Shown: positions 1 to 64,000 of the stretch, in pieces | Position numbering within the stretch: the first letter of the stretch is position 1 | How the letters are laid out: each line of letters opens with the position of its first letter | Assembly (NCBI RefSeq): GCF_913055165.1 | Contig: NZ_CAJXJS010000003.1 | Coordinates: forward strand, 1-64,000 | Origin: an uncultured Devosia sp. | GTDB lineage: Bacteria; Pseudomonadota; Alphaproteobacteria; Rhizobiales; Devosiaceae | DNA: 64,000 bases | Reading direction: 5' to 3' | Position numbers and translations under genes: made by a program | The notes under the pieces: model-generated | Told to the model about the DNA's origin: nothing | The model's input: only the letters and a program-made list of their open reading frames with translations | The model's database searches: none

Positions 1-117
1 TGACACAGTGAGCCGCCCGCCCAAAAAGGCGTCGCGCGTGACGGTTTGGTGTTTTACAAAATCGCTCGGCTGGTCTAGGGACATCGCACCCGGATGGCTG
101 GTCTGGTGCGCGACCAT
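1..117 (-). CDS. Putative tRNA/DNA methyltransferase, N-terminal fragment (cut by window edge)
   Basis: Reading the minus strand from an ATG at 117 (or an in-frame ATG at 84) gives an open frame that runs off the left edge and contains the segment TRDAFLGGRLTVS. This resembles the start of TrmN6-like small-domain methyltransferases, which often lie divergent from the polyprenyl synthase gene in Hyphomicrobiales. Only 28-39 codons are visible and no catalytic motif is inside the window, so the family call is an inference from N-terminal similarity and position. The gene is missing from the ORF track because it is incomplete. Confidence 0.45.
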   Translation of the reverse strand, partial: MVAHQTSHPGAMSLDQPSDFVKHQTVTRDAFLGGRLTVS

Positions 118-173
118 ATAGTGCTGCACAGGACAGTCTCAACCCGATTTGCCCTCAAGGCATCAAGGACCTT

Positions 174-1193
174 ATGGCGGTGTCAGTTCTGCCCCAGATC
201 AATCAAACGCCAGAAATGAACCCGGTCGAGAGGCTGATGGCTGCTACGGCCGACGACATGGCGCGCGTCAACGCTCTGATACTGGATCGCGCCAAGAGCC
301 ATGTGGACATGGTGCCCGAACTGGCCCGCTACCTGATCGACAGTGGCGGCAAGCGCCTGAGGCCAATGCTCACGGTGGCGGCTGCCACCCTCTTCGGCAA
401 GGGCAAGGGCCATGCCGTCAATTTCGCTGCCGCCGTTGAATTCATGCATAACGCCACCCTGCTGCATGACGATGTGGTGGACGAAAGCGACATGCGCCGC
501 GGCAAGCCGGCGGCCCGCATGGTCTGGGGCAACAAGGCCTCCATCCTGGTCGGCGACTTTCTGCTCGGCCAGGCTTTCATGATGATGGTGGAGACCCGCG
601 ATGTCGACGCATTGGGCGTGCTGTCGGCCGCTTCGGCGGTGATGGCCGAAGGCGAGGTGTTCCAGCTCGCCAAGACCGGCGATCTCGACACCACCGCCGC
701 GGACTATGCCGAAGTCATCCGCGCCAAGACGGCCATCCTGTTCGAGGCCGCCTGCGAGGTCGGAGCCATGTCCGGCGGGGCGGACGCTGCGGGCCGCAAG
801 GCGCTGGCGCTTTACGGGCTCGAACTGGGCAATGCCTTTCAGCTGGTGGATGATGCGCTCGACTATGGCGGGCAGTCGGGCACGCTGGGCAAGAATGTCG
901 GTGACGACCTGCGCGAGGGCAAGATGACCCTGCCGGTCATCCTGGCCCTGCAATCGGCCAGTGACAGCGAGCGGACCTTGATCGCCTCCGCATTGGGCAA
1001 TGCCGAGGCCACGGACCTTGAAGTGCATCAGGTGGTGGCGATCTTCAATCGCTATGACACACTGGGCAAGACGCTCGATAAGGCACGGGACCATGCCCGC
1101 GCGGCAATCGATGCCTTGGCCGACCTGCCCGACAGCGAGATGAAAACCATCCTCGCCGATGTCGTGGTCCACAGCGTCAGCCGCGCCAACTAG
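174..1193 (+). CDS. ispB: Polyprenyl (octaprenyl/decaprenyl) diphosphate synthase
   Basis: Trans-long-chain prenyl diphosphate synthase that elongates farnesyl diphosphate with isopentenyl diphosphate to make the ubiquinone side chain. The 339-residue protein has the family landmarks: GGKRLRP at about 58-64, the first aspartate-rich motif DDVVD at 99-103 followed by MRRGKPA, and the second motif DDALD at 226-230. Length is normal for the family. It is transcribed divergently from the edge methyltransferase and ends 2 bp before the convergent stop of the subtilase gene. The product feeds UbiA, encoded at 59 kb in this window. Chain length (C40 versus C50) cannot be read from the sequence. Confidence 0.93.
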   Translation: MAVSVLPQINQTPEMNPVERLMAATADDMARVNALILDRAKSHVDMVPELARYLIDSGGKRLRPMLTVAAATLFGKGKGHAVNFAAAVEFMHNATLLHDDVVDESDMRRGKPAARMVWGNKASILVGDFLLGQAFMMMVETRDVDALGVLSAASAVMAEGEVFQLAKTGDLDTTAADYAEVIRAKTAILFEAACEVGAMSGGADAAGRKALALYGLELGNAFQLVDDALDYGGQSGTLGKNVGDDLREGKMTLPVILALQSASDSERTLIASALGNAEATDLEVHQVVAIFNRYDTLGKTLDKARDHARAAIDALADLPDSEMKTILADVVVHSVSRAN

Positions 1194-1195
1194 CC

Positions 1196-3601
1196 TCAGA
1201 ACCCCTGGCGGTATCCGAGCATCAGCCCGGCCCCACCCTGCCCGGCCACATGGCCGGCATTGAAGGCCTGCTTGACCCCAAAGGTCAGCGACGCCGCATT
1301 GGGCAGTTCCGCCTGATAGGACAGGTTGAGATCGATCTGCCGGCCCGAAGACGCCAGATCGGCGCTGGCGGTCTGATTGACGATGCTACCATCGGCCATG
1401 CGCCCGACCGGCCGGGTCACCTCGATGGTTCCCGTCTCGATGCGCAGCGGCTGAGCCACTGACAGGGTCAGGCGATCTCCAGCCATCAGCGCGTCGGAAA
1501 AACTGGCGCCGATCTCCATGCCCGAGAAGGTCAGCCCCGAAAAGTCTGACACCAGGCCGGTGCCCCCACCCTGACGGGCCACTGCGCCATATTCTAGCCG
1601 GCCAAATAGCGAAACCCCGGCCGCGACGGGCTGTTCCAATCCCAGACTGACAGCGCCGATGGTGCTGCCGGAGCCGAAATCGAAGGCCGAGCCGCCATCC
1701 AGACCCATGACGCCACCCTCTTCGCCTGCCAGGGTCGCACCCAACCGAAACTGCCCGGAACCGGCCGGAAGCGACAGGGTCAGTCCTGCGCCCGCCAGAC
1801 TGCCGTGCTCGAGCGCGCCGTGCTCGGCTGCAAACCCGTATGCGGTCAGTTCACCGACAGACCCGACCGGGGCGGTGGAGGCCATTAGCAGACTCTCGCC
1901 AGCCATGGACAGGACCGAGGCCTGTCCTCCAGCGCCGGAAAATCCACCGACGGCGCCGGCCAGGTCGCCCGTGTGAGCGAGATTCAGCCCACTCCCCGCC
2001 TGATCGAGACTGGCCTGTCCAGGCAGGTGGGGCATGACGGCAACCGGCCCGGCCACGACGGCCGAGGCGGCAGAAACCGAATAGGCGCGATTGAGCGCAT
2101 CGAAAACCGCCAGTTGCTGGGGCTGCAGGGCAAGGGTCAGCGAGTCACCGAAGCTGGACGGCGCGACGACGGTGCTGTCAGCGAGGGTGTGGCGCTCAGC
2201 GGTGGCAACGCTTGCTCCGCTCAAGACCGAAACCGATCCGATGGGGCTGAGGGCCGCCCTGATATCCATCACCCCATGCCCCCATTCGGTGGAATAGGCG
2301 TGAGAAACGCCATTGCCATAGTCGATGGTGCCGGCCACCGGCACGCCCTGGGCCGCGAACCAGGAATTGTCGGCGCTGGCCAACAGGCGCTGTGCCCATT
2401 CGGACGGCGTCATATCGGGGAAGGCTTCGGCCAGCAGCGCCACGGCGCCCGACACCTGCGGCGCGACAAAGGAGGTGCCGAGGCCGCTGCGATAGCTGGT
2501 GTCGCTGGCATTGTTGCCCCCATCGACGTGCCAAGCACCGGTGGTGATGCCGTCCCCCGCCAGGCAGAACTTGGCTGCCAGACCACAGGCCGCCGAGAGA
2601 CGCACGGCGCGGGTGATGTCGCCGCTGCCATTCACCTCGAAATAGCCATTGGCTGCCGCAATCCACGCTTCGGCCAGCCGTGACTCGTAATAGGGCAAGG
2701 TGGCCATGACATCGCCTGAAGTCAGGGCGTTGTTGTTCGAGAGGGCCCAGACCACCACCCCCCTGGCCTGGAAGCTGTCGAGGGCATTGATATAGCCCTG
2801 CCAATTGGCCGAACCATAACCCAGAACCGCGTTCAATCCCTGCGCCGTCGAGGCGCCGGGGTTGCTGTTCAGATAGTTCTGAAGGTTTGTCGAGGAGACC
2901 TCAAAACCCCAGGAATTGTTCTGCGCCACGGCATTGAGGCCGGCCGCGGCGAGCGTGCCATTGGTGACATTGGCAATATCGAACCCGCCCGAAGGCTGGA
3001 TGGAAGTCAGATGCAGATTGGCGCCGGGGGCCACGCCGTGCATCCCGACCCCGTTCTTGAGCCCGGCCGCCAGCGAGGCCACAAAGGTACCGTGGCCCTC
3101 TGTGGGGATTGTGCCGGTGGTCGAGATCGTCTTGCCGGCCAATTCCTGGTGCGAGGTCCGAAAGCCGTCGTCCACGATGGCAATGGTCTTGCCGGTCCCG
3201 GCGAGGCCTGCCGAGTGCGCCCAATTCACCCCGTGCAAGATGAAAGGCGAGGATTGTGTACCCGTGGGCGTTACCCCGCAGCCGACGGTGCCGCAGCTGG
3301 CGTCGCTGGCGCGGAACTCGCCAGAGGCCGCAAGGGCCGCCGCCTGTGCGGCATTGAATGTGACGCTACGCGTGGCCCAGCCGGCGCTTGGTGCCGGGGA
3401 AAAGACCGTGATTGGCCCGGTGCCAGAAGCGCTGCTACCCGAGCTTCCGCCGCCCGAAGACGAACCGCCACCGGAACAGGCGGCAAGCGCAATGGCGATA
3501 CCGAATATCGCCAGGCCTTTGAAAGTGTTCACGAAGTTCACGTGTTGCGGGCCCAGATAGTGGTATGGTGACACAAGGCATAGCCCGTGCGTCTCATTCA
3601 T
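1196..3601 (-). CDS. Lipidated subtilisin-like (S8) serine protease with C-terminal autotransporter-like barrel
   Basis: Predicted cell-surface protease of about 800 residues. The catalytic triad is visible: Asp144 in IAIVDDGF, His170 in TEGHGT and Ser378 in GTSFVAP, in the S8 order D-H-S. The N-terminus has a hydrophobic stretch ending in the lipobox LAAC (Cys42), followed by a Gly/Ser-rich linker. The last ~270 residues are rich in alternating hydrophobic and glycine positions and end in phenylalanine, as expected of an outer-membrane beta barrel. The track start (ATG 3601, preceded by AGGGG) gives a long N-region; internal GTG codons just before FVNTFKG would give a more typical lipoprotein signal. 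Lipidated subtilase autotransporters such as neisserial NalP are known, but the combination is uncommon. The 84 bp upstream (3602-3685) should hold its promoter. Confidence 0.8.
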   Translation of the reverse strand: MNETHGLCLVSPYHYLGPQHVNFVNTFKGLAIFGIAIALAACSGGGSSSGGGSSGSSASGTGPITVFSPAPSAGWATRSVTFNAAQAAALAASGEFRASDASCGTVGCGVTPTGTQSSPFILHGVNWAHSAGLAGTGKTIAIVDDGFRTSHQELAGKTISTTGTIPTEGHGTFVASLAAGLKNGVGMHGVAPGANLHLTSIQPSGGFDIANVTNGTLAAAGLNAVAQNNSWGFEVSSTNLQNYLNSNPGASTAQGLNAVLGYGSANWQGYINALDSFQARGVVVWALSNNNALTSGDVMATLPYYESRLAEAWIAAANGYFEVNGSGDITRAVRLSAACGLAAKFCLAGDGITTGAWHVDGGNNASDTSYRSGLGTSFVAPQVSGAVALLAEAFPDMTPSEWAQRLLASADNSWFAAQGVPVAGTIDYGNGVSHAYSTEWGHGVMDIRAALSPIGSVSVLSGASVATAERHTLADSTVVAPSSFGDSLTLALQPQQLAVFDALNRAYSVSAASAVVAGPVAVMPHLPGQASLDQAGSGLNLAHTGDLAGAVGGFSGAGGQASVLSMAGESLLMASTAPVGSVGELTAYGFAAEHGALEHGSLAGAGLTLSLPAGSGQFRLGATLAGEEGGVMGLDGGSAFDFGSGSTIGAVSLGLEQPVAAGVSLFGRLEYGAVARQGGGTGLVSDFSGLTFSGMEIGASFSDALMAGDRLTLSVAQPLRIETGTIEVTRPVGRMADGSIVNQTASADLASSGRQIDLNLSYQAELPNAASLTFGVKQAFNAGHVAGQGGAGLMLGYRQGF

Positions 3602-3685
3602 GCGCCCCTGGAACCTATTACCATCCGCCCGCGGGCTGGCAAATCACGATTCAGTCCCGAGACAATCGAAGCACGGTCGGCGTTG

Positions 3686-4567
3686 CTAAGGGGACACACC
3701 CAGCAGCGGCGCCGTCCCCACCCAATAGTCCGGATGCATGCGCCGCAGTTCGCTGGCCGCATCGTGCGCCTGCCCCTCCGAGCCATAGAGCCCGAACACG
3801 GTGGCGCCGGACCCCGACATCCGGGCCAGCACGCAGCCGGGGCTCTCGGCCAGCTCGTCGATCAACACCCCGATTTCCGGAACCAGCTTGATTGCCGGCG
3901 GCTGCAGGTCATTGCGCGTTTCGCTGAGCCAGAGCCCGAGCTGGGCGGGCCGGGTCAGCGGCTGCGGCAGGGCGGGCAGAGGATAGTTGTCATGCGCCCG
4001 AAGACGGCGGAACACGTCTGCCGTCGCCACCGCGACGCCAGGATTGACCAGGGTGATATGGAGCTGAGGGAATTCCGGCAGCGGTGAAAGAATTTCGCCC
4101 ACGCCGCGGGCCACCAGAGGACGCGACAGCAGACAGGCGGGCACGTCGGCGCCCAGGGTTGCCGCGAGATCGGTCAGCTCGTTCACCGGCACGGGTTCGG
4201 GGGCCATGCCGGCCATGATGCGCAGCGCGGCAGCGGCATCGGCCGAGCCACCACCGATGCCGGCGGCGACCGGCAGGTTCTTGACCAGATGAAGGCTAAG
4301 GCCGGGCGGCGACAGCTTGGGCCAGCGCGCCCGGAAGGCGGCGACCGCCCGCAGCACCAGATTGGCCGGCCCGGCGCCCAGGCCGGCTGAAAACGGCCCG
4401 GAAATGTCGAGACTGTCCTGGGCGGCCACACTCGCTTCGAGGTCATCGAAGATATCGGCAAAGACGATCAGGCTTTCCAGGTCGTGGTAGCCATCCTCGC
4501 GCCGACGCGTGACATGCAGCGCCAGATTGATCTTGGCTGGCGCCGTCTGAACAATGGCCTCGACCAT
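3686..4567 (-). CDS. ispE: 4-diphosphocytidyl-2-C-methyl-D-erythritol kinase
   Basis: GHMP-family kinase that phosphorylates CDP-methylerythritol in the MEP isoprenoid pathway. The 293-residue protein starts with the family hallmark APAKINLALHV and has the glycine/serine-rich ATP loop PVAAGIGGGSADAAAALR. The track ORF begins 48 codons earlier, inside the upstream TPR gene; the start at MVEAIVQTAPAKIN gives the usual IspE length and lies 8 bp after the TPR stop, so the two genes are probably cotranscribed. IspE supplies IPP for the polyprenyl synthase encoded nearby. Confidence 0.94.
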   Translation of the reverse strand: MVEAIVQTAPAKINLALHVTRRREDGYHDLESLIVFADIFDDLEASVAAQDSLDISGPFSAGLGAGPANLVLRAVAAFRARWPKLSPPGLSLHLVKNLPVAAGIGGGSADAAAALRIMAGMAPEPVPVNELTDLAATLGADVPACLLSRPLVARGVGEILSPLPEFPQLHITLVNPGVAVATADVFRRLRAHDNYPLPALPQPLTRPAQLGLWLSETRNDLQPPAIKLVPEIGVLIDELAESPGCVLARMSGSGATVFGLYGSEGQAHDAASELRRMHPDYWVGTAPLLGVSP

Positions 4568-4575
4568 CGCCGGGG

Positions 4576-6306
4576 CTATTTCGTCTCTGTGGCTGGTGTC
4601 AGCCCCTCGGCCAGCTTGGGCCCGACCCGTTCGGCAACATTGCCGGTTTCGTCGACCGAGCGCGCAATATTCCACTGGAAGCGCGCCTCGAGCTTGCGCC
4701 CGGCTTTCCAATAGGCGTCGCCCAGGTGATCGTTGATCTCGGGGTCGTTGGGCAGCAGCATGACGGCGCGCTCGAGCGTTTCGACGGCTTCGTCCACACG
4801 ATCAAGCTTGTAAAAGGCCCAGCCGAGCGAATCGACGATGTAGCCGTCCTGCGGCTGCGCGGCCACGGCTGTCTCGATCATTTCCAGCGCCCGCTCCAGG
4901 TGCATGTCCTGATCGATCCAGCTATAGCCGAGATAGTTGAGCACCTGAGGCTGGTCCGGATTGAGCTCCAGTGCCTTGAGAAAATCCGTCTCGGCATCGG
5001 GCCATTGCTTGGCGCGCTCATAGGCAATACCGCGCACATAGTAGAACCGCCAATCCGGTGGCGACTCTCCCCCGGTGATTTCCAGGGCCTTGGTATAGGC
5101 CTCGGCCGCCCCGAGATAATCCTCGTCGTAGCGCAGCAGATCGCCCAGCGCCGAAACCGCATCAAGGTCGTCTGGTCGGGTGGCGATGATGTTGCGCAGA
5201 CGCCGAATGGCCTCGGCGCGGTCGCCCATCGAATCCAGGTTCTGGGCGATACGCACCACGGCGGTCGGCTTCATCGGCGAATTGGCCGGGATGGCGTCGT
5301 AAATCTGGTTGGCCGCTTCGTGCTGGCCGGCCTGATCGAGCAATTGACCAAGCGCCAGGGAGATGACGTCGGCGCCCGGATCGAGATAGACCCCGAGCCG
5401 CAGGAACACCAGGGCCAGGTCCGAGCTGCCATCGCGGGACAGCGCCACGCCGATGCCGTGGAACATCTCGGCGGCGCCAACCTGAACATTGGCCGCGAAC
5501 AGCCCCGGACGCCGCTTGGCGTCCACTGCCTCGCGCACGATATCGATGATCGGATGGGTGAGCCCCTCGGATTCGAAAGCATTCAGGACGTCCTCTGCCT
5601 CATCGAAACGCCCGGCATTGGCCAGCATGCGAGCATAGACCTCGGCCATGCGGGCGACATAGGGTTCGGCCTCGAAGGCGCGCCCGGCCAATTCGATGGC
5701 CAATTCCGTGTCGCCTGCCGCCTCGGCCATCAAGGCGCGATGGAAGACCAGGAACTCGTCGAGCCCATTGGCGCCAAGCTCCTTCATCAGCGCTTGCGCA
5801 TCATCCGCACGATTGTCGCCAACCAGCGCCCAGGCGCGCAGGATGCCTGCGGTGATGCCGCTGAAACTGTCCTGCGAAATCTTGGCCAATTGCCGGGCAG
5901 CAGCACCATAGCGGCGCTCCTTGAGCGCCTCGGCGGCCACAACGAGTTCGGCAAGTTCATTGGCAGGATCGAGTTCAAGCATGCGGCGGGCGGTCGAGGA
6001 GGCCTTGCCGATCTGACCGTCGGTCGCCAGGGCCACGAAGGCGCGCTCGACCAGCACAGGATTGTCCCAATCGGCCTGGGCGGCATCGGAGAAATAGCGC
6101 GCGGCCTCGTCGGTGCGCAGGTCCTTGAGCGCCTGCTGTCCGGCCATATAGGCGCCCGTCACGCTCGGACGGAACAGCTTGAGCATGTCCTGCGCCGCCT
6201 GGCGCAGCCCCAGGGTTGCTTCCTGGGCCGCAAGCGGGGTGGCCATCAGGGCAAGTAGGGCGGCCATGGTCAGGCGCCATGCCCGTCGATTGGATAGCAG
6301 GGTCAC
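4576..6306 (-). CDS. Exported tetratricopeptide-repeat protein
   Basis: A 576-residue protein with a signal peptide (hydrophobic core MAALLALMATPLAAQ, cleavage after AQ) followed by many TPR-type helical pairs. Clear repeats with the pattern W-x2-L-G-x2-L and A-x3-Y/F-x2-A-L occur over residues ~350-560, for instance around DLDAVSALGDLLRY and PQVLNYLGYSWID. TPR arrays are protein-binding scaffolds, and the signal peptide puts this one in the periplasm or at the outer membrane. It sits directly upstream of ispE with an 8 bp gap, an arrangement I recall as common in Hyphomicrobiales. Its partner cannot be inferred from the sequence. Confidence 0.85.
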   Translation of the reverse strand: MTLLSNRRAWRLTMAALLALMATPLAAQEATLGLRQAAQDMLKLFRPSVTGAYMAGQQALKDLRTDEAARYFSDAAQADWDNPVLVERAFVALATDGQIGKASSTARRMLELDPANELAELVVAAEALKERRYGAAARQLAKISQDSFSGITAGILRAWALVGDNRADDAQALMKELGANGLDEFLVFHRALMAEAAGDTELAIELAGRAFEAEPYVARMAEVYARMLANAGRFDEAEDVLNAFESEGLTHPIIDIVREAVDAKRRPGLFAANVQVGAAEMFHGIGVALSRDGSSDLALVFLRLGVYLDPGADVISLALGQLLDQAGQHEAANQIYDAIPANSPMKPTAVVRIAQNLDSMGDRAEAIRRLRNIIATRPDDLDAVSALGDLLRYDEDYLGAAEAYTKALEITGGESPPDWRFYYVRGIAYERAKQWPDAETDFLKALELNPDQPQVLNYLGYSWIDQDMHLERALEMIETAVAAQPQDGYIVDSLGWAFYKLDRVDEAVETLERAVMLLPNDPEINDHLGDAYWKAGRKLEARFQWNIARSVDETGNVAERVGPKLAEGLTPATETK

Positions 6307-6403
6307 GTGCTCAAATTCTCCCTATGCCGATACCGGCAGCATCTGGGCGCAAAGATTGTCCGTTTTGCGACTGCGCCGCAAGGTCAGCGCCCATATGATG
6401 CTG

Positions 6404-8056
6404 TCACATTCCGCTGTAGTTGGGACCACTGCCACCCTCGGGCGGCACCCAGGTGATGTTCCGTGCCGGGTCCTTGATGTCGCACGTCTTGCAGTGGACG
6501 CAATTGGCCGCGTGGATACGGAAGACCGGTGCACCGCCCTCCTCAGTCATTTCATAAACGCCTGCAGGGCAATAGAGCGGCGCCGGCTCGCCATATCGCG
6601 GCAGGTTTTCCTTCACCGGAATGGTCGGGTCCTTGAGCCTGAGATGGACAGGCTGGTCCTCGTCATGGGCGAGGTTGGCGAGGAAAACCGAGGCCGACCG
6701 ATCGAACGTGGTCTTGCCATCGGGGCGCGGATATTGCCGGGGCGTCACGGCGCTGAGCGGCTTGAGCTTGGCAGAATCAGTTGTCGTCCAGCGCAATGTG
6801 CCGAAGGGCGAGACGCGCAATATGCTCTGGCACCACATGTCGATGCCGCCAAGGAAGGCACCGGCCAGCGTACCGAAACGACCCCAGAGCGGCTTGAGGT
6901 TCCGCACCCCGAGCAGCTCCTTTTCGATACCGGTCGAAAGGATGTGATGGCCCAGATCAGCGATGCGGTCGTGCATGCGCCCGGCGGAAATGGCATCGCC
7001 CACCGCGTCGGCAGCCCCGATGCCGGACAGGATGGCGTTGTGAATGGCCTTGAGCCGCGGCGCGTTCATGAAGCCGGCTGCGCAACCAATCAGCCCACCC
7101 CCCTCAAAAGCCAGGTCCGGGATGGCCTGCAACCCGCCGGCCGTCAGGGACCGGGCGCCATAACTGATGCGCGTGGCCCCATCGAGCAAGCGGGCGATGG
7201 AAGGGTGGGTCTTGAAACGCTGGAACTCGCCAAAGGGCGAGAGCGTCGGATCGGCATAATCGAGATGCACAACCAACCCTAGATAGAGCTTGTTGTCCTG
7301 CGCATGATAGGCGAAGCCGCCGCCCCCGGTCTGGTTGTCGAGCGGAAAGCCGAGATAATGGTCGACCCGGCCAAGCTCGTGGCGCTCGGCAGGGATTTCC
7401 CAGACTTCCTTGATGCCCAGGCCGAATTTCTGCGGGCTGGCCGTGCTGTCCAGCGCGAAATCGCCAATGATCTGTTTGGCAAGCGAACCGCGGGCGCCTT
7501 CGGCAATCAGCGTATATTTGGCTTCCAAAGCAATGCCTGCCGCATGGCCGGGCTTGGGATTGCCGCTCGCATCCAGTCCCAGATCGCCGGTGATGATGCC
7601 GCGCACGGGTCCATCGCCGCTGCGCAGCACATCGACAGCCGCGGTCATGGGGAAAATATCGACGCCCAGTTCCGCCGCCTGCTCGCCCAGCCAGCGCACC
7701 AGATCGCCCAGGCTGACGATGATGCCACCCCGGGTCCGCATCTGCGGCGGCACCAAAGCGTGCGGGAAAGCGAAATCGCCGGATTGGGTGAGGTAGTGAT
7801 AGGTATCGCGGGTCACATCCGGTCCGACCGGCGCGCCCTTGAGCCGCCAGTCCGGGATCAGCGCGTCGAGGCCGACAGGGTCCATGACGGCGCCCGAGAG
7901 GATGTGACCACCGATTTCGGCGGCTTTTTCGACGACGGTAACGGCAATGTCCGGATGACGTTGCTTGAGGCGGATGGCTGCGGCCAGGCCCGAAGGACCG
8001 GCGCCGACGATCAGGACGTCGGTGGGGAGCGTTTCGCGGTTGCCGGCTTCTGCCAT
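6404..8056 (-). CDS. Electron transfer flavoprotein:ubiquinone oxidoreductase
   Basis: Membrane-associated flavo/Fe-S enzyme that passes electrons from reduced ETF (fatty acid and amino acid dehydrogenations) to ubiquinone. At 550 residues it has the normal length. The N-terminus carries the FAD-binding Rossmann motif VLIVGAGPSGLAAAIRL. The C-terminus has a 4Fe-4S site formed by CPAGVYE and NCVHCKTCDIKDP, then the typical ITWVPPEGGSGPNYSGM tail. It is divergent from the UDG gene with 68 bp between the starts, which must hold both promoters. The etfAB genes are not in the window. Confidence 0.95.
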   Translation of the reverse strand: MAEAGNRETLPTDVLIVGAGPSGLAAAIRLKQRHPDIAVTVVEKAAEIGGHILSGAVMDPVGLDALIPDWRLKGAPVGPDVTRDTYHYLTQSGDFAFPHALVPPQMRTRGGIIVSLGDLVRWLGEQAAELGVDIFPMTAAVDVLRSGDGPVRGIITGDLGLDASGNPKPGHAAGIALEAKYTLIAEGARGSLAKQIIGDFALDSTASPQKFGLGIKEVWEIPAERHELGRVDHYLGFPLDNQTGGGGFAYHAQDNKLYLGLVVHLDYADPTLSPFGEFQRFKTHPSIARLLDGATRISYGARSLTAGGLQAIPDLAFEGGGLIGCAAGFMNAPRLKAIHNAILSGIGAADAVGDAISAGRMHDRIADLGHHILSTGIEKELLGVRNLKPLWGRFGTLAGAFLGGIDMWCQSILRVSPFGTLRWTTTDSAKLKPLSAVTPRQYPRPDGKTTFDRSASVFLANLAHDEDQPVHLRLKDPTIPVKENLPRYGEPAPLYCPAGVYEMTEEGGAPVFRIHAANCVHCKTCDIKDPARNITWVPPEGGSGPNYSGM

Positions 8057-8124
8057 TGGAAATGCACCTTTGGGGCTTGGTGTGCGACTGGTCGCCTGGG
8101 ACGCGGTGTGACATAACGGGCCCG

Positions 8125-8931
8125 ATGTCTCAAGATCGACCGCTCAACAATGCCGAACTGCTCTCGGTGCTCGACTGGTATCGGGCCGCCGGGGTGGATA
8201 TGGCCGTGGTTGACGAGCCCGTCGATCGCTTCGCGCAAAAGCCGCCGGCGGCCAGCACCATGCCGCCGCGCGCCGCACCGGCCGCTCCCGCTGCCGTTCC
8301 GCAAGCGCCACTGCCTCTTGGGGGCGATCCGAGCGAGGCCAGGCAATTGGCAGCCTCGGCCCAGTCGCTCGAGGCCTTGCGCGACGTCCTCGAGCGCTAT
8401 GACGGGTGCGGACTGAAATTCCGCGCGACGCAGCTGGTCTTTGCCGACGGCAACCCTGAAGCCAAAATCATGCTGATTGGCGAGGCGCCGGGCGCCGAGG
8501 AAGACAGGCAGGGCAAGCCCTTTGTCGGACGTTCCGGCCAATTGCTCGACCGCATGCTCGCGGCGATCGGGCTCGACCGAACCCAGGTCTATATCGTCAA
8601 TACCGTCCCTTGGCGGCCGCCGGGCAATCGCACGCCGACGCCCGAGGAAATGGAACTGTGCCTGCCCTTTCTCAACCGGCAGGTGGAGCTTGTCGCGCCC
8701 CAATTGGTGATGACGCTGGGCGGACCGGCCATGCAGACCGTGTTCAAGACCACCAACGGCATCATCAAGATGCGCGGTAAGTGGCAGGATGTGTCCATCG
8801 GCACCCATACCGTGCCGGCCCTGCCGACGCTGCATCCGGCCTATCTGTTGCGCAATCCGCCAGCCAAGCAGCAAGCCTGGCGGGATCTGCTGAGCTTCCG
8901 GGCGCGGCTGGACAGTCTCGGTCTCGGTTAA
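8125..8931 (+). CDS. Uracil-DNA glycosylase, family 4-like, with reduced cysteine set
   Basis: Base-excision repair enzyme that removes uracil from DNA. Motif A is GEAPGAEED followed by [15 protein letters not shown], and motif B is [10 protein letters not shown] near the C-terminus, both as in family-4 UDGs. The N-terminal ~90 residues are Ala/Pro-rich and low in complexity ([16 protein letters not shown]). Canonical family-4 enzymes bind a 4Fe-4S cluster through a CxxC plus two later cysteines. Here the first site is YDGCGLKF, one cysteine before GLKF rather than a CxxC pair, so the cluster may be missing or altered. The start MSQDRPLN at 8125 is preferred over the longer track start, which lies in the divergent promoter region. 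Confidence 0.88.
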
Positions 8932-9030
8932 TCCGCCTTTGGGGGGCTAGGCACGGCAACCGCAGACGCTATGGTCGCGTTCGAGTGATTTGCAACGTTC
9001 CTGGACCAGTCCTGAAGGCCAAATAGCGTC

Positions 9031-10356
9031 ATGGCTTCCGTTATCAAAATTTACGCCCTGTTCCTGGGCTCGGCACTGCTCATGTTCGGTGGCGGGCTGC
9101 AAGGCCTGCTGCTCTCCGTTCGTGGCGCGGAAGAAGATTTCTCGCTGCTGGCGCTGGGTTTGATCGGTACCGGCTGGTCCGTCGGATTCGTTGCCGGCTC
9201 GCTTTTCGTGCCCATGGTGGTGCGTAAGGTGGGCCATATCCGCGCCTTTTCGGTCATGGCCGCCATCGGCACCATCACCATCCTGCTCAACCTGCTGTGG
9301 ATCAACGACATCGGCTGGATCGTGCTCAGGGCCCTTTCCGGCTTCTGCTTTGCCGGCGCAGCGATGATCGTGGAAAGCTGGCTCAACGAAGTGGCGGACA
9401 ATCGCAGCCGCGGCACGATCTTCTCGATCTATGTGACCATCAACATGGCGGCCTCGACCTTGGGACAGATCGCCATGTCGGTCACTGGTACAGCGGGCTA
9501 TCTGCCATTTGTCATCGGCGCCATCAGCTTCATCTGTGCTGTGCTGCCGACCGCGCTGACCTCCAGCCCCCAGCCCAAGCCCCTGCAATCGGCCAAGCTG
9601 GATCTGGGGCTGCTCTATCGCACTTCACCCGTCGCCGCGATTGCCGCCTTCTCCTGTGGCATGGCCAATGGCGCCTTCGGCACACTGGCGCCGGTCTATG
9701 GCTATGAGCAAGGCCTGGATGCCAGCGGCATCGCCCTGCTCTTCGCCGTGGCTGCCATTCTGGGCGCGGTGGCACAGGTGCCGTTCGGACGGTTGTCCGA
9801 CCGCATTGACCGGCGGCTCGTGCTGATCGGTCTTTCCGGATTTGCCGCCCTGGTCGGGGCGCTGACGGCACTGATCAATCCGGGCGCCGGATGGGGGATG
9901 TATGTGTTGTTCGCCGCCTATGGCTTTGCCGCCAATCCGATCTATGCGGTAGCCGTAGCCCATGCCAATGACTTCGCCCGCGATGGCGATTTCGCCAAGA
10001 TCGCCGGGGGCATGCTGTTGATCCTGGGCCTTGGCCTGGCCATCGGGCCGGCCGTCGCCTCCATCATCATGGGTATTTGGCATCCGGTAGGCCTGTTCGT
10101 GGTGACAGCAACCTTCCACGGCGCACTGGCCGGCACGGCCTATCTGCGCATGCGGGTGCGCAAGGGCTTGGACGCGGCCGAACGGGCACCATTCCAGCCC
10201 ATGAGCGACAAGCAGGTTACGCCCGAGACCTTTGTTCTCGACCCGCGCGCTGATAGTGATGCCGACGAGATTCCGGTGCAGCGCGAAGCAGCGGTGCCGG
10301 AGGAATTGATCGAGACCGCGGAGGCAGAGGGCGATGTTCAAGACGGAAAAATTTGA
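9031..10356 (+). CDS. MFS transporter (YcaD-like)
   Basis: A 441-residue permease with 12 predicted transmembrane helices and a soluble acidic C-terminal tail of about 60 residues (after YLRMRVRKG). The MFS signature between helices 8 and 9 is visible as GRLSDRIDRR. The general pattern, including WLNEVADNRSRGTIFSIY after helix 4, resembles the YcaD group of uncharacterised MFS proteins. The substrate is unknown. Its 3' end overlaps the moaB start by 23 bp, so the two are probably translationally coupled. The 99 bp upstream gap (8932-9030) holds nothing recognisable besides the expected promoter. Confidence 0.85.
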   Translation: MASVIKIYALFLGSALLMFGGGLQGLLLSVRGAEEDFSLLALGLIGTGWSVGFVAGSLFVPMVVRKVGHIRAFSVMAAIGTITILLNLLWINDIGWIVLRALSGFCFAGAAMIVESWLNEVADNRSRGTIFSIYVTINMAASTLGQIAMSVTGTAGYLPFVIGAISFICAVLPTALTSSPQPKPLQSAKLDLGLLYRTSPVAAIAAFSCGMANGAFGTLAPVYGYEQGLDASGIALLFAVAAILGAVAQVPFGRLSDRIDRRLVLIGLSGFAALVGALTALINPGAGWGMYVLFAAYGFAANPIYAVAVAHANDFARDGDFAKIAGGMLLILGLGLAIGPAVASIIMGIWHPVGLFVVTATFHGALAGTAYLRMRVRKGLDAAERAPFQPMSDKQVTPETFVLDPRADSDADEIPVQREAAVPEELIETAEAEGDVQDGKI

Positions 10357-10870
10357 GGACCGCGCGTTCAAGCCGCTTTCCATTGCCGTGATCGCGGTGT
10401 CCGACACCAGGACGCTTGAGACCGATACGGGCGGCGCTCTGCTCAAGTCGCTGCTCGAAGCCGATGGCCATCGCTGCTTCGAACGGCAGGTGGTGCGCGA
10501 CGAGATCCAATTGGTGCGGGCCGCCGTGCAGGCCTATGTCGCCAATCCGGAGGTGGACGTGATCCTCACCACCGGCGGCACGGGATTTTCTGGCCGGGAC
10601 ATCACCCCAGAAGCGATCGAGCCGCTGTTCGACAAGCGCATGGAAGGCTTTTCGGTGCTGTTCCACCAATATTCGGCGACCACGGTGGGCACCTCCTCCC
10701 TGCAATCGCGGGCCACGGCGGGCCTGATCGGCACCACCTTCGTGTTCTGCCTCCCCGGCTCCCGCGGTGCCTGCCGGGACGCCTGGGAAGGCATACTGAC
10801 GCACCAGCTCGACTACCGGCACAAGCCTTGCAATTTCGTCGAGCTGATGCCGCGGCTCGACGAGCGCTAG
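10334..10870 (+). CDS. moaB: Molybdenum cofactor biosynthesis protein B
   Basis: MoaB/Mog-type protein that acts on molybdopterin (adenylylation in characterised homologues) on the way to molybdenum cofactor. The 178-residue protein contains the MPT-binding signature LTTGGTGFSGRDITPEA and LPGSRGACRDAW near the end, with length as in MoaB. It starts inside the end of the MFS gene and its stop codon overlaps the stop of the convergent SDR gene. No other moa or moe genes are in the window. Coupling to an MFS permease might hint at a molybdenum-related substrate, but this is speculation. Confidence 0.92.
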   Translation: MFKTEKFEDRAFKPLSIAVIAVSDTRTLETDTGGALLKSLLEADGHRCFERQVVRDEIQLVRAAVQAYVANPEVDVILTTGGTGFSGRDITPEAIEPLFDKRMEGFSVLFHQYSATTVGTSSLQSRATAGLIGTTFVFCLPGSRGACRDAWEGILTHQLDYRHKPCNFVELMPRLDER

Positions 10871-11631
10871 GCACTTGGCCCCAAGGGTGGCAGGCCGGAA
10901 AGCCGCCTGCCCTCCTCGGTCTTGAGCGAGAAATCGGTCCCCAGATAAGGGTCCGCTTCTGCCGTGCAAAGAAACGCTATCGCCTTGGCGACCCAATCGG
11001 GCGAGAGATGTACCGAGGGCGAGAGCCGGCTGACGGCATTGATTGCCGAGGCGCGGATTGCCGTCTGCATGTCTGTCGCCACTGTACCTGGGCTAAGACC
11101 AATCACACGGATACCGCGACCTCGCAGTTCGACATCCATGCAGGCCGTTAGCGCTCGCAGGCCGGCCTTGCTGGCACAGTAGTGGCTCCAGCCTTCCAGC
11201 GCGCTGGTGGCGGCGCCGGAGCTGATATTGATAATGGTCCCCCCACCGGCTTTCAGCAGGAGCGGCAGCGCCAGCCGGGCGACCGCATAGGCCCCTGTAA
11301 GGTTGGTGGCAATGGCGTGGCTCCAGTCAGCCGGGTCACTGTCGATGATGCGGGCGATCGGTTCGATGGTGCCCGCATTGTTGATAAGCACATCGACGCG
11401 GCCCTTGCTCCGGGCAACCCTGTCCATGGCGCGCGCCACTGCGTCTAGGTCAGACACATCGCATTCGAGCGCCATCCCGGGGGTGGACCGATCGGCCACG
11501 GAGCGGTTCAGCGCGACAATGTCGGCGCCCAGAGCCGCCAAATGACCTGCCGCTGCCGCGCCGATGCCGCGCCTCGTGCCAGTGATCAGCACCACCTTGC
11601 CGGTCAGGTCGGGTGTTGGCGAGGTGCTCAT
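10867..11631 (-). CDS. SDR-family NAD(P)-dependent oxidoreductase
   Basis: Classical short-chain dehydrogenase of 254 residues. It has the cofactor glycine motif TGTRRGIG, the NNAG motif (INNAGTIEP), the catalytic serine in NISSGAA and the YxxxK pair in HYCASKAG. The Arg-rich TGTRRGIG suggests NADP(H) preference, which is an inference. It overlaps the upstream peroxiredoxin-like gene by 4 bp (ATGA), so the two form an operon. The stop codon overlaps the convergent moaB stop. The substrate is unknown. Confidence 0.88.
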   Translation of the reverse strand: MSTSPTPDLTGKVVLITGTRRGIGAAAAGHLAALGADIVALNRSVADRSTPGMALECDVSDLDAVARAMDRVARSKGRVDVLINNAGTIEPIARIIDSDPADWSHAIATNLTGAYAVARLALPLLLKAGGGTIINISSGAATSALEGWSHYCASKAGLRALTACMDVELRGRGIRVIGLSPGTVATDMQTAIRASAINAVSRLSPSVHLSPDWVAKAIAFLCTAEADPYLGTDFSLKTEEGRRLSGLPPLGPSA

Positions 11632-12140
11632 GCCCCACCTCCCCGTGCCGGGATGGCATTGCTCCGATCATAGACCAGCCCGGCCAGCAATGCAGCCAGG
11701 TCTGGTCGGGCATAGGGGGCGTTGCCAATCTGGACCAGATGCAGGCGCCCATGATCGTCGGTCGCGAAAGCCGCTGGTTCCGCGAAGGGCTGGCTGGCGC
11801 CCGTGCCGTCGGGCTGGGTGATATGAAGACCCAATTGGGTCATTTGCTCAAGCGTCAGCCCTGCGGCCACCCGGCCCCTGTATCCGGTCCGGGACAGAAA
11901 CGCTGCGGCCCGATCCGCCGGGTCCGCGGTCGCCAGAACAAGCGCGATGCCGGCCTCGTCATAGCTCTGGCGCTGCTCTTCAGCCTTGCTCAGAAAGGCC
12001 TCGCACATCGGGCAGTGGGCGCCTCGGAAAATGACCAGCAACCGCCAGCCCGGCGCGACAAGCGGCAGCGTGCCGCCATCGGCCAGGGTGAGCGCGAAGT
12101 CGGGAAGCGGGCGACCAGGGATGGGGGTTGGTTGCGGCAT
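11628..12140 (-). CDS. Peroxiredoxin-like (AhpC/TSA, thioredoxin-fold) protein
   Basis: A 170-residue thioredoxin-fold protein with the redox motif RGAHCPMCEAFL, where peroxiredoxins carry the peroxidatic cysteine; the CxxC spacing fits the peroxiredoxin-like subgroup with a resolving cysteine three residues on. The early segment PGRPLPDFALTLADG is typical of AhpC/TSA proteins. It is the first gene of a two-gene unit with the SDR (ATGA overlap) and is divergent from a LysR regulator 97 bp away. That layout suggests the LysR protein controls the pair, perhaps in a response to reactive electrophiles or peroxides. Function is inferred from fold only. Confidence 0.8.
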   Translation of the reverse strand: MPQPTPIPGRPLPDFALTLADGGTLPLVAPGWRLLVIFRGAHCPMCEAFLSKAEEQRQSYDEAGIALVLATADPADRAAAFLSRTGYRGRVAAGLTLEQMTQLGLHITQPDGTGASQPFAEPAAFATDDHGRLHLVQIGNAPYARPDLAALLAGLVYDRSNAIPARGGGA

Positions 12141-12185
12141 GGCGTGTCTCCTGTGGCTGTGACCACGCCTTGATATTTCCTGCCG

Positions 12186-12197
12186 TTATCGCGATAA
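12186..12197. promoter_or_regulatory. 12-bp perfect palindrome, candidate LysR operator
   Basis: The intergenic region between the peroxiredoxin-like gene and the divergent LysR gene contains TTATCGCGATAA, a perfect palindrome 40 bp upstream of the LysR start. LysR proteins usually bind dyads in such shared promoter regions, so it is a reasonable operator candidate. Binding is not demonstrated. Confidence 0.4.
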
Positions 12198-12237
12198 ATG
12201 ATCTCAAGCAAAGCATATTCGTGCATAATTTGCAGCA

Positions 12238-13134
12238 ATGAATCTTTCGGCCCTGAAATATTTCGTAGCGGTTGCAGAGCAAGGCAGCTTCGCCAACGCT
12301 GCCGTTGCCTGCGACATCGATCCCTCAACCATGTCGCGCCATATTGCGGCGCTCGAGCGTGAACTGGGTGCGCGCCTGTTCCAGCGCAGCACCCGCCAGG
12401 TGGCGCTGACCGAGATTGGCACGCATGCCCTGGCCCATGCCCGCCAGGTCCTTTCCGAGGTCGAGGCGCTGCGGGACGCCACAATGAGGGGGACTACCGA
12501 GCTGGTGGGGCGCGTGCGGCTCTCCGCGTCGGTGGCCTATGGAGAGCGCCGCATTGCCCCCCTGTTGGGGCGTTTCCAGGCAAGATATCCGCGCCTGACC
12601 CTTGAGATGATCCTGTCCGATGCCAATCAGGACCTGGTGGCCGAGGCAATCGACCTGGTCGTCCGGCACGGCCCGGGCGTTACTGGGGATCTCGTAGTGT
12701 CGCGCCTGCACAGCACCCGATACCGGGTCTGTGCCACGCCAGACTTTCTTGATCGGAACGGCAGGCCCGAGCATCTGGAGGCTCTCGTCAGCCTTCCGTG
12801 CCTTGGCTATGCGCTGCCAGGACTGGAGAACCAATGGTATTGCCGGCACGAAGCCGGATATAGCCCCGTGCCCATATCTACCAGTCTCAGTCTGAGTTCG
12901 CCGCTGGCGCTGCGCGGCGCCTGCCTGGGCGGTGCGGGCCTGGCGCTTCTGGCCGACTGGCTGGTCGAAGCGGACCTGGCCACGGGCGCCCTCGTGTCGC
13001 TTCTGGATCAGGATGACTTGTCGCCGGGGCCTGCAGAGAACGCGGCCTGGCTGGTTTACGCTTCCCGACCCTATCTGCCGCGCCGGGTCCGTGCGCTCAT
13101 CGACTTCCTGCGCGAGGAATTACAGCCCGCATAG
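12238..13134 (+). CDS. LysR-family transcriptional regulator
   Basis: A 298-residue LTTR. The winged helix-turn-helix lies in residues 1-60 (LKYFVAVAEQGSFANAAVAC followed by STMSRHIAALERELGARLF), and the rest is a periplasmic-binding-protein-like effector domain (RVRLSASVAYGERRIAPLL onward). It is divergent from the peroxiredoxin-like/SDR pair, the usual geometry for a LysR protein and its target. It ends 73 bp before the stop of the convergent drug exporter. The effector is unknown. Confidence 0.9.
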   Translation: MNLSALKYFVAVAEQGSFANAAVACDIDPSTMSRHIAALERELGARLFQRSTRQVALTEIGTHALAHARQVLSEVEALRDATMRGTTELVGRVRLSASVAYGERRIAPLLGRFQARYPRLTLEMILSDANQDLVAEAIDLVVRHGPGVTGDLVVSRLHSTRYRVCATPDFLDRNGRPEHLEALVSLPCLGYALPGLENQWYCRHEAGYSPVPISTSLSLSSPLALRGACLGGAGLALLADWLVEADLATGALVSLLDQDDLSPGPAENAAWLVYASRPYLPRRVRALIDFLREELQPA

Positions 13135-13136
13135 AT

Positions 13137-13166
13137 TTCGGGCGCCGGATTGCTCCAGCGCCCGAA
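13137..13166. terminator. Inverted repeat between convergent genes, possible bidirectional terminator
   Basis: TTCGGGCGC and GCGCCCGAA form a perfect 9-bp stem with a 12-nt loop just after the LysR stop and facing the end of the convergent exporter gene. There is no clear T-tract on either side, so terminator function is tentative. Confidence 0.45.
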
Positions 13167-13207
13167 CCGAACTGCCGCTCGATTGAGGCTCTTCAGCGCT
13201 TCGGCAC

Positions 13208-14686
13208 CTAGTGCCCGCCATGCCCGGGCATGCCACCTTCGGGCTTGCGGATGAAGAAGGCCGCCAGGATCGCAAAGAGCGAGATGATCGCGCCGACGAG
13301 GAAGGCTGCGCGGATACCCCCGGCAAGGGCCTCGACAGGGTCGACACCCTCGGCCGCCAATGCCGCGGTGCGGATGGTCATCAGCGCGATGAACAGAGCA
13401 ATGCCCGCCGCGCCTGCCAATTGCTGGATAGAGCCCAGTACGGCCGAGGCGTGCGAGTAGAGCTCCATGCGCACCGAACCCATGGACGAGGTGAAGACCG
13501 GCGTAAAGATCAGGGCCAGGCCGACGCTCAGCACCATATGTCCGGCCAGCAGTGCCCAGGGCGAGGTATCCTGCCCTACCATGGTCAGGGCCCAGAGGAC
13601 GGCGGAGACCAGGATGGCGCCGGGCACAGCCAGCACGGTCGGCCCGACCCGGTCATAGAGGCGGCCGACCACCGGGCCCAGCAGGCCCATGATCAGGCCA
13701 CCGGGCAGCAACAGCAGGCCGGTCTGCAGCGTATCCAGACCCACCACGTTCTGGGTGTAGATCGGCAGCAGGATGACCGAGCCGAACAGGGTCATCATGG
13801 CGACAAGCATCATCGAGACCGACACCGTATAGTTGCGTGACTGGAAGACGCGCAGGTCCAGGAGGGCCTTGTTCTCGGCCTGCAGGCCCAGTTGGCGCCA
13901 TACGAACAGGGCCATGGCCACAACGCCGATAGCGATGGGCAGCCAGAGCGGGATGGCGGTGGCCTCGTCGGGACGGGCAAAGCTTTCGCCAAAACCGGAC
14001 AGGCCATAGACCAACCCGCCAAAGGCCAGTGCCGACAGCACCACCGAAAGATAGTCGAGCGGCGCATAACGCGGGGTCGAGACATTGCGGATGCGGGCGG
14101 CGCCCAGCACCAGAGCCAGAATGGCGATGGGCAGGGTGAAATAGAACATGAAGCGCCAGTCGAAATTGTTGAGGATGAACCCGCCAATGGTCGGACCGAT
14201 GGCCGGGGCCACGGACATGACGATGGAGATGTTGCCCATGGTCTTGCCGCGTGCCTCAGGAGGCACCAGGGTCATCACCGTGGTCATCAGCAGCGGCATC
14301 ATGATGGCAGTGCCCACCGCCTGGATCACCCGGCCGGCGACGAGCAGTTCCAGGCCCGGAGACAGCGCGCAGACCAGCGTGCCAGCCGTGAAGATGGAGA
14401 TGGCCAAGAGGAAGATCGGACGCGTATTGAGGCGTTGCAGCAGGAAGCCGGTGATCGGGATCACCACCGCCATCGTCAGCAGAAAGGCCGTCGTCAGCCA
14501 CTGGGCCGCGCTGGCGGTGACACCAAGATCACCCATCAGGTGCGGGATGGCGACGCTCATGATGGTTTCGTTGAGAAACACCACGAAGGTCGAAACCAGG
14601 AGGATGGCAATGACCAGCCTATTGCGGGCGGCATTGTCGGGATGATGCGGCGCGATCTCCGCCGTTTCATCCATGGTGGCTTGCAT
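13208..14686 (-). CDS. DHA2-family (EmrB/QacA-type, 14-TMS) multidrug MFS exporter
   Basis: Drug/proton antiporter of about 490 residues with roughly 14 hydrophobic segments. Family motifs include TFVVFLNETIMSVAIPHL in helix 1, QWLTTAFLLTMAVVIPITGFL (helix 2 and motif A region) and the loop GGFILNNFDWRFMFYF. It ends in a short Gly/His tail (PGHGGH). The track start is at 14758; an ATG at 14686 (MQATMDE) is better placed 8 nt after AGGA, while the ATG at 14692 is too close to it. No membrane-fusion (EmrA) partner is next to it. It is divergent from the radical SAM gene. Confidence 0.85.
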   Translation of the reverse strand: MQATMDETAEIAPHHPDNAARNRLVIAILLVSTFVVFLNETIMSVAIPHLMGDLGVTASAAQWLTTAFLLTMAVVIPITGFLLQRLNTRPIFLLAISIFTAGTLVCALSPGLELLVAGRVIQAVGTAIMMPLLMTTVMTLVPPEARGKTMGNISIVMSVAPAIGPTIGGFILNNFDWRFMFYFTLPIAILALVLGAARIRNVSTPRYAPLDYLSVVLSALAFGGLVYGLSGFGESFARPDEATAIPLWLPIAIGVVAMALFVWRQLGLQAENKALLDLRVFQSRNYTVSVSMMLVAMMTLFGSVILLPIYTQNVVGLDTLQTGLLLLPGGLIMGLLGPVVGRLYDRVGPTVLAVPGAILVSAVLWALTMVGQDTSPWALLAGHMVLSVGLALIFTPVFTSSMGSVRMELYSHASAVLGSIQQLAGAAGIALFIALMTIRTAALAAEGVDPVEALAGGIRAAFLVGAIISLFAILAAFFIRKPEGGMPGHGGH

Positions 14687-14758
14687 TGTCATCTTCCTGT
14701 CCCTCATCACAAAAAATGTGTCGCCCATGCGACGGCAGAAGCCGTCAACTTTCGACAC

Positions 14759-15053
14759 GGGATTTGCAAAAAACGCGCGACAGCCTTTGTCAGCAGATCG
14801 GGACGGCTAGGCGTCAACCGCGCAGGCGGGTTGGACGCGGAATGGCGAAAACTGATTGGCCGGCGGGCGCGCTTTCCTACGCCCGCGAGGCGGTGCCGTA
14901 AAGTCTTGTAATGCATGGGCGGCATGCCGATATCTGTTGCGGCGGCCACTGCGTCGCCATTGATGTTCTTGTTCTGTTCTCATCAACCTGATAGCATTCC
15001 CATGCGTTGGAGGAAAGGCGATTCCCTCCCGCGTCGAGGCAGGAGACAGAACC
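14759..15053. other. Intergenic region between divergent exporter and radical SAM genes
   Basis: About 300-370 bp without a credible gene, depending on the exporter start. The small track ORFs here have no recognisable features. The only clear signal is the LexA-type direct repeat at 14965-14979; an AGGAG ribosome binding site precedes the ATG at 15054. Confidence 0.6.
14965..14979 (+). promoter_or_regulatory. LexA (SOS) box, alphaproteobacterial GTTC-N7-GTTC type
   Basis: The sequence GTTCTTGTTCTGTTC contains GTTC, seven bases, then GTTC, which matches exactly the LexA box of alphaproteobacteria. It lies 74 bp before the ATG of the SPL-like radical SAM gene, a usual operator distance. This predicts DNA-damage induction of that gene. 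The other divergent gene (drug exporter) could in principle also be affected. Confidence 0.7.
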
Positions 15054-16202
15054 ATGGCCCTCTACCAGGCCCCCTCTTTTGAAGCCCTTGAGCGTTTGAG
15101 CCGCAGCCGCGATGCCGATCTGGCACGGCGCGAATTGATGCAGCCCGATCGCATTCGCGGTCGTGGCGCCCAGACCAATCGCTCGGGGCGTTTCGAGACA
15201 CATCAGCGCGATGGATTTGACGATGGTTGGGGCAGTGTCGAGCCGCTCCCCCTGTTCGAGACGATCGAACATATCGAGCGCGCCAAGACCATCATCACCA
15301 CCAATGACAGCCCGGACATCGGCTTTGAGCGTTCGATCAATCCCTATCGCGGCTGCGAGCATGGCTGTTCTTATTGCTTTGCGCGCCCCACCCACGCCTA
15401 TCTCGGGCATTCGGCGGGCGTGGACTTCGAGCGTGACATCTATGTCAAAGCCAATGCGGTAGAGGCCCTGCGCGCCGAACTTTCGGCCAAGAACTACAGG
15501 CCCAAGCCCATTGCCATGGGCACCAATACCGACCCATACCAGCCGGCCGAACGGACACATAAGCTGACCCGCGGCATTCTCGAGGTCATGCTGGAGACCC
15601 GCCATCCGGTGATGATCACCACCAAGTCTGCCCTGATCGTGCGGGATCTGGATATCCTGACGGAACTGGCAAAGCTGGGACTGGTCAAGGTCGCCATTTC
15701 GGTGACCTCGATGGATCACAAGCTGAGCCGCAAGATGGAACCGCGTGCCTCCTCGCCAGTGCGGCGGCTGGAAGCCATCCGCCTGCTTTCAGAGGCTGGT
15801 ATCCCGACGGCTATCTTCGCCTCGCCGATGATTCCGGCCATCAACGACATGGAGCTTGAGCGCATTCTCGACGCCGGCAAGGCGCAGGGTGCTGTCAGCG
15901 CGCAGATGATCCTGCTGCGCTTGCCGGGAGAAGTGCGCGACGTGTTTCGCGAATGGCTGCTGCGACACTTCCCGGACCGGGTGCGCCATGTGCTCTCGCT
16001 GGTCCGTGACACGCGCGGCGGGCGCGACAACGACCCGCGCTTTGGCTCGCGCATGGTGGGCGAAGGCCCCTATGCGACCCTATTGCGCCAGCGCTTCGAA
16101 AAGGCGCGCGAGCGTTTTGGACTGGACGCCAAGCTGCCGCCGCTGCGGGCCGATCTTTTCGAGGCCCCGAAGGTGGAAAGCCCGCAAATGAGCCTGTTCT
16201 AG
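15054..16202 (+). CDS. Radical SAM protein, PA0069 family (spore photoproduct lyase-like)
   Basis: A 382-residue radical SAM enzyme. The 4Fe-4S motif CEHGCSYCFA (Cys101, Cys105, Cys108) is followed by conserved segments such as FERSINPYRG, MGTNTDPYQP and ITTKSALIVRD, typical of the SplB-related Rv2578c/PA0069 family. Spore photoproduct lyase itself repairs UV thymine dimers in spores, but the reaction of this non-sporulator family is not established to my knowledge. The upstream LexA box supports a role in DNA damage. The start is supported by AGGAG about 10 nt upstream. It faces the end of the convergent exported protein gene. Confidence 0.88.
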   Translation: MALYQAPSFEALERLSRSRDADLARRELMQPDRIRGRGAQTNRSGRFETHQRDGFDDGWGSVEPLPLFETIEHIERAKTIITTNDSPDIGFERSINPYRGCEHGCSYCFARPTHAYLGHSAGVDFERDIYVKANAVEALRAELSAKNYRPKPIAMGTNTDPYQPAERTHKLTRGILEVMLETRHPVMITTKSALIVRDLDILTELAKLGLVKVAISVTSMDHKLSRKMEPRASSPVRRLEAIRLLSEAGIPTAIFASPMIPAINDMELERILDAGKAQGAVSAQMILLRLPGEVRDVFREWLLRHFPDRVRHVLSLVRDTRGGRDNDPRFGSRMVGEGPYATLLRQRFEKARERFGLDAKLPPLRADLFEAPKVESPQMSLF

Positions 16203-16207
16203 GCAGG

Positions 16208-16789
16208 CTAGTATTGCGCGACCCTGCGGGCATAGGTGGCCATGAAGTCGAGCGAGGCCAGCACGCCGCGTAGCGACAGCCAAGTGCGAACCGGCTCCGC
16301 CTGGCCCAGAAGCGGCACTGACAGGGTCACCGCATTCCGGTCCTTCATTGTCTCGATGATGGCGTCGCGCTGGTCCGGGTCTGCGATGAAGAACTGGTTG
16401 ATTGTGTTGAACCGCGTCTCGATGCCGGTGCCCATCGTGAGGGCGATCGGCGGCTCGCCGCCAAATTGCAGTGTCATCGGTCGCGCCGGGTCGTATTCCC
16501 CCTCTTCGGGTGACACGGTGATTGCCAGATCGAGGACACCGTTGAGCCGATTGCGGATCAGGGTCAGCTTGTAGGCTGGCAGTCCGGCTCCGTTCAGTTC
16601 CTGGCTGCCGGTGCTGGCAAAGCAGGAATGAAAGTAGTAGCCGTCCGCATCTTCATTGATGACATCGGGACAGGCTGCCAGCCAGTCCCGGTTGTATTCG
16701 CGCCACTCGCCAAAGGGATGGTGGAAGGGCTCGGCCGTACTCGGGCCGGTCAGCAGCAGGAAGGCCATAAGGCCGCTTGCTTTGCGCAT
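16208..16789 (-). CDS. Exported protein of unknown function
   Basis: About 193 residues with a signal peptide (MRKASGLMAFLLLTGPSTAE). The mature part has the opening FGEWREYNRDWLAACPD and two early cysteines about 24 residues apart. This is loosely like the beginning of invasion-associated locus B proteins, but I see no firm IalB signature. Either of two adjacent ATG codons (16792, 16789) can start it. It is convergent with the radical SAM gene and divergent from the DUF4180 gene. I do not recognise the family. Confidence 0.65.
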   Translation of the reverse strand: MRKASGLMAFLLLTGPSTAEPFHHPFGEWREYNRDWLAACPDVINEDADGYYFHSCFASTGSQELNGAGLPAYKLTLIRNRLNGVLDLAITVSPEEGEYDPARPMTLQFGGEPPIALTMGTGIETRFNTINQFFIADPDQRDAIIETMKDRNAVTLSVPLLGQAEPVRTWLSLRGVLASLDFMATYARRVAQY

Positions 16790-16935
16790 CAAAGTCTCTC
16801 TCGCCTTTGCCCCCCGGCGGAGACTCTTGTATCAGCACATTCGCGGACAGGAATAGGGCATTCCATCTTTCCGACACGGTCGGGCGCCAATCAGGCGTCG
16901 CCCAATGCCTGGGCCTAACGAAATGGCAGATCGAA

Positions 16936-17301
16936 ATGACGACGCAATCCATCAATGGCATCACGGTCTATTTCGTCGCCGCCACCGGCGCGCCGCTCAG
17001 CGCCGAACAGGACGCCCTGGATCTTATCGGAGAGACCTATGGAACCGGGACCGAAATGATCGTGGTACCGGCGCAGCGCTTTGCGCCGGGTTTTTTCGAT
17101 CTCAGCACCCGCACGGCCGGTCACTTTTTCCAGAAGCTGCAGAATTACCAGATGCGGCTCGCCATCCTCGGCGACATCTCGCAGCACATGGCAGCGAGCA
17201 AAGCTTTGCGTGATTTTGTCGGCGAGACCAACAGGGTTGGCCATCACCTCTTCGCGCCAGACCGGGCGGCGCTCGAGATCGTCCTCATGCGGGGGCGATA
17301 G
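16936..17301 (+). CDS. DUF4180 domain protein
   Basis: A small cytoplasmic protein of 121 residues matching the DUF4180 pattern: a conserved DALDLIGETYG segment, RFAPGFFDLSTRTAGHFFQKLQNY and LAILGDISQHMAASKALRDFVGETNR. The function is unknown. The track ORF starts 53 codons earlier, in the divergent promoter region; MTTQSINGITVYF at 16936 fits the family length. It is 2 bp upstream of rnhB and probably cotranscribed with it. Confidence 0.8.
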   Translation: MTTQSINGITVYFVAATGAPLSAEQDALDLIGETYGTGTEMIVVPAQRFAPGFFDLSTRTAGHFFQKLQNYQMRLAILGDISQHMAASKALRDFVGETNRVGHHLFAPDRAALEIVLMRGR

Positions 17302-17303
17302 GG

Positions 17304-17992
17304 ATGGCACGCAAGGGCAAGGTAACGGCCGCAAACGCGGAACTCTTTGCACCGGAAGCGGGCTTTCCCGATTTCAGCCATGAGGAAATGCTGATCGCGC
17401 GCGGCGCACGACTGGTCGCCGGGGTAGATGAAGCCGGCCGCGGTCCCCTGGCCGGACCCGTTGTCGTGGCCGCGGTCCGGCTCGATCCTGCCCGCATCCC
17501 GGATGGCCTCAACGATTCCAAGAAGCTGACGGCCGAGCGCCGGGAGGCCTTGTTCGAGCAGATCCTGTCCACGGCGGATGTCGCCATCGTTTCGGCGCCG
17601 CCCAGCGACATCGTCTCGCTCAACATTCGTGGCGCTACCCTCGCAGCCATGGCGCGCGCCGTCCGGGCTTTGCCGCACCGGGTGGACCGGGTGCTGGTGG
17701 ATGGGCGCGACGTGCCGCCGGAGCTGCCCTGCCCGGGCATTGCCCTCATCGGTGGCGACGGCCGCAGCGTCTCGATCGCAGCGGCTTCGATCGTGGCCAA
17801 GGTGATGCGCGACCGCATGTGCGAAATCATGGATTGCGACGCGCCGCATTTCGGCTTTGCCGGCCACAAGGGCTATGGCACCGCGGCGCATCTTGCGGCG
17901 CTCGACCTGCATGGGCCCTGCCGCCACCACCGCGCCGAATTCGGCCCCGTCGCCGCCCTTTTACTCGCCCGGACGAGCATTGAGGTGGTGGG

Positions 17993-17996
<4 letters not shown>
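17304..17996 (+). CDS. rnhB: Ribonuclease HII
   Basis: Endonuclease that cleaves RNA in RNA-DNA hybrids and starts removal of misincorporated ribonucleotides. The 230-residue protein has the catalytic motif GVDEAGRGPLAGP (first two acidic residues), NDSKKLTAERRE, the third acid in VLVDGRDVP and the C-terminal HKGYGTAAHL segment. An N-terminal extension of about 35 residues precedes the core, as is usual in alphaproteobacteria. It follows DUF4180 by 2 bp. Its stop codon overlaps a CtrA-like box belonging to the ccrM promoter. Confidence 0.95.
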
Positions 17997-19215
<1,219 letters not shown>

Positions 19216-19250
19216 TCCTGACCTCCAATCAAATCTCAGGCTCTAAAACT

Positions 19251-19278
19251 GGCCGCCGGGCAATCCGGCGGCCTTTTT
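19251..19278 (+). terminator. Rho-independent terminator after ccrM
   Basis: GGCCGCCGG and CCGGCGGCC form a perfect 9-bp GC stem with a 5-nt loop, followed by TTTTTGTTT. Confidence 0.9.
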
Positions 19279-19324
19279 GTTTGCGGTCAAGACAGACGCG
19301 TCTAGATTGGCTGAAATCCAGCTC

Positions 19325-19855
19325 ATGACGATGACAATGGCGATCACCATCCGACACATTACCCCCGCCGATGCTCCAGGTTTTCACGATGCCCTGGACA
19401 GCGTGGCGCGCGAGAGGCGCTTCCTGCGGCTGACCAGCGCCCCGCCGCTTGAGCGGTCACAGGCCTTCATTGCCGACAATATCGCCAAGGGTAATCCGCA
19501 ATATGTGGCGGTTGATACGGGCGTGCTGGTGGGCTGGTGCGATATCTGCCGCTGCGATGAGCCGGGCTCGGAGCATTGCGGCGCGCTCGGCATGGGCCTG
19601 GTCCTGAGCCATCGCGGCAAGGGGATCGGTCGCGACATGCTTGCGGCGACGCTCGACGCGGCGCAGAGCCGGTTCGACCGCGTTGAACTGGACGTCTATG
19701 CGTCAAACACGCCTGCCATATCCCTCTATGAGAAATCCGGCTTCACCCATGAGGGGCGGCGTCGGCGCGCCATCCAGCGCGATGGCCGGTTTGACGACAT
19801 CATCATCATGGGCCTGCTGTTCAGTCAAAGCCTGCCGCAGCCAATACCTTCCTGA
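19325..19855 (+). CDS. GNAT-family N-acetyltransferase
   Basis: An acetyltransferase of about 176 residues. The acetyl-CoA loop appears as LSHRGKGIGRDMLAATLDAA (R/Q-x-x-G-x-G/A type), and the C-terminal part has ELDVYASNTPAISLYEKSGF, the usual GNAT beta5-alpha4 segment. The substrate is unknown. The upstream terminator implies its own promoter. The start could be any of three close ATG codons (19325, 19331, 19337). Its last 35 bp overlap the end of the convergent mutY gene. Confidence 0.85.
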   Translation: MTMTMAITIRHITPADAPGFHDALDSVARERRFLRLTSAPPLERSQAFIADNIAKGNPQYVAVDTGVLVGWCDICRCDEPGSEHCGALGMGLVLSHRGKGIGRDMLAATLDAAQSRFDRVELDVYASNTPAISLYEKSGFTHEGRRRRAIQRDGRFDDIIIMGLLFSQSLPQPIPS

Positions 19856-20873
19856 ACAGGGTCGGCAGGGCCTCGCCCTTGAGCGCCGCTGGCGGCGCCC
19901 ACCAGCCGTCGCCCAGCCCCTCGGGCGATACCGCGGCCGACCACACCTCAAGCTCCAGGCGGAAATGGGTGAACACATGCACCACCTGTCCGCGGTGGTG
20001 CCATTGGGCCGCCACCGGATAGGCCGGTTCTCCCGGCGCATCACTCCATTCCGAGGTCGGCACCTCGGTCATCCCGGCCAGCAAACCCCTGGCGGGGCGC
20101 GTCTGCAGATAGACGTCCCCCGCCCCATCCTGCATCACATAGGCGTGACCGCGACGCACCGGCCGCTCGGCCTTTTGCGGCTTTATAGGATAGCGCGTCG
20201 GCTCACCTGACCGCCGGGCCTCGCACCCGTCATGGAGCGGACAGACAAGACACATGGCCGCGCGGGGCGCGCAGATGGTGGCGCCCAGGTCCATCATGGC
20301 CTGGGCAAAATCGCCGGCCCGTTCAGGCACCGCCAGTTGCAAGGCGCCACGCAATTGCTCCTTGGCCTCGCGCACCGGCACCTCCAGCGCATAGTAGCGC
20401 GCCAATACCCGGTCGAGATTGCCATCGAGCACGGCCACACGCTCATCGAAACAGATGGCGGCAATCGCGGCGCTGGTATAGGCGCCGATGCCGGGCAGGA
20501 CCTGAAGACCGGCGGCAGTATCGGGGAAGATGCCGGCATGGTCGCGCACCACTGCCTGCGCGCAGGCGTGCAGGTTTCGCGCCCTTGCGTAATAGCCCAG
20601 CCCCGCCCATTCGCGCAGCACCGCGTCAAGCGGCGCCTTGGCAAGGTCGTAAACCGTGGGCCAGAGCGTGGTGAATCGAATGAAATAGGCCTTCACCGCG
20701 GCCACGGTGGTCTGCTGCAACATCACCTCACTCAGCCAGACCCGATAGGGATCGGGCCGTTTGCCGGACTTCCGGTCCGCCGGAGAAACGCGCCAGGGCA
20801 GATCGCGGGCATGGCTGTCATACCAGGCGAGCACGGCCGTGGAATCAATGGGATGCGGATGGGCAAGGGGCAT
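19821..20873 (-). CDS. mutY: A/G-specific adenine glycosylase
   Basis: Base-excision repair enzyme that removes adenine opposite 8-oxoguanine. The 350-residue protein has SEVMLQQTTVAAV, the helix-hairpin-helix LPGIGAYTSAAIAAI with the catalytic Asp in VLDGNLDRVLARY, and the Fe-S cluster motif CAPRAAMCLVCPLHDGC (C-x6-C-x2-C-x5-C). The NUDIX-like 8-oxoG recognition domain follows. The track ORF is extended by 53 codons through a C/G-rich repeat; MPLAHPHPIDSTAVLAWYDSH fits better. It is divergent from dciA. Confidence 0.95.
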   Translation of the reverse strand: MPLAHPHPIDSTAVLAWYDSHARDLPWRVSPADRKSGKRPDPYRVWLSEVMLQQTTVAAVKAYFIRFTTLWPTVYDLAKAPLDAVLREWAGLGYYARARNLHACAQAVVRDHAGIFPDTAAGLQVLPGIGAYTSAAIAAICFDERVAVLDGNLDRVLARYYALEVPVREAKEQLRGALQLAVPERAGDFAQAMMDLGATICAPRAAMCLVCPLHDGCEARRSGEPTRYPIKPQKAERPVRRGHAYVMQDGAGDVYLQTRPARGLLAGMTEVPTSEWSDAPGEPAYPVAAQWHHRGQVVHVFTHFRLELEVWSAAVSPEGLGDGWWAPPAALKGEALPTLFRKVLAAAGFD

Positions 20874-20917
20874 GCGTGGGGGATAGCGCGATCGCGCCGG
20901 CCGCTTCAAGAAGAATA

Positions 20918-20966
20918 CCCCCACCCTCCTTCCCCTTGATGGGGAGGGATTGAGGGTGGGGTGCGC
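20918..20966. repeat. Short C/G-rich interspersed repeat, copy 1
   Basis: An imperfect palindrome in the mutY/dciA gap, with CCCCTTGATGGGGAGGG at its core and CCACCCT...AGGGTGGG on the flanks. On the minus strand it reads CACCCTCAATCCCTCCCCATCAAGGGG, which closely matches the copy at 59.96 kb. In translation it gives the Pro/Ser-rich phrase HPTLNPSPSRG in the spurious mutY extension. Confidence 0.7.
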
Positions 20967-21036
20967 CACGCATGTCGAGGCATCAACATGAACGCCACGC
21001 TTGTCCAGAACCCTTGTGCAGGGGTATTGCACTCAA

Positions 21037-21552
21037 ATGCCCAAGGATGAGCTGCCCGAACCCAAACGCCGCAACAAGACGCTGTCGGTTTCCGACGCGC
21101 TCTCGGGCGCGCTCGATCCGGTCCTGAAAAAGCGCGGATTTGCCGGGCGGGACATTCTCGCCCAATGGCGCCACATCGCCCCGCCTCCCTTCGACCAGAC
21201 CACCCTGCCCGACAAACTGAGCTGGCCCCGCGGCAATCATGGCGCGGATGGCGCAACGCTCTATCTCCGCTGTGCACCGGGCCAGGCCCTGTTTGCCCAG
21301 CACGAGGCGCCGGCCATTGCCGCGGCCGTCAACCGCTATTTTGGGTATGTCCTTGTCAATGATGTCAGATTGTCGGCAGAACCATTCACCCCCGGTTCAG
21401 GCCAGCGGGTGCAAAAACCTCAACAACCGAGCCAGAGCGAAATCGCAAAGGTCGGCAAGGCGACCGAAATGGTCGAAAATGAAGATCTGCGGGAAGCGTT
21501 GAGGACCCTGGGCCTGGCGCTCTCCAGCAGGTCAAAGCAGAAGAGGCAATAG
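21037..21552 (+). CDS. dciA: DUF721 protein, DciA-like helicase-loading factor
   Basis: A 171-residue basic protein of the DUF721 (DciA) family. DciA proteins interact with replicative helicase DnaB and replace DnaC in most bacteria. The KH-like core is seen as LDPVLKKRGFAGRDILAQWRHIAPP and the later TLYLRCAPGQALFAQHEAPAI plus VNRYFGYVLVNDVRL; the C-terminal tail is low in complexity. The ATG at 21037 (MPKDELPEP) is chosen over the upstream TTG of the track. Downstream come a DsbA-like gene and smc, a gene order I recall from other Hyphomicrobiales. Confidence 0.8.
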   Translation: MPKDELPEPKRRNKTLSVSDALSGALDPVLKKRGFAGRDILAQWRHIAPPPFDQTTLPDKLSWPRGNHGADGATLYLRCAPGQALFAQHEAPAIAAAVNRYFGYVLVNDVRLSAEPFTPGSGQRVQKPQQPSQSEIAKVGKATEMVENEDLREALRTLGLALSSRSKQKRQ

Positions 21553-21643
21553 CCCGTTCACCCCCAAGTGATGTCGGTGCCCACTTGCCGACACCTTCGC
21601 TGTGTGTAGTGTCGCGCAGCCAATAAATTCAGGAGCCTGAGAC

Positions 21644-22435
21644 GTGAAACTTAATCGCCGCGAAACCATCATTCTGGCTGCTGCCGCTTCGGCGGTCAGC
21701 CTTTCGGGCATTTCAGCTTCACAGGCCGCCGAAGGCGACATGATTGATCAGGCGGCCCTGATGGCGCCAGTCGGCGGCTTGACCGACAAGGTGGAGGGCC
21801 ATGCTGATGCCCCGGTCACCGTGATTGAATATGCTTCGCCCACCTGTCCGCATTGTGCTGCCTTCCACAACACGGTCTACGAGCCGTTCAAGGAACAATA
21901 TATCGACACCGGCAAGGTCAAGTTCATCGTGCGGCCCTTCGCCCGCAACGCGCTGGACGCTGCCATTTTCCTGCTGGCCGAAGCCGCCGGCGAGGAAAAC
22001 TACCACAACGTCATCGCCACCTATTTCCGTACCCAGAACGAGTGGGGCATGTCCGAAAAGCCGCGCGACGCCATCTATGCGGTGGCCCAGCAGCTCGGTT
22101 TTACAGAGGAAAGCTTCTCGGCCGCCTTGACGAATCAGGAGGCCTTCACCGGGATTGAAGCCCAGCGCGAACAGGCTCTGGACGAGTTCGGGCTGACGGG
22201 GACGCCGACCTTCTATGTCAATGGCAAGACGCTTTCGGGGGGCAAGACGCTTGAGCAGCTCGCTGCCGAGATCGATCCGCTCGTGCCTGCCGATTTTGTC
22301 TCACCGGTTGCAGCCGAGGAACCGGCGGCCGATGCCATGGCACCCGCCGCGGACGCAATGGCCCCTGCATCCGATGCAATGGCTCCCGCTGCAGATGCAA
22401 TGGCCCCGGCCAACGAGATGGCACCTGCCAACTAA
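21644..22435 (+). CDS. Periplasmic DsbA/DsbG-like thiol-disulfide oxidoreductase with C-terminal heptad repeats
   Basis: A 263-residue exported thioredoxin-fold protein. A twin-arginine-like start (MKLNRRETIILAAAASA) precedes a signal cleavage region, and the redox site CPHC is at residues 68-71. The cis-proline loop GTPTFYVNG is present near residue 190. The gene starts with GTG. The C-terminal ~35 residues are a tandem repeat of the heptad DAMAPAA/S, probably an unstructured tail. It lies between dciA and smc. Its oxidase or reductase role cannot be told from sequence, and the RR motif lacks a full Tat consensus. Confidence 0.88.
   Translation: MKLNRRETIILAAAASAVSLSGISASQAAEGDMIDQAALMAPVGGLTDKVEGHADAPVTVIEYASPTCPHCAAFHNTVYEPFKEQYIDTGKVKFIVRPFARNALDAAIFLLAEAAGEENYHNVIATYFRTQNEWGMSEKPRDAIYAVAQQLGFTEESFSAALTNQEAFTGIEAQREQALDEFGLTGTPTFYVNGKTLSGGKTLEQLAAEIDPLVPADFVSPVAAEEPAADAMAPAADAMAPASDAMAPAADAMAPANEMAPAN
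22326..22430 (+). repeat. 21-bp tandem repeat in the DsbA-like gene
   Basis: Four to five units of about 21 bp with consensus GATGCMATGGCNCCNGCNNCN encode repeated DAMAPA[AS] heptads at the protein's C-terminus, with the last unit degraded to NEMAPAN. Third-codon positions differ between units, so the repeat is not very recent. Confidence 0.85.
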
Positions 22436-22459
22436 CATTGCTTTGAGGCGGGCGAACGC

Positions 22460-25400
22460 ATGAAGTTCTCCCGCCTCAAGCTCCACGGCTTCAAAAGTTT
22501 CTGCGATGAGACCGTGCTCGTCATGGAGCCGGGCCTGACTGGCATTGTCGGGCCCAATGGCTGCGGCAAGTCCAATCTGGTCGAGGCCATGCGCTGGGTC
22601 ATGGGCGAAAGCTCGTACAAGGCCATGCGCGCCTCGGGCATGGACGACGTCATCTTTTCCGGATCGGGGAACCGCCCGGCGCGCAACAGCGCCGAAGTCA
22701 CCCTGGTCCTCGATAATTCGGACCGCACCGCCCCGGCTGCCCTCAACAATGCCGATGTGCTCGAGGTGACCCGTCGCATCGAGCGCGAGGCCGGTTCGGT
22801 CTATCGCGTCAACGGCAAGGAAGTGCGCGCCCGCGACGTGCAATTGCTGTTCGCTGATGCATCCACCGGCGCCCATTCTCCCGCCATGGTACGGCAGGGC
22901 CAGATCGGCGAGCTGATTGCCGCCAAGCCCACTGCCCGCCGTGCCCTGCTCGAAGAGGCCGCCGGCATTTCCGGCCTGCATTCCCGCCGACACGAGGCCG
23001 AGCTCAGGCTGCGCGCGGCCGAAGGCAATCTCGAACGGGTCGATGATGTCATCGCCCAGGTCGAGAGCCAGCTTGAAACGCTCAAGCGCCAGGCGCGGCT
23101 GGCCAATCGCTATCGCGGCCTGTCGGGCGATATTCGCCGCGCCGAAGCGACCCTGTTTCACATTCGCTGGGTGGCCACGCGCGCCGCAGAAAAAGAAACC
23201 GAAGCGGCCCAGGCCGTGCTCGTGCGGCAATTGGCCGACGCCACCCATGCCGAGCGTGAAGCGCAGAAGGCCGTTGAAACCGCCGAGGCGGCACTGACAC
23301 CGTTGCGCGAGCGCGAGGCGGTCACCGGCGCGGTGCTACAGCGCTATACCATTCTGCGCGAGCAATTGGCCGAGGAAGCGCGGCGGATGGGCCAGCGCCG
23401 GACCGAACTCGAGGACCGGCTGCGCCAGATTGCGGCGGACGGTACCCGCGAGCGCGAGCTGGTCGGTGAGGCCGAGACAACCCTGACCGCCTATGCCGAG
23501 GAACAGACCCAGCTTACCGCCGAGCAGCAGGCCGCACAGACCGAGTTCGAGGCGGCTCGGACAGAGACCGAGGCGGCCAAAGTCGCCGTTGCCGAAGCGG
23601 ACGCTGCCACGCGCGAGACCGCCAATACCCTGGCGCAGATGCGCGCCCACCGCGTGCAGGCCGAACGCAATCTTAGTGAAGCCCGCAGCCGCCGCGCCCG
23701 ATTGGCCCAGCAATTGGCGGATGTCGAGGCCGATCAGGCCCGCGTTATCGCGGCGCTCGAGGCAGATGAAACGCTTGCCGCCCGGCGTGCTGCGCTCGAA
23801 GCGGTGCAGGCTGCCACGGCAACGGCAGAGACAGCCGCCCTCGCCGCCGAGGAGGCATCGGGCGCTGCGCAGGCCAGGCTCGACGCGGCCCGGCCGCGCC
23901 TGTCCGAACTCGACGCGCTAGTCACCCGGCTCGAAGCCGAGGCCTCGACACTGGGCAAGATGCTCAATACCGGCGCGAGCCTCTGGCCCGCCGTGGTCGA
24001 TGAGCTCTCAGTCGAGCCCGGCTATGAAACCGCTCTGGGCGCCGCGCTGGGTGATGATCTTGAGGCCTCTTCGGACGGCGGAGCGCCAATGCACTGGTCC
24101 ATCGCCATTGATGGTTATGATGATCCGGCTTTGCCACAGGGCGCCGAACCCCTGTCCCGCCATGTGACCGGCACCGAATTGCTGAAGCGCCGACTCGACC
24201 AGATCGGCCTTGTCGATGCTGTCGATGGCCCGGCGCTGATGAAGGCGCTCAAACCCGGCCAACGGCTGGTCACGCTGGAAGGCGCGCTCTGGCGCTGGGA
24301 TGGTTTTGTTGCCGCCGCCGACGCGCCGAGCGCTGCGGCCCTCCGCCTCGCCCAGCGCAATCGCCTCGCCGAACTGGACGAGGAAATCCTGCGCGCCAAG
24401 GGCGAGCGCAATAGCTGGCGCCGCGATGTCGATCAGCTGACCGCCGCCCTGGACGCGGCCCGGCAGGCCGAAAAGGATCGGCGCGAAGACTGGCGCAAGG
24501 CCCAGCATGCCATTGGAACGGCGCAGGCAGAACTGGACCGGGCGCAGCGCGCCCTGGGCGATCTGCAAACGCGTCGCTCAACCCTGGAAGATGCGTCTGC
24601 ACGCCTGGCCGCCAGCGTTGCCGAGGCCGAGTCGGCCCTGGCCGAAGCCGAGGCCACCCTGTCAGGAACGGGCGATGAGGCCGAGCTGGCGGCCGCAGTC
24701 GAGCAGGGCCAGCAGCGTCTGACTGCCCTGCGGGACAAGGCGGATCAGGCGCGCCTCAAGTTGAGCACGGTCGAATCGGCGGCCCGCATGCGGGCGGCGC
24801 GCCTGGATCAGCTCGGTCGGGACAGCGCCGCCTGGCAACGCCGCCGCGATGGAGCGCTGGCGCAATTGGCCACGCTTGATGCGCGCATGGCCGAGGTACA
24901 GAGCCAACTCGACAATCTGGCCGAAGCGCCGGAGGGCTTCGAGAGCCGCAAGGCGCAATTGGACGACCAGATCGAAACCGCCCAGACTGATCACAAGCTC
25001 GCCGGCGACCGCCTCAGTACGGCCCAGACCGCGTGGCGCGACGCCGAAAAGGCGCTCAAGGCCGCTGGCGACGCCCTCAATGCCGTGCGCATCGAGTTGA
25101 CCCGCATTGATGAACGCCTCAAGGGCGCCATCGCCCAGCGCCAGCAGATTGAACGGCAGGTTGAGGAATCGCTGGGCATACCCGCCAGCAAGACGCTCGA
25201 GGCCTCAGGCATCCGTCCCGAGGAAGCCCTGCCCAATGAGCATGCCACCGAACAAAAGCTGGAGCGGCTCAAATCCGAACGCGAACGGCTCGGCGGGGTC
25301 AATCTATCGGCAGAGAAGGAGGCCGAGGAGGTCCAGGAAAAACTGGATACCATGGTGCGCGATCGCGACGACATCATCGAGGCCATAGCCAAGCTGCGCG

Positions 25401-25915
25401 GCGGCATCGCCGCCCTCAATCGCGAGGGCCGCGCCCGCCTCAACGAGGCCTTCGGCAAGGTCAACGCGCATTTCCAGGAGCTGTTCATCACCCTGTTCGG
25501 CGGCGGCACGGCCGAGCTGACCTTCGTTGAAAGCGACGATCCGCTGGAAGCCGGGCTTGAAATCATTGCCCGCCCGCCCGGCAAAAAGCCGCAGACCATG
25601 ACCCTGCTCTCCGGTGGTGAGCAGGCGCTGACCGCCATGAGCCTGATCTTTGCCGTGTTTCTCACCAATCCGGCGCCGATCTGCGTTCTCGACGAAGTCG
25701 ATGCGCCGCTCGACGATGCCAATGTCGAACGGTTCTGCAACCTGCTCGACTCCATGCGCCAGCGCACCAATACGCGCTTCATGGTCATCACGCATAACCC
25801 GATCACCATGAGCCGGGTGGATCGCCTGTTTGGTGTGACCATGGCCGAGCGCGGGGTGTCGCAACTGGTGTCGGTGGACCTGACGACGGCCGAGAGCTAT
25901 CGGGAAGCCGGCTGA
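22460..25915 (+). CDS. smc: Chromosome segregation ATPase SMC
   Basis: A condensin-type SMC protein of 1151 residues. It has the N-terminal Walker A GPNGCGKSN (31-39), long coiled coils, a central hinge at roughly residues 490-610 (around LWPAVVDELSVEPGYETALG) and the C-terminal signature LLSGGEQALTAMSL with Walker B ICVLDEVDAPLDD. It organises and segregates the chromosome, with ScpA/ScpB encoded elsewhere. Placement after dciA and a DsbA-like gene puts it in a DNA-maintenance cluster. The start ATG 22460 is 24 bp after the DsbA-like stop. Confidence 0.96.
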   Translation: MKFSRLKLHGFKSFCDETVLVMEPGLTGIVGPNGCGKSNLVEAMRWVMGESSYKAMRASGMDDVIFSGSGNRPARNSAEVTLVLDNSDRTAPAALNNADVLEVTRRIEREAGSVYRVNGKEVRARDVQLLFADASTGAHSPAMVRQGQIGELIAAKPTARRALLEEAAGISGLHSRRHEAELRLRAAEGNLERVDDVIAQVESQLETLKRQARLANRYRGLSGDIRRAEATLFHIRWVATRAAEKETEAAQAVLVRQLADATHAEREAQKAVETAEAALTPLREREAVTGAVLQRYTILREQLAEEARRMGQRRTELEDRLRQIAADGTRERELVGEAETTLTAYAEEQTQLTAEQQAAQTEFEAARTETEAAKVAVAEADAATRETANTLAQMRAHRVQAERNLSEARSRRARLAQQLADVEADQARVIAALEADETLAARRAALEAVQAATATAETAALAAEEASGAAQARLDAARPRLSELDALVTRLEAEASTLGKMLNTGASLWPAVVDELSVEPGYETALGAALGDDLEASSDGGAPMHWSIAIDGYDDPALPQGAEPLSRHVTGTELLKRRLDQIGLVDAVDGPALMKALKPGQRLVTLEGALWRWDGFVAAADAPSAAALRLAQRNRLAELDEEILRAKGERNSWRRDVDQLTAALDAARQAEKDRREDWRKAQHAIGTAQAELDRAQRALGDLQTRRSTLEDASARLAASVAEAESALAEAEATLSGTGDEAELAAAVEQGQQRLTALRDKADQARLKLSTVESAARMRAARLDQLGRDSAAWQRRRDGALAQLATLDARMAEVQSQLDNLAEAPEGFESRKAQLDDQIETAQTDHKLAGDRLSTAQTAWRDAEKALKAAGDALNAVRIELTRIDERLKGAIAQRQQIERQVEESLGIPASKTLEASGIRPEEALPNEHATEQKLERLKSERERLGGVNLSAEKEAEEVQEKLDTMVRDRDDIIEAIAKLRGGIAALNREGRARLNEAFGKVNAHFQELFITLFGGGTAELTFVESDDPLEAGLEIIARPPGKKPQTMTLLSGGEQALTAMSLIFAVFLTNPAPICVLDEVDAPLDDANVERFCNLLDSMRQRTNTRFMVITHNPITMSRVDRLFGVTMAERGVSQLVSVDLTTAESYREAG

Positions 25916-26054
25916 GGACGGCATGGCCGCTGACCTGTAGAATCCCTCCCCCTGCCCTGACTCTGCCACTATCGAAGTGTGGACAGCATGCCGCACCCCC
26001 GTGACGAGGGAAATATCCAATACAAAACAATAAGTTACAGCTACGCCCCGCGCC

Positions 26055-26083
26055 TTGACACCAATTGGGGCCACCACTATGTT
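26055..26083 (+). promoter_or_regulatory. Sigma70-type promoter of the F0 ATP synthase operon
   Basis: TTGACA and TATGTT are separated by 17 bp, close to the housekeeping consensus, 62 bp before the atpI start. The rest of the 230-bp smc-atpI gap has no other clear signal. Confidence 0.65.
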
Positions 26084-26145
26084 GCGCGCGACTTAAAAGG
26101 GCGTCCGGTTCAACCGGAAAAAGGCCGGCCAGAGGGGAGTAGCGG

Positions 26146-26541
26146 ATGACCAGTTCGCAGGACGACCATGGCCAGCCGGACAGCGCCCGCGGGGTGACGC
26201 ACGATCTTGCATCGCGCATCGCCTCTGCCAAGCGGGAGCGCGAGCGGGAGGACAACAGATCCGCCCGGGATGCTTCCCCGGAGATGAGCGGTCTGGCGCG
26301 CGGTTTGCGCATCGGCACCGAGTTCATCGCCGCGGTTCTGGTGGGCGCCGGTCTCGGCTATCTCATCGACCTTGGCCTGGGAACCAGCCCCTGGGGCTTG
26401 CTCATCCTGCTGTTGATGGGCTTTGCCGCTGGAATCCTGAACGTCATCCGTGTGGTGGCGGAAATGAATGCCGCCTCGCCTGCCCCCAAGGGTGCCGATC
26501 TCGGACCCGAGGCGGAAGACGAAGAGCGGAATGAGAATTGA
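26146..26541 (+). CDS. atpI: ATP synthase accessory protein AtpI
   Basis: A 131-residue membrane protein with a charged N-terminal region and two transmembrane helices (FIAAVLVGAGLGYLIDLGLG and WGLLILLLMGFAAGILNV). These match the AtpI/AtpZ family involved in c-ring assembly or ion uptake. It is the first gene of the F0 operon and lies 18 bp before atpB. GGGGAG precedes its ATG. Confidence 0.9.
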   Translation: MTSSQDDHGQPDSARGVTHDLASRIASAKREREREDNRSARDASPEMSGLARGLRIGTEFIAAVLVGAGLGYLIDLGLGTSPWGLLILLLMGFAAGILNVIRVVAEMNAASPAPKGADLGPEAEDEERNEN

Positions 26542-26559
26542 TGACGCTTAGAGGGCTCC

Positions 26560-27339
26560 ATGGCCGGTACTGACCCGATCCACCAGTTTGTCATCTATGA
26601 CATTTTCGAGCTCTTCACCGTCGGCGGCGACGGCACTGAGGGGACGGGCACCACCTTCGCCTTCACCAATTCGGCCCTGTTCATGGTGCTGACGGTGGCC
26701 ACCATTGCGGTGTTCCTGCTGCTCTCGACCTCGGGCAAGAAGCTGATCCCGACCCGGGCGCAATTGACGGCGGAGCTCCTCTACGAGTTCGTGGCCGGCA
26801 TGGTCCGAAGCTCTGCCGGCACGGCCGGCATGAAATTCTTCCCGCTGGTCTTCAGCCTCTTCACCTTCATCTTCGTGGCCAACATGTTTGGCATGGTGCC
26901 GTATTTCTTCACCGTCACCAGCCACATCATCGTCACCTTCGCCCTTTCGATGCTGGTGTTCCTCACCGTCATCATCTACGGCTTCGTCAAGAACGGTCCC
27001 AAGTTCCTCAAGCTGTTCGTTCCCGCCGGTGTGCCGGGCTACATCCTTCCTATCGTGACGCCGATCGAGGTCATTTCCTTCCTCTCGCGTCCCATCAGCC
27101 TCTCGGTCCGTCTGTTCGGCAACATTCTTGCCGGCCACATCACGCTCAAGGTCTTCACCGGCTTTGCGGTCATGATGATCGGCGGTCTGGGTGCTCTGGG
27201 CTGGCTCGGCGCCACCCTGCCGGTCCTGATGGCAATCGCCCTCACCGGTCTCGAGTTTCTCGTCGGTGCGGTTCAGGCCTATGTCTTCGCGGTCCTGACC
27301 AGCATGTATCTGAACGACGCGATCCACCCGTCCCACTAA
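26560..27339 (+). CDS. atpB: F0 ATP synthase subunit a
   Basis: A 259-residue membrane subunit that forms the proton half-channels with the c ring. The essential arginine sits in [17 protein letters not shown], and the final helices are in [25 protein letters not shown]. In alphaproteobacteria the F0 genes (atpIBEF'F) are separate from the F1 genes, as here. Confidence 0.96.
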
Positions 27340-27399
27340 CCACCCCTTCCCGGCGGATGACCCGCCGGAACCCAAAAAGTCGCTTGAAAGGACATTAAA

Positions 27400-27627
27400 A
27401 TGGAAGCTGAAGCCGCAAAGTTCATCGGTGCCGGTATTGCCACCTTCGGTATGGCTGGTGCCGCCCTGGGCGTGGCCAACATCTTCGGCAACTTCCTCTC
27501 GGGTGCCCTGCGCAACCCGTCGGCTGCTCCGAGCCAGTTCGGTAACCTGATCTTCGGCTTCGCCGTGACCGAAGCTCTGGGCATCTTCTCGTTCCTGGTT
27601 GCCCTGATCCTGCTGTTCGTCGCCTAA
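27400..27627 (+). CDS. atpE: F0 ATP synthase subunit c
   Basis: A 75-residue hairpin proteolipid that forms the rotor ring. The polar loop RNPSAAPSQ and the ion-binding glutamate in [12 protein letters not shown] are present. The glutamate in a VTEA context without the extra polar ligands of sodium rings suggests proton use, which is an inference. GAAAGGA precedes the ATG. It is flanked by intergenic spacers of 60 and 105 bp, longer than others in the operon. Confidence 0.97.
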
Positions 27628-27650
27628 TAAAGCGACCGCACCAAGATTGT

Positions 27651-27678
27651 CGCAGCCGGACGCTTCTGTTCGGCTGCG
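27651..27678 (+). other. Intercistronic hairpin between atpE and the b' gene
   Basis: CGCAGCCG and CGGCTGCG form a perfect 8-bp stem with a 12-nt loop 23 bp after the atpE stop. A smaller hairpin (CCGGCC-CAT-CGGCCGG) follows. Such structures could protect the atpE transcript, which must be translated more than its neighbours, but this is inference. Confidence 0.45.
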
Positions 27679-27732
27679 TTCCCTTCTCCGGCCCATCGGC
27701 CGGATGACCGGATTTAACGGGACCTCCACCAG

Positions 27733-28383
27733 ATGGTAACGCAAGCCTACGCTCAAGAAGCGGAACTCCCGGCAGACGACCACGGCACAGAAGCCGCTGG
27801 CGCCGCCGATGCCATGCATGTTGAGGAAGGCGTTCACGCCGATCCGACCCATGATACGCATGCCACGACCGAAGCGCACGGTGATGCCGGCCATTCGGAC
27901 GTGTTCCCGCCCTTCGACCCGGCCACTTTCCCCAGCCAGCTGCTCTGGCTCGCCATCACCTTTGGCGCGCTTTATCTGTTGATGAGCAAGCTGGCCCTGC
28001 CCCGCATTGGCGGCATTCTGGAAAACCGCAAGACGCTGATCGACACCGATCTGGCGGCAGCCGATGCGGATCGCCAGAAGACCGATGCGGCCATTGCCGC
28101 CTATGAAAAGGCACTGGCCGAAGCCAAGGCCAATGCCCAGGGCATCGCCAACAAGAACCGTGAGGCCATTCAGGCAGATATCGCCGCCAAGCGGTCTGCT
28201 GCCGAAGCCGATCTCAGCGCCAAGGTCAGTGCCGCGGAAGCCCGCATTGCCCAGACCAAGGCCGAGGCCCTCACCCATGTCGACGAGATTGCTGCCGAGA
28301 CGGCCCAGGCCGTGGTCAGCCAGCTCGTCGGTGATGTCGCACCTGACAGCGTTCGCGCTGCCGTGGCCAAGGTTAAGGGGTAA
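27733..28383 (+). CDS. F0 ATP synthase subunit b' with acidic/His-rich N-terminal extension
   Basis: A peripheral-stalk subunit of 216 residues. One transmembrane helix (LLWLAITFGALYLLMSKLALPRI) is followed by a long charged coiled coil ending at VRAAVAKVKG. The ~55 residues before the helix are unusually rich in Asp, Glu, His and Ala (for example HADPTHDTHATTEAHGDAGH), longer than in most b' subunits. It pairs with the b subunit encoded 5 bp downstream. The b' call rests on gene order and on the usual alphaproteobacterial pairing. Confidence 0.92.
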   Translation: MVTQAYAQEAELPADDHGTEAAGAADAMHVEEGVHADPTHDTHATTEAHGDAGHSDVFPPFDPATFPSQLLWLAITFGALYLLMSKLALPRIGGILENRKTLIDTDLAAADADRQKTDAAIAAYEKALAEAKANAQGIANKNREAIQADIAAKRSAAEADLSAKVSAAEARIAQTKAEALTHVDEIAAETAQAVVSQLVGDVAPDSVRAAVAKVKG

Positions 28384-28388
28384 GCGCC

Positions 28389-28877
28389 ATGCCAGAATGG
28401 TTGGATAACAGCTTCTTTGCCATGGTCGGCCTGGTGATCTTCCTCGGGCTGATGGTGTTTTTCGGCGTGCCGGGGATCATCGCCAAGATGCTCGATGGGA
28501 AGATCAAGCAGATCGAAACTGATATCGCCGAGGCGCGGCGCCTGCGCGAAGAGGCCGCCGCCCTGCTCGTTGAATATGAGCAGAAGCGTGTCGCTGCCGA
28601 AAAGGAAGCCGAGGGCATCGTCGCCGCTGCCAAGGAAGAAGCCGAGCGCCTGACCGTGGAAGCCCAGGCCTCTCTGGCCGACCTCGTCGCCCGCCGCACC
28701 GCAGCAGTGGAAGACAAGATCGCCCAGGCCGAAGCCCAGGCCATCGCCGAAGTGCGCGCCCGTTCTGCGGACATCGCCATCGAAGCCGCCCGCACCGTGC
28801 TGGCAGACGAGATGAACAAGAATGGCGGCAAGGTCATCGACGCCGCCATTGCCGATGTCAGCAGCAAGCTGAACTGA
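28389..28877 (+). CDS. atpF: F0 ATP synthase subunit b
   Basis: A 162-residue stalk subunit with an N-terminal transmembrane helix (FFAMVGLVIFLGLMVFFGVPGII) and an Ala/Glu-rich coiled coil. It forms a heterodimer with b' that links F0 and F1. It is the last gene of the operon and is followed by a strong terminator. Confidence 0.95.
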   Translation: MPEWLDNSFFAMVGLVIFLGLMVFFGVPGIIAKMLDGKIKQIETDIAEARRLREEAAALLVEYEQKRVAAEKEAEGIVAAAKEEAERLTVEAQASLADLVARRTAAVEDKIAQAEAQAIAEVRARSADIAIEAARTVLADEMNKNGGKVIDAAIADVSSKLN

Positions 28878-28900
28878 TCCGGCTCAAAACCGAATGACAA

Positions 28901-28927
28901 GGGCGGGCAGCGATGCCCGCCTTTTTG
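28901..28927 (+). terminator. Rho-independent terminator of the atp operon
   Basis: GGGCGGGCA and TGCCCGCCT pair over a GCGA-type loop and are followed by TTTTTGTT. Confidence 0.88.
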
Positions 28928-28968
28928 TTGCGCCGAAGGCCGCAAGGCGCCGCCGCGTCCCACTCCTA

Positions 28969-28989
28969 CTGCGATAACGTCGCAGTTTT
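28969..28989 (+). terminator. Second hairpin with T-run before the gcv region
   Basis: CTGCGA-TAACG-TCGCAG is followed by TTTTCC, 45 bp after the first terminator. It may back up termination of the atp transcript ahead of the gcv promoter. Confidence 0.5.
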
Positions 28990-29011
28990 CCTGTACATGC
29001 GTTTCTCGCGA

Positions 29012-29040
29012 TTGACGCCACGGGGAATCTCCACCATGGT
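29012..29040 (+). promoter_or_regulatory. Putative gcv promoter
   Basis: TTGACG and a weak CATGGT are spaced by 17 bp. A transcript starting about 7 bp later would begin exactly at the first strand of the glycine aptamer P1 stem, which supports the call. The -10 box is poor. Confidence 0.4.
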
Positions 29041-29046
29041 GCGCCC

Positions 29047-29217
29047 GACTGCGGGAGAGACTGGCTTTGCCAGCGCCGAAGGAGCAACCGCCCCGGAAAC
29101 TCTCAGGCCAAAGGACCGCAGTCAGGTCGAACACTCTGGAAAGCAGGCTGGACCAGCCTCTCCGAAGGAGCAACCGGCGCTCAGCCGGGAAATCTCTCAG
29201 GGCAAGGACAGAGGGGG
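29047..29217 (+). ncRNA. Tandem glycine riboswitch (two aptamers)
   Basis: Two glycine aptamers lie back to back in the gcvT leader. Aptamer 1 is closed by GACTGCGG and CCGCAGTC (29047-29123) and has the core GCGGGAGAGA...GCCGAAGGAGCAA...AAACTCTCAGG. Aptamer 2 runs from about 29132 to 29217 with CACTCTGGA...CTCCGAAGGAGCAA...AATCTCTCAGGGCAA. A linker of about 8 nt separates them, typical of cooperative glycine riboswitches that switch on glycine cleavage genes. About 60 nt separate aptamer 2 from the gcvT ATG. I see no strong terminator there, so translational control is possible. Confidence 0.93.
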
Positions 29218-29279
29218 CACGCATCTTCCGCCACAAGGGCGGATCCTTGTCGTGTCGCCTTTGAACCCGAGTGGTGCCC

Positions 29280-30440
29280 ATGGCCGAAGCCAATTCCGAA
29301 GACCTCAAGCAGACCCCGCTCTACGAGCGCCACGTTACGGCCGGTGGCCGCATTGTGCCGTTCGGCGGCTATGCCCTGCCCGTGCAATATCCCTCCGGCA
29401 TCATGGCCGAACACAAATGGACCCGCGAACAGGCGGGCCTGTTCGATGTCAGCCATATGGGGCCGAGCTTTCTCAGCCTCAACGCCCCCAGCGGCGATCC
29501 GGAGGCGGACCACGCCGCGATCGCCGCCGTGATCGAGCCCCTGATCTGCGGCGACATTGCCGGCCTCAAACCGGGACAGATGCGCTACACGCTGCTGCTC
29601 AATGAGAAGGGTGGGACCATTGACGATCTCATGGTCGGGCGCCTCCCCGACGACCCCGGCACGCTCTATGTGGTGGTCAATGCCGGCACCAAGGAAAACG
29701 ACTTTGCGCTGATCGCTGCAGGCGCCGGTGACAAGGCGACCCTCAGGCGTGCCGATGATGGCGGCCTTCTTGCGTTGCAGGGGCCCGAAGCGGTCGACGT
29801 CATGGCAGCGCTCGTGCCCGACGCCACCCAGCTCGGCTTCATGCAGGTGCGCGAGTTCGAATGGAACGGCGTACCCATCACCATTTCCCGTTCCGGCTAT
29901 ACCGGTGAAGACGGATTCGAAATCCTCATGCCCGGTCACATGGCAGTGGCCCTGTGGGACGAACTGCTGGCCGATCCTCGCGTCAAGCCGATTGGCCTGG
30001 GCGCCCGCGACAGCCTCCGCCTTGAGGCCGGCCTGCCGCTCTATGGACATGACCTGGACGAAACCGTCTCCCCGATCGAGGCCGAACTTGGCTTTGCCGT
30101 CTCCAAGCGCCGCCGCGAGGCCGCAGACTTCCCAGGCGCAACGCGCATTCTCGCCGAACGCGATGGCAAGCTGTCTCGCAGGCGCGTCGGGCTGATCGTC
30201 GGAGGCGCACCGGCCCGAGAGGGCGCCGAAATCCTCGATGCATCCGGCGCGGCCATTGGCGTCGTCACCAGCGGCGGCTTTGCCCCCTCGCTGGGCAAGG
30301 CCATTGCGCTGGGCTTCGTCCCGCCGGATCACGCTGCCATCGGCAACAAGCTTCAGGTCTCGGTGCGCGGCCGCGCCCAGCCGGCCGAGATCGTGCCCAC
30401 CCCGTTCGTTCCCCACCGCTATTTCCGCAAGTCAGCCTGA
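29280..30440 (+). CDS. gcvT: Glycine cleavage system T protein (aminomethyltransferase)
   Basis: A 386-residue enzyme that transfers the methylene of the aminomethyl-lipoyl arm to tetrahydrofolate and releases ammonia. Family segments include MAEHKWTREQAGLFDVSHMG, ISRSGYTGEDGFEI and LGARDSLRLEAGLPLYGHDL. The ATG at 29280 (MAEANSED) is preferred to the GTG at 29271. It is the first gene of gcvT-H-PA-PB under the glycine riboswitch. Confidence 0.97.
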   Translation: MAEANSEDLKQTPLYERHVTAGGRIVPFGGYALPVQYPSGIMAEHKWTREQAGLFDVSHMGPSFLSLNAPSGDPEADHAAIAAVIEPLICGDIAGLKPGQMRYTLLLNEKGGTIDDLMVGRLPDDPGTLYVVVNAGTKENDFALIAAGAGDKATLRRADDGGLLALQGPEAVDVMAALVPDATQLGFMQVREFEWNGVPITISRSGYTGEDGFEILMPGHMAVALWDELLADPRVKPIGLGARDSLRLEAGLPLYGHDLDETVSPIEAELGFAVSKRRREAADFPGATRILAERDGKLSRRRVGLIVGGAPAREGAEILDASGAAIGVVTSGGFAPSLGKAIALGFVPPDHAAIGNKLQVSVRGRAQPAEIVPTPFVPHRYFRKSA

Positions 30441-30450
30441 GGCCCCTCAC

Positions 30451-30816
30451 ATGACCACCAAGTTCACTCCCGATCACGAATATATCCGCATTGAAGGCAC
30501 GACCGGTGTCGTCGGCATCACCAATTACGCGCAGGAGCAGTTGGGCGACATCGTCTTCGTCGAACTGCCTTCCGTCGGCAAAGTCCTCAAGAAGGGCGAC
30601 GAGGCCGCCGTGGTCGAATCCGTCAAGGCTGCCTCCGAGATCTATGCCCCGGTCTCGGGCACGGTTACCGAGGTCAACGACGCGCTGACCGGCGAACCGG
30701 GCCTCGTGAACAACGACCCGGAAAATGGCGGCTGGATGTTCAAGATCGCCATCGACGACGCCGGCGAACTCGACAAGCTCCTCGATGATGCCGGCTATGC
30801 GGATCTGACGAAATAA
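30451..30816 (+). CDS. gcvH: Glycine cleavage system H protein
   Basis: A 121-residue lipoyl carrier that shuttles the aminomethyl group between the P, T and L proteins. The lipoylated lysine is in VESVKAASEIYAP, and the opening KFTPDHEYIRIEG is canonical. The track ORF starts 71 codons too early, inside gcvT; the ATG at 30451 is 10 bp after the gcvT stop. Confidence 0.97.
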   Translation: MTTKFTPDHEYIRIEGTTGVVGITNYAQEQLGDIVFVELPSVGKVLKKGDEAAVVESVKAASEIYAPVSGTVTEVNDALTGEPGLVNNDPENGGWMFKIAIDDAGELDKLLDDAGYADLTK

Positions 30817-30818
30817 TC

Positions 30819-32162
30819 ATGCGCTATCTCCCCCATTCCGACCACGAACGCGCCGAGATGCTCGGCGTGATCGGCGCCAGTGACATTGACGCGCTGTTCT
30901 CAGCGGTGCCGAAGTCAGCGTTGAAGAACTTTGAACTCGACCTTCCGGACCACAGCCCCGAATTCCTGGTCGAGGCGCATATGCGCGCGCTGGCAAACCA
31001 GAACCATGCGGCCGGCGATGGCCCGTTCTTCGTCGGCGCTGGTGCTTATCGCCACCATGTGCCCGCCACAGTCGATCACCTGATCCAGCGGTCCGAGTGG
31101 CTGACGGCCTATACGCCCTATCAGCCGGAAATCTCGCAGGGCACCCTGCAGATGCTATTCGAATTCCAGACGCAGGTGGCCAAGATCACCGGCATGGACG
31201 TGGCCAATGCCTCGCTCTATGACGGCTCCACAGGCACGGCCGAAGCGGTGCTGATGGCCCGCCGTCTGACCCGGCGCAACAAGGTTGTGCTCTCGGGCGG
31301 GCTGCACCCGCACTACCGCGATGTGGTCAGGGCCTATCTCAAGGACGACCCGCATCTCGAATGCCTCTCCCCCTCCCCCGAGGGTCAGGGCGACATTCTC
31401 GATCATATCGACGCTGACACGGCGGCCATTGTCATCCAGACCCCGGACTTCTACGGCCATCTGCGCAATGTTGAGGCTGCAGCGAAGGCCGCTCACGACC
31501 AGGGCGCGCTGCTGATCGTGGTCATCACCGAAGTGGTGTCGCTGGGGCTGCTGGAGGCTCCCGGTGCGCTGGGCGCCGATATCGTGGTGGCCGAGGGCCA
31601 GTCCATCGGCAATGCGCTCAATTTCGGCGGGCCGTATCTGGGGCTGATGGCGACGAAGAAGGAATTCATCCGCCAGATGCCGGGCCGGCTCTGCGGCGAG
31701 ACCGTCGATGCGGACGGCAATCGCGGCTTCGTGCTGACGCTCTCCACGCGCGAGCAGCATATCCGCCGCGAAAAGGCCACATCGAACATCTGTACCAATT
31801 CAGGTCTTTGTGCGCTCGCCTTCTCGATCCACATGGGCCTGCTGGGCGAAGCGGGCTTTGTCCGGCTGGCGCGGCTCAACCATTTCAACGCCATCAGACT
31901 GGCCAATGCGCTTGATGGCGTGCCCGGCGTCACTGTCCTCAACAAGACCTTCTTCAACGAAATGACCATCCGCGTCACCCAGCCGGCCACGGCTCTCGTC
32001 GAACGGCTCGCCCAGCGTGGCATTCTTGCCGGCGTGCCGGCCAGCCGCCTCCTCCCGGGTGATCCAGAGGTCGAGAACCTCATCATTTTGGCGGCGACCG
32101 AGTTGACCACCGAGGGCGACATCGCCGCGCTCTGCGCCGCGCTGACGGAGGAACTGGCATGA
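30819..32162 (+). CDS. gcvPA: Glycine dehydrogenase (decarboxylating) subunit 1
   Basis: The N-terminal half of the pyridoxal-phosphate P protein, 447 residues, in the two-subunit form. Family segments include RYLPHSDHERAEML and TPYQPEISQGTLQMLFEFQT. It starts 2 bp after gcvH and overlaps gcvPB by 4 bp (ATGA), which ensures equal production of the two subunits. The PLP lysine is in the partner. Confidence 0.96.
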   Translation: MRYLPHSDHERAEMLGVIGASDIDALFSAVPKSALKNFELDLPDHSPEFLVEAHMRALANQNHAAGDGPFFVGAGAYRHHVPATVDHLIQRSEWLTAYTPYQPEISQGTLQMLFEFQTQVAKITGMDVANASLYDGSTGTAEAVLMARRLTRRNKVVLSGGLHPHYRDVVRAYLKDDPHLECLSPSPEGQGDILDHIDADTAAIVIQTPDFYGHLRNVEAAAKAAHDQGALLIVVITEVVSLGLLEAPGALGADIVVAEGQSIGNALNFGGPYLGLMATKKEFIRQMPGRLCGETVDADGNRGFVLTLSTREQHIRREKATSNICTNSGLCALAFSIHMGLLGEAGFVRLARLNHFNAIRLANALDGVPGVTVLNKTFFNEMTIRVTQPATALVERLAQRGILAGVPASRLLPGDPEVENLIILAATELTTEGDIAALCAALTEELA

Positions 32163-33703
32163 GCATGAATACCCAGGGCCGCCCCACCGGCGTGGGCACG
32201 GCCGGCACTTCGGCCTCCGGCTCGGCCCTCTTGCCCGACGAACCGCTGCTGTTCGAAATCGGCGACAACGAGCATTCCGGCGTCGACCTGCCCGACGTCG
32301 ATCTCGCAACCGATCGCCTCGGCGGCTTTGCCCGCAAGAGCAAGCTGGACCTGGCCGGTCTCACCGAGCCCGAGGCGATGCGCCACTATGTGCGCCTGTC
32401 CCGCCTCAATCACTCCATCGACAGTGGCATGTATCCGCTGGGCTCGTGCACGATGAAGCACAATCCGCGCCTCAACGAGAAGATGGCGCGCCTGCCCGGC
32501 TTTGCCGATATCCACCCCCTGCAGCCGGTTTCGACCGTGCAGGGCGCACTGGAGCTGATGAACCAGCTTTCCCATTGGCTGATGACGCTGACCAATACCG
32601 CGGCCGTCGCCCTGTCGCCCAAGGCGGGCGCCCATGGCGAATTGCTCGGCATGATGGCTATCAAGGCCGCCCAGGAGGCCAAGGGCGAGGCACATCGCAA
32701 GATCGTGCTCGTGCCCGAAAGCGCCCATGGCACCAATCCGGCCACGGCCGCCTTCCTCGGCTATAGCGTGAAGCCCATTCCGGCCCGCGATGACGGTACG
32801 GTCGATGTGCAGGCGGTCAAGAATGCGCTGTCATCTGACGTCGCGGCCATCATGCTGACCAATCCCAATACCTGTGGCCTTTTCGAGCCGCAGGTGATCG
32901 AGATTGCCCAGGCCGTCCACGATGCGGGGGCGTTTTTTTACTGTGATGGTGCCAATTTCAACGCCATCATGGGCGTCGTCCGTCCGGGCGATCTCGGCAT
33001 CGACGCCATGCATATCAACCTGCACAAGACCTTCTCGACGCCGCATGGTGGCGGCGGGCCGGGTGCGGGTCCTGTCGTGCTCTCCGAGGCACTGGCCCCT
33101 TTCGCTCCGGTCCCGTTCGTGCGCAAGGGCAAGGACGGCCTGGAGATGGTCGAGCACATCGAAGGCGAGGCGCTGGGCCGCGTAACCGCCTTCCACGGGC
33201 AGATGGGCATGTATGTGCGCGCGCTGACCTATATGCTCAGCCACGGGGCTGACGGGTTGGCACAGGCGGCGGAAGATGCGGTGCTCAATGCCAATTACGT
33301 CAAGGCGAAGCTCGAGCACCTGTTCTCGGTGCCGTTCCCGGACTATCCGACCATGCATGAAGCGCTGTTCGATGACAGCTTCCTCAAGGGCACAGACATC
33401 TCTACCCTCGATTTCGCCAAGGCGCTGATCGATGAGGGCTTCCATCCCATGACCATGTATTTCCCGCTGGTCGTGCATGGCGCCATGCTGATCGAGCCGA
33501 CCGAAAGCGAAAGCAAGCAGACGCTCGACCACTTCTGCGAGGTGATGGCCGAGCTGGCCAATGACGCCAAAGCGGGGAACAAGGAGCGGTTTACCGGCGC
33601 ACCGATGAAGGCGCCGCGCCGTCGCCTCGACGAAACCCGCGCGGCCCGGCAACCCATTCTCAAATGGGAACGCCCCGCCGATCTGCCCAAGGCAGCCGAA
33701 TAG
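32159..33703 (+). CDS. gcvPB: Glycine dehydrogenase (decarboxylating) subunit 2
   Basis: The PLP-binding half of the P protein, 514 residues. The Schiff-base lysine lies in MHINLHKTFSTPHGGGGPG, and SGMYPLGSCTMKHNPR is another conserved element. The N-terminal ~30 residues are Gly/Ala/Ser-rich and probably disordered. It completes the gcv operon and is followed by a terminator. Confidence 0.96.
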   Translation: MSMNTQGRPTGVGTAGTSASGSALLPDEPLLFEIGDNEHSGVDLPDVDLATDRLGGFARKSKLDLAGLTEPEAMRHYVRLSRLNHSIDSGMYPLGSCTMKHNPRLNEKMARLPGFADIHPLQPVSTVQGALELMNQLSHWLMTLTNTAAVALSPKAGAHGELLGMMAIKAAQEAKGEAHRKIVLVPESAHGTNPATAAFLGYSVKPIPARDDGTVDVQAVKNALSSDVAAIMLTNPNTCGLFEPQVIEIAQAVHDAGAFFYCDGANFNAIMGVVRPGDLGIDAMHINLHKTFSTPHGGGGPGAGPVVLSEALAPFAPVPFVRKGKDGLEMVEHIEGEALGRVTAFHGQMGMYVRALTYMLSHGADGLAQAAEDAVLNANYVKAKLEHLFSVPFPDYPTMHEALFDDSFLKGTDISTLDFAKALIDEGFHPMTMYFPLVVHGAMLIEPTESESKQTLDHFCEVMAELANDAKAGNKERFTGAPMKAPRRRLDETRAARQPILKWERPADLPKAAE

Positions 33704-33708
33704 AAAGA

Positions 33709-33735
33709 GGCCCGGAGAACACTCCGGGCCTTTTC
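33709..33735 (+). terminator. Rho-independent terminator of the gcv operon
   Basis: GGCCCGGAG and CTCCGGGCC form a 9-bp stem around AACA, followed by TTTT, 5 bp after the gcvPB stop. Confidence 0.9.
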
Positions 33736-33791
33736 AATTCTCGTCTTGGATTGCCCGCCATTCGCGCGTAGCGCTCATGGCCTTCTTGGCT

Positions 33792-33871
33792 TGAATGGCT
33801 CCACCGGAGCCATTCATCCGCTGTGCGGAACGCCTGCGAAGCGCCTCCAATCGCGCCACCGGCGCGATTGG
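33792..33871. repeat. Cluster of three short hairpins (REP/BIME-like)
   Basis: Three perfect palindromes lie side by side between the gcv terminator and the end of a convergent lipoprotein gene. They are TGAATGGCTCC-ACC-GGAGCCATTCA, TCCGC-TGT-GCGGA and CCAATCGCGCC-ACC-GGCGCGATTGG. The outer two have the same layout (11-bp stem, ACC loop) but unrelated stems. This resembles an intergenic mosaic element more than a simple terminator, as no T-runs follow. Confidence 0.6.
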
Positions 33872-33887
33872 CCCTTCGGTACGGCTC

Positions 33888-34472
33888 TCAGCCCCTGGTG
33901 TCGAAGCCGACCCAGATGGTGATGGTTTCGCCGCCCAGATAGGGAATGGTCACGTTTTCCACCACCTTGACGAATTCGGCTGTCTGGCTCGGCGGCACGA
34001 TCGGTACGGCCAATGTGTATTTTTCCGAGAAGATGGCCTGGCCGTCGCGTTCCACCGCAAAGCGGATCGGTGCATTGACGGTCGACTGGCTGCCAGCCGG
34101 ACCGAGCAGCACGCGGCCGGTCACGCCCATATTTACGGTGATCTGGCCATTGGACACCACGCAATTGCGTGACGTCTCGTCGATCACGCCCTGATATTGC
34201 AGCGCCTTGGGGTCTCCGACCCGGCCGCCGCCATAATAATACATGGCCTCGCCGCCCAGCCGCACCTTGATCGGCGGGCACTCGGTGGCAATCACCGGCA
34301 GCGCATTGGTCTGGGCCTGGGCAACGGCCTGGGGGGTGGCGGTGGCGTTCTGCAGATTGGCATTGGTCGAGGTGCCGCCACCAAACATCGAACCCATGGA
34401 ACAGCCGGCCAACAGCACGGCCAATCCGGCAAGAGCGGGGATACGCAGAGCGGACGTCAGGATGAGGGTCAT
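33888..34472 (-). CDS. Conserved lipoprotein of unknown function
   Basis: A 194-residue predicted lipoprotein. The signal LRIPALAGLAVLLAGC has a good lipobox, followed by a Gly/Thr/Ala-rich linker. The folded part has two cysteines (ATECPPIKV and SRNCVVSNGQ) and a beta-rich pattern with GVTGRVLLGPAG. I recall similar proteins in other Hyphomicrobiales but know no function. It is the last of three leftward genes with the peroxiredoxin and the DsbD-like gene. Confidence 0.75.
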   Translation of the reverse strand: MTLILTSALRIPALAGLAVLLAGCSMGSMFGGGTSTNANLQNATATPQAVAQAQTNALPVIATECPPIKVRLGGEAMYYYGGGRVGDPKALQYQGVIDETSRNCVVSNGQITVNMGVTGRVLLGPAGSQSTVNAPIRFAVERDGQAIFSEKYTLAVPIVPPSQTAEFVKVVENVTIPYLGGETITIWVGFDTRG

Positions 34473-34494
34473 TGTCGTACTTGGCTCCTGGCGA

Positions 34495-34989
34495 CTAGGC
34501 GGCAGCGGCTTCGAGAGCCATCAGAATAGCGGGTGCGCCGCTGGCCGTCACGCCGGGCGCGTCTTCAGTGAAAACGGCGTCCACGACGCCGTTGCGGATG
34601 ATCATGGCACACCGGGCGAACCGTGTGCCCATGCCGCCGCCGGAGAAATCCTTGTCCAGACCCATGGCCCTGGCCAGGGCGGCGTTACCATCCGCGAGGA
34701 AGGCGACATCGTCCAGGGCGTTGGTGGCCTCGGCCCAGGCCTTCATGACGTGATGATCGTTGGTTGCCGCGCAAACGATGCGGTCGACGCCGGCAGCACG
34801 CAGCTTGGCGGCATTGGCCACGAAGCCGGGCAAATGGTTGACGTGGCAGGTCGGGGTGAAGGCGCCTGGTACGGCGAACATCACCACAGTGCCGCTCCCC
34901 AGTGCCACATCGCTTGTGGTGTCTTCGATACCAGCCGCAGTCACCAGCTTGGTCCCGACGGAGGGAACCTTGTCGCCGCGTTCAATCAT
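34495..34989 (-). CDS. Atypical 2-Cys peroxiredoxin (Prx5/hybrid Prx family)
   Basis: A thiol peroxidase of about 164 residues that reduces H2O2 and alkyl peroxides. The peroxidatic cysteine is in VPGAFTPTCHVNHLPGF, the Prx5 signature, and other family segments are ATNDHHVMKAWAE and GTRFARCAMIIRNGVV. Cys in TRFARCAM may be relevant to resolution. I prefer MIERGDKVPSV at 34989 over the track start six codons earlier because it matches the usual Prx5 N-terminus; ribosome binding sites do not decide. Confidence 0.9.
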   Translation of the reverse strand: MIERGDKVPSVGTKLVTAAGIEDTTSDVALGSGTVVMFAVPGAFTPTCHVNHLPGFVANAAKLRAAGVDRIVCAATNDHHVMKAWAEATNALDDVAFLADGNAALARAMGLDKDFSGGGMGTRFARCAMIIRNGVVDAVFTEDAPGVTASGAPAILMALEAAAA

Positions 34990-35091
34990 TGGTGGAAATT
35001 GCCCCATGCTTGGCGGCGCAGCCGCCCTACTCCAGTACTCAAGCCCCTGCGATAAGCGGCTTTGGACCAGGGCACAAGACCGACAACCCCA

Positions 35092-35925
35092 TCAGTCCTG
35101 TCCGTCCACATCCGCTTTGGCGCCGGCTTCTATTGTCCGGCTGACCTCGAAGGCACCCCTCGGCGTCATGAAGGAGAGTTCCACCTCCATGTCATCCAGA
35201 GCACTATTGTCGGTTTTGCTCAGGATGGGAAGCAGCACTAGATTGGATTGCGGGCTTTTTTGCGGCGCGCCGAACAGCGGCCCTTCCCCCTCGGCGGCAG
35301 CAATCAGGCTTTGCGGGTCGACAACGGCAGGGTCGATTTCGACCGCGATTGCGCTCTGTCCCGGGACCAGCATTGCCGAGCCTAGCGGATCGCCTGCGCC
35401 CTGCCAGGCGATGGGCACATCCGCCATCGCCTGGGCAATGCGTAATCCATTGGCATAATCAGGGTCAGGCTCGCTTGCCGGCATGGTGAACTGGGCCTGC
35501 GCCGGAACGCAGATCTCCGAACAAATGCCCAATGTGGCCTCAAGGGCCACCGTACCACCGGGTTCACTCACCGCGAGTTCCAGGGGCAAGATGGTGTGCC
35601 CGAAATAAACATAGTCGAGATAGCCCCCCTTCTGTTCCCGCTCGGGGAAGGGCCAATGCTGCTGATGAAGAGCAACGCCTTTGGAGGAGGAGAAATCGAG
35701 GTCCATCGGCAGGCCGGTTTCGCCGGGGATGCGCCAATAGGTCTTGGTGTCCTCCGGCATGTCGATTTCCAGCGCAAACAATGCCTTGCCGTCCGCCTTG
35801 GGTTGCCCGGCGCTGATCAGCCGGATTTGGACGCCAGGCGCCACTTCCTGCCAGGCGGTTTCACCTGCCACGGCCGGAACGCTGGCAATCACGATGGGCA
35901 TCACAAGGGCAGCAAATATACGCAT
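35092..35925 (-). CDS. Exported DsbD N-terminal (DsbD-alpha)-like domain protein
   Basis: A 277-residue protein with a signal peptide (MRIFAALVMPIVIASVPAVAG). The immunoglobulin-like DsbD-alpha features are visible: a WRIPGETGLPMDLDF segment and the CSEICVP redox pair (Cys-x3-Cys). The membrane and thioredoxin domains of full-length DsbD are absent, so it must act with a separate CcdA/ScsB-type reductase if it takes part in electron transfer. A Prx gene lies downstream, about 100 bp away. Confidence 0.8.
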   Translation of the reverse strand: MRIFAALVMPIVIASVPAVAGETAWQEVAPGVQIRLISAGQPKADGKALFALEIDMPEDTKTYWRIPGETGLPMDLDFSSSKGVALHQQHWPFPEREQKGGYLDYVYFGHTILPLELAVSEPGGTVALEATLGICSEICVPAQAQFTMPASEPDPDYANGLRIAQAMADVPIAWQGAGDPLGSAMLVPGQSAIAVEIDPAVVDPQSLIAAAEGEGPLFGAPQKSPQSNLVLLPILSKTDNSALDDMEVELSFMTPRGAFEVSRTIEAGAKADVDGQD

Positions 35926-36043
35926 GGGGTGGAATTAGCGCAGTAAAAGGTGAACAGCCAGCTAGCGCTTAATCAGGCCTTCGTGATGGGTGTGACAGGC
36001 CCTGCGCTTGGCAGGCCCGCACCCGGCGCCTACAATCGGCACC

Positions 36044-36619
36044 ATGAACACACTCGAAGGTCAATTCCTGGTCGCCATGCCGGACATGGCCGATGAACGC
36101 TTCGCCGAGAGCGTGATCCTGATCGTGGGTCACGGCGCGGAGGGCGCCATGGGGCTCGTGGTCAATCACGAGCTGGCCAATCTGCGCTTTGCCGACATTC
36201 TGGATGAGCTCGATCTGGGCGACCCCGACGCAGTGATCCGCCTGCCCGACAGCATTCGCGACCGTGCCGTCATGCGTGGCGGGCCAGTTGAGCGGGGCCG
36301 CGGCTTCGTGCTGCATTCAGGCGATTACCACAGCGGCAATACCTACAAGGTCACAGACGACATCGGCCTGACCGCGACGCTCGATATCCTCAAAGCCATG
36401 GCTTTTGGTCCTGCACCACGCGCAGCGCTATTCGCACTGGGCTGCTGTGGCTGGTCGCCCGGTCAGCTGGAAGACGAGATCGGAGCCAATGGCTGGCTGA
36501 CCATCCCGTTCAGCCGTGAGCTATTGTTTGATGTGCCTGTGGAGCAGCGCTACGACAAGGCGCTCGCCAGCCTGCATATCACGCGGGCAACGCTGAGTTC
36601 GGAGGCCGGGCACGGATAA
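36044..36619 (+). CDS. YqgE/AlgH family protein (DUF179)
   Basis: A 191-residue cytoplasmic protein of the YqgE/AlgH family. It has the conserved opening EGQFLVAMPDMADERFAESVI, the GAMGLVVNHE segment and FALGCCGWSPGQLEDEI. The molecular function is not settled. The ATG at 36044 is preferred; the track start adds 12 unlikely residues. It is divergent from the DsbD-like gene with 118 bp between, and convergent with the GGDEF/EAL gene. Confidence 0.92.
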   Translation: MNTLEGQFLVAMPDMADERFAESVILIVGHGAEGAMGLVVNHELANLRFADILDELDLGDPDAVIRLPDSIRDRAVMRGGPVERGRGFVLHSGDYHSGNTYKVTDDIGLTATLDILKAMAFGPAPRAALFALGCCGWSPGQLEDEIGANGWLTIPFSRELLFDVPVEQRYDKALASLHITRATLSSEAGHG

Positions 36620-36646
36620 CGGCTGTCTTCCGGCCCCAGGCAGACC

Positions 36647-39529
36647 TCACTTGCCCATCTGCGCTGCGAGTTTTTTGCCCAGTTCGGCCCCGACAATGGC
36701 CGGACCAAAGGCAAACCCTTGTGCGTAGCGGCAATTGAGCTGGCGCAGCCGCTCGATCTCGTCGAGGCTTTCGACACCCTCTGCAATCACCATCAGGTCA
36801 AGATCGTTGGCCAGGGCGACGATCGACCGGATGATCGGCCCCTGGGTGTGGGCAATGCCGTTGTCGGTGCCCATGCGAACGAAAGGCGCGGGGATCTTGA
36901 TGGTATCGAACGGGAAGCGGTGCAAATAGCTCAGCGAGGAATGTCCGGTGCCGAAATCATCCAGTGCCAGGCCCAGCCCCATGTTCCGCAGCGCTTCCAG
37001 CATATAGGCGGAATGCTCGGGATTGGTCATCACCTGGCTCTCGGTAATCTCAAGCTTGAGATGGCTGGCCAGGTCACGGTCCTGCGCAACGAGATTGCGC
37101 ATATCGCTCAAGAGTGTCTCGGTCGCCAATTGGGTCGGCGAAAGATTGACCGAGATGAAGAAGCCTTCCGGCAGTCCGATGGTGGTCAGCCAGTCCTTGG
37201 CTTGCGCGGCGGATTGTTCGAAGGCGAGACGGCCGAGCTTTTCGATCTGACCGGACCGTTCCGCCAGCGGGACGAATTCATCGGGCGTCACCATGCCGCG
37301 CGTGGGGTGGTTCCACCGCATCAGGGCTTCGGTGCCGGCAATCTGGCCGGTCTGGATATCCATCACCGGCTGGAACTGCACATGCAGCTCACCCTGCTTC
37401 AGGCCGCGCTCGAGGTCTTCCTCGCTGGCCTTGCTATAGGAAGCAATCGAGCGCGCCGAAGCCCGATAGGCCTCAATGCGGTCGCCGCCCAGCCGCTTGG
37501 CGTAATACATGGCCAGTTCCGCATCGCGCAGCACATCGGCCGCCGTCGAGGGATTGCTGTCATAGATGGTGACACCGATCGAGGCCGTCAGCACCAGGTC
37601 GCGATCACCGAAATTGAAGGGCGCCTTGAGGCCCTTGCGGATCTGCTCGGCGGTTTCCGCGATCTTGGCCGCGGCCTGCTCGGAGGCCAGGATCACCGCG
37701 AACTGATCGCCACCGATGCGGGCGACAGTATCGAGCGGGCGCATGATACGGGCGATGCGCCGCGAGATCGCCAGCAAGACGGAGTCGGCTGCCGAATGGC
37801 CGATGCGCTCCTCGAGTTCCATGAAGCGGTCGATGTCGATCAGGAACACCGCAGGCTTGGTGCCCCCGGGCGTGCGGGCCCGCACCAGAGCCCGCTCCAG
37901 GCGGTCCAGAAACAGCTGGCGGTTCGGCAGGCCGGTCAAGCTGTCATGCACCGCATCGTGCAGCAGGCGTTCGCGCGCGGCACGATCCTCGGTGACATCC
38001 TGCAGGGTGCCCACGATGCGGTTGACCTGACCGTCACCGCCCAGAACCGGTTTCACGCGCATGCGGAAGGTGCGGAAATTGCCGTCGTGGCCGGCGATAC
38101 GCATGTCGGCGGACACCTTGCCGCGCCGCAACTCGACCAGAGTGTCGAATGCGGTGCGGAAGCGGTCGCGATCATCGGGATGCACGCGATCCAGCCAGCG
38201 CTTGATGGCGCCGCGCAGGGCGCCGCGCTTTTCGCCCAGGCGTGTCGCCAGCTCATCGCTGACGGTCACGCGATCCCGCTCGATGTTCCAGTCAAAGACG
38301 AAGTCACCCGAACCTGTCAGCGCCAGGGCACGGCGTTCGACCTCGCTCAATGTGCCGATCGTGACCTGCCCCTCGGAAAAGGCGTGCTGAACTGCGGTGA
38401 AGCCGAGCAGCATGACAATGAGCACCAGGCCGCCGCCCACGGCCGGCTGGGCGACGTCATTGGTGACCTGACCCGAGATGACCAGCCAGGCATAGAACAG
38501 CCAGGCAATGAAGATGATCCAGGTTGGCACCAGCAGCACCGCGCGGTCATAGCCGCGCAAGGCCAATAGGAGAATGAGGAAGAAGCCCGAGACGCCCAGC
38601 AGGGCAAGCACAAGACGGGCGATCGTTGCCGCTATGGCCGGCTGGAAGAAGGCGAAGAGGAACAAGGCCAGAAACAGGGCTGCCAGCCCCAGGGCCAGGT
38701 GGATGAAGCGCAGATGCCAGCGGTGGAGATTGAGATAGATGAAGAGGAAGCCCGCCAGCGTGGTGGCGATGCCCGCTTCGGCCGCCGCGCGCCAGGGCTG
38801 CATGGCGCTGGCGCTAAGGCCCAGAATGCGCCCGAGCAGGCCGAAATCGATGAGCAGATAGGCCAGGACTGCCCAGGCGAAAGCCGCCGTGGCGGGAAAG
38901 ACCCCGCGCCCCTTGACCACGAACATGATGGTCAGGAACACCGAGGCCAGCGCCGCTACACCCAGCACCACACCGCGGAATAAGGTGAAGGCGTTGACAT
39001 AGTCGCGATAGGCGTTGGGTTCCCAGAGATAGAACTCGGCGAGGTCGTCGGATGCCAGTTCCGCGATCACTGTCATGGTGGCGCCTGGATCGAGCGTCAC
39101 CTCGAAGACGTCGGCTTCGGGGTCCGGCAGTCGTTCGGGCCGGATTCCGGCGCTGGGGGTAATCGCGGTGACGCGGTTTTCCCCAAGATCGGGCTGAAAG
39201 ACACCCGAGCCGGGCAGCCGGAAGAATGGTGCCACCAGCAGGCGCTGGATCTGCTGGTCGCTGTCATTGCGCAGCGCGATCAGCGCGAAGGAGGGATTGG
39301 TCTCGGTGTCGGTGGCCAGCACCTCGATGCGGCGGATGATGCCGTCCGCGTCAGGCGCCGTCGACAATTGCACGCGGCCCCCCTGCCCCGGCACCACCTC
39401 CACCACGTCCGACAGGTTGACGGCATTGACGTCCTCGGGGACTGAAATGACTTCGAACCCCTTGGCGGGTGCAAGGCCAATCAGCGCGAGCGCCAGGCAG
39501 AACGCGAATGCTAGAAAATGACGCATCAA
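36647..39529 (-). CDS. Membrane-bound PAS-GGDEF-EAL protein with degenerate GGDEF
   Basis: A 960-residue c-di-GMP signalling protein. In order: signal peptide, a periplasmic beta-rich sensor (~25-180), about seven transmembrane helices (~183-380, like 7TMR-DISM), a PAS domain (~400-515), GGDEF (~525-690) and EAL (~705-950). The GGDEF signature reads GGDQF (606-610), with Gln replacing Glu, while the product-inhibition site RPLD sits five residues before it. The EAL part looks complete: TEALMRW, ISVNLSP, LEITES, LDDFGTG and IAEGVES are present, but KIPAPFV replaces the usual KIDxxFV. Likely a phosphodiesterase whose GGDEF domain is regulatory, by inference. It is monocistronic. Confidence 0.9.
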   Translation of the reverse strand: MMRHFLAFAFCLALALIGLAPAKGFEVISVPEDVNAVNLSDVVEVVPGQGGRVQLSTAPDADGIIRRIEVLATDTETNPSFALIALRNDSDQQIQRLLVAPFFRLPGSGVFQPDLGENRVTAITPSAGIRPERLPDPEADVFEVTLDPGATMTVIAELASDDLAEFYLWEPNAYRDYVNAFTLFRGVVLGVAALASVFLTIMFVVKGRGVFPATAAFAWAVLAYLLIDFGLLGRILGLSASAMQPWRAAAEAGIATTLAGFLFIYLNLHRWHLRFIHLALGLAALFLALFLFAFFQPAIAATIARLVLALLGVSGFFLILLLALRGYDRAVLLVPTWIIFIAWLFYAWLVISGQVTNDVAQPAVGGGLVLIVMLLGFTAVQHAFSEGQVTIGTLSEVERRALALTGSGDFVFDWNIERDRVTVSDELATRLGEKRGALRGAIKRWLDRVHPDDRDRFRTAFDTLVELRRGKVSADMRIAGHDGNFRTFRMRVKPVLGGDGQVNRIVGTLQDVTEDRAARERLLHDAVHDSLTGLPNRQLFLDRLERALVRARTPGGTKPAVFLIDIDRFMELEERIGHSAADSVLLAISRRIARIMRPLDTVARIGGDQFAVILASEQAAAKIAETAEQIRKGLKAPFNFGDRDLVLTASIGVTIYDSNPSTAADVLRDAELAMYYAKRLGGDRIEAYRASARSIASYSKASEEDLERGLKQGELHVQFQPVMDIQTGQIAGTEALMRWNHPTRGMVTPDEFVPLAERSGQIEKLGRLAFEQSAAQAKDWLTTIGLPEGFFISVNLSPTQLATETLLSDMRNLVAQDRDLASHLKLEITESQVMTNPEHSAYMLEALRNMGLGLALDDFGTGHSSLSYLHRFPFDTIKIPAPFVRMGTDNGIAHTQGPIIRSIVALANDLDLMVIAEGVESLDEIERLRQLNCRYAQGFAFGPAIVGAELGKKLAAQMGK

Positions 39530-39702
39530 GAGCAGTTAAATCCGGCGCTAGGCTTCTTTGTGGCACTGGTCCGGCTTCGGCTTGATCGACCCGGACAGGC
39601 CTTTGTCTTCTTGATCCTCCAGCGGAACGTTCACTTGGTACGGGAGATTGACGCTTGCGACAAGCGTCCTCGCCTGTTGCACACTTGCAACATCAGGTCC
39701 GT

Positions 39703-40116
39703 TCAGACCAGCCGAGCGCCGGCAAATGACCGCTCGGCCACGCTGTCGCAGAGGCCAGACCACTCGCAACCCGCACAGGCGGCCCGAACGGCGCCGCTCC
39801 GAAAAGCGGTGCGTAACGTGGACAGTGTTGATTTTGTCAGCTCAAGGTCGCTCAGATCGGCCAGCCCGAGCGACTTTGATATTTTCAGTCTCGCCAAACG
39901 ATCGCGTTCTACGACACTCTCGTTGTGGCAGTGCGTATCCCGGGTGCCCAGCAGGGGGCCGCAGATATCGTCAGGGCCTTCGACCAGTTGGATCGCTTCG
40001 CCCGCCGCCAGCAGGGCAACGATACGATCATAGTTCTCGACAAAGGCAGGGGAATATCCCCTGCCAATATAGGTCATGAGGCACAACAGATGGTGCGCTC
40101 TCAGCCGGACCGTCAA
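39703..40116 (-). CDS. DUF1284 cysteine-rich protein, coupled to bioY
   Basis: About 137 residues. It matches DUF1284 in RLRAHHLLCLMTYIGRGYSPAFVENYDRI, GPDDICGPLL and the middle HCHNESVVERDRLA. The C-terminus has CAGCEWSGLC. In total there are more than six cysteines plus a His pair, which suggests metal or Fe-S binding. I choose the TTG at 40116, which overlaps the bioY stop (TTGA) and gives the usual N-terminus; a GTG at 40134 is an alternative. The long track ORF upstream of it is an antisense artefact of bioY. No function is established to my knowledge. Confidence 0.75.
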   Translation of the reverse strand: MTVRLRAHHLLCLMTYIGRGYSPAFVENYDRIVALLAAGEAIQLVEGPDDICGPLLGTRDTHCHNESVVERDRLARLKISKSLGLADLSDLELTKSTLSTLRTAFRSGAVRAACAGCEWSGLCDSVAERSFAGARLV

Positions 40117-40688
40117 CGGGCCGACCAATGCCACACGCCAGCCAGTACGGCCGCGGCCAGGGCCGACTTGAGCACTCCACCGACGATGAACGGCAGAACG
40201 CCATGGACAATGGCCGGCTCCACGCCAATGAGTACCGCAAGCCAGGCAGCGCCCAGGACCAGGCAGGCCATGTTTCCCAAAAGCGCTGCGGAGAAGGCGA
40301 GGACGGGGCGGGTTCCATTCCATCCGCGTTCCGTCAGCCACCCGACAAGCATCCCGCATACGGGAAACGCAAAGAGATAGCCGCCAGTGGAGCCCAGAAA
40401 GTGCTGGGCGCCGGACGCGCCACCCGCCAGCACGGGCAGTCCCATGGCGCCCTCCAGCAACCAGGCCACGATGGTTATGCCACCCAGGCGCCAGCCATAA
40501 AGGGCGCCGACCATGGTGACGGCGAATGTCTGCATGGTCATGGGAACCGGCACCATAGGCACTTCGACATAGGATGACAGTGCCAGAATGAGTGTTCCCA
40601 AGACCACGGCACCCACCTTCCAGGTCAAGGACCTGTCGGCCAGTTTCAGGGGGCTGCCGACGTGATCGACGGTATCAAGCTGATCCAT
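40113..40688 (-). CDS. bioY: Biotin transporter BioY (ECF S component)
   Basis: A 191-residue membrane protein with six predicted helices and the BioY signature VPMVPVPMTMQTFAVTMVGALYGWRLG, LPVLAGGASGAQHFLGSTGGYLFAFP. It takes up biotin, alone or with ECF ATPases, which are not present in this window. The start is preceded by GGAG. A BioR box overlaps its probable -10 region, and the bioR gene lies upstream in the same direction. It overlaps the DUF1284 gene by 4 bp. Confidence 0.95.
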   Translation of the reverse strand: MDQLDTVDHVGSPLKLADRSLTWKVGAVVLGTLILALSSYVEVPMVPVPMTMQTFAVTMVGALYGWRLGGITIVAWLLEGAMGLPVLAGGASGAQHFLGSTGGYLFAFPVCGMLVGWLTERGWNGTRPVLAFSAALLGNMACLVLGAAWLAVLIGVEPAIVHGVLPFIVGGVLKSALAAAVLAGVWHWSAR

Positions 40689-40704
40689 ATTCTACTCCCG
40701 CGAA

Positions 40705-40714
40705 TTATAGATAA
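40705..40714. promoter_or_regulatory. BioR operator box before bioY
   Basis: TTATAGATAA (minus strand TTATCTATAA) matches the BioR palindrome described in alphaproteobacteria. It lies 17 bp before the bioY start and overlaps a TATAAT-like hexamer on the minus strand, so binding would block transcription. Confidence 0.8.
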
Positions 40715-40790
40715 TTTTTAGACGTAATATATAATGCAGATTGAGCACCTTGGGGCAAGGCGCGAATTGGCTGAACTGTGGAGGAATGTA

Positions 40791-41459
40791 TTAGCCGCCG
40801 ACGACGAACAGGCGTCTGGTCATGCCACCTGCAATCGGCAAGGGGCGCTGATTGACGGCGCGGACGTGGCGCACCAGCACGGTGCAGGCCTGGTCGATAT
40901 CGCCTTGCCGCAGGGCGGCCAGGATAGCGAGGTGATCGTGATCAGTGCGCGCTTCCCAGTCGGAACGCCAGGCCGCGAACAGGAACCGCGCGCTGGCGGC
41001 GTGCAGATCATCGATGGCAGCCATCAGCCGGTGCATGCCGCAGGGGGCCAGCAGAGTGCGGTGAAAGGTGCGGTTGGCGGCCTCCCAGCTGCGGACGTCA
41101 CCCGACCTGTCGCCTGCGCGCGTCGCGCGTTCCGCTGCATCAAGGATGGCAGAAGTCAGGTTGGGCGCCGCGTGGCGCAAGGCGAGCTCTTCGAGTGCGG
41201 CGCGCATTTCGGCGACCTCACGGACCTCCTCCTTGCTGAAGGACGCGACCCGCACACCCCGGCGCGGTTCACTGACAGCCAGGCCCTGCGCCTCGAGCCG
41301 CCGGAAGGCCTCGCGGACAGGCACATGGCTGGCACCGAACTCGGCCGCGATATGGTCCTGGCGCAGACGCGTGCCCGGCTCCAGCGTGCCGGCGACGATT
41401 CGCTCGGCAAGCACCTTGCTGATCCGGACCGCGATCGTATCTTCGGATGCCCGTGACAT
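40791..41459 (-). CDS. bioR: GntR (FadR-type) regulator, likely biotin repressor BioR
   Basis: A 222-residue regulator with an N-terminal winged helix (RISKVLAERIVAGTLEPGTRLRQDHIAAEFGASHVPVREAFRRLEAQGL) and a C-terminal FCD helical ligand domain (around EMRAALEELALRHAAP). The BioR identity rests on position: it is directly upstream of bioY, whose promoter holds a BioR box. BioR controls biotin synthesis and uptake in alphaproteobacteria. No box is seen before bioR itself. Confidence 0.75.
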   Translation of the reverse strand: MSRASEDTIAVRISKVLAERIVAGTLEPGTRLRQDHIAAEFGASHVPVREAFRRLEAQGLAVSEPRRGVRVASFSKEEVREVAEMRAALEELALRHAAPNLTSAILDAAERATRAGDRSGDVRSWEAANRTFHRTLLAPCGMHRLMAAIDDLHAASARFLFAAWRSDWEARTDHDHLAILAALRQGDIDQACTVLVRHVRAVNQRPLPIAGGMTRRLFVVGG

Positions 41460-41487
41460 GGGGGAAGTGATAATCCGCTCTGTGCCG

Positions 41488-42105
41488 TTAGGCTACCCAG
41501 TGCCGCTGCCCCAGACGCGCAGTTTCCCAGCGTTCCCGGGTGAGGCCCATGAGCACGTGATCCTCCCAGCGTCCGTTGATCTGCAGATAGTGCTGGGCAT
41601 AGCCCTCTTCAACGAAGCCGTTCTTCTCCAGGACCCGGCGCGACGCCGTGTTGTGGGGCAGGAAGGCCGCGTGAATGCGGTGCAGGTCGAGTGATTCGAA
41701 GATGAAGGACACAACCACCCCGACGGCTTCGGTCATCAATCCCTTGCCGGCATATTGCTGCCCCATCCAATAGCCGAGATTGACGAACTGGGCCGCGCGG
41801 CGCCGGATATTGGAGAGCGTGATGCCACCGACCAGATGTTCTGAGCGATCCTCGCCGAGGAAGATGAAGAAGGTGTAGTCGGTCCCCTCTTCTACCTCCT
41901 GCCGGGCGCGGCGGACGCGCATGGCATAGACGCGGCGCGCAAGATCCAGTTCGGTCCATCGCGGCTCATAGGGGCGCAGAAAGTCCTGGCTCTCCCGACG
42001 CAGGCGGTGCCAGGCCTCATAGTCGCGCATCTGCGGCAGGCGCAGCAGCACTCTCGGCCCGCGCAGGGTCACCATGGGTGCTGGCGAGGACCAGGGCCAG
42101 AACAT
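41488..42105 (-). CDS. GNAT acetyltransferase, RimJ/RimL type
   Basis: A 205-residue N-acetyltransferase. Typical segments are LRGPRVLLRLPQMRDYEAW at the start, GYWMGQQYAGKGLMTEAV (acetyl-CoA loop) and LHRIHAAFLPHNTASRRVLEKNGF. This resembles ribosomal-protein alanine N-acetyltransferases, though the substrate may differ. The ATG at 42105 (MFWPWSS), 4 bp after the peptidase stop, is preferred; the next ATG is at 42075. It ends the long leftward cox-thrC block. Confidence 0.85.
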   Translation of the reverse strand: MFWPWSSPAPMVTLRGPRVLLRLPQMRDYEAWHRLRRESQDFLRPYEPRWTELDLARRVYAMRVRRARQEVEEGTDYTFFIFLGEDRSEHLVGGITLSNIRRRAAQFVNLGYWMGQQYAGKGLMTEAVGVVVSFIFESLDLHRIHAAFLPHNTASRRVLEKNGFVEEGYAQHYLQINGRWEDHVLMGLTRERWETARLGQRHWVA

Positions 42106-42109
42106 TGGG

Positions 42110-43372
42110 TCAGCGCTTGAGCGTCTCGCCGATGCTTTCGACATCGGCCAGGCGGCTGATCGGCCCAATTCCGGCCAGCGTCGGCGTGCCGGAGGTGAAT
42201 ATTTGCTCGGCGACGTCGCGCACGCGCTGGGCGGTGATGCGGTTGATGCGCTCCACCGTCTCCTGCATGGCGATGGGCCGGCCCCACAAAATTTGCTGGC
42301 GCGCCAGCTGCCCGGCCCGGGCCGAAGGGCTTTCGAGCGACATCAGCAGGCCCGCTCGGATCTGATTGCGCACGCGGATCACCTCTTCGTCGGTGATGGT
42401 CTCGGTCGCCCGGCGCAGTTCATCGAGCACCACCGGCACCAGTTCGCCGACCTCCTCCTCCCCGGTCGCCGCCGCCACGCCAAAGACGCCGCTATCGGCG
42501 AAGGCCCAGTGGAAGGAATAAACCGAGTAGCACAGGCCACGCCTCTCGCGGATCTCCTGGAACAGGCGCGAGCTCATGCCGCCGCCAAGAATGGAGGCCA
42601 GCACCTGGGCGGCATAGAAGCCATCCGAATTATAGGCACGTCCCTCAAAGCCGAGCACGATATGGGCCTGTTCGTGATCGGAGATCAGGCGCTCCTGCCC
42701 GCCCTTATATTCAGCGCGCTGCGGATCGGGAGCACCGTTGGGCGCGAGGTCGGCAAATCGTTGTTCGGCAACATGGACCAGCTCATCGTGGTCCACATGT
42801 CCTGCTGCCGCGATGACCATATGGTCACCCACATAGTTGCGGCGCATATACTTGCGCACCGTTTCGGGCGAGAAGGCCCGCACCGAATCCACCGTGCCCA
42901 GAATGGTGCGGCCAATCGGCTGGGTGGGATAGGCGGCTTCCTGGAACAGATCGAACACGTGATCGTCCGGATTGTCGCGCGCCGCGCCAATTTCCTGCAC
43001 GATTACCTGCTTTTCGCGGGTCAGTTCGCCCTCATCAAAGGTCGAGTTCTGCAGGATATCGGCCAGAATATCAGCCGCCAGCACCACGTCATCCTTGAGA
43101 ACACGGGCGAAATAGCCTGTGTGTTCGATCGAGGTCGCGGCATTGAGATCGCCGCCGACATTCTCGATGGTCTCGGCAATCTCGAGCGCGGTTCGCGTCT
43201 GCGTGCCCTTGAAGGCCATGTGTTCGAGCAGATGCGAAATGCCGTGCTCGGCCTTGCGCTCAGAACGGGCTCCGGCCTTGACCCAGACGCCCAGAGAGGC
43301 GCTTTCCAGATGCGGCATATTATCGGTGAGTACCACCATGCCGTTTTCCAGGGTCGTCGATCGTACGCTCAC
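42110..43372 (-). CDS. M16-family zinc metallopeptidase (mitochondrial processing peptidase-like)
   Basis: A 420-residue peptidase. The inverted zinc motif HxxEH is in GISHLLEHMAFKGT, and the downstream glutamate lies in the ENVGGDLNAATSIEHTGY region. The C-terminal half is the second M16 lobe (RGLCYSVYSFHWAFADSGVFG). Members of this group are the bacterial relatives of mitochondrial processing peptidase beta and usually follow thrC in Hyphomicrobiales, as here (51-bp gap). The natural substrate in bacteria is unclear. Confidence 0.93.
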   Translation of the reverse strand: MSVRSTTLENGMVVLTDNMPHLESASLGVWVKAGARSERKAEHGISHLLEHMAFKGTQTRTALEIAETIENVGGDLNAATSIEHTGYFARVLKDDVVLAADILADILQNSTFDEGELTREKQVIVQEIGAARDNPDDHVFDLFQEAAYPTQPIGRTILGTVDSVRAFSPETVRKYMRRNYVGDHMVIAAAGHVDHDELVHVAEQRFADLAPNGAPDPQRAEYKGGQERLISDHEQAHIVLGFEGRAYNSDGFYAAQVLASILGGGMSSRLFQEIRERRGLCYSVYSFHWAFADSGVFGVAAATGEEEVGELVPVVLDELRRATETITDEEVIRVRNQIRAGLLMSLESPSARAGQLARQQILWGRPIAMQETVERINRITAQRVRDVAEQIFTSGTPTLAGIGPISRLADVESIGETLKR

Positions 43373-43423
43373 ACTGATCCTCCTGATCCGGCGGCCGAGC
43401 GACCGCGGCTCCTCACATGTCGT

Positions 43424-44815
43424 TCAGGCGCGGCTGCGGGCCGCGATGAAATTTTCAATCTGGCGCTGGTCATTGGCCAGCACCGTGACCCGTTCGGGTC
43501 GATCATAAAGGTCTGCCAGCCAGGCCGGCAATTTCGGTTCGATGCCCGAGGCCTCGGCGACCGCCGCCGGGAATTTGGCCGGATGGGCGGTAGCAAGAGT
43601 GATCATGGGCGTTTCGCCATGGGGCTGCTGACGGGCCACCCCGACGCCGACGGCCGTATGCGGATCGAGCAGATAGGCCGAGGCCTTCTGCGTTTTGGCG
43701 ATCACCGAGCGGGTCGCTGCTTCATCAGTCGTGCCCGCCGCGAAGTCACGGCGAATGGCGGAGATGGATTTTTCCGGCAGATCAAAGCCGCGTGACTGCT
43801 TCAGGCCCGCCATCATGCGGTTGACCGCATCGGCATCGCGCCCGGCACTTTCGAACAGCAGCCGCTCGAAATTGGACGAGATCTGGATATCCATGGAGGG
43901 GCTGATGGTCGGCGCGACGCCTGCCATCTCGTAGCGCCCGGTATCGAGCGTGCGCTTCAGAATGTCATTGGCATTGGTGGCAATCACCAGCTTGTCGATC
44001 GGCAGGCCCATTTGCCGGGCGCAATAGCCGGCAAAGATATCGCCGAAATTGCCGGTCGGCACGGTGAAGCTCACCTTGCGGTGCGGCGCGCCCAGCGCCA
44101 CGGCCGCCGTGAAGTAGTAGACGATCTGCGCGACTATGCGGCCCCAATTGATGGAGTTGACGCCACTGAGACGCACCCGGTCACGGAAGGCATGATTGTT
44201 GAACATGGCCTTCACCGCATCCTGGCAATCGTCGAACGTGCCTTCGAGCGCGATGTTGTGGACATTGTGATCCAGCACGGTGGTCATCTGCCGGCGCTGC
44301 ACTTCGGATGTGCGGCCCTCGGGATGCAGGATGAATATGTCGGTGGTATCCCGCCCGCGGAAGGCTTCGATGGCGGCCGAGCCGGTGTCGCCCGATGTCG
44401 CGCCGACAATGGTCGCGCGCAGCCCGCGCTCTGCCAGGATGTGGTCCATCACCCGGCTCAGGAACTGCATGGCCACGTCCTTGAACGCCAAGGTCGGCCC
44501 GTGAAACAATTCCAGCACGAAATGCCCCGGCTCCAGTTCCACCAGCGGTGTCACCGAAGGGTGGCGGAAGGTGGCATAGGCCTCATCAATGATGGCCTTG
44601 AGTTTTGGTGCCGGAATCTCGCCGTCTGTAAAGCGCGAGATAATCGCGTAGGCCACATCGGCATAGGGCTTGCCGGCAAAGCTGGCGATTTCGTCCGCGC
44701 TGATTTGGGGCCAGGTGGCCGGAACGTAAAGACCGCCATCGGAGGCTAGACCGGCCAGAACTGCGTCGGAGAAGCCGAGCGCGGGCGCCTGGCCGCGCGT
44801 GGAAACAAACTGCAT
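43424..44815 (-). CDS. thrC: Threonine synthase
   Basis: A PLP enzyme of 463 residues that converts O-phosphohomoserine to threonine. Family landmarks are the start MQFVSTRGQAP, the PLP lysine in HGPTLAFKDVAMQFL and the phosphate-binding region TSGDTGSAAIEAF. PTGNFGDIFAGYCA is also conserved. It lies between SURF1 and the M16 peptidase in the same orientation, a common alphaproteobacterial order. Confidence 0.96.
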   Translation of the reverse strand: MQFVSTRGQAPALGFSDAVLAGLASDGGLYVPATWPQISADEIASFAGKPYADVAYAIISRFTDGEIPAPKLKAIIDEAYATFRHPSVTPLVELEPGHFVLELFHGPTLAFKDVAMQFLSRVMDHILAERGLRATIVGATSGDTGSAAIEAFRGRDTTDIFILHPEGRTSEVQRRQMTTVLDHNVHNIALEGTFDDCQDAVKAMFNNHAFRDRVRLSGVNSINWGRIVAQIVYYFTAAVALGAPHRKVSFTVPTGNFGDIFAGYCARQMGLPIDKLVIATNANDILKRTLDTGRYEMAGVAPTISPSMDIQISSNFERLLFESAGRDADAVNRMMAGLKQSRGFDLPEKSISAIRRDFAAGTTDEAATRSVIAKTQKASAYLLDPHTAVGVGVARQQPHGETPMITLATAHPAKFPAAVAEASGIEPKLPAWLADLYDRPERVTVLANDQRQIENFIAARSRA

Positions 44816-44885
44816 CGGGGGGAAGTGCCCTTTTAGAATTGGTGCAACCTAGTCAAAGCGCGCCGTGGCCGCAAGGTTTGGGGCG

Positions 44886-45662
44886 TCATTGACCTATCCT
44901 GGACGGTCGCCGTTGCTGCCGCCAGAGCCAGAAGCCGACCATCACCACCGCCACGACGGCAAATCCATACCAGGTTAGCGCATAGCCGAGATGGTTGTTG
45001 GTGAACTCAACCACCGTCTCTCCCCCCTGGGGCAGGTCGCCTGCCCCGGCGGCGAGCAAATCCACGTAAAAGGGGGCGATTGGCGCCAGCGCCGGATCGA
45101 CCATGGCGGCCAGGCGCTCAGGATTGCGCACCCATTCGATGCGGTCCGACATATTGGGTTCGGGCGCCATGAAGCCGACAGCCTCGCCAGGACGGAACAG
45201 CCCCACAATCGTGATGCTGCCCGGATCATCGCCATGCAGATCACCGAGGGCCGCCTGCTCCTGATACTCCTGGGGAACGAAACCGCGATTGACGAAGACG
45301 GTACCGCCAGCATCCAGCTCAAAGGGTGTCACCACCCAGTACCCTGGCCCAGAGAAGCGTCCCCTGGCATTGGCAAGGCTGGTAAAGACCGTCACCGTCT
45401 GGGTGTAGCGATAGCTGCCCGCCAGGGTCACGGGCTGAAAGTTCCACTGCTCGAGGTCGAGCCCGGGCCATTGCGCCTGATCGGGCGCCGGAATGGGCTC
45501 TGATGTCAGCCGCTCATCGACCGCGACGATCAGCGCTTCCTTCTCCGCCAGTCGCGCCATCTGCCAATTGCCCAGCAGCACGCAGATGACCGCCAGCAGG
45601 ATCATGAGCCCGGCAAAGACCCAATCGCCCCAGCGCAGGCCTGCCGACTTCGGCCCGGTCAT
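44886..45662 (-). CDS. SURF1-family cytochrome oxidase assembly protein
   Basis: A 258-residue protein with two transmembrane helices (near residues 13-30 and the end, YGFAVVAVVMVGFWLW) and a periplasmic domain between. SURF1 signatures include GNWQMARLAEKE, FQPVTLAGSY and VNRGFVPQEYQ. It helps place heme a in subunit I of aa3 oxidase. It overlaps the DUF983 gene by 4 bp (ATGA) and follows coxC, as expected. Confidence 0.93.
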   Translation of the reverse strand: MTGPKSAGLRWGDWVFAGLMILLAVICVLLGNWQMARLAEKEALIVAVDERLTSEPIPAPDQAQWPGLDLEQWNFQPVTLAGSYRYTQTVTVFTSLANARGRFSGPGYWVVTPFELDAGGTVFVNRGFVPQEYQEQAALGDLHGDDPGSITIVGLFRPGEAVGFMAPEPNMSDRIEWVRNPERLAAMVDPALAPIAPFYVDLLAAGAGDLPQGGETVVEFTNNHLGYALTWYGFAVVAVVMVGFWLWRQQRRPSRIGQ

Positions 45663-46012
45663 TGGCGGCCCTCGCGGGCGTCGTTGGAATATTGCAGATC
45701 GATGAGCACGCCCTTGAAAGGCGGGAGCAGCACGAGGCTCAGGATCACCGTCGCCGGAAGCCAGAGCAGCAGATGCACCCAGGGTTGCAGCGTCCAGATC
45801 GATCCGACCACCAGGGCAAGGATGATGATCAGGGGGGCGACGAGAAAGATGACGAACACGGCGGGCCCATCACCACTATCGGCAAAGGCATAGTCGAGGC
45901 CACAGACCGCGCAGGACGGCGCCAGGGCCAGGTATCCGGCGAAGAGCTTGCCCCTGCCGCAGCGCGGACAGCGGCATTTCAGGCCGGCAATGATCGGATT
46001 GGGCTGGTCCAT
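45659..46012 (-). CDS. DUF983 membrane protein with zinc-ribbon-like cysteines
   Basis: A 117-residue protein with an N-terminal CRCPRCGRGKLFAGYL and SCAVCGLDYAF (two CxxC-type pairs) followed by two transmembrane helices. This is the DUF983 pattern. It is regularly found between coxC and SURF1 genes in alphaproteobacteria, so a role in oxidase assembly or copper/zinc handling is plausible but unproven. The track ORF starts 57 codons too early; MDQPNPIIAGL at 46012 fits the family. Confidence 0.88.
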   Translation of the reverse strand: MDQPNPIIAGLKCRCPRCGRGKLFAGYLALAPSCAVCGLDYAFADSGDGPAVFVIFLVAPLIIILALVVGSIWTLQPWVHLLLWLPATVILSLVLLPPFKGVLIDLQYSNDAREGRQ

Positions 46013-46031
46013 CTTGACTTTCCCCGGGCCA

Positions 46032-46060
46032 AAGAAAAAGGGCGCAGCCTTGCCGCGCCC
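46032..46060 (-). terminator. Terminator-like hairpin after coxC
   Basis: On the minus strand GGGCGC...GCGCCC with a 9-nt loop is followed by TTTTTCTTT. It lies between coxC and the DUF983 gene and may partly separate the cox operon from surf1-thrC. Confidence 0.65.
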
Positions 46061-46082
46061 CCTGTTCAGGCTTTTGCCAGCG

Positions 46083-46922
46083 TCAGTGCGCCGCCAGCTC
46101 GACGCCCCAGGCGCCCCAGACATAGATCGAGGCAAACAGGAACAGCCAGACCACGTCCACGAAGTGCCAGTACCAGGCGGCAAATTCGAAGCCCAGATGG
46201 CGTTCCGGCGTGAAGTGCCCCATCTCGGCGCGGATCAGGCAGACCAGCAGGAAGATGGTGCCGATCAGCACGTGGAAGCCGTGGAAGCCGGTCGCCATGA
46301 AGAAGGTGGCGCCGTAATAATTGCCCGAGAACGAGAAGGCCGCGTGGCTGTATTCGAGATACTGCACATAGGTGAAGAGCGCGCCCAGCGCCACGGTCAG
46401 AACCAGGCCCCAGCGCAGGCCCTGGCGGTCGTTCTCCAGCAGCGCATGGTGCGCCCAGGTAACGGTGGTGCCCGAGGTGAGCAGGATCAGCGTGTTGAAC
46501 AGCGGCAGGTGGAAGGGGTCGAACAGTTCGACGCCCATCGGCGGCCAGTGCCCGCCAGTGGCGGCAACACGGGCGTACTGCTCGATATCATCGAGACGGA
46601 AGAAGCCGTCGAAATAGGCCCAGAACCATGCCACGAAGAACATCACTTCCGAGGCGATGAACAGCATCATGCCATAGCGGTGGTGCATCTGCACGACCGG
46701 GGTGTGATCGACGCCGTTATTGGCTTCTTTCACCACGTCGGACCACCAGGCGTAGAACGTGTAGAGCACGCCGGCCAGACCGATAAAGAACAGCCACGGC
46801 GTCCAGTCCTGCATCCAGGCAATGGCACCGATCATCATCACGAAAACGGCAATCGAGATGACGAACGGCCAGGGGCTGGGTTCGACCATGTGGTAGTCAT
46901 GGTTCTTTTCGATGGCGGCCAT
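46083..46922 (-). CDS. coxC: Cytochrome c oxidase subunit III
   Basis: A seven-helix membrane subunit of 279 residues of the aa3-type oxidase. Typical segments are YHMVEPSPWPF at the start, MMLFIASEVMFFVAWFWAYF and ATGFHGFHVLIGTIFLLVC. The end WHFVDVVWLFLFASIYVWG is canonical. It starts 3 bp after ctaG. Confidence 0.97.
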   Translation of the reverse strand: MAAIEKNHDYHMVEPSPWPFVISIAVFVMMIGAIAWMQDWTPWLFFIGLAGVLYTFYAWWSDVVKEANNGVDHTPVVQMHHRYGMMLFIASEVMFFVAWFWAYFDGFFRLDDIEQYARVAATGGHWPPMGVELFDPFHLPLFNTLILLTSGTTVTWAHHALLENDRQGLRWGLVLTVALGALFTYVQYLEYSHAAFSFSGNYYGATFFMATGFHGFHVLIGTIFLLVCLIRAEMGHFTPERHLGFEFAAWYWHFVDVVWLFLFASIYVWGAWGVELAAH

Positions 46923-46924
46923 GT

Positions 46925-47491
46925 TCAGCTTCCCTCACTGTCTGAAGCGTAGAAGGTATAAGAGAGAGTGATCTCTTTGATCGTATTGAGTTCGTGGTTC
47001 TCGTCGATTTCCGGGTCGACGAAAAACACGATGGGCATTTCCACCGTCTCACCGGGTTGCAGCGTCTGTTCGGTGAAGCAGAAGCATTCGATCTTGTTGA
47101 AGTAGTAGCCGGCTTTTTCCGGCACCACATTGAAGATCGCCTGGCCGGTGACCGGCTTGTCGGAATTGTTGGTGGCAACATAGTTGACCGTATCCACGCG
47201 GCCGATCTGGTCGGTGATCGGGGCCGCCGGCGTGACGGTCCAATTCAGCGCGCGGTCAATATTGACGTCGAAGCGCACCTTCATTTCGCGGGCAATGACG
47301 CCCTTGGGATTGTCGGTGGCGACCTGGGTCGTACCGCCAAAGCCCGTCACCTGGCAGAAGAGCTGGTAGAGCGGCACCGAGGCAAAGGCCAGGCCCACCA
47401 TGCCCGCCACCACGCCGGCGAGCACAACGGCCAGGCGCTTGTTGCGCTTGCCCGGGTCGACCTCATGGAATGGTGCGGTGGTATCGGCCAT
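46925..47491 (-). CDS. ctaG: Cytochrome c oxidase copper-assembly protein CtaG (Cox11)
   Basis: A protein of about 188 residues that delivers copper to CuB of subunit I. One N-terminal transmembrane helix (LAVVLAGVVAGMVGLAFASVPLYQLFCQ) anchors a periplasmic domain with the copper motif IECFCFTEQTL. The ATG at 47491 overlaps the stop of the preceding small gene (TGATG), so the two are coupled. Confidence 0.95.
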   Translation of the reverse strand: MADTTAPFHEVDPGKRNKRLAVVLAGVVAGMVGLAFASVPLYQLFCQVTGFGGTTQVATDNPKGVIAREMKVRFDVNIDRALNWTVTPAAPITDQIGRVDTVNYVATNNSDKPVTGQAIFNVVPEKAGYYFNKIECFCFTEQTLQPGETVEMPIVFFVDPEIDENHELNTIKEITLSYTFYASDSEGS

Positions 47492-47676
47492 CACATTGCC
47501 CGATCAAACAGTGCCGGGCCCATCTTGACGATGGTCAGCACGTAAAAGGTCAGCGCGAACAGGGCAAGGGCACCGGCAAGGGCCAGCGAGCGGCGTCGCC
47601 GCTGCTTGCGGAAGGCGGCTTCCTGTTCCGGGGTCATTCCATTGGGCGCGAGCTTGGCGCCAGTCTGCTCAGCCAT
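47491..47676 (-). CDS. Small CoxF-like membrane protein
   Basis: A 61-residue protein with a basic N-terminal half (EEAAFRKQRRRR-type stretch) and one transmembrane helix (LALAGALALFALTFYVLTIVKM). Small proteins of this kind sit between ctaB and ctaG in many alphaproteobacteria and are called CoxF. The role is not known. It is coupled to ctaG by a 1-bp overlap and lies 1 bp after ctaB. Confidence 0.8.
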   Translation of the reverse strand: MAEQTGAKLAPNGMTPEQEAAFRKQRRRRSLALAGALALFALTFYVLTIVKMGPALFDRAM

Positions 47677-47677
47677 C

Positions 47678-48607
47678 TCAGATCACTCCCAGATGCATGG
47701 CGATGAAGTCGACAAACAGCGCCAGGAACAACACGAAGAGATAGCTCAGAGAAAAGGTGAACACGGTTCGCGCGGTGCGGCGCATGGAGACACTGTCGGG
47801 CGCGCGCAGCAGGCGCAGGCAGAGCCAGACAAAGCTCACGCCTGAGACAATGGCGACGACCCCATAGAGCCAGCCGGAAAAACCCAGCCAGACCGGCAGG
47901 AGACTGGAGGCGGCCAGAACGACCGAATAGCCCAGAATTTGCTGCCGGGTGGATTTCTCACCGACGACATTGGGCATCATGGGGATGCCGGCGGCGCCAT
48001 AGTCACCCTGCTTGTAGAGGGCCAGGGCCCAGAAATGCGGCGGCGTCCAGAGAAAGATGATCAGGAAGAGCGCAAAGCTCTCCCAACTCAGCGTGCCGGT
48101 GACAGCGGCCCAGCCCACCATGGGCGGAAAGGCCCCGGCGGCGCCGCCAATGACGATGTTCTGCGGCGTCGAGCGCTTGAGCCACATCGTATAGACGACA
48201 ACGTAGAAGAAGATGGTGAAGGCCAGGAACCCGCCCGCGACCCAATTGGTAGCAAGGCCTAGAAGGGTCACCGAGAACACCGAGAGGATCAAGCCGAAGG
48301 CCAGCGCTTCGCCGCGGGTCATGCGGCCTGCAGGTATGGGCCGGTTCTGCGTACGGCTCATGACCGCATCGATATCGGCGTCATACCACATATTGAGGGC
48401 GCCCGAGGCCCCTGCCCCGATGGCGATGCAGGCAATGGCGACCAGACCGACAAAGGGATTGATGCCGCCCGGCGCCACCAGCATGCCCACCAGCGCGGTG
48501 AACACCACCAGGGACATGACGCGTGGCTTCAGCAGCGCGAGGTAATCCTCCACGCGTGCACCGCCGGCAAGGGCGGAAACATCTCTGCTGTTCTCGATAT
48601 AGGCCAC
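47678..48607 (-). CDS. ctaB: Protoheme IX farnesyltransferase (heme O synthase)
   Basis: A UbiA-superfamily prenyltransferase of 309 residues that adds farnesyl to heme b on the way to heme a. The aspartate motifs are [21 protein letters not shown] and the later [15 protein letters not shown] region. I choose the GTG at 48607 ([10 protein letters not shown]), preceded by AAGGAAAG; the track start adds 46 unlikely residues. It sits between coxA and the CoxF-like gene. Confidence 0.95.
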
Positions 48608-48669
48608 GGGTCTTTCCTTGGTGAACGGACCGCACCGGAGCGCGATCCGCTTATTCTTGCTCTGAGCGC

Positions 48670-50364
48670 CTAGTGCGCGTCCTTGCTCTCGATCTTGGGC
48701 AGGGTCGAGAACTGGTGGAACGGCGGCGGCGAGGAAAGGGTCCATTCCAGCGTCGTTGCGCCATCGCCCCAGGGATTGTCGCCGGCCGGGCGCTTCTTAC
48801 GGCTGGCTTCCCAGGTCGCGTAGAAGAAGATGATCATGGCCACGAAGGTCACGTAGTAACCCACCGAGGAGACGCGGTTCCACAGCGCGAAGGCATCCGG
48901 ATAGTCGATGTAGCGGCGCGGCATGCCGGCCAGACCCAGGAAGTGCTGCGGGAAGAAGATCAGGTTCACACCGACGAACATGACCCAGAAGTGCAGCTTG
49001 CCCAGGAACTCGTTGTACATGTAGCCGAACATCTTGGGGTACCAGTAGTACCAGCCGGCAAAGATCGAGAACACGGCGCCCAGCGAGAGCACATAGTGGA
49101 AGTGCGCCACCACATAATAGGTGTCGTGCAGGGCGCGGTCCGCACCGGCATTGGCCAGCACCACACCGGTCACACCGCCAACGGTGAACAGGAAGATGAA
49201 GCCGATGGCCCAGAGCATGGGGATGCGGAAGGTGATCGAACCGCCCCACATGGTGGCGATCCAGGAGAAGATCTTCACACCCGTAGGCACTGCGATCACC
49301 ATGGTGGCAGCCACGAAGTAGCGCTGCACATCAAGGCTGAGGCCCGTGGTGTACATGTGGTGCGCCCACACCACGAAGCCGACAAAGCCGATGGCCACCA
49401 TGGCGTAGGCCATGGCCATGTAGCCGAAGACGGGCTTGCGCGAGAAGGTCGCCACGATGTGGCTGATGATGCCGAAGCCCGGCAGGATCATGATGTACAC
49501 TTCGGGGTGGCCGAAGAACCAGAACAGGTGCTGATAGAGGATGGGGTCACCACCGCCATCGGGGGCGAAGAAGGTCGTGCCGAAATTGCGGTCGGTCAGC
49601 ATCATGGTGATGGCGCCAGCCAGCACCGGCAGAGCCAGCAGCAGGAGGAAGGCGGTCACCAGCACGGACCAGGCAAAGAGCGGCATCTTGTGCAGCGTCA
49701 TGCCCGGGGCGCGCATGTTCAGGATAGTGGTGATCAGATTGATCGCACCCAGAATGGAGCTCACGCCGGCAACGTGCAGGGAGAAGATCACGAAGTCGGT
49801 TGCCGGGCCGGGGTGACCACTGGTCGCCAGCGGCGGATAGGCGGTCCAGCCGCCACCGAAACCGAGCGCACCCGAGGGACCTTCGAAGAACATCGAGAGC
49901 ACGGTCAGGAGCAGGGCGGGAGGCAGCAGCCAGAAGGCTACGTTGTTGATGCGCGGGAACGCCGTATCCGGCGCGCCCACCATCAGCGGGGCAAAGTAGT
50001 TGGCAAAGCCGCCCATGGTGGCGGGCATGACGGTGAAGAAGACCATGATCAGCGCGTGCGCCGAGACGAACACGTTGAACATGTGCTTGCCGGCGTCGAG
50101 CGCGGCATCACCTTCCAGGCCATAGGACATGGCGGCCAGGCCGTGGAAGATCTGGATGCCGGGTTCCTGCAGTTCCAGGCGCATGGCACCCGAGAGCAGG
50201 CCGCCGATCACGCCAGCGACGATCGAGAACACGAGATACATGATCCCGATGTCCTTGTGGTTGGTCGAATAGACCCAGCGCCGCCAGCCCGTGGGGGTGT
50301 GGTGGTCGTGGCTGGCCTGATCGTGCCCGGTGGCGTGGGCTTCGAGGTTAGCGGTATTTGCCAT
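48670..50364 (-). CDS. coxA: Cytochrome c oxidase subunit I (aa3-type)
   Basis: The catalytic subunit, 564 residues with 12 helices. The heme-copper site is visible in [18 protein letters not shown] (CuB histidine and cross-linked tyrosine), and AHHMYTTG plus [15 protein letters not shown] carry further histidine ligands. The HPEVY motif and the proton-channel residues place it in the A-type oxidases. It is the second gene of coxB-coxA-ctaB-coxF-ctaG-coxC. Confidence 0.97.
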
Positions 50365-50387
50365 TGTCTTGTCCTCTGACCCTTTGC

Positions 50388-51305
50388 TTACAGAGCCGGC
50401 AGCAGGGCAGCTGCGGTATTGTAGTCGCGGCTTTCCGCCAGCGCGGCAACGAAGGCCTCATACTCATCGGCAGTCACGACGCGCACGGCGATGGGCATGA
50501 AGGCGTGATCCTTGCCGCAAAGCTCCGAGCACTGGCCGTAATAGATGCCGGTCTCGCGGGCATTGAACCAGGTTTCATTGAGACGACCCGGAACAGCGTC
50601 CACCTTGATGCCGAAGGACGGCACCGCAAACGCGTGGATGACGCCGGTGGGGCTGGCCGTTACCTGAAGGCGAACGGTGGTATCGACCGGCACGACCAGC
50701 TCATTATTGACAGCCAGCAGGCGCGGCTGACCGGGCTTGAGCTCGGCGATCTCGGCTTCGGACAGGATGTTGGAGTCGAAGGCGACACCCTGATCCACAT
50801 ATTCGTAGTTCCAGTACCACTGCTCACCGGAGGCCTTGATGGTGACAGTGGCCTCGGGAACCTCGACCTCGCCCAGCGAGAAGATGTTCGAGCCCAGATA
50901 TTTGCGCTCCCCATCGGGAACCGTCATCTGGTCGGCCAGAACGCCGAAGGAGGGGATGGCGATCACCACCAGGATCAGGATCGGCACGACCGTCCAGACC
51001 ACCTCGATCAGGGTATTGTGGGTGAACCGCGCCGGCACCGGATTGGATTTGGCGTTGAACCGCACCACCACGATCACCAGCAGCGCCAGCACAAAGAGCA
51101 CGATCAGGCTGATGGTCCACATCAGGATGCCGTCGTGGAACGCCACGATGGAGTCCATGATCGGCGTCACCGATTCCTGAAGGTGGAACTGGCCCGGCTC
51201 GGGATGTCCGCGCCCCACGTCCTGGGCCGATGCCACAGCAGGCAACAGCGCCAACGCGGCCGCGGAAACGGCACCCAATTTCCTAAAGAACTGCCCGGTC
51301 ACCAT
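50388..51305 (-). CDS. coxB: Cytochrome c oxidase subunit II
   Basis: A 305-residue subunit with a signal peptide, two transmembrane helices and the CuA domain. The copper ligands are in [20 protein letters not shown] together with the upstream [13 protein letters not shown] histidine. The start at 51305 ([11 protein letters not shown]) drops 28 unlikely residues from the track ORF. It is the first gene of the cox operon, about 110 bp from an FNR-like box. Confidence 0.97.
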
Positions 51306-51633
51306 ATACCCCCTATCGACACGTTCTGGCGGCGTGCACCGAAGCAGGATGGGTTCAATAGCGGCATAGCTAACGCCGCCCCGACTCAACTTCGGAGCGC
51401 AAAACTCGTGTTTGACCTAAATCACATTGCTCGACCCGAGTCTATTGCGCCCTTGGCCTCTCGCGCTGCGGCAAATTGGTGCCTGCCATGGCCCACCTCG
51501 CCTCATGCGTGCCGCAGTTTATGATGAAAACCGGCCGGAAATCCGGGGTTTGGTTGACAGCATGGTGCGCGTGTCGGAAACAGGTCCAACCCATGCGCGA
51601 AGCGCCGATTCGGCGGGAGAGTTGAAAGAAGTG
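51306..51633. other. Intergenic region between coxB and the IalB-family gene
   Basis: A 328-bp divergent gap without a credible gene. It should hold the promoters of the cox operon and of the IalB-family gene. The clearest signal is the FNR/FixK-like dyad at 51412-51425. The track ORF from 51427 is an unlikely N-terminal extension of the IalB-family gene. Confidence 0.55.
51412..51425. promoter_or_regulatory. FNR/FixK-like box
   Basis: TTGACCTAAATCAC matches the TTGAY-N4-RTCAA pattern of FNR/FixK/FnrN regulators except for the last base. It lies about 107 bp upstream of coxB and 209 bp upstream of the IalB gene, which would suit oxygen-dependent control of the oxidase. One mismatch and distance leave it tentative. 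Confidence 0.45.
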
Positions 51634-52134
51634 ATGGTCTGGGCAAAGCGGCTTGGTGTGATCGGTGCATGTGCAATGACCCTGCTGACGGCGCCGGTTC
51701 TAGCGCAAGGCACGGTCAAGGCCGAATATGGCGACTGGCAAATGAGCTGCGACACCCCGCCAGGCGCCAGCTTTGAGCAATGTGCCATCATCCAGAATGT
51801 TCTGGCCGAAGATCAGCCCAATGTGGGCCTCTCCGTCATCGTGCTGCGCACCGCTGATCGCGAAGCCCGTCTCCTGCGCGTCCTTGCCCCGCTCGGCGTG
51901 CTGCTGCCCAACGGGCTTGGGTTGAATGTCGATGGCACGGATATGGGGCGCGTCGCCTTCGTGCGCTGCCTGCCCAATGGCTGCATCGCCGAAGTCGAAC
52001 TCGACGACGACATCATCAAGGTGCTGTCAGAGGGCTCCAACGCGATTTTCGTCGTCTTCAAGACCCCGGAGGAAGGCGTGGGCATCCCCGTTTCCCTCAA
52101 TGGATTTGCCGAAGGCTTTGCCGCCCTGCCCTGA
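51634..52134 (+). CDS. Invasion-associated locus B (IalB) family exported protein
   Basis: A 166-residue protein with a signal peptide (LGVIGACAMTLLTAPVLAQ). The mature part begins YGDWQMSCDTPPGASFEQCAIIQ and later has VAFVRCLPNGCIAEVELDDDII, the two Cys-containing segments of the IalB family. The family is common in Hyphomicrobiales, in free-living species too, so the name does not imply virulence. The ATG at 51634 is preferred; the track start adds 69 residues without signal-like character. It lies 17 bp before a PilZ gene. Confidence 0.85.
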   Translation: MVWAKRLGVIGACAMTLLTAPVLAQGTVKAEYGDWQMSCDTPPGASFEQCAIIQNVLAEDQPNVGLSVIVLRTADREARLLRVLAPLGVLLPNGLGLNVDGTDMGRVAFVRCLPNGCIAEVELDDDIIKVLSEGSNAIFVVFKTPEEGVGIPVSLNGFAEGFAALP

Positions 52135-52151
52135 GACCGGAGCACCAGGAA

Positions 52152-52400
52152 TTGAGCCAGGACGAACGCCAGACGCCGCGGCACCGCACCCTCAAGGGCG
52201 GCAAGATTGTCATCAATGACGGTCGCTCGACCTTTGATTGCACTATCCGCAACCTATCCGACACCGGGGCCAAGCTGATCGTCACCAGCACGCTGGGCAT
52301 TCCGCAGCGTTTCGAACTGGCCATGGCGGATGGCCGCAAGTTCCAATGTGAGATGGCCTGGCACACCGAAGGCGAGATCGGCGTCCGTTTCCTGGGATAA
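52152..52400 (+). CDS. PilZ-domain protein
   Basis: An 82-residue single-domain protein. The c-di-GMP-binding signature is partly visible: an Arg-rich N-terminal RQTPRHRTLKGG (R-x3-R) and NLSDTGAKL, matching (D/N)-x-S-x-x-G. The C-terminal strand pattern ends at GEIGVRFLG. The start is TTG. It could be a receptor for the c-di-GMP signal produced or removed by proteins such as the GGDEF/EAL one at 37-39 kb, but no direct link is visible. Confidence 0.85.
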   Translation: MSQDERQTPRHRTLKGGKIVINDGRSTFDCTIRNLSDTGAKLIVTSTLGIPQRFELAMADGRKFQCEMAWHTEGEIGVRFLG

Positions 52401-52625
52401 AAAGACCGGGCGCATGCGCAGCATGGCCCGGCAAGTCGTCAGGAAACGGAGCCGGTGGCAAAACCGGCCCGGGAGATGGGACGCGCACCGGCAAAAGTGT
52501 TCGTCCCAACGGGGTGATGGCGCGTGACCAGCGTAAGCTGCGAGCGTATCCAGTCCTGGGGCGGGACACGCCACGCGACCATGATTGACAAGCGGCCGCA
52601 CGAACGGCAGCTCTGGACCAGGCGA

Positions 52626-52889
52626 TCAGCGCTGCGCGTTGCGCGCCCTGGCAGCGTTGAGGATCATGCCGGCCGTGCGGCCGTCCTGCGGGGTCAGTGC
52701 ATCGACCACATCAGAGCGGCTGACGCCGATGTCCTTGAGCAGGGCCGGATCAAGTGACAGCAGCTCACGCAGAGCCTTCTGGCGGGCGCGGTCACGCTTG
52801 GCCTGGGCAAACCAGGCGAAAAGGGCACGAGCAGGATTGACGTGCGAGCCGGCCACAACTGACCGCTCGCCGGAAAGCGAGAGAGCCAT
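52626..52889 (-). CDS. DUF1127 small protein
   Basis: An 87-residue protein whose C-terminal half has the DUF1127 pattern LRELLSLDPALLKDIGVSRSDV. DUF1127 proteins are small Arg-rich regulators, some of which bind RNA or affect phosphate/carbon metabolism in alphaproteobacteria. The ATG at 52889 (MALSLSG) is 7 nt after GGAG; earlier track residues are not credible. It is divergent from a LysR gene, an arrangement seen in other Hyphomicrobiales. The 225 bp before it on the map (52401-52625) contains nothing else recognisable. Confidence 0.85.
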   Translation of the reverse strand: MALSLSGERSVVAGSHVNPARALFAWFAQAKRDRARQKALRELLSLDPALLKDIGVSRSDVVDALTPQDGRTAGMILNAARARNAQR

Positions 52890-52981
52890 CTTCATTCTCC
52901 AATGGACAGAGCAAGCCGCCGGGGAGGTCGGCGGCGTTCGACACGGCGGTGTATCGATACTCAGAACCATATCCCTCTGGA

Positions 52982-53037
52982 CTTCCATCAGTCCAACAAA
53001 TAGATTTCATCCAGTCGATCAATTTGGGTGATGGAAG
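52982..53037. promoter_or_regulatory. Inverted repeat flanking the divergent DUF1127/LysR promoter
   Basis: CTTCCATCA and TGATGGAAG are perfect 9-bp inverted copies separated by 38 bp, just upstream of the LysR ATG. They could be two half-operators of the LysR protein. The second copy overlaps the likely ribosome binding site (GGAAG). Confidence 0.35.
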
Positions 53038-53040
53038 ATC

Positions 53041-53928
53041 ATGACCGCCCCCCTTGACCTGGATCAGTTGCAAAGTTTCTGCGCCATCGCCGATTGCGGC
53101 AGCTTTACCGAGGCGGCGCGACGGGTGAACAAGACGCAATCGGCCGTGTCGATGCAGATCAAGCGCCTCGAAGAGCGGCTGGGGCACACGCTTTTGGCGC
53201 GCGATGGCCGCAGCGTCACCCTCACCCACCATGGCGAGGTGCTTTATGAGCGGGCGCGCAAGATGTTGCGCACCAATGCTGAGATTCTGGACCATTTCAA
53301 TGATGGCGACCTGGCCGGTTCCATTCGCTTCGGTGTGCCGGACGATTATGCGGTGCGCCTCTTGCCGGTGATTCTGTCGAGCTTCCAGCGCACCCATCCC
53401 AGGATCGCGGTCGATGTGAGTTGCATGGCCTCGGAAGAACTGCTGAACGGGATGAAGGCGGGCCGATACGATCTCATCGTCTTTACCCAAGGGACGGACC
53501 ACAATTTCGGCGAGCTGTTCCGCACCGAGAAGATGTTCTGGGTGGCGAGCCATGGCGGGCGGGCGCTGGCCAGCGAGCCGCTCGCCATCGCCTGCGGCCC
53601 CAATTGCTGCATCTGGCGCAAGGACGCCATGGAGCAGCTCGATCGCAATGGCCTTGACTACCGGGTGGCCTACACCTCGTCCAATGCAACGGCGATCACC
53701 TCGGCCGTCCTGTCGGACCTGGCGATCGGCTTTTTGCCGGAAAGCGCGCTGCAGCCGGGCATGCGCGTGGTGGGAGACGAATATGGCCTGCCGCGCCTGG
53801 CCGATGCGCAGATTGCACTCATGCGGGCCAGCCATGCCTATGGCGGCATCTATGATGCGCTGGCCAATCACATCGTGCAGTCCATGGGCAATCTGGAGCA
53901 CGCAGCGCAGGTTGAAGCCGCCGAGTAG
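53041..53928 (+). CDS. LysR-family transcriptional regulator
   Basis: A 295-residue LTTR with the winged helix in residues 5-65 (LDQLQSFCAIADCGSFTEAARRVNKTQSAVSMQIKRLEERLG) and an effector domain after RFGVPDDYAVRLLP. It is divergent from the DUF1127 gene with 151 bp between them and may regulate it. It lies 39 bp before xseA. Confidence 0.9.
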   Translation: MTAPLDLDQLQSFCAIADCGSFTEAARRVNKTQSAVSMQIKRLEERLGHTLLARDGRSVTLTHHGEVLYERARKMLRTNAEILDHFNDGDLAGSIRFGVPDDYAVRLLPVILSSFQRTHPRIAVDVSCMASEELLNGMKAGRYDLIVFTQGTDHNFGELFRTEKMFWVASHGGRALASEPLAIACGPNCCIWRKDAMEQLDRNGLDYRVAYTSSNATAITSAVLSDLAIGFLPESALQPGMRVVGDEYGLPRLADAQIALMRASHAYGGIYDALANHIVQSMGNLEHAAQVEAAE

Positions 53929-53967
53929 CGGCTTGACCCGATCCCCGCTTTGGCGCACCAGAGACGC

Positions 53968-55584
53968 ATGTCTCAGGTTCTGACCAATGCCGCCGAATTC
54001 ACCGTTTCCGAGATCGCCCAAGCGGTCAAGCGCACGGTCGAGGACGAATTCGGGCATGTGCGGGTGCGCGGCGAGATTTCGGGCTTTCGCGGGCAGCATT
54101 CGTCCGGCCACTGCTATTTCACCCTCAAGGACGATGCCGCCTCGATCGACGCGGTGGTCTGGAAGGGCAATTATGCCCGCCTGGCCTTCAAGCCCGAAGA
54201 GGGCCTGGAAGTTATCGCCACCGGGCGGCTGACCACCTTTCCGCGCTCGTCCAAATACCAGATCGTCATCGAGAATATCGAGCCGGCCGGTGCCGGGGCG
54301 CTGATGGCGCTGCTCGAAGAGCGCCGCAAGAAGCTGTTGGCCGAGGGGCTATTCGCGCGCGAGCGCAAGCGACCCTTGCCCTATCTGCCCCGGGTCATCG
54401 GCGTTGTCACCTCGCCCACGGGCGCGGTCATCCGGGATATATTGCATCGCCTGGACGATCGCTTTCCCAGCCATGTGCTGGTCTGGCCGGTGCGCGTCCA
54501 GGGCGAGACCTGTGCCCCCGAAGTGGTCAACGCCATAGAAGGGTTCAACGCCCTGCTCCCGGGGGGTGCCACTCCCCGCCCGGACCTGCTGATTGTCGCG
54601 CGGGGCGGCGGCTCAATCGAGGACCTCTGGGGGTTCAACGAAGAGGCAGTGGTGCGGGCCGTCGCTGGATCGGATATCCCGGTCATCACCGCCGTGGGGC
54701 ACGAGACCGATACGACGCTGGTCGACTACGCCTCCGACATGCGGGCACCCACGCCGACTGCGGCCGCCGAGGCCGCCGTACCGGTGCGGGCCGAACTCAT
54801 CGCCTATGTCGAGGATCAGGGCGCCCGCCAGCGGCAGAGCATGCGCCGGGGTCTGGCGAGCCTGAAAGACCGCCTCCGTGCCGCCGGTGCCGGCCTGCCC
54901 CGACCCGCCGATCTGGTCTCGACACAAAGGCAGAGCCTGGACCTGTTCAGCAGCAAGCTTTCGGGTGCATTGCGCCATTTCGTGCAGGCGCGGCGCATTG
55001 CCTTTTCCAATCTCGCCGCGTCCGTGCAGCCGCGCCTTGTGCGGCAACGCCATGCCGAACTGGCCGAGCGATTGAACACGCTGCAGCGTCGCGGAGAATC
55101 CGGGCTGACGACGAGCGTCGAGCGGTCCCGACTGCGCCTGGCCCCGGTTGCGCGCCAGCTGCCGGCGGCGGTCGCAACGGCCCTCGAACGCAAGCAGACA
55201 GTCCTCGGCCGCGTCGTGCCGCGTCTTTCCGACAAGCCCCTGCGGGCAGAGCTGCGGCACGCCAAGGGCAGGCTCGAACCGCTTGATGCCCGGCTGACCG
55301 TGGCTGGGCTGCAGGCAACGCGCCAGCGCCGCCTGCAATGGGAGCAATTGAGCAAGCTTCTGGAAACCCTGAGTTACCGGAACGTCTTGGCACGCGGCTA
55401 TGCTCTGGTGCAGGACGAGGCCGGACAGATCGTCACCAGTCAGGCGGCCACGCGGCCGGGCGAGGCACTCAGGCTCAGCTTCGCCGATGGCGAGGTCGGC
55501 GTGGTCGTTGCCGGCGCCCCGCCAGCCCGTCGCAAACCGGGTCGAACCGGGCCGGATGACGGTTCACAGGAAAGCCTGTTTTAA
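53968..55584 (+). CDS. xseA: Exodeoxyribonuclease VII large subunit
   Basis: A 538-residue nuclease subunit. An N-terminal OB fold (EFTVSEIAQAVKRTVEDEFG, VRGEISGFR, HCYFTLKDD) is followed by the catalytic domain with RPDLLIVARGGGSIEDLW and AVGHETDTTLVDY. The C-terminal coiled coil is followed by VLARGYALVQDE. The small subunit xseB is not in the window. The ATG at 53968 is chosen over the upstream TTG. Confidence 0.96.
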   Translation: MSQVLTNAAEFTVSEIAQAVKRTVEDEFGHVRVRGEISGFRGQHSSGHCYFTLKDDAASIDAVVWKGNYARLAFKPEEGLEVIATGRLTTFPRSSKYQIVIENIEPAGAGALMALLEERRKKLLAEGLFARERKRPLPYLPRVIGVVTSPTGAVIRDILHRLDDRFPSHVLVWPVRVQGETCAPEVVNAIEGFNALLPGGATPRPDLLIVARGGGSIEDLWGFNEEAVVRAVAGSDIPVITAVGHETDTTLVDYASDMRAPTPTAAAEAAVPVRAELIAYVEDQGARQRQSMRRGLASLKDRLRAAGAGLPRPADLVSTQRQSLDLFSSKLSGALRHFVQARRIAFSNLAASVQPRLVRQRHAELAERLNTLQRRGESGLTTSVERSRLRLAPVARQLPAAVATALERKQTVLGRVVPRLSDKPLRAELRHAKGRLEPLDARLTVAGLQATRQRRLQWEQLSKLLETLSYRNVLARGYALVQDEAGQIVTSQAATRPGEALRLSFADGEVGVVVAGAPPARRKPGRTGPDDGSQESLF

Positions 55585-55629
55585 GGCACAATAGGGTCGC
55601 AGGGCTGCGCACAAGCGAGAGTTGAGACG

Positions 55630-55851
55630 ATGAATATCTTCGACAAGGGTTTTGCCCCCGCAGAGGCCACCCTGCGCTATCTTGATGGCGACTATGTCGT
55701 GATCAAGCAGGGGACGTTTGTGCGCTGCGCCATCACCGGCAAGCCGATCCCGCTCGATGAACTGTTCTACTGGAGCGTCGACCGGCAGGAGCCCTATGTC
55801 GACGCGGTCGCCGCCAATGAGGCGCTCGAACGCTTCGGCCGGGGCAAATAA
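55630..55851 (+). CDS. DUF2093 protein
   Basis: A 73-residue protein matching DUF2093: ATLRYLDGDYVVIKQGTFVRCAITGKPIPLDELFYWSVDRQEPY. The small conserved fold has a single cysteine and the RCAxTGxPI pattern. It regularly neighbours xseA and purD in Hyphomicrobiales. The function is unknown. It starts 45 bp after xseA. Confidence 0.88.
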   Translation: MNIFDKGFAPAEATLRYLDGDYVVIKQGTFVRCAITGKPIPLDELFYWSVDRQEPYVDAVAANEALERFGRGK

Positions 55852-55853
55852 GG

Positions 55854-57008
55854 GTGATCGAGGCGGCGTCGCGTCAGCGCTTCCTGATCATCTCCAACGG
55901 ACACGGCGAGGATGCCATAGCCGCCCAATTGGTGGCCCGGCTGCCCGCAAACGTGTCCGCGGAAGCCTATCCCATGATCGGCAGCGGCAAGGCCTATGAC
56001 GGCATCTGCCCCATTGTCGGTCCGCGCGCCACCCTGGCCTCCGAGGGCTGGCGCAACGTCAAGGGCTCGCTGCGCCGCGATGTGATCAATGGGGGGCTGC
56101 TGACCATCCCGCCGGCGCTACGCTTCCTGCGCTCCGCGCGGGGCCGCTACGACCGGGTCCTGGTGATCGGCGACATGGTGGGGGTGTTGGCGGCGATGGC
56201 GACCGGCCACCGCGACCTGGTCTATATCGATGTCTACAAGACCGGTTCGGCGCGCCTCTATTCGGCACTGGAACGGCAGGCCATCAGGCGTGCTTGCGCC
56301 CTGGTGTTCTGCCGCGCCGACAATCTGGCAGCACTATTGCGGGACGGGGGCGTCGACGCCCGCTGCGCCGGCAATCTGATGATGGATACGATCCCGATTG
56401 GTGACTATGACGCAGCCGGACGCCGGTCCCGGCCACTGGGTCTGACGCTGCTGCCCGGGAGCCGGGCCCTGACGTCGGAAAGTTTCGCCCTGCAGGTGGC
56501 CGCGCTGCGGCGGGTGCCGGAGGAATTGCGTCCCGATGTCTTCCTAGCTGTGGCGGGCAATGTCAGCATTGCCGAACTGGCCAAGGCAGCGGGCCTGCAG
56601 CGCACCTCGATGCTGAGTGCGGAGCCGGACGATCTGGGACAGCTTGGCGATGAAACCCTGACCATCAACATGGCGCGCGGCCGGGCCATGGGCAATCTGC
56701 TGGCCGCTTCCGACATGGTGCTGAGCCAGGCCGGCACCGCCACCATCCAGGCGCTAGGCCTGGGCAAGCCCGCGATCACCTTCATCAACCCGCGGGATCG
56801 CCGTTCGCGCTTCGAGGACGAGCAGCGCCTGTTCGGTCCGGCCCGCATTGTGGTGGAGGCTTATGTCGACAAGCTCTCCCCTGCTCTCAATACGCTGCTG
56901 GGCGATGATGCAGAGCGCGAGCGTCTTGGTGCCATAGGCCGCGAGCGCATTGGCGGCCCGGGTGCCCTGGCCGCCATTCTCGACGCGCTGGGTCTGGCCG
57001 GCGCCTAG
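55854..57008 (+). CDS. LpxB-related glycosyltransferase-fold protein
   Basis: A 384-residue protein with an N-terminal FLIISNGHGEDAIAAQLVARL and a C-terminal half containing ASDMVLSQAGTATIQALGLGKPAITF, the GT-B signature shared with lipid-A-disaccharide synthase. It belongs to the LpxB-related family I recall from cyanobacteria and some proteobacteria, not to LpxB itself. It starts with GTG 2 bp after DUF2093, so coupling is likely. The substrate is unknown. Confidence 0.8.
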   Translation: MIEAASRQRFLIISNGHGEDAIAAQLVARLPANVSAEAYPMIGSGKAYDGICPIVGPRATLASEGWRNVKGSLRRDVINGGLLTIPPALRFLRSARGRYDRVLVIGDMVGVLAAMATGHRDLVYIDVYKTGSARLYSALERQAIRRACALVFCRADNLAALLRDGGVDARCAGNLMMDTIPIGDYDAAGRRSRPLGLTLLPGSRALTSESFALQVAALRRVPEELRPDVFLAVAGNVSIAELAKAAGLQRTSMLSAEPDDLGQLGDETLTINMARGRAMGNLLAASDMVLSQAGTATIQALGLGKPAITFINPRDRRSRFEDEQRLFGPARIVVEAYVDKLSPALNTLLGDDAERERLGAIGRERIGGPGALAAILDALGLAGA

Positions 57009-57250
57009 CCCTTGGTGGCGTCCGTATCGGGATCGAGCAGGCGGTGCAGATGCACGATGAAATAGCGCGTCTGGGCGCTATCGACGGTCTGCTGCGCCTT
57101 GGCCCGCCACACCTTCTCGGCGGCGGCATAGTTTGGGTAAACGCCGACGATGTCGACCTGGTCGAGGTCGGCAAAGGTCACGCCCTCGCCACTGGCAAGT
57201 TCGCCACCGATCACCAGGTGCAGCAATTGCTTGTCGGTCTTTTCAGCCAT
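57005..57250 (-). CDS. DUF4170 protein
   Basis: An 81-residue cytoplasmic protein: QLLHLVIGGELASG, VDIVGVYPNYAAAEKVWRAKAQQTVDSAQTRYFIVHLHRLLDP, which is the DUF4170 pattern. It lies 3 bp after cysQ in the same orientation. Its stop codon overlaps that of the convergent LpxB-like gene. No function is known. Confidence 0.88.
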   Translation of the reverse strand: MAEKTDKQLLHLVIGGELASGEGVTFADLDQVDIVGVYPNYAAAEKVWRAKAQQTVDSAQTRYFIVHLHRLLDPDTDATKG

Positions 57251-57253
57251 CAG

Positions 57254-58111
57254 TCAGTCCCGCGTTTGAGGCATTTGTGTTTGTGCCGCATCAACACCAT
57301 CCAGGGTCTGGGGGCAACCATAGACCTTGACCAGCGCCGCATGCACGAGGGGTTTTAGGCTCATGTCGCCCAGCGCCGCAAGCGCCCCGTGGCGCACATC
57401 TCGTTTGTTCAATTGTGGGAACCCGACGCATACATCTGCGAAGTCCAGGCCGCATTCAGCAAGGATCACGGCGGCACCGGCGATATCCCAGTCCTGCGAC
57501 CCACGCCGCGCCACGGCCGCGTCCAGCTTGCCGGTCGCGACCTGCACCAGCCGATAGGCGAGAGACGGGTAGGCAGGACCGCGCGTATAGTCGAGCCCGG
57601 CGGCCTGCAGTTCCTGGTGCACCGCGCCCGGGGCAGGAATCAGTGGCGGCGTGCCGGCGCGCCGATGGCGGGTGAGCGGCTTGCCATTGAGCTTGGCGCC
57701 GCCACCCTTGCAGGCCTGGTAGAGTTCATCGCGTGCCGGCGCATAAACGACCCCTGCCACTGGTACGCCGTTCTCCACCACGGCCAGAGAAACTGTCCAA
57801 TAGTCCTCGCCGCGCAGAAAGGCGCGCGTGCCATCGATGGGATCGACCACAAAGACGCGTTCGCAATCGAGCCGGCTGGGATTGTCGACCGTTTCCTCGC
57901 TCAGCCAGCCATAGCTGGGGCGCGCCTGCAGGAGATTGGCCGCCAGAAACCGGTCCACCACAATATCGGCCTCGCTCACCGGGGAGGCATTGTCCTTGGT
58001 CCAGGTCTTGATGTCGCGCCGGAAATAGCTCGAGGCGATAATGCCCGCTGCCACCGCTGTGGAGCGGAGCAGTTCGAGATCGTCTTCATAGGGTGGGGCG
58101 AAAGCCGGCAT
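57254..58111 (-). CDS. cysQ: 3'(2'),5'-bisphosphate nucleotidase (CysQ-like inositol monophosphatase family)
   Basis: A Mg-dependent phosphatase of 285 residues that likely dephosphorylates PAP(S) in sulfate assimilation. The family motifs are SPVSEADIVVD, WLSEETVD, VVDPIDGTRAFLRG and SQDWDIAGAAVILAE. The gene is a close relative of SuhB, so inositol phosphatase activity is an alternative. The ATG at 58111 (MPAFAPPYED) replaces the 36-codon-longer track start. It is upstream of DUF4170. Confidence 0.85.
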   Translation of the reverse strand: MPAFAPPYEDDLELLRSTAVAAGIIASSYFRRDIKTWTKDNASPVSEADIVVDRFLAANLLQARPSYGWLSEETVDNPSRLDCERVFVVDPIDGTRAFLRGEDYWTVSLAVVENGVPVAGVVYAPARDELYQACKGGGAKLNGKPLTRHRRAGTPPLIPAPGAVHQELQAAGLDYTRGPAYPSLAYRLVQVATGKLDAAVARRGSQDWDIAGAAVILAECGLDFADVCVGFPQLNKRDVRHGALAALGDMSLKPLVHAALVKVYGCPQTLDGVDAAQTQMPQTRD

Positions 58112-58388
58112 TATGCGGGGCCTTGTAGAGCCTTTTTCGCGAAACTGGCAACGGTTTTGCCACATGCTGTCCCCAAGCGGAGCCCAATGGCGGAAACGGC
58201 AGGGTAAATGGCCCGGCAACGGACGGGGTTAACCGCTTCTGACTGGGTGCAATACCCTGCTAACCCTCCGGGAAAACAACATAAACTTAACCGAACCGAT
58301 TAAGGGGCTGGGTAAGGGGGTGCGCTAGATTGGCCTCACAAACGGAGCCAAAAAAACAAGCTCTCGAAGTTACAGGAAGGCATCAAAA
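58112..58388. promoter_or_regulatory. Divergent promoter region with several TTAA motifs
   Basis: A 277-bp gap between cysQ and the DUF6101-like gene without a credible gene. It contains GGGTTAACC (near 58229), CTTAACCGAACCGATTAAGG (58286-58305) and GCTAACCC. TTAACC is the CtrA half-site, but the pair at 58287 and 58300 has 9 bp between, not 7. Confidence 0.35.
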
Positions 58389-58904
58389 ATGGTTCATGGC
58401 GTTGCGATGGAAGGCTCATCAGTCGTTCTGGCCTTCGGCCGCCCGGCCGTAGCCGAGCGCCGCTTCATGGCGGCAAACGACAATGGCCCCAAGGATCCGG
58501 TCAAGACCGTCACCGTGCGCAAAATGCTCGAACAGAGCGGCGTGGCCATCAAGATCAAGGTCCCGGTCACCGAGTTCATCGGCGTTGCCGTGGCCACCGC
58601 CATCTCCGAAGACGGCATGCTGACCAGCTCGATCGAACTGGTCCATTCCGATGCCGAGCTGAACTACAAGGTGTTCGAGGAAGAGGGCAATCACAACGTC
58701 GTCGCCGAATGGCAGAACTGGGGCAAGAAGCTCCGCCTGCCGCTGTTCATCAAGGCCGGCGATGGGGCCTATATGCCCTATTCCCAGCAGGTCGACGGCG
58801 TCATGCTGGGCCAGACCGCCCCGCGCCGCAAGCTCGCCGCCGACGCCTCGCGCCGCCCCCGCTTCCTCAACCGCCGCAAGCCCGGCCAGGCCGACGCGCA
58901 CTGA
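58389..58904 (+). CDS. DUF6101-like conserved protein
   Basis: A 171-residue soluble protein. It has VAIKIKVPVTEFIGVAVATAI, SIELVHSDAELNYKVFEEEG and the Arg-rich end RRPRFLNRRKPGQ. I believe it matches DUF6101 of Hyphomicrobiales, but only from memory. An acidic middle and basic tail are the visible features. It is convergent with ubiA. GGAAGG precedes the ATG. Confidence 0.7.
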   Translation: MVHGVAMEGSSVVLAFGRPAVAERRFMAANDNGPKDPVKTVTVRKMLEQSGVAIKIKVPVTEFIGVAVATAISEDGMLTSSIELVHSDAELNYKVFEEEGNHNVVAEWQNWGKKLRLPLFIKAGDGAYMPYSQQVDGVMLGQTAPRRKLAADASRRPRFLNRRKPGQADAH

Positions 58905-58980
58905 ATTTATTGCTCTCCAAAGCAAGCCGAAAAGGGTCGACCGGTGGTGCGGTCGGCCCTTTCGGCTTTTCTGTCGGCAG

Positions 58981-59913
58981 CTACCACACCCACTCGGCCA
59001 GTAGCGCCAAAGTCAGCGCCATGCCGACATAGTGGTTGTTGTAAAAGCGGTGGAACGGGTTGAGGGGCACGTCCCTGTCCAGCGTCCACAGCTGCCAGGC
59101 CATGAGGCCGGCCGCCACCAGCGACAGCGCCGCAAAGATCACCCCGCCACCGGCCATGATTGCGGCCACGTTCCAGAGCAGGAACGCGCCGGCATAGAGC
59201 ACCGCGACAGCCGGGCGGACATTGTCGCCGAACAGGCGTGCGGTGGATTTGACGCCGACCAGGGCATCGTCCTCGATATCCTGCAGCGCATAGATGGTGT
59301 CGTAGCCGATGACCCAGAGGATGGTGCCGGCATAGAGTACCACCGGCGCCCAGCCCAGGCTTCCGGTCTGGCTCGACCAGCCCACCAGCGCGCCATAGGA
59401 AAAGGCCAGCCCGAGGAACAGCTGCGGCCACCAGGTGATCCGCTTCATGAACGGGTAAATCGCCACCAGCACCAGCGAGGCTATGGCGGCGTAAACCGTG
59501 AAGCGGTTGAACTGGAACAGGATTGCCGAGGCCAGCAGCGCCTGGGCGATGAGGAAATAGAAGGCTTCGCGGGTCGTCACCTGGCCGGAGGGAATGGGCC
59601 GCGACCGGGTGCGGGCGACCTGCATGTCGATGTCGCGGTCGACAATGTCGTTAAAGGTGCAACCCGCCCCGCGCATCAGGATGGCGCCGAGGAACATCAG
59701 GATCGCCGCCCACCAGCCAAAGCCGAATGCGGGCTGGGCCACCGCCGCGAGGCCAATGCCCCAGGCGCAGGGCCAGAACAGCAGGTAGAACCCGATAGGC
59801 CGATCCCAGCGCGCCAGGCGCCCATAGGGTTTGACCGGCCCGGGCGCATAGCGATCGAGCCAGTTATCCTTTTGCGCATCGGCGACGGTGCCGGTGGGGT
59901 TTGTGGTGTTCAT
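58981..59913 (-). CDS. ubiA: 4-hydroxybenzoate polyprenyltransferase
   Basis: A membrane prenyltransferase of 310 residues and about nine helices that joins the polyprenyl chain to 4-hydroxybenzoate in ubiquinone synthesis. The first aspartate motif is AGCTFNDIVDRDIDMQVARTRSRP, and the second is YDTIYALQDIEDDALVGVKSTA. It uses the product of the polyprenyl synthase at the start of the window. It is divergent from rsmE. Confidence 0.96.
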   Translation of the reverse strand: MNTTNPTGTVADAQKDNWLDRYAPGPVKPYGRLARWDRPIGFYLLFWPCAWGIGLAAVAQPAFGFGWWAAILMFLGAILMRGAGCTFNDIVDRDIDMQVARTRSRPIPSGQVTTREAFYFLIAQALLASAILFQFNRFTVYAAIASLVLVAIYPFMKRITWWPQLFLGLAFSYGALVGWSSQTGSLGWAPVVLYAGTILWVIGYDTIYALQDIEDDALVGVKSTARLFGDNVRPAVAVLYAGAFLLWNVAAIMAGGGVIFAALSLVAAGLMAWQLWTLDRDVPLNPFHRFYNNHYVGMALTLALLAEWVW

Positions 59914-59960
59914 GCGAGCGGGCCTTGGCTTTGGTCGCGCAATTCATAACGGTCCGGCGC

Positions 59961-60008
59961 GCGACGCACCACCCCAGCCTCAACCCCTCCCCATCCAGGG
60001 TGGGGGTT
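59961..60008. repeat. Short C/G-rich interspersed repeat, copy 2
   Basis: CACCCCAGCCTCAACCCCTCCCCATCCAGGGTGGGGG, in the ubiA/rsmE gap, matches the minus strand of the copy at 20.92 kb over most of its length. Like the first copy it lies between divergent genes. Confidence 0.65.
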
Positions 60009-60061
60009 GCTGGTCTGACCACAACAACTATGTTGGGCTCGCAATCAACCAGCGACCGCCC

Positions 60062-60811
60062 ATGCCCCGCAGCCACGCCCAGCTCCCCCGCCTGTTTGTC
60101 GAACCCGATCTCGCCGCCGGGGCACAGCTGGCCCTCAACAAGGACCAATCCCTCTACCTCGCCGCAGTCCTGCGCAAGGCGGTCGGTGACGAGGTGGTGT
60201 TGTTCAATGGCCGCGACGGCGCCTGGCTCTGCCGGCTGACCAGCGATTCGAAAAAATCGGTGACGCTGGAAACGGTCGAGCAGATCGCCCCGCAAACCCC
60301 GCCTTCCGATCTCTGGTACGGTTTTGCCCCGCTCAAATCCGAGCGGCTGGACTATGTGGTCCAGAAGGCGGTCGAGATGGGCGTGGGCATCATCCAGCCG
60401 GTCATCACCCAGTTCACCCAGAACCATCGGCTCAAGCCGGAGCGTCTCAGCGCCAATGCCATCGAGGCGGCCGAACAATGCGAGGTGCTCACTGTTCCCG
60501 AGGTGGCGCCCGAAATCACCCTGGACCGGCTGCTGGACACCTGGCCGAACGAGCACAAAGACCGCGTGCTGCTGTTCGCCGACGAAAGCGAGGCCTCGTC
60601 CTCGCCGGTCCATGCCCTGGAACAGTTGCGCGGCCAGCGCATTGGCCTGCTTATCGGGCCCGAGGGCGGATTTTCCGACAGCGAGCGGGAAAAACTGCGC
60701 GCCCTGCCCTTCGTCCGGCCGATCAGCCTGGGCCCCAGAATCCTGCGCGCCGACACCGCGGCGGTGGCGGCGCTCGCCGTCATTCAGGCGACCATCGGTG
60801 ATTGGCGATAA
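60062..60811 (+). CDS. rsmE: 16S rRNA m3U1498 methyltransferase
   Basis: A SPOUT methyltransferase of 249 residues. The knot region has LLIGPEGGFSDSERE and ISLGPRILRADTAAVAALAV, typical of RsmE, with PRLFVEPDL at the start. The track ORF extends upstream through the repeat; MPRSHAQLPRLF at 60062 is the family start. It lies 71 bp before gshA. Confidence 0.95.
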   Translation: MPRSHAQLPRLFVEPDLAAGAQLALNKDQSLYLAAVLRKAVGDEVVLFNGRDGAWLCRLTSDSKKSVTLETVEQIAPQTPPSDLWYGFAPLKSERLDYVVQKAVEMGVGIIQPVITQFTQNHRLKPERLSANAIEAAEQCEVLTVPEVAPEITLDRLLDTWPNEHKDRVLLFADESEASSSPVHALEQLRGQRIGLLIGPEGGFSDSEREKLRALPFVRPISLGPRILRADTAAVAALAVIQATIGDWR

Positions 60812-60882
60812 AAGGCGATTGCTTTCCGCCTTGCTCTCGCTATGTTCGCGCCCCAGTCTAAACCCTCAACAATGAGGACCAC

Positions 60883-62253
60883 ATGGCCGGCGTCGATCCC
60901 CTCTCGCCCCAGATCGAATCGCGAGCAGACCTGATCGAGGCGATGGAACGCGGCGCCAAGCCGGCGGATCAGTGGCGCATCGGCACCGAACACGAAAAGC
61001 ATGTGTTTCACACCAATCCGCTGCGCCCCGTTGCCTATGAGGGCGAACAGGGCATCCGGGCGCTGCTGGACGGCATCGAGAAGGAAACCGGCTGGCATCC
61101 CTTCTATGATGGCGACCATCCCATCGGCCTCAGGAATAACGAGATCGCGGGCGGCATTTCGCTCGAACCAGGCGGCCAGTTCGAGCTTTCCGGCTCGCCG
61201 ATGGCCGATCTGCATGGCACGGCGACCGAGCTTGCCGAACATATGCGGGTCGCCAAGAAGGTCGCAGCCCCGCTCGACATTCACTTTCTCGGCCTGGGCG
61301 TCACCCCGCTCTGGGCGGTGGAGGAAATCGCCTCCATGCCCAAGTCGCGCTATGCGATCATGACCAGATATATGGGCGAAACCGGCACGCTGGGCACATC
61401 GATGATGTATCGCTCGGCCACGGTGCAGACCAATCTCGATTTTTCCAGCGAAGTGGACATGGTCAGGAAGCTGCGCGTGTCCCTGGCTCTGCAACCGGTA
61501 GCGACGGCCTTGTTCGCCAATTCGCCTTTCGCCAATGGCCGGGAGACCGGCTATCTCAGCTACCGCAGCGAGATCTGGCGCAATACGGACGACAATCGCA
61601 CCGGCATGCTGCCTTTCGTGTTCGAACCCGGCTTCGGCTTCGAGCGCTATGCCGATTATGCGCTGGACGTGCCGATGTATTTCGTCATCCGCGACAAGAA
61701 ATACATCAACGTGGCCGGCGAGAGCTTTCGTGACTTCCTCGATGGCCGCCTGCCGCAATTGCCGGGCGAGAAGCCGACCATCAAGGATTGGGAGGATCAC
61801 CTCTCGACCCTTTTCCCGGAAGTGCGCCTCAAGCAGTTCCTCGAAATGCGCGGCGCCGACATGGGCGACCAGGCCCATGTCGTGGCACTCTCCGCCTTCT
61901 GGACGGGCCTGCTCTATGACGAAATTTCGCTCGAAGGCGCCTGGGAGCTGATCCGCAACTGGACCGACGAGGACCGCGAGCATCTGCGCCGCGAAGTGCC
62001 CCGCCTCGGCCTCGATACGCCGTTTGACCGCTCATCGATCTTCGACATTGCCGCCCAGGCCGTCGGCATTGCCGAAGCCGGTCTGGTTCGTCGCAACCGG
62101 CTCAATGGGTCCGGCCAGGACGAAACCATCTATCTCGCCCCGCTCGAGGAAACCATCCGCACCGGCAAGGCCCCGGCCCAACGTTGGCTCGACAAGTTCC
62201 ATGGCGAATGGAATGGCGACCTGACCCCGATCTTCACGGAAGCCGAGCTTTAG
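60883..62253 (+). CDS. gshA: Glutamate-cysteine ligase (plant-type GCS2)
   Basis: The first enzyme of glutathione synthesis, 456 residues. Features of the alphaproteobacterial/plant type are KPADQWRIGTEHEKHVF, GGISLEPGGQFELSGSP and YMGETGTLGTSMMYRSATVQTNLDFSSE. The end RWLDKFHGEWNGDLTPIFTEA is conserved. It follows rsmE closely. Confidence 0.96.
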   Translation: MAGVDPLSPQIESRADLIEAMERGAKPADQWRIGTEHEKHVFHTNPLRPVAYEGEQGIRALLDGIEKETGWHPFYDGDHPIGLRNNEIAGGISLEPGGQFELSGSPMADLHGTATELAEHMRVAKKVAAPLDIHFLGLGVTPLWAVEEIASMPKSRYAIMTRYMGETGTLGTSMMYRSATVQTNLDFSSEVDMVRKLRVSLALQPVATALFANSPFANGRETGYLSYRSEIWRNTDDNRTGMLPFVFEPGFGFERYADYALDVPMYFVIRDKKYINVAGESFRDFLDGRLPQLPGEKPTIKDWEDHLSTLFPEVRLKQFLEMRGADMGDQAHVVALSAFWTGLLYDEISLEGAWELIRNWTDEDREHLRREVPRLGLDTPFDRSSIFDIAAQAVGIAEAGLVRRNRLNGSGQDETIYLAPLEETIRTGKAPAQRWLDKFHGEWNGDLTPIFTEAEL

Positions 62254-62297
62254 GGGGCGCCCTGCGACTGAGGTTGGAGCCTACGACCTAACACTCT

Positions 62298-62324
62298 TCA
62301 CCTCTCCCTTGGGGGAGGGGTCGA
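62298..62324. repeat. Short C/G-rich palindrome, possible copy 3 of the repeat
   Basis: TCACCTCTCCCTTGGGGGAGGGG in the gshA/purD gap is a palindrome with the same CCTCCC/GGGAGG character as the copies at 20.9 and 59.96 kb but is shorter and more diverged. The rest of the 160-bp gap holds nothing recognisable. Confidence 0.5.
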
Positions 62325-62413
62325 CCCACAGGGCCCGGCGATAACCTGCACCTTCCCCTTGCCTCTCTTCGCCGTCTCGTGCATCACGCCCGCAAACGGC
62401 ACGGAGGCACGAC

Positions 62414-63685
62414 ATGCGCGTATTGGTCATTGGTTCGGGCGGGCGCGAACATGCATTGGCCTGGAAGATTGCGCAGTCGCCGCTGGTCGAAGCGCTGTTC
62501 GTGGCGCCGGGCAATGGCGGGACCGAGGGTCTGGCCACCAACCTCAGCATCGACATCACCGACCATGCCGCCGTGATCGCTGCGGCACAAGAGCACGCCA
62601 TCGACTTCGTCGTCGTCGGCCCCGATGCACAGGTGGTGGCCGGGCTGGGCGATGATGTCCGCGCCGCCGGCATCACCTGTTTCTGTCCCTCCAAAGCGGC
62701 TGGTCAGCTCGAAGGCTCGAAAAGCTTCACCAAGGCGCTGTGCGACCAATTCGATATCCCGACCGCCGCCTATGGCCGCTTCGAGGACGAGGCATCGGCC
62801 CTGGCCTATCTTTATACGCAGGGCGCGCCCATCGTGATCAAGGCCGATGGCCTGGCTGCCGGCAAGGGCGTCACCGTCGCGATGAGTGTCGAAGAGGCGG
62901 AAGCCGCCATCATCGACTGCTTTGCCGGCGCTTTCGGACAATCTGGCGCCTCCGTGGTGATCGAGGAGTTCATGGAGGGCGAGGAAGTCAGCCTCTTCGT
63001 GCTCACCGATGGCGAAGCGATCCTGCCGCTGACCACGGCCCAGGATCACAAGCGCGCCTTCGATGGTGACCAGGGTCCCAATACCGGCGGCATGGGCGCC
63101 TATTCCCCTGCTCCGGTGATGAGCAAGGCCATTTATGACGAGACCATGGCCCGCATCATCGAGCCGACCGTGCGTGGCATGGCTCAGCGCGGCACGCCCT
63201 ATGCCGGAGTGCTCTATGCCGGGCTGATGCTGACCGAGGACGGCCCGAAGCTCGTCGAATACAATGCCCGCTTCGGCGATCCGGAATGCCAGGTGATGAT
63301 GATGCGCATGGAGAGCGATATCGTGCCCCTGCTCCACGCGGTGGCCACTGGAAGCCTGGCCGGGCATGAGGTGGCCTGGAAGGACGCCTATGCGCTGACC
63401 GTCATCATGGCGACCAAGGGCTATCCGGGCGCCTATGGCAAGGGCAGCGAGATCGGCGGCGTCGACGGGCTCGATAGCGATACGCTGACTGTGTTCCACG
63501 CCGGAACGAAGCGCGAGGGCGGGCGTTTACTGGCTAATGGCGGGCGCGTGCTCAATGTTACCGCGCTCGGGGCATCGGTCAGCGAGGCACAGGAACGTGC
63601 TTACAGAGGCGTGGACGCAATTGTTTGGCCAGAAGGCTTCTGCCGGCGCGACATCGGCTGGCGCGAAATCGCCCGCGAAAGCTGA
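62414..63685 (+). CDS. purD: Phosphoribosylamine-glycine ligase (GARS)
   Basis: An ATP-grasp enzyme of 423 residues in purine synthesis. Visible are MRVLVIGSGGREHALAWKIA, the ATP-binding QGAPIVIKADGLAAGKGVTV and GPNTGGMGAYSPAP, and YNARFGDPECQVMM near the metal site. The C-terminus WPEGFCRRDIGWREIA is canonical. It may overlap the start of the following patatin-like gene by up to 89 bp. Confidence 0.96.
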   Translation: MRVLVIGSGGREHALAWKIAQSPLVEALFVAPGNGGTEGLATNLSIDITDHAAVIAAAQEHAIDFVVVGPDAQVVAGLGDDVRAAGITCFCPSKAAGQLEGSKSFTKALCDQFDIPTAAYGRFEDEASALAYLYTQGAPIVIKADGLAAGKGVTVAMSVEEAEAAIIDCFAGAFGQSGASVVIEEFMEGEEVSLFVLTDGEAILPLTTAQDHKRAFDGDQGPNTGGMGAYSPAPVMSKAIYDETMARIIEPTVRGMAQRGTPYAGVLYAGLMLTEDGPKLVEYNARFGDPECQVMMMRMESDIVPLLHAVATGSLAGHEVAWKDAYALTVIMATKGYPGAYGKGSEIGGVDGLDSDTLTVFHAGTKREGGRLLANGGRVLNVTALGASVSEAQERAYRGVDAIVWPEGFCRRDIGWREIARES

Positions 63686-63827
63686 ACCATTCTTCAATCT
63701 AAAGACGCTAAGCTACCTTCGGACCGTCTTTGACGCAGGCCCGCCCGAACGCCCGCTGACGCCACTGCAAAGGCGTGGGCTCGCCCTGGCGGACAAGCTG
63801 CGCAGGAGGGGTGCGGAGCGTGCCAGG

Positions 63828-64000
63828 ATGAACACGAGCGGCTTACCGAGAATTGGCGTCGCCTTGGGCGGTGGTTCGGCGCGCGGGCTGACCCACATCC
63901 CCTATATCGAGGCCATGGACGAACTCGGCCTCAAGCCAGCGGTGATATCCGGCACCTCGATCGGCGCCCTCATCGGGTCGGGCTGGGCCGCCGGCATGAC
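63828..64000 (+). CDS. Patatin-like phospholipase, N-terminal fragment (cut by window edge)
   Basis: The frame from ATG 63828 reads MNTSGLPRIGVALGGGSARG, then HIPYIEAMDELGLKPAVISGTSIGALIGSG. These are the oxyanion glycine loop GGGSARG and the nucleophile GTSIG of RssA-type patatin hydrolases. The frame is open further upstream without a stop to a GTG at 63597 inside purD, giving a possible 77-residue extension (with LKTLSYLRTVFDAG). Which start is used cannot be settled here. The catalytic Asp lies beyond the window. The gene is absent from the ORF track because it is incomplete. Confidence 0.85.
   Translation, partial: MNTSGLPRIGVALGGGSARGLTHIPYIEAMDELGLKPAVISGTSIGALIGSGWAAGM

Follow-up and report, generated by a model that had tools for sequence, protein, structure and literature searches.

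In this Devosia genome, a PA0069-family radical SAM gene probably encodes a LexA-repressed enzyme that is recruited to the replication clamp and acts on DNA lesions other than the spore photoproduct. For more than a decade, a radical SAM protein resembling spore photoproduct lyase (SPL) has been counted among the SOS genes of several phyla, without an assigned substrate. The evidence presented here comprises a LexA operator conserved across relatives, an SPL fold that lacks the SPL hydrogen-donor cysteine, and a C-terminal peptide of the type that binds the clamp protein DnaN.

The LexA operator and its probable target gene

The window, i.e. the whole 64-kb stretch of DNA that was analyzed, contains a single GTTC-N7-GTTC match in a pattern scan, located upstream of the radical SAM gene:

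14,965-14,979, + strand: LexA operator GTTC-N7-GTTC (GTTCTTGTTCTGTTC), exact match, at the same place in 128 of 147 orthologue loci
15,054-16,202, + strand: PA0069-family radical SAM gene (382 aa; NF033668, 525.6 bits; PF04055 Radical_SAM)

The original prediction described an exact operator 74 bp before a PA0069-family gene, and both elements were confirmed: the box ends 74 bp before the ATG at 15,054, and the open reading frame covers model positions 1-348 of 348 of NCBIfam NF033668 (rSAM_PA0069), whose curated cut-off is 360 bits. The closest relatives of the protein are found in D. marina and D. ureilytica (94-95% protein identity). Since shuffled sequence yields 1.28 GTTC-N7-GTTC matches per window by chance, the match by itself is no evidence, and conservation is what decides. 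Across the source genome, the pattern occurs 116 times, against 68 for the reversed pattern. The same box form precedes lexA and uvrA, each with two boxes, and an imuA-like gene; the first two were named by Pfam, while the imuA-like gene, with no Pfam match, was recognized by eye. The box of the latter, GTTCTTGTTTTGTTC, differs from that of the window by one base, and the boxes close upstream of recA all carry one mismatch.

Conservation of the operator across relatives

An exact box occurs within 400 bp upstream in 128 of the 147 orthologue loci, a mostly alphaproteobacterial set that is partly redundant and has at least one betaproteobacterial member (L064); about one would be expected from the background of 0.0075 per 415 bp, taken from the remainder of the same loci. 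About 14 of the loci lacking an exact box have a one-mismatch version, GTACTTGTTTTGTTC-like, at the expected place. Among beta- and gammaproteobacterial orthologues, 27 of 40 loci carry the local LexA box, CTGTN8ACAG, in its place (background 0.0023), and a CGAACN4GTTC-like box lies upstream of three of the four actinobacterial relatives sampled. An upstream site that switches with the local LexA motif leaves little room for explanations other than selection for SOS control. Counting against this, within the stretch examined an exact LexA box is absent from 13 of the 40 non-alphaproteobacterial loci and from a Legionella plasmid member. LexA/SOS control of the gene is strongly supported by this sequence conservation, and we infer that LexA binds the box and that DNA damage induces the gene. 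The original prediction had proposed searching orthologous promoters, with lack of conservation as the outcome that would speak against it; the box is clearly conserved, exactly in most loci and with one mismatch in most others.

The idea that the box is a chance match, as the expected frequency per window would allow, or serves the divergent MFS efflux gene, whose start lies 0.2-0.3 kb away, was rejected on both counts as having a negligible probability, because the box is conserved and is kept with the radical SAM gene where the MFS neighbor is absent (MFS in 14 loci, box in 128).

A family search found the radical SAM gene in 114 of 121 genomes; five genomes of about 2 Mb from one Devosiaceae genus (g10; G009, G019, G025, G031, G037) are without it. 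A plasmid search with the promoter DNA as query gave no match.

Promoter architecture

Alignment of 116 non-redundant promoters on the box gives the consensus wT-GTTCTTGTTTTGTTC-T, followed by TGnTA at a fixed distance. The corresponding elements in the window are as follows:

14,969-14,974, + strand: predicted -35 element TTGTTC, within the LexA box (TTG at box positions 5-7 in 78-89% of the 116 promoters)
14,989-14,997, + strand: predicted extended -10 element TG-A-TAGCAT (TGnTA at positions 25-29 from the box start: G 56%, T 63%, A 69%)
15,041-15,045, + strand: ribosome-binding site AGGAG, 8 nt before the ATG, read from the sequence

The TG dinucleotide (14,989-14,990) precedes the -10 element TAGCAT (14,992-14,997), which is separated from the -35 element by a 17-bp spacer. 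This arrangement would correspond to a sigma-70 promoter of the extended -10 type whose -35 element falls within the box. The overlap between the box and the predicted -35 element implies direct repression by LexA.

Proposed mechanism and gene neighborhood

In the undamaged cell, LexA bound at 14,965-14,979 would block the radical SAM promoter at its -35 element. Upon DNA damage, RecA would become active, LexA would cleave itself and the gene would be transcribed. The product, a predicted radical enzyme of the [4Fe-4S]/SAM type with the SPL fold, would bind the replication clamp DnaN by means of the Q-[LM]-x-L-[FL] peptide at its C-terminus, a docking that would place it where forks meet lesions or have just passed them. 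The 5′-deoxyadenosyl radical may then undo a covalent DNA lesion or process it. This chemistry, with DNA as the substrate, is what we infer; a role in DNA-lesion repair is plausible and is strengthened by the clamp-type tail. Radical SAM enzymes also act on proteins, RNA and cofactors, a point against the DNA-repair reading.

The genes downstream in the window are the following:

16,208-16,792, - strand: opposite-strand gene between the radical SAM gene and rnhB
17,304-17,996, + strand: rnhB (RNase HII), conserved downstream neighbor, co-directional in 84 of the 85 loci where it was found
18,079-19,215, + strand: ccrM-type DNA adenine methyltransferase gene, conserved downstream neighbor (NF050803, 625.9 bits, below the cut-off of 830; PF01555 and RAMA)
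19,821-21,032, other strand: mutY-like gene (HhH-GPD and NUDIX_4)

Among the 85 loci, rnhB lies downstream of the radical SAM gene nearly always. A ccrM gene follows in 58 loci, and the synteny with both genes speaks for the proposed mechanism. The persistence of rnhB as a co-directional neighbor also favors an alternative, in which the SOS-induced, clamp-tethered enzyme acts at the fork on RNA or protein, for instance an RNA-DNA hybrid or part of the replisome, and not on a DNA lesion. Radical SAM enzymes of related fold do modify peptides (SkfB, a structure match), but the nearest fold by far is that of SPL, a DNA repair enzyme, and SOS control in three LexA-motif groups suits DNA repair best; we consider a protein or RNA substrate unlikely.

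The order radical SAM gene, rnhB, ccrM is found on one strand in nearly all loci recovered across Alphaproteobacteria (15,054-19,215 in the window, and relatives). In the source genome, an operon of the three genes was rejected, because the opposite-strand gene at 16,208-16,792 intervenes; a DUF4180 gene also lies between the radical SAM gene and rnhB in the window. In other lineages, the same genes are co-directional with gaps down to 7-60 bp, in some cases close enough for one SOS-driven operon, which would take in RNase HII and CcrM. On a Haladaptatus salinisoli plasmid (L219), a radical SAM gene distantly related to the PA0069 family is directly preceded by TcmP (three-Cys-motif partner). 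A radical SAM relative on the Runella slithyformis plasmid pRUNSL02 (L218) follows HipA-type genes and overlaps a downstream UvrD-helicase gene.

The C-terminal clamp-type tail

The protein ends in ...SPQMSLF, a feature that the original prediction had not noticed:

16,185-16,199, + strand: QMSLF (codons 378-382), putative binding motif for the beta sliding clamp within the flexible C-terminal tail

Clamp-binding peptides in bacteria follow the consensus Q-L-[S/D]-L-F and are typically poorly ordered. In the alignment of 114 family proteins, Q378 is invariant, L381 is conserved in 97% and F382 in 72%, while the linker ahead of Q378 varies, with several columns exceeding 3 bits of entropy and up to 24 sequences gapped. 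Of 189 members, 186 have a Q-[LM]-x-L-[FL]-type motif among their nine C-terminal residues, compared with an expectation of 4.0 after tail shuffling and with 3 of 919 control open reading frames (200 aa or longer). In the structural model, this tail shows little order (pLDDT 54-68), so that both sequence marks of a beta-clamp binder, a motif and its location in a flexible, exposed segment, are present. We interpret the tail as a putative docking signal for DnaN.

Short Q-x-x-L-F peptides could have another binding partner, which is a point against the clamp reading. The motif is short and clamp binding is read from sequence alone, so the tail might be envisaged as a degron or as an interface for some other partner, in an SOS-regulated enzyme working away from the fork. 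We regard this as improbable: departures from the strict pentapeptide are either hexapeptide-like variants expected of clamp binders (QLTLPGL, QMALDL) or, in several members, motifs with residues beyond them (QLDLFAGIV, QLSLFDDKPAAGVNV, QMDLFAA), which argues against a degron.

Clamp docking would place the enzyme alongside the clamp-binding SOS and repair proteins Pol IV, Pol V, ImuB and MutS, which share a short Q-L-x-L-F-type peptide on a flexible segment and several of which are SOS-controlled; to our knowledge, none of these is a radical SAM enzyme. All four actinobacterial relatives sampled (Streptomyces, Arthrobacter, Nonomuraea and Tsukamurella) carry the motif, their endings comprising QLTLL, QEPLF, QLRLL and QESLF, and a Gemmatirosa relative ends in QLSLGI. 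The motif is absent from the sampled mobile-pair B, Paenibacillus, Runella and haloarchaeal relatives, and from the C-terminus of SPL itself. A distant relative encoded by a gut phage (clone MT835833, L222) ends in QMSLFE; judging by this ending, the phage may carry a clamp-tethered version.

Fold and relation to spore photoproduct lyase

The cluster-binding motif of the family is strictly conserved:

15,354-15,377, + strand: CX3CX2C [4Fe-4S]/SAM motif CEHGCSYC (codons 101-108; C101, C105 and C108 invariant in 114 aligned proteins)

An AlphaFold2 model built on the family alignment (pLDDT 92, pTM 0.90) was compared with the PDB using Foldseek, and the best six matches are all SPL entries (TM about 0.54-0.59, 19% identity), which we regard as a moderate fold match at the level of a predicted structure. 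The sequence link is very weak: the family profile gives no match to SPL chains at E≤1, and hhalign aligns only 69 columns at 14% probability. SPL orthology by sequence was rejected on these grounds. The connection with SPL comes from the structure search, from which the deposited 4fhc chain was taken as the SPL reference sequence.

In SPL, Cys140 is the established hydrogen donor. At the aligned position of the PA0069 family (157), where the pairwise alignment is weak, threonine is found in 80 of 114 members and mainly I, S, A, G or V in the others; the donor cysteine is missing in all 114. The protein is a radical SAM enzyme with the SPL fold and without one defining SPL feature. Its substrate is, by the same absence, probably not the spore photoproduct, the radical being quenched by another route, and assays should not use the spore photoproduct alone.

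Further comparison with SPL (PDB 4fhc and mutants) reveals both shared and distinct features. Besides being the nearest structural neighbor, SPL shares the CX3CX2C cluster motif and a tyrosine two residues past the second cysteine (Y96 in 4fhc, Y107 in the window protein). In addition to the replaced donor and the low identity, the window protein differs from SPL in having a conserved N-terminal RGRGA..N..GRFE region and the C-terminal QxxLF tail, and its host is not a spore former. A true SPL orthologue repairing 5-thyminyl-5,6-dihydrothymine in dry or UV-exposed cells would agree with the six best fold matches and with the name splB given by earlier authors (PMC3323433), yet it is very unlikely: no conserved cysteine occupies the Cys140 position, the conserved cysteines of the family number three in total, the family profile misses SPL chains, and NF033668 matches far better than any SPL model. 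The description of the gene as "spore-photoproduct-lyase-like" in the original prediction thus stands at the level of the fold and fails as orthology, while its proposal of LexA/SOS control stands.

The Rv2578c family of Actinomycetota (NF038135) is a sister family, for which the window protein scores 230 bits against a cut-off of 430. Its four sampled members resemble the window protein in ending Q-x-x-L-[FL], and three of the four have the CGAACN4GTTC-like boxes described above; their N-terminus is unlike that of the window protein.

Relation to published SOS genes

PA0069 (P. aeruginosa) and Rv2578c (M. tuberculosis) are reportedly members of published LexA regulons. LexA sites before "splB" were predicted in 2012 for alpha- and betaproteobacteria with the same divergent-motif argument (PMC3323433), and COG1533 SplB has been termed SOS-regulated in several species (PMC8565304); LexA regulation is therefore already published as a prediction. 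LexA regulons with radical SAM genes have also been described in Gram-positives and Balneolaeota (PMC7739468) and in Streptomyces venezuelae (PMC9380542), and RecA-dependent induction of a "DNA repair photolyase" in M. tuberculosis (PMC8151990). The published "splB"/COG1533 SOS gene is probably the PA0069 family (NF033668): the LexA box upstream is shared, whereas the earlier work equates the gene with SPL and "photoreactivation" (PMC3323433, PMC8565304). In archaea, SplB-like genes of unknown substrate adjoin NreB, for which a possible PCNA motif was noted (PMC4929162). These proteins likewise tie an SPL-like radical SAM enzyme to the replication clamp, but the possible clamp motif lies on the partner NreB, and the sampled haloarchaeal relatives are without the bacterial C-terminal motif.

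The literature found on "splB" contains no mention of a C-terminal clamp-type motif and no test of the SPL catalytic cysteine. Searches, mainly of the open literature, that combined PA0069 or Rv2578c with LexA, or clamp-binding motifs with radical SAM enzymes, found nothing, and at this coverage such absence is weak evidence. For sliding clamp, radical SAM and SOS combined, no title or abstract bore on the topic. The C-terminus appears to be unreported, and the clamp-type tail together with the missing SPL cysteine appears to be the new contribution.

These two features together predict a fork-associated enzyme acting on a different lesion, and they give a gene so far annotated as an unknown a testable role in repair at the fork; the tail glutamine, as strictly conserved as the iron-sulfur cysteines, indicates the expected site of action. 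More tentatively, the PA0069/Rv2578c proteins might form an unrecognized class of DNA repair enzymes, radical SAM proteins tethered to the clamp, that are SOS-induced under three LexA motifs, lack the SPL cysteine and undo some lesion, such as an intrastrand or interstrand crosslink, beyond the reach of known direct-reversal enzymes. Such an enzyme would also be relevant to actinobacterial survival of DNA damage.

Other candidate LexA boxes in the source genome

Two further boxes were observed in the source genome. A consensus-like LexA box, GTTCTGTTTTTGTTC, lies near a GFA-family (PF04828) gene (L197, C46:9156-10756). The sequence GTTCTCTTCTTGTTC is located immediately before a gene for a C-5 cytosine DNA methylase (PF00145; L199, C28:9784-11384) or at its start; this gene is a candidate further SOS gene.

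Follow-up and report, generated by a model that had tools for sequence, protein, structure and literature searches.

A DUF1284 gene coupled to an altered bioY behind a BioR operator in an uncultured Devosia

Why should the gene for a small, cysteine-rich protein of the DUF1284 family overlap that of a biotin transporter? This question is raised by a locus in the 64,000-nucleotide stretch of an uncultured Devosia sp. genome that was analyzed here as a whole (the window), where bioR, a BioR operator, bioY and a DUF1284 gene follow each other in this order on the minus strand (Table 1). The overlap between the bioY stop and the DUF1284 start, as well as the BioR box in front of both genes, had been pointed out in an earlier note on this DNA. 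Both are real, the DUF1284 frame opening on a TTG codon and the box being an exact match. The gene just upstream of bioY, which is absent from that note, is bioR.

Table 1. Features of the bioR-bioY-DUF1284 locus, with positions in the window.
Feature	Position	Strand	Basis
bioR: GntR/FCD transcriptional regulator, 222 aa	40791-41459	-	GntR + FCD domains, identity to bio-flanking GntRs
BioR operator TTATAGATAA (minus strand TTATCTATAA), centre of AATTATAGATAATT	40705-40714	.	exact match
TATAAT, possible -10 element overlapping the BioR box	40704-40709	-	read from sequence, unproven
bioY variant, 191 aa, S-component of ECF-type biotin importer	40113-40688	-	PF02632, 117.4 bits (cut-off 25)
TTGA, 4-bp overlap of DUF1284 start and bioY stop	40113-40116	-	sequence
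DUF1284 protein gene, 137 aa, TTG start	39703-40116	-	PF06935, 63.9 bits (cut-off 25)

The window regulator shares 73–75% identity with the GntR/FCD regulators encoded next to bioBFDAGC in a number of Paracoccus species, and ~70–75% with those that accompany bioBFDA (Phyllobacterium, Sinorhizobium) or bioY-bioB (Rhodobacterales plasmids). Judged by these sequence identities, it is an ortholog of the characterized BioR. The 14-mer AATTATAGATAATT, in which the operator TTATAGATAA is embedded, forms the core of the gel-shift probe used for P. denitrificans bioR1 (PMC4554459). Exact TTATMKATAA sites occur three times in the whole 3.87 Mb genome, less often than a reversed control pattern, and the site before bioY is the only one among them that has the TTATAGATAA/TTATCTATAA form. 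Because of this rarity, the 50 bp before bioY are unlikely to contain a match by chance. Sites with one mismatch, of which the genome has 61, are so common that they are uninformative. The earlier note had also placed the box over the -10 region. A TATAAT on the minus strand does overlap it, but no matching -35 was found for this element, and a consensus promoter scan reported no promoter on the minus strand; that the box covers the -10 region is suggested by the sequence and plausible, if unproven.

The locus resembles the alphaproteobacterial BioR regulon (P. denitrificans, Brucella, Agrobacterium) in its GntR/FCD regulator, in its TTATCTATAA operator, in the position of bioR next to its target and in having bioY as a target, but differs in that the only strong box of this genome faces bioY-DUF1284 and that there is no bioB. 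With the sole strong operator in this position, the window bioR looks like a dedicated local regulator. An autoregulation box was not found before its own start, where the best upstream match has four mismatches. The bioR-bioY-DUF1284 triad recurs in the genus and the family: of 23 triads, 22 carry an exact TTATCTATAA/TTATAGATAA ahead of bioY, and about half also have a box ahead of bioR that is either exact or altered at one end base. The BioR papers found (PMC4554459, PMC5343134) name bio genes, and not DUF1284, as targets, and neither DUF1284 nor COG3543 is mentioned in the open papers searched, so that an earlier mention in a subscription paper is possible. Two cases deserve a remark: the 48-kb plasmid pRvVAT039d of Agrobacterium vitis (L070, L243) carries the triad together with a second bioR-like gene, and in G036 (contig C12), the genome of a relative, two identical triad copies (L163, L164), flanking genes included, lie ~28 kb apart in opposite orientation, either as an extended inverted repeat or through an error of assembly.

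The tie between DUF1284 and biotin uptake extends well beyond this genome and beyond BioR. The neighbor survey that the earlier note had proposed, with a lack of association with bioY in other genomes as the refuting outcome, found bioY directly before DUF1284, in the same orientation, for 44 of the 61 loci drawn from unbiased samples of the relatives, the class and the phylum (L007, added by inspection, is included in this count). Such tandems also exist without a box, both in alphaproteobacteria with small genomes (L033–L036, L040) and in Clostridia (L146, L148, L149, L151, L153), so that the link holds across phyla and does not depend on BioR. The tandem loci are spread over several separate lineages of the DUF1284 tree. 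Among the 56 tandem loci scored for overlap, 37 have the exact 4-bp NTGA arrangement, with ATG, GTG or TTG as start codon, while the genes overlap by 1 bp in two further loci and by 10 bp in four Clostridia. Annotated plasmid copies of the pair are present in Rhodovulum, Agrobacterium vitis, Dinoroseobacter, and Pseudosulfitobacter.

Rhodobacterales have a second DUF1284 subfamily, whose genes are often arranged tail-to-tail with bioY (35 loci; the search had started from Rhodobacterales sequences, and its counts do not represent a random sample). Many DUF1284 genes of Planctomycetota, Chloroflexota, and Bdellovibrionota, and some of Rhodobacterales, are located away from bioY, and the family may therefore have other roles as well. 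In Paracoccus ferrooxidans (L075, 5022-5402) a member of the second subfamily directly follows the citrate synthase gene gltA and not bioY, and by this neighbor part of the family may serve another function. In Bdellovibrionota, DUF1284 is found in one open frame with a putative signal or membrane segment (L124, 2976-5336; L136, 6001-8268; L137, 6001-8301; L134, 2131-3237; L131, partial), and the three complete frames also include an SLT domain of lytic transglycosylases.

The most important new finding is that the BioY paired with DUF1284 is altered, a change that the earlier note had not mentioned. According to mutagenesis of the Rhodobacter capsulatus protein, Asp164 and Lys167 are reportedly essential for biotin binding and transport. 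In the alignment of the window BioY (PFIVGGVLK) with the L. lactis protein (FIPGDCIK; structure 4dve), the Lys of this GDxxK motif, which lies in the last membrane helix, is kept, but Asp is replaced by Gly. The window protein agrees with solitary BioYs (S-components of ECF biotin transporters; structure 4dve) in its PF02632 domain, in the retained Lys and in the lack of an ECF module in the genome, and departs from them in the Gly and in an altered loop before helix 2, in which the paired BioYs carry S-[YQ]-x-E-V-P-M. As the Asp is not kept, we class it as a variant of the BioY family and not as a proven biotin transporter. A core bioY elsewhere in the genome, whose product is 39% identical to the window BioY, has kept the Asp and has no DUF1284 gene next to it.

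The same division runs through the other genomes. Counted over distinct sequences, Asp or Glu is found at this position in 3 of 54 paired versus 43 of 46 unpaired BioYs (Fisher's exact test, p ~5e-21, a value that ignores relatedness); on the tree, loss and pairing provide only 2–4 independent contrasts, too few for formal significance. The residues that replace Asp differ between lineages, being G or A in the main alphaproteobacterial clade, P-G in the small-genome alphaproteobacteria, T-A or T-S in Clostridia, and G-T in family f87. Exceptions exist in both directions: three paired BioYs have the Asp (L004, L040, L153), and two unpaired ones, in genomes without DUF1284, do not (L189, L199). 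In two genomes (G061, L168; G891, L232) a DUF1284 gene that belongs to a tandem clade is no longer next to bioY, and BioY is still without Asp, which lends independent support to the correlation between Asp loss and DUF1284. Asp or Glu is kept in the six BioYs from genomes with a DUF1284 of the non-tandem type, and in 33 of the 37 neighbor BioYs of Rhodobacterales. A genome of the Oscillospiraceae (Clostridia; G887) contains two bioY-DUF1284 pairs (L234, L238), and both of its paired BioYs are Asp-less.

The partner protein lives up to its earlier description as cysteine-rich. Its six cysteines, at positions 12, 52, 63, 114, 117, and 123, are all invariant in the 55–65 aligned relatives and lie in the motif R-x-H-H-x-x-C ... 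D-x-x-C ... H-C ... C-x2-C-x-W-x3-C, and the invariant residues include R6, H8, C12, G20, Y21, D49, C52, C63, D72, C114, C117, W119, and C123. By its score, its HH motif and all six core cysteines it is a regular member of the DUF1284 family, but unlike most members, the clade of the window protein lacks the second cysteine of a CxxCP motif, and six of the seven conserved cysteines of the family are left. Besides DUF1284, the protein contains no Pfam domain, and in particular no radical-SAM domain. AlphaFold models of the window protein and of a Rhodobacterales relative reach pLDDT values of 81.5 and 96.6, respectively; a fold search of the PDB with both models gave no match at E < 0.7, and a sequence search of the PDB with the DUF1284 profile found no relative. 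DUF1284 would be a cytoplasmic, Cys/His-rich protein that, judged by its cysteine pattern, probably binds a metal or an Fe-S cluster.

The genome lacks bioB (best profile match 36.6 bits, cut-off 225), and a PF02361 search of the assembly, which is 94% complete, gave no match for EcfT. Among the DUF1284-bearing genomes tested, bioB is absent from 50 of 60, comprising 25 of the 27 relatives and 25 of the 33 others; this is no enrichment, because most relatives are without bioB anyway.

Taking gene order, overlap, operator, identity of the regulator, pairing across phyla, loss of the Asp, and absence of bioB and EcfT as features read from the DNA, we consider the chances about even that bioR, bioY, and the DUF1284 gene constitute a BioR-controlled cassette with which a biotin auxotroph takes up, and probably salvages, biotin or a related compound. 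From the operator at 40705-40714, BioR would repress bioY-DUF1284, and the solitary S-component BioY with its altered binding site would import biotin or a related compound. DUF1284, translated in coupling with bioY, would serve BioY in the cytoplasm as a dedicated partner and, as a probable metal or Fe-S binder, would most likely act on the imported compound in an enzymatic step. We favor such an action as most likely over a role as transporter subunit. The presence of DUF1284 locked to an Asp-less BioY in distant bacteria suggests a so far undescribed two-part route for the uptake or recycling of biotin or biotin-like compounds. In its most specific form, which we put forward tentatively, the paired BioYs would be a specificity class of their own, for a vitamer or derivative of biotin instead of free biotin; DUF1284, a metal- or Fe-S-dependent enzyme, would convert the imported compound to usable biotin, and this salvage route would be common to alphaproteobacteria and Clostridia.

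A comparison with the bioR-bioYB operon (P. denitrificans; plasmids pAMI8 of P. aminophilus and pOT1-8 of Haematobacter) is instructive here. Both systems share the regulator, the order bioR-bioY-second gene, and a second gene that overlaps or abuts bioY, but this gene is bioB in one and DUF1284 in the other. Moreover, the BioYs of the comparable bioYB operons examined (L165, L183) keep the Asp of GDxxK, whereas the window BioY does not. In bioYB, BioY has been argued to import dethiobiotin and the enzyme encoded by the second gene to convert the imported precursor (PMC4554459). That a converting enzyme holds the same operon position is suggestive by analogy of DUF1284 being an enzyme that acts on the import. 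Cassettes of bioR and bioY with bioB in place of DUF1284, a clean gene swap, were seen on annotated Rhodobacterales plasmids (L244, L245, L246) and in L165.

The main rival explanation regards DUF1284 as a structural or energizing partner at the cytoplasmic face of the solitary BioY, which would help to release or trap biotin and thereby replace the ECF module or the lost Asp. A role of this kind would suit a protein that in alphaproteobacteria as well as in Clostridia is paired specifically with BioY, a translational coupling that suggests fixed stoichiometry, and a genome without EcfT in which the paired BioY, like others of its kind, has lost the Asp. However, the core BioY of the same genome, equally without EcfT, keeps its Asp and manages without an adjacent DUF1284, and in several phyla DUF1284 also occurs apart from bioY. 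We regard this explanation as possible but rather doubtful.

Far less probable is that DUF1284 replaces BioB, so that biotin would be made from imported dethiobiotin or another late precursor. DUF1284 does follow bioR-bioY where other operons have bioB, and most of the genomes concerned lack bioB, and the import of dethiobiotin argued for the BioY of bioYB (PMC4554459) would provide the substrate, but a protein of 137 amino acids without a radical-SAM domain is a poor candidate for this task, DUF1284 coexists with bioB in 10 of the 60 genomes, and Dinoroseobacter shibae remains a biotin auxotroph although it carries DUF1284 on its 191-kb plasmid as part of the pair (PMC8831719). It is also highly improbable that DUF1284 acts as a co-regulator or sensor that reports the biotin or redox state to BioR: the shared operon with bioR in alphaproteobacteria would invite this interpretation, but in Clostridia and in the small-genome alphaproteobacteria the pair persists without BioR and its box.

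As one example of a role in biotin metabolism, besides salvage, the earlier note had named a supply of sulfur or Fe-S by DUF1284. The conserved cysteines and the fact that bioB holds the operon position of DUF1284 in plasmids of the Paracoccus type would speak for such a supply to biotin synthase, but DUF1284 is kept in genomes devoid of bioB, the present one among them, and the absence of bioB from most DUF1284-bearing genomes rules out a general role in feeding BioB. We therefore reject this proposal as very improbable. Least probable of all, and likewise rejected, is a neutral hitch-hiker on a mobile bioR-bioY cassette, for although plasmid-borne copies and a patchy distribution in the genus would fit, all six cysteines are invariant, the overlap is maintained while the start codon varies, and the pairing recurs in separate lineages; a frameshifted or decayed DUF1284 gene behind an intact bioY was not seen among the loci of this analysis.

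Among bacteria associated with algae, plants, and animals, biotin auxotrophy is widespread, and their ways of scavenging biotin determine which partner depends on which. With a conserved BioY partner that is tied to BioYs without a supposedly essential binding residue, the cargo of these BioYs and the action of DUF1284 become testable questions. The plasmid of D. shibae on which the pair is located determines whether the bacterium kills its dinoflagellate partner, and next to the pair it has an operon for biotin uptake that is required for this killing (PMC8831719). On this plasmid, pDSHI01 (L072), the operon bioY-ecfA-ecfT faces bioY-DUF1284, and its last gene (7283-8215 of L072) has been named a 2OG-Fe(II) oxygenase (PMC8831719).
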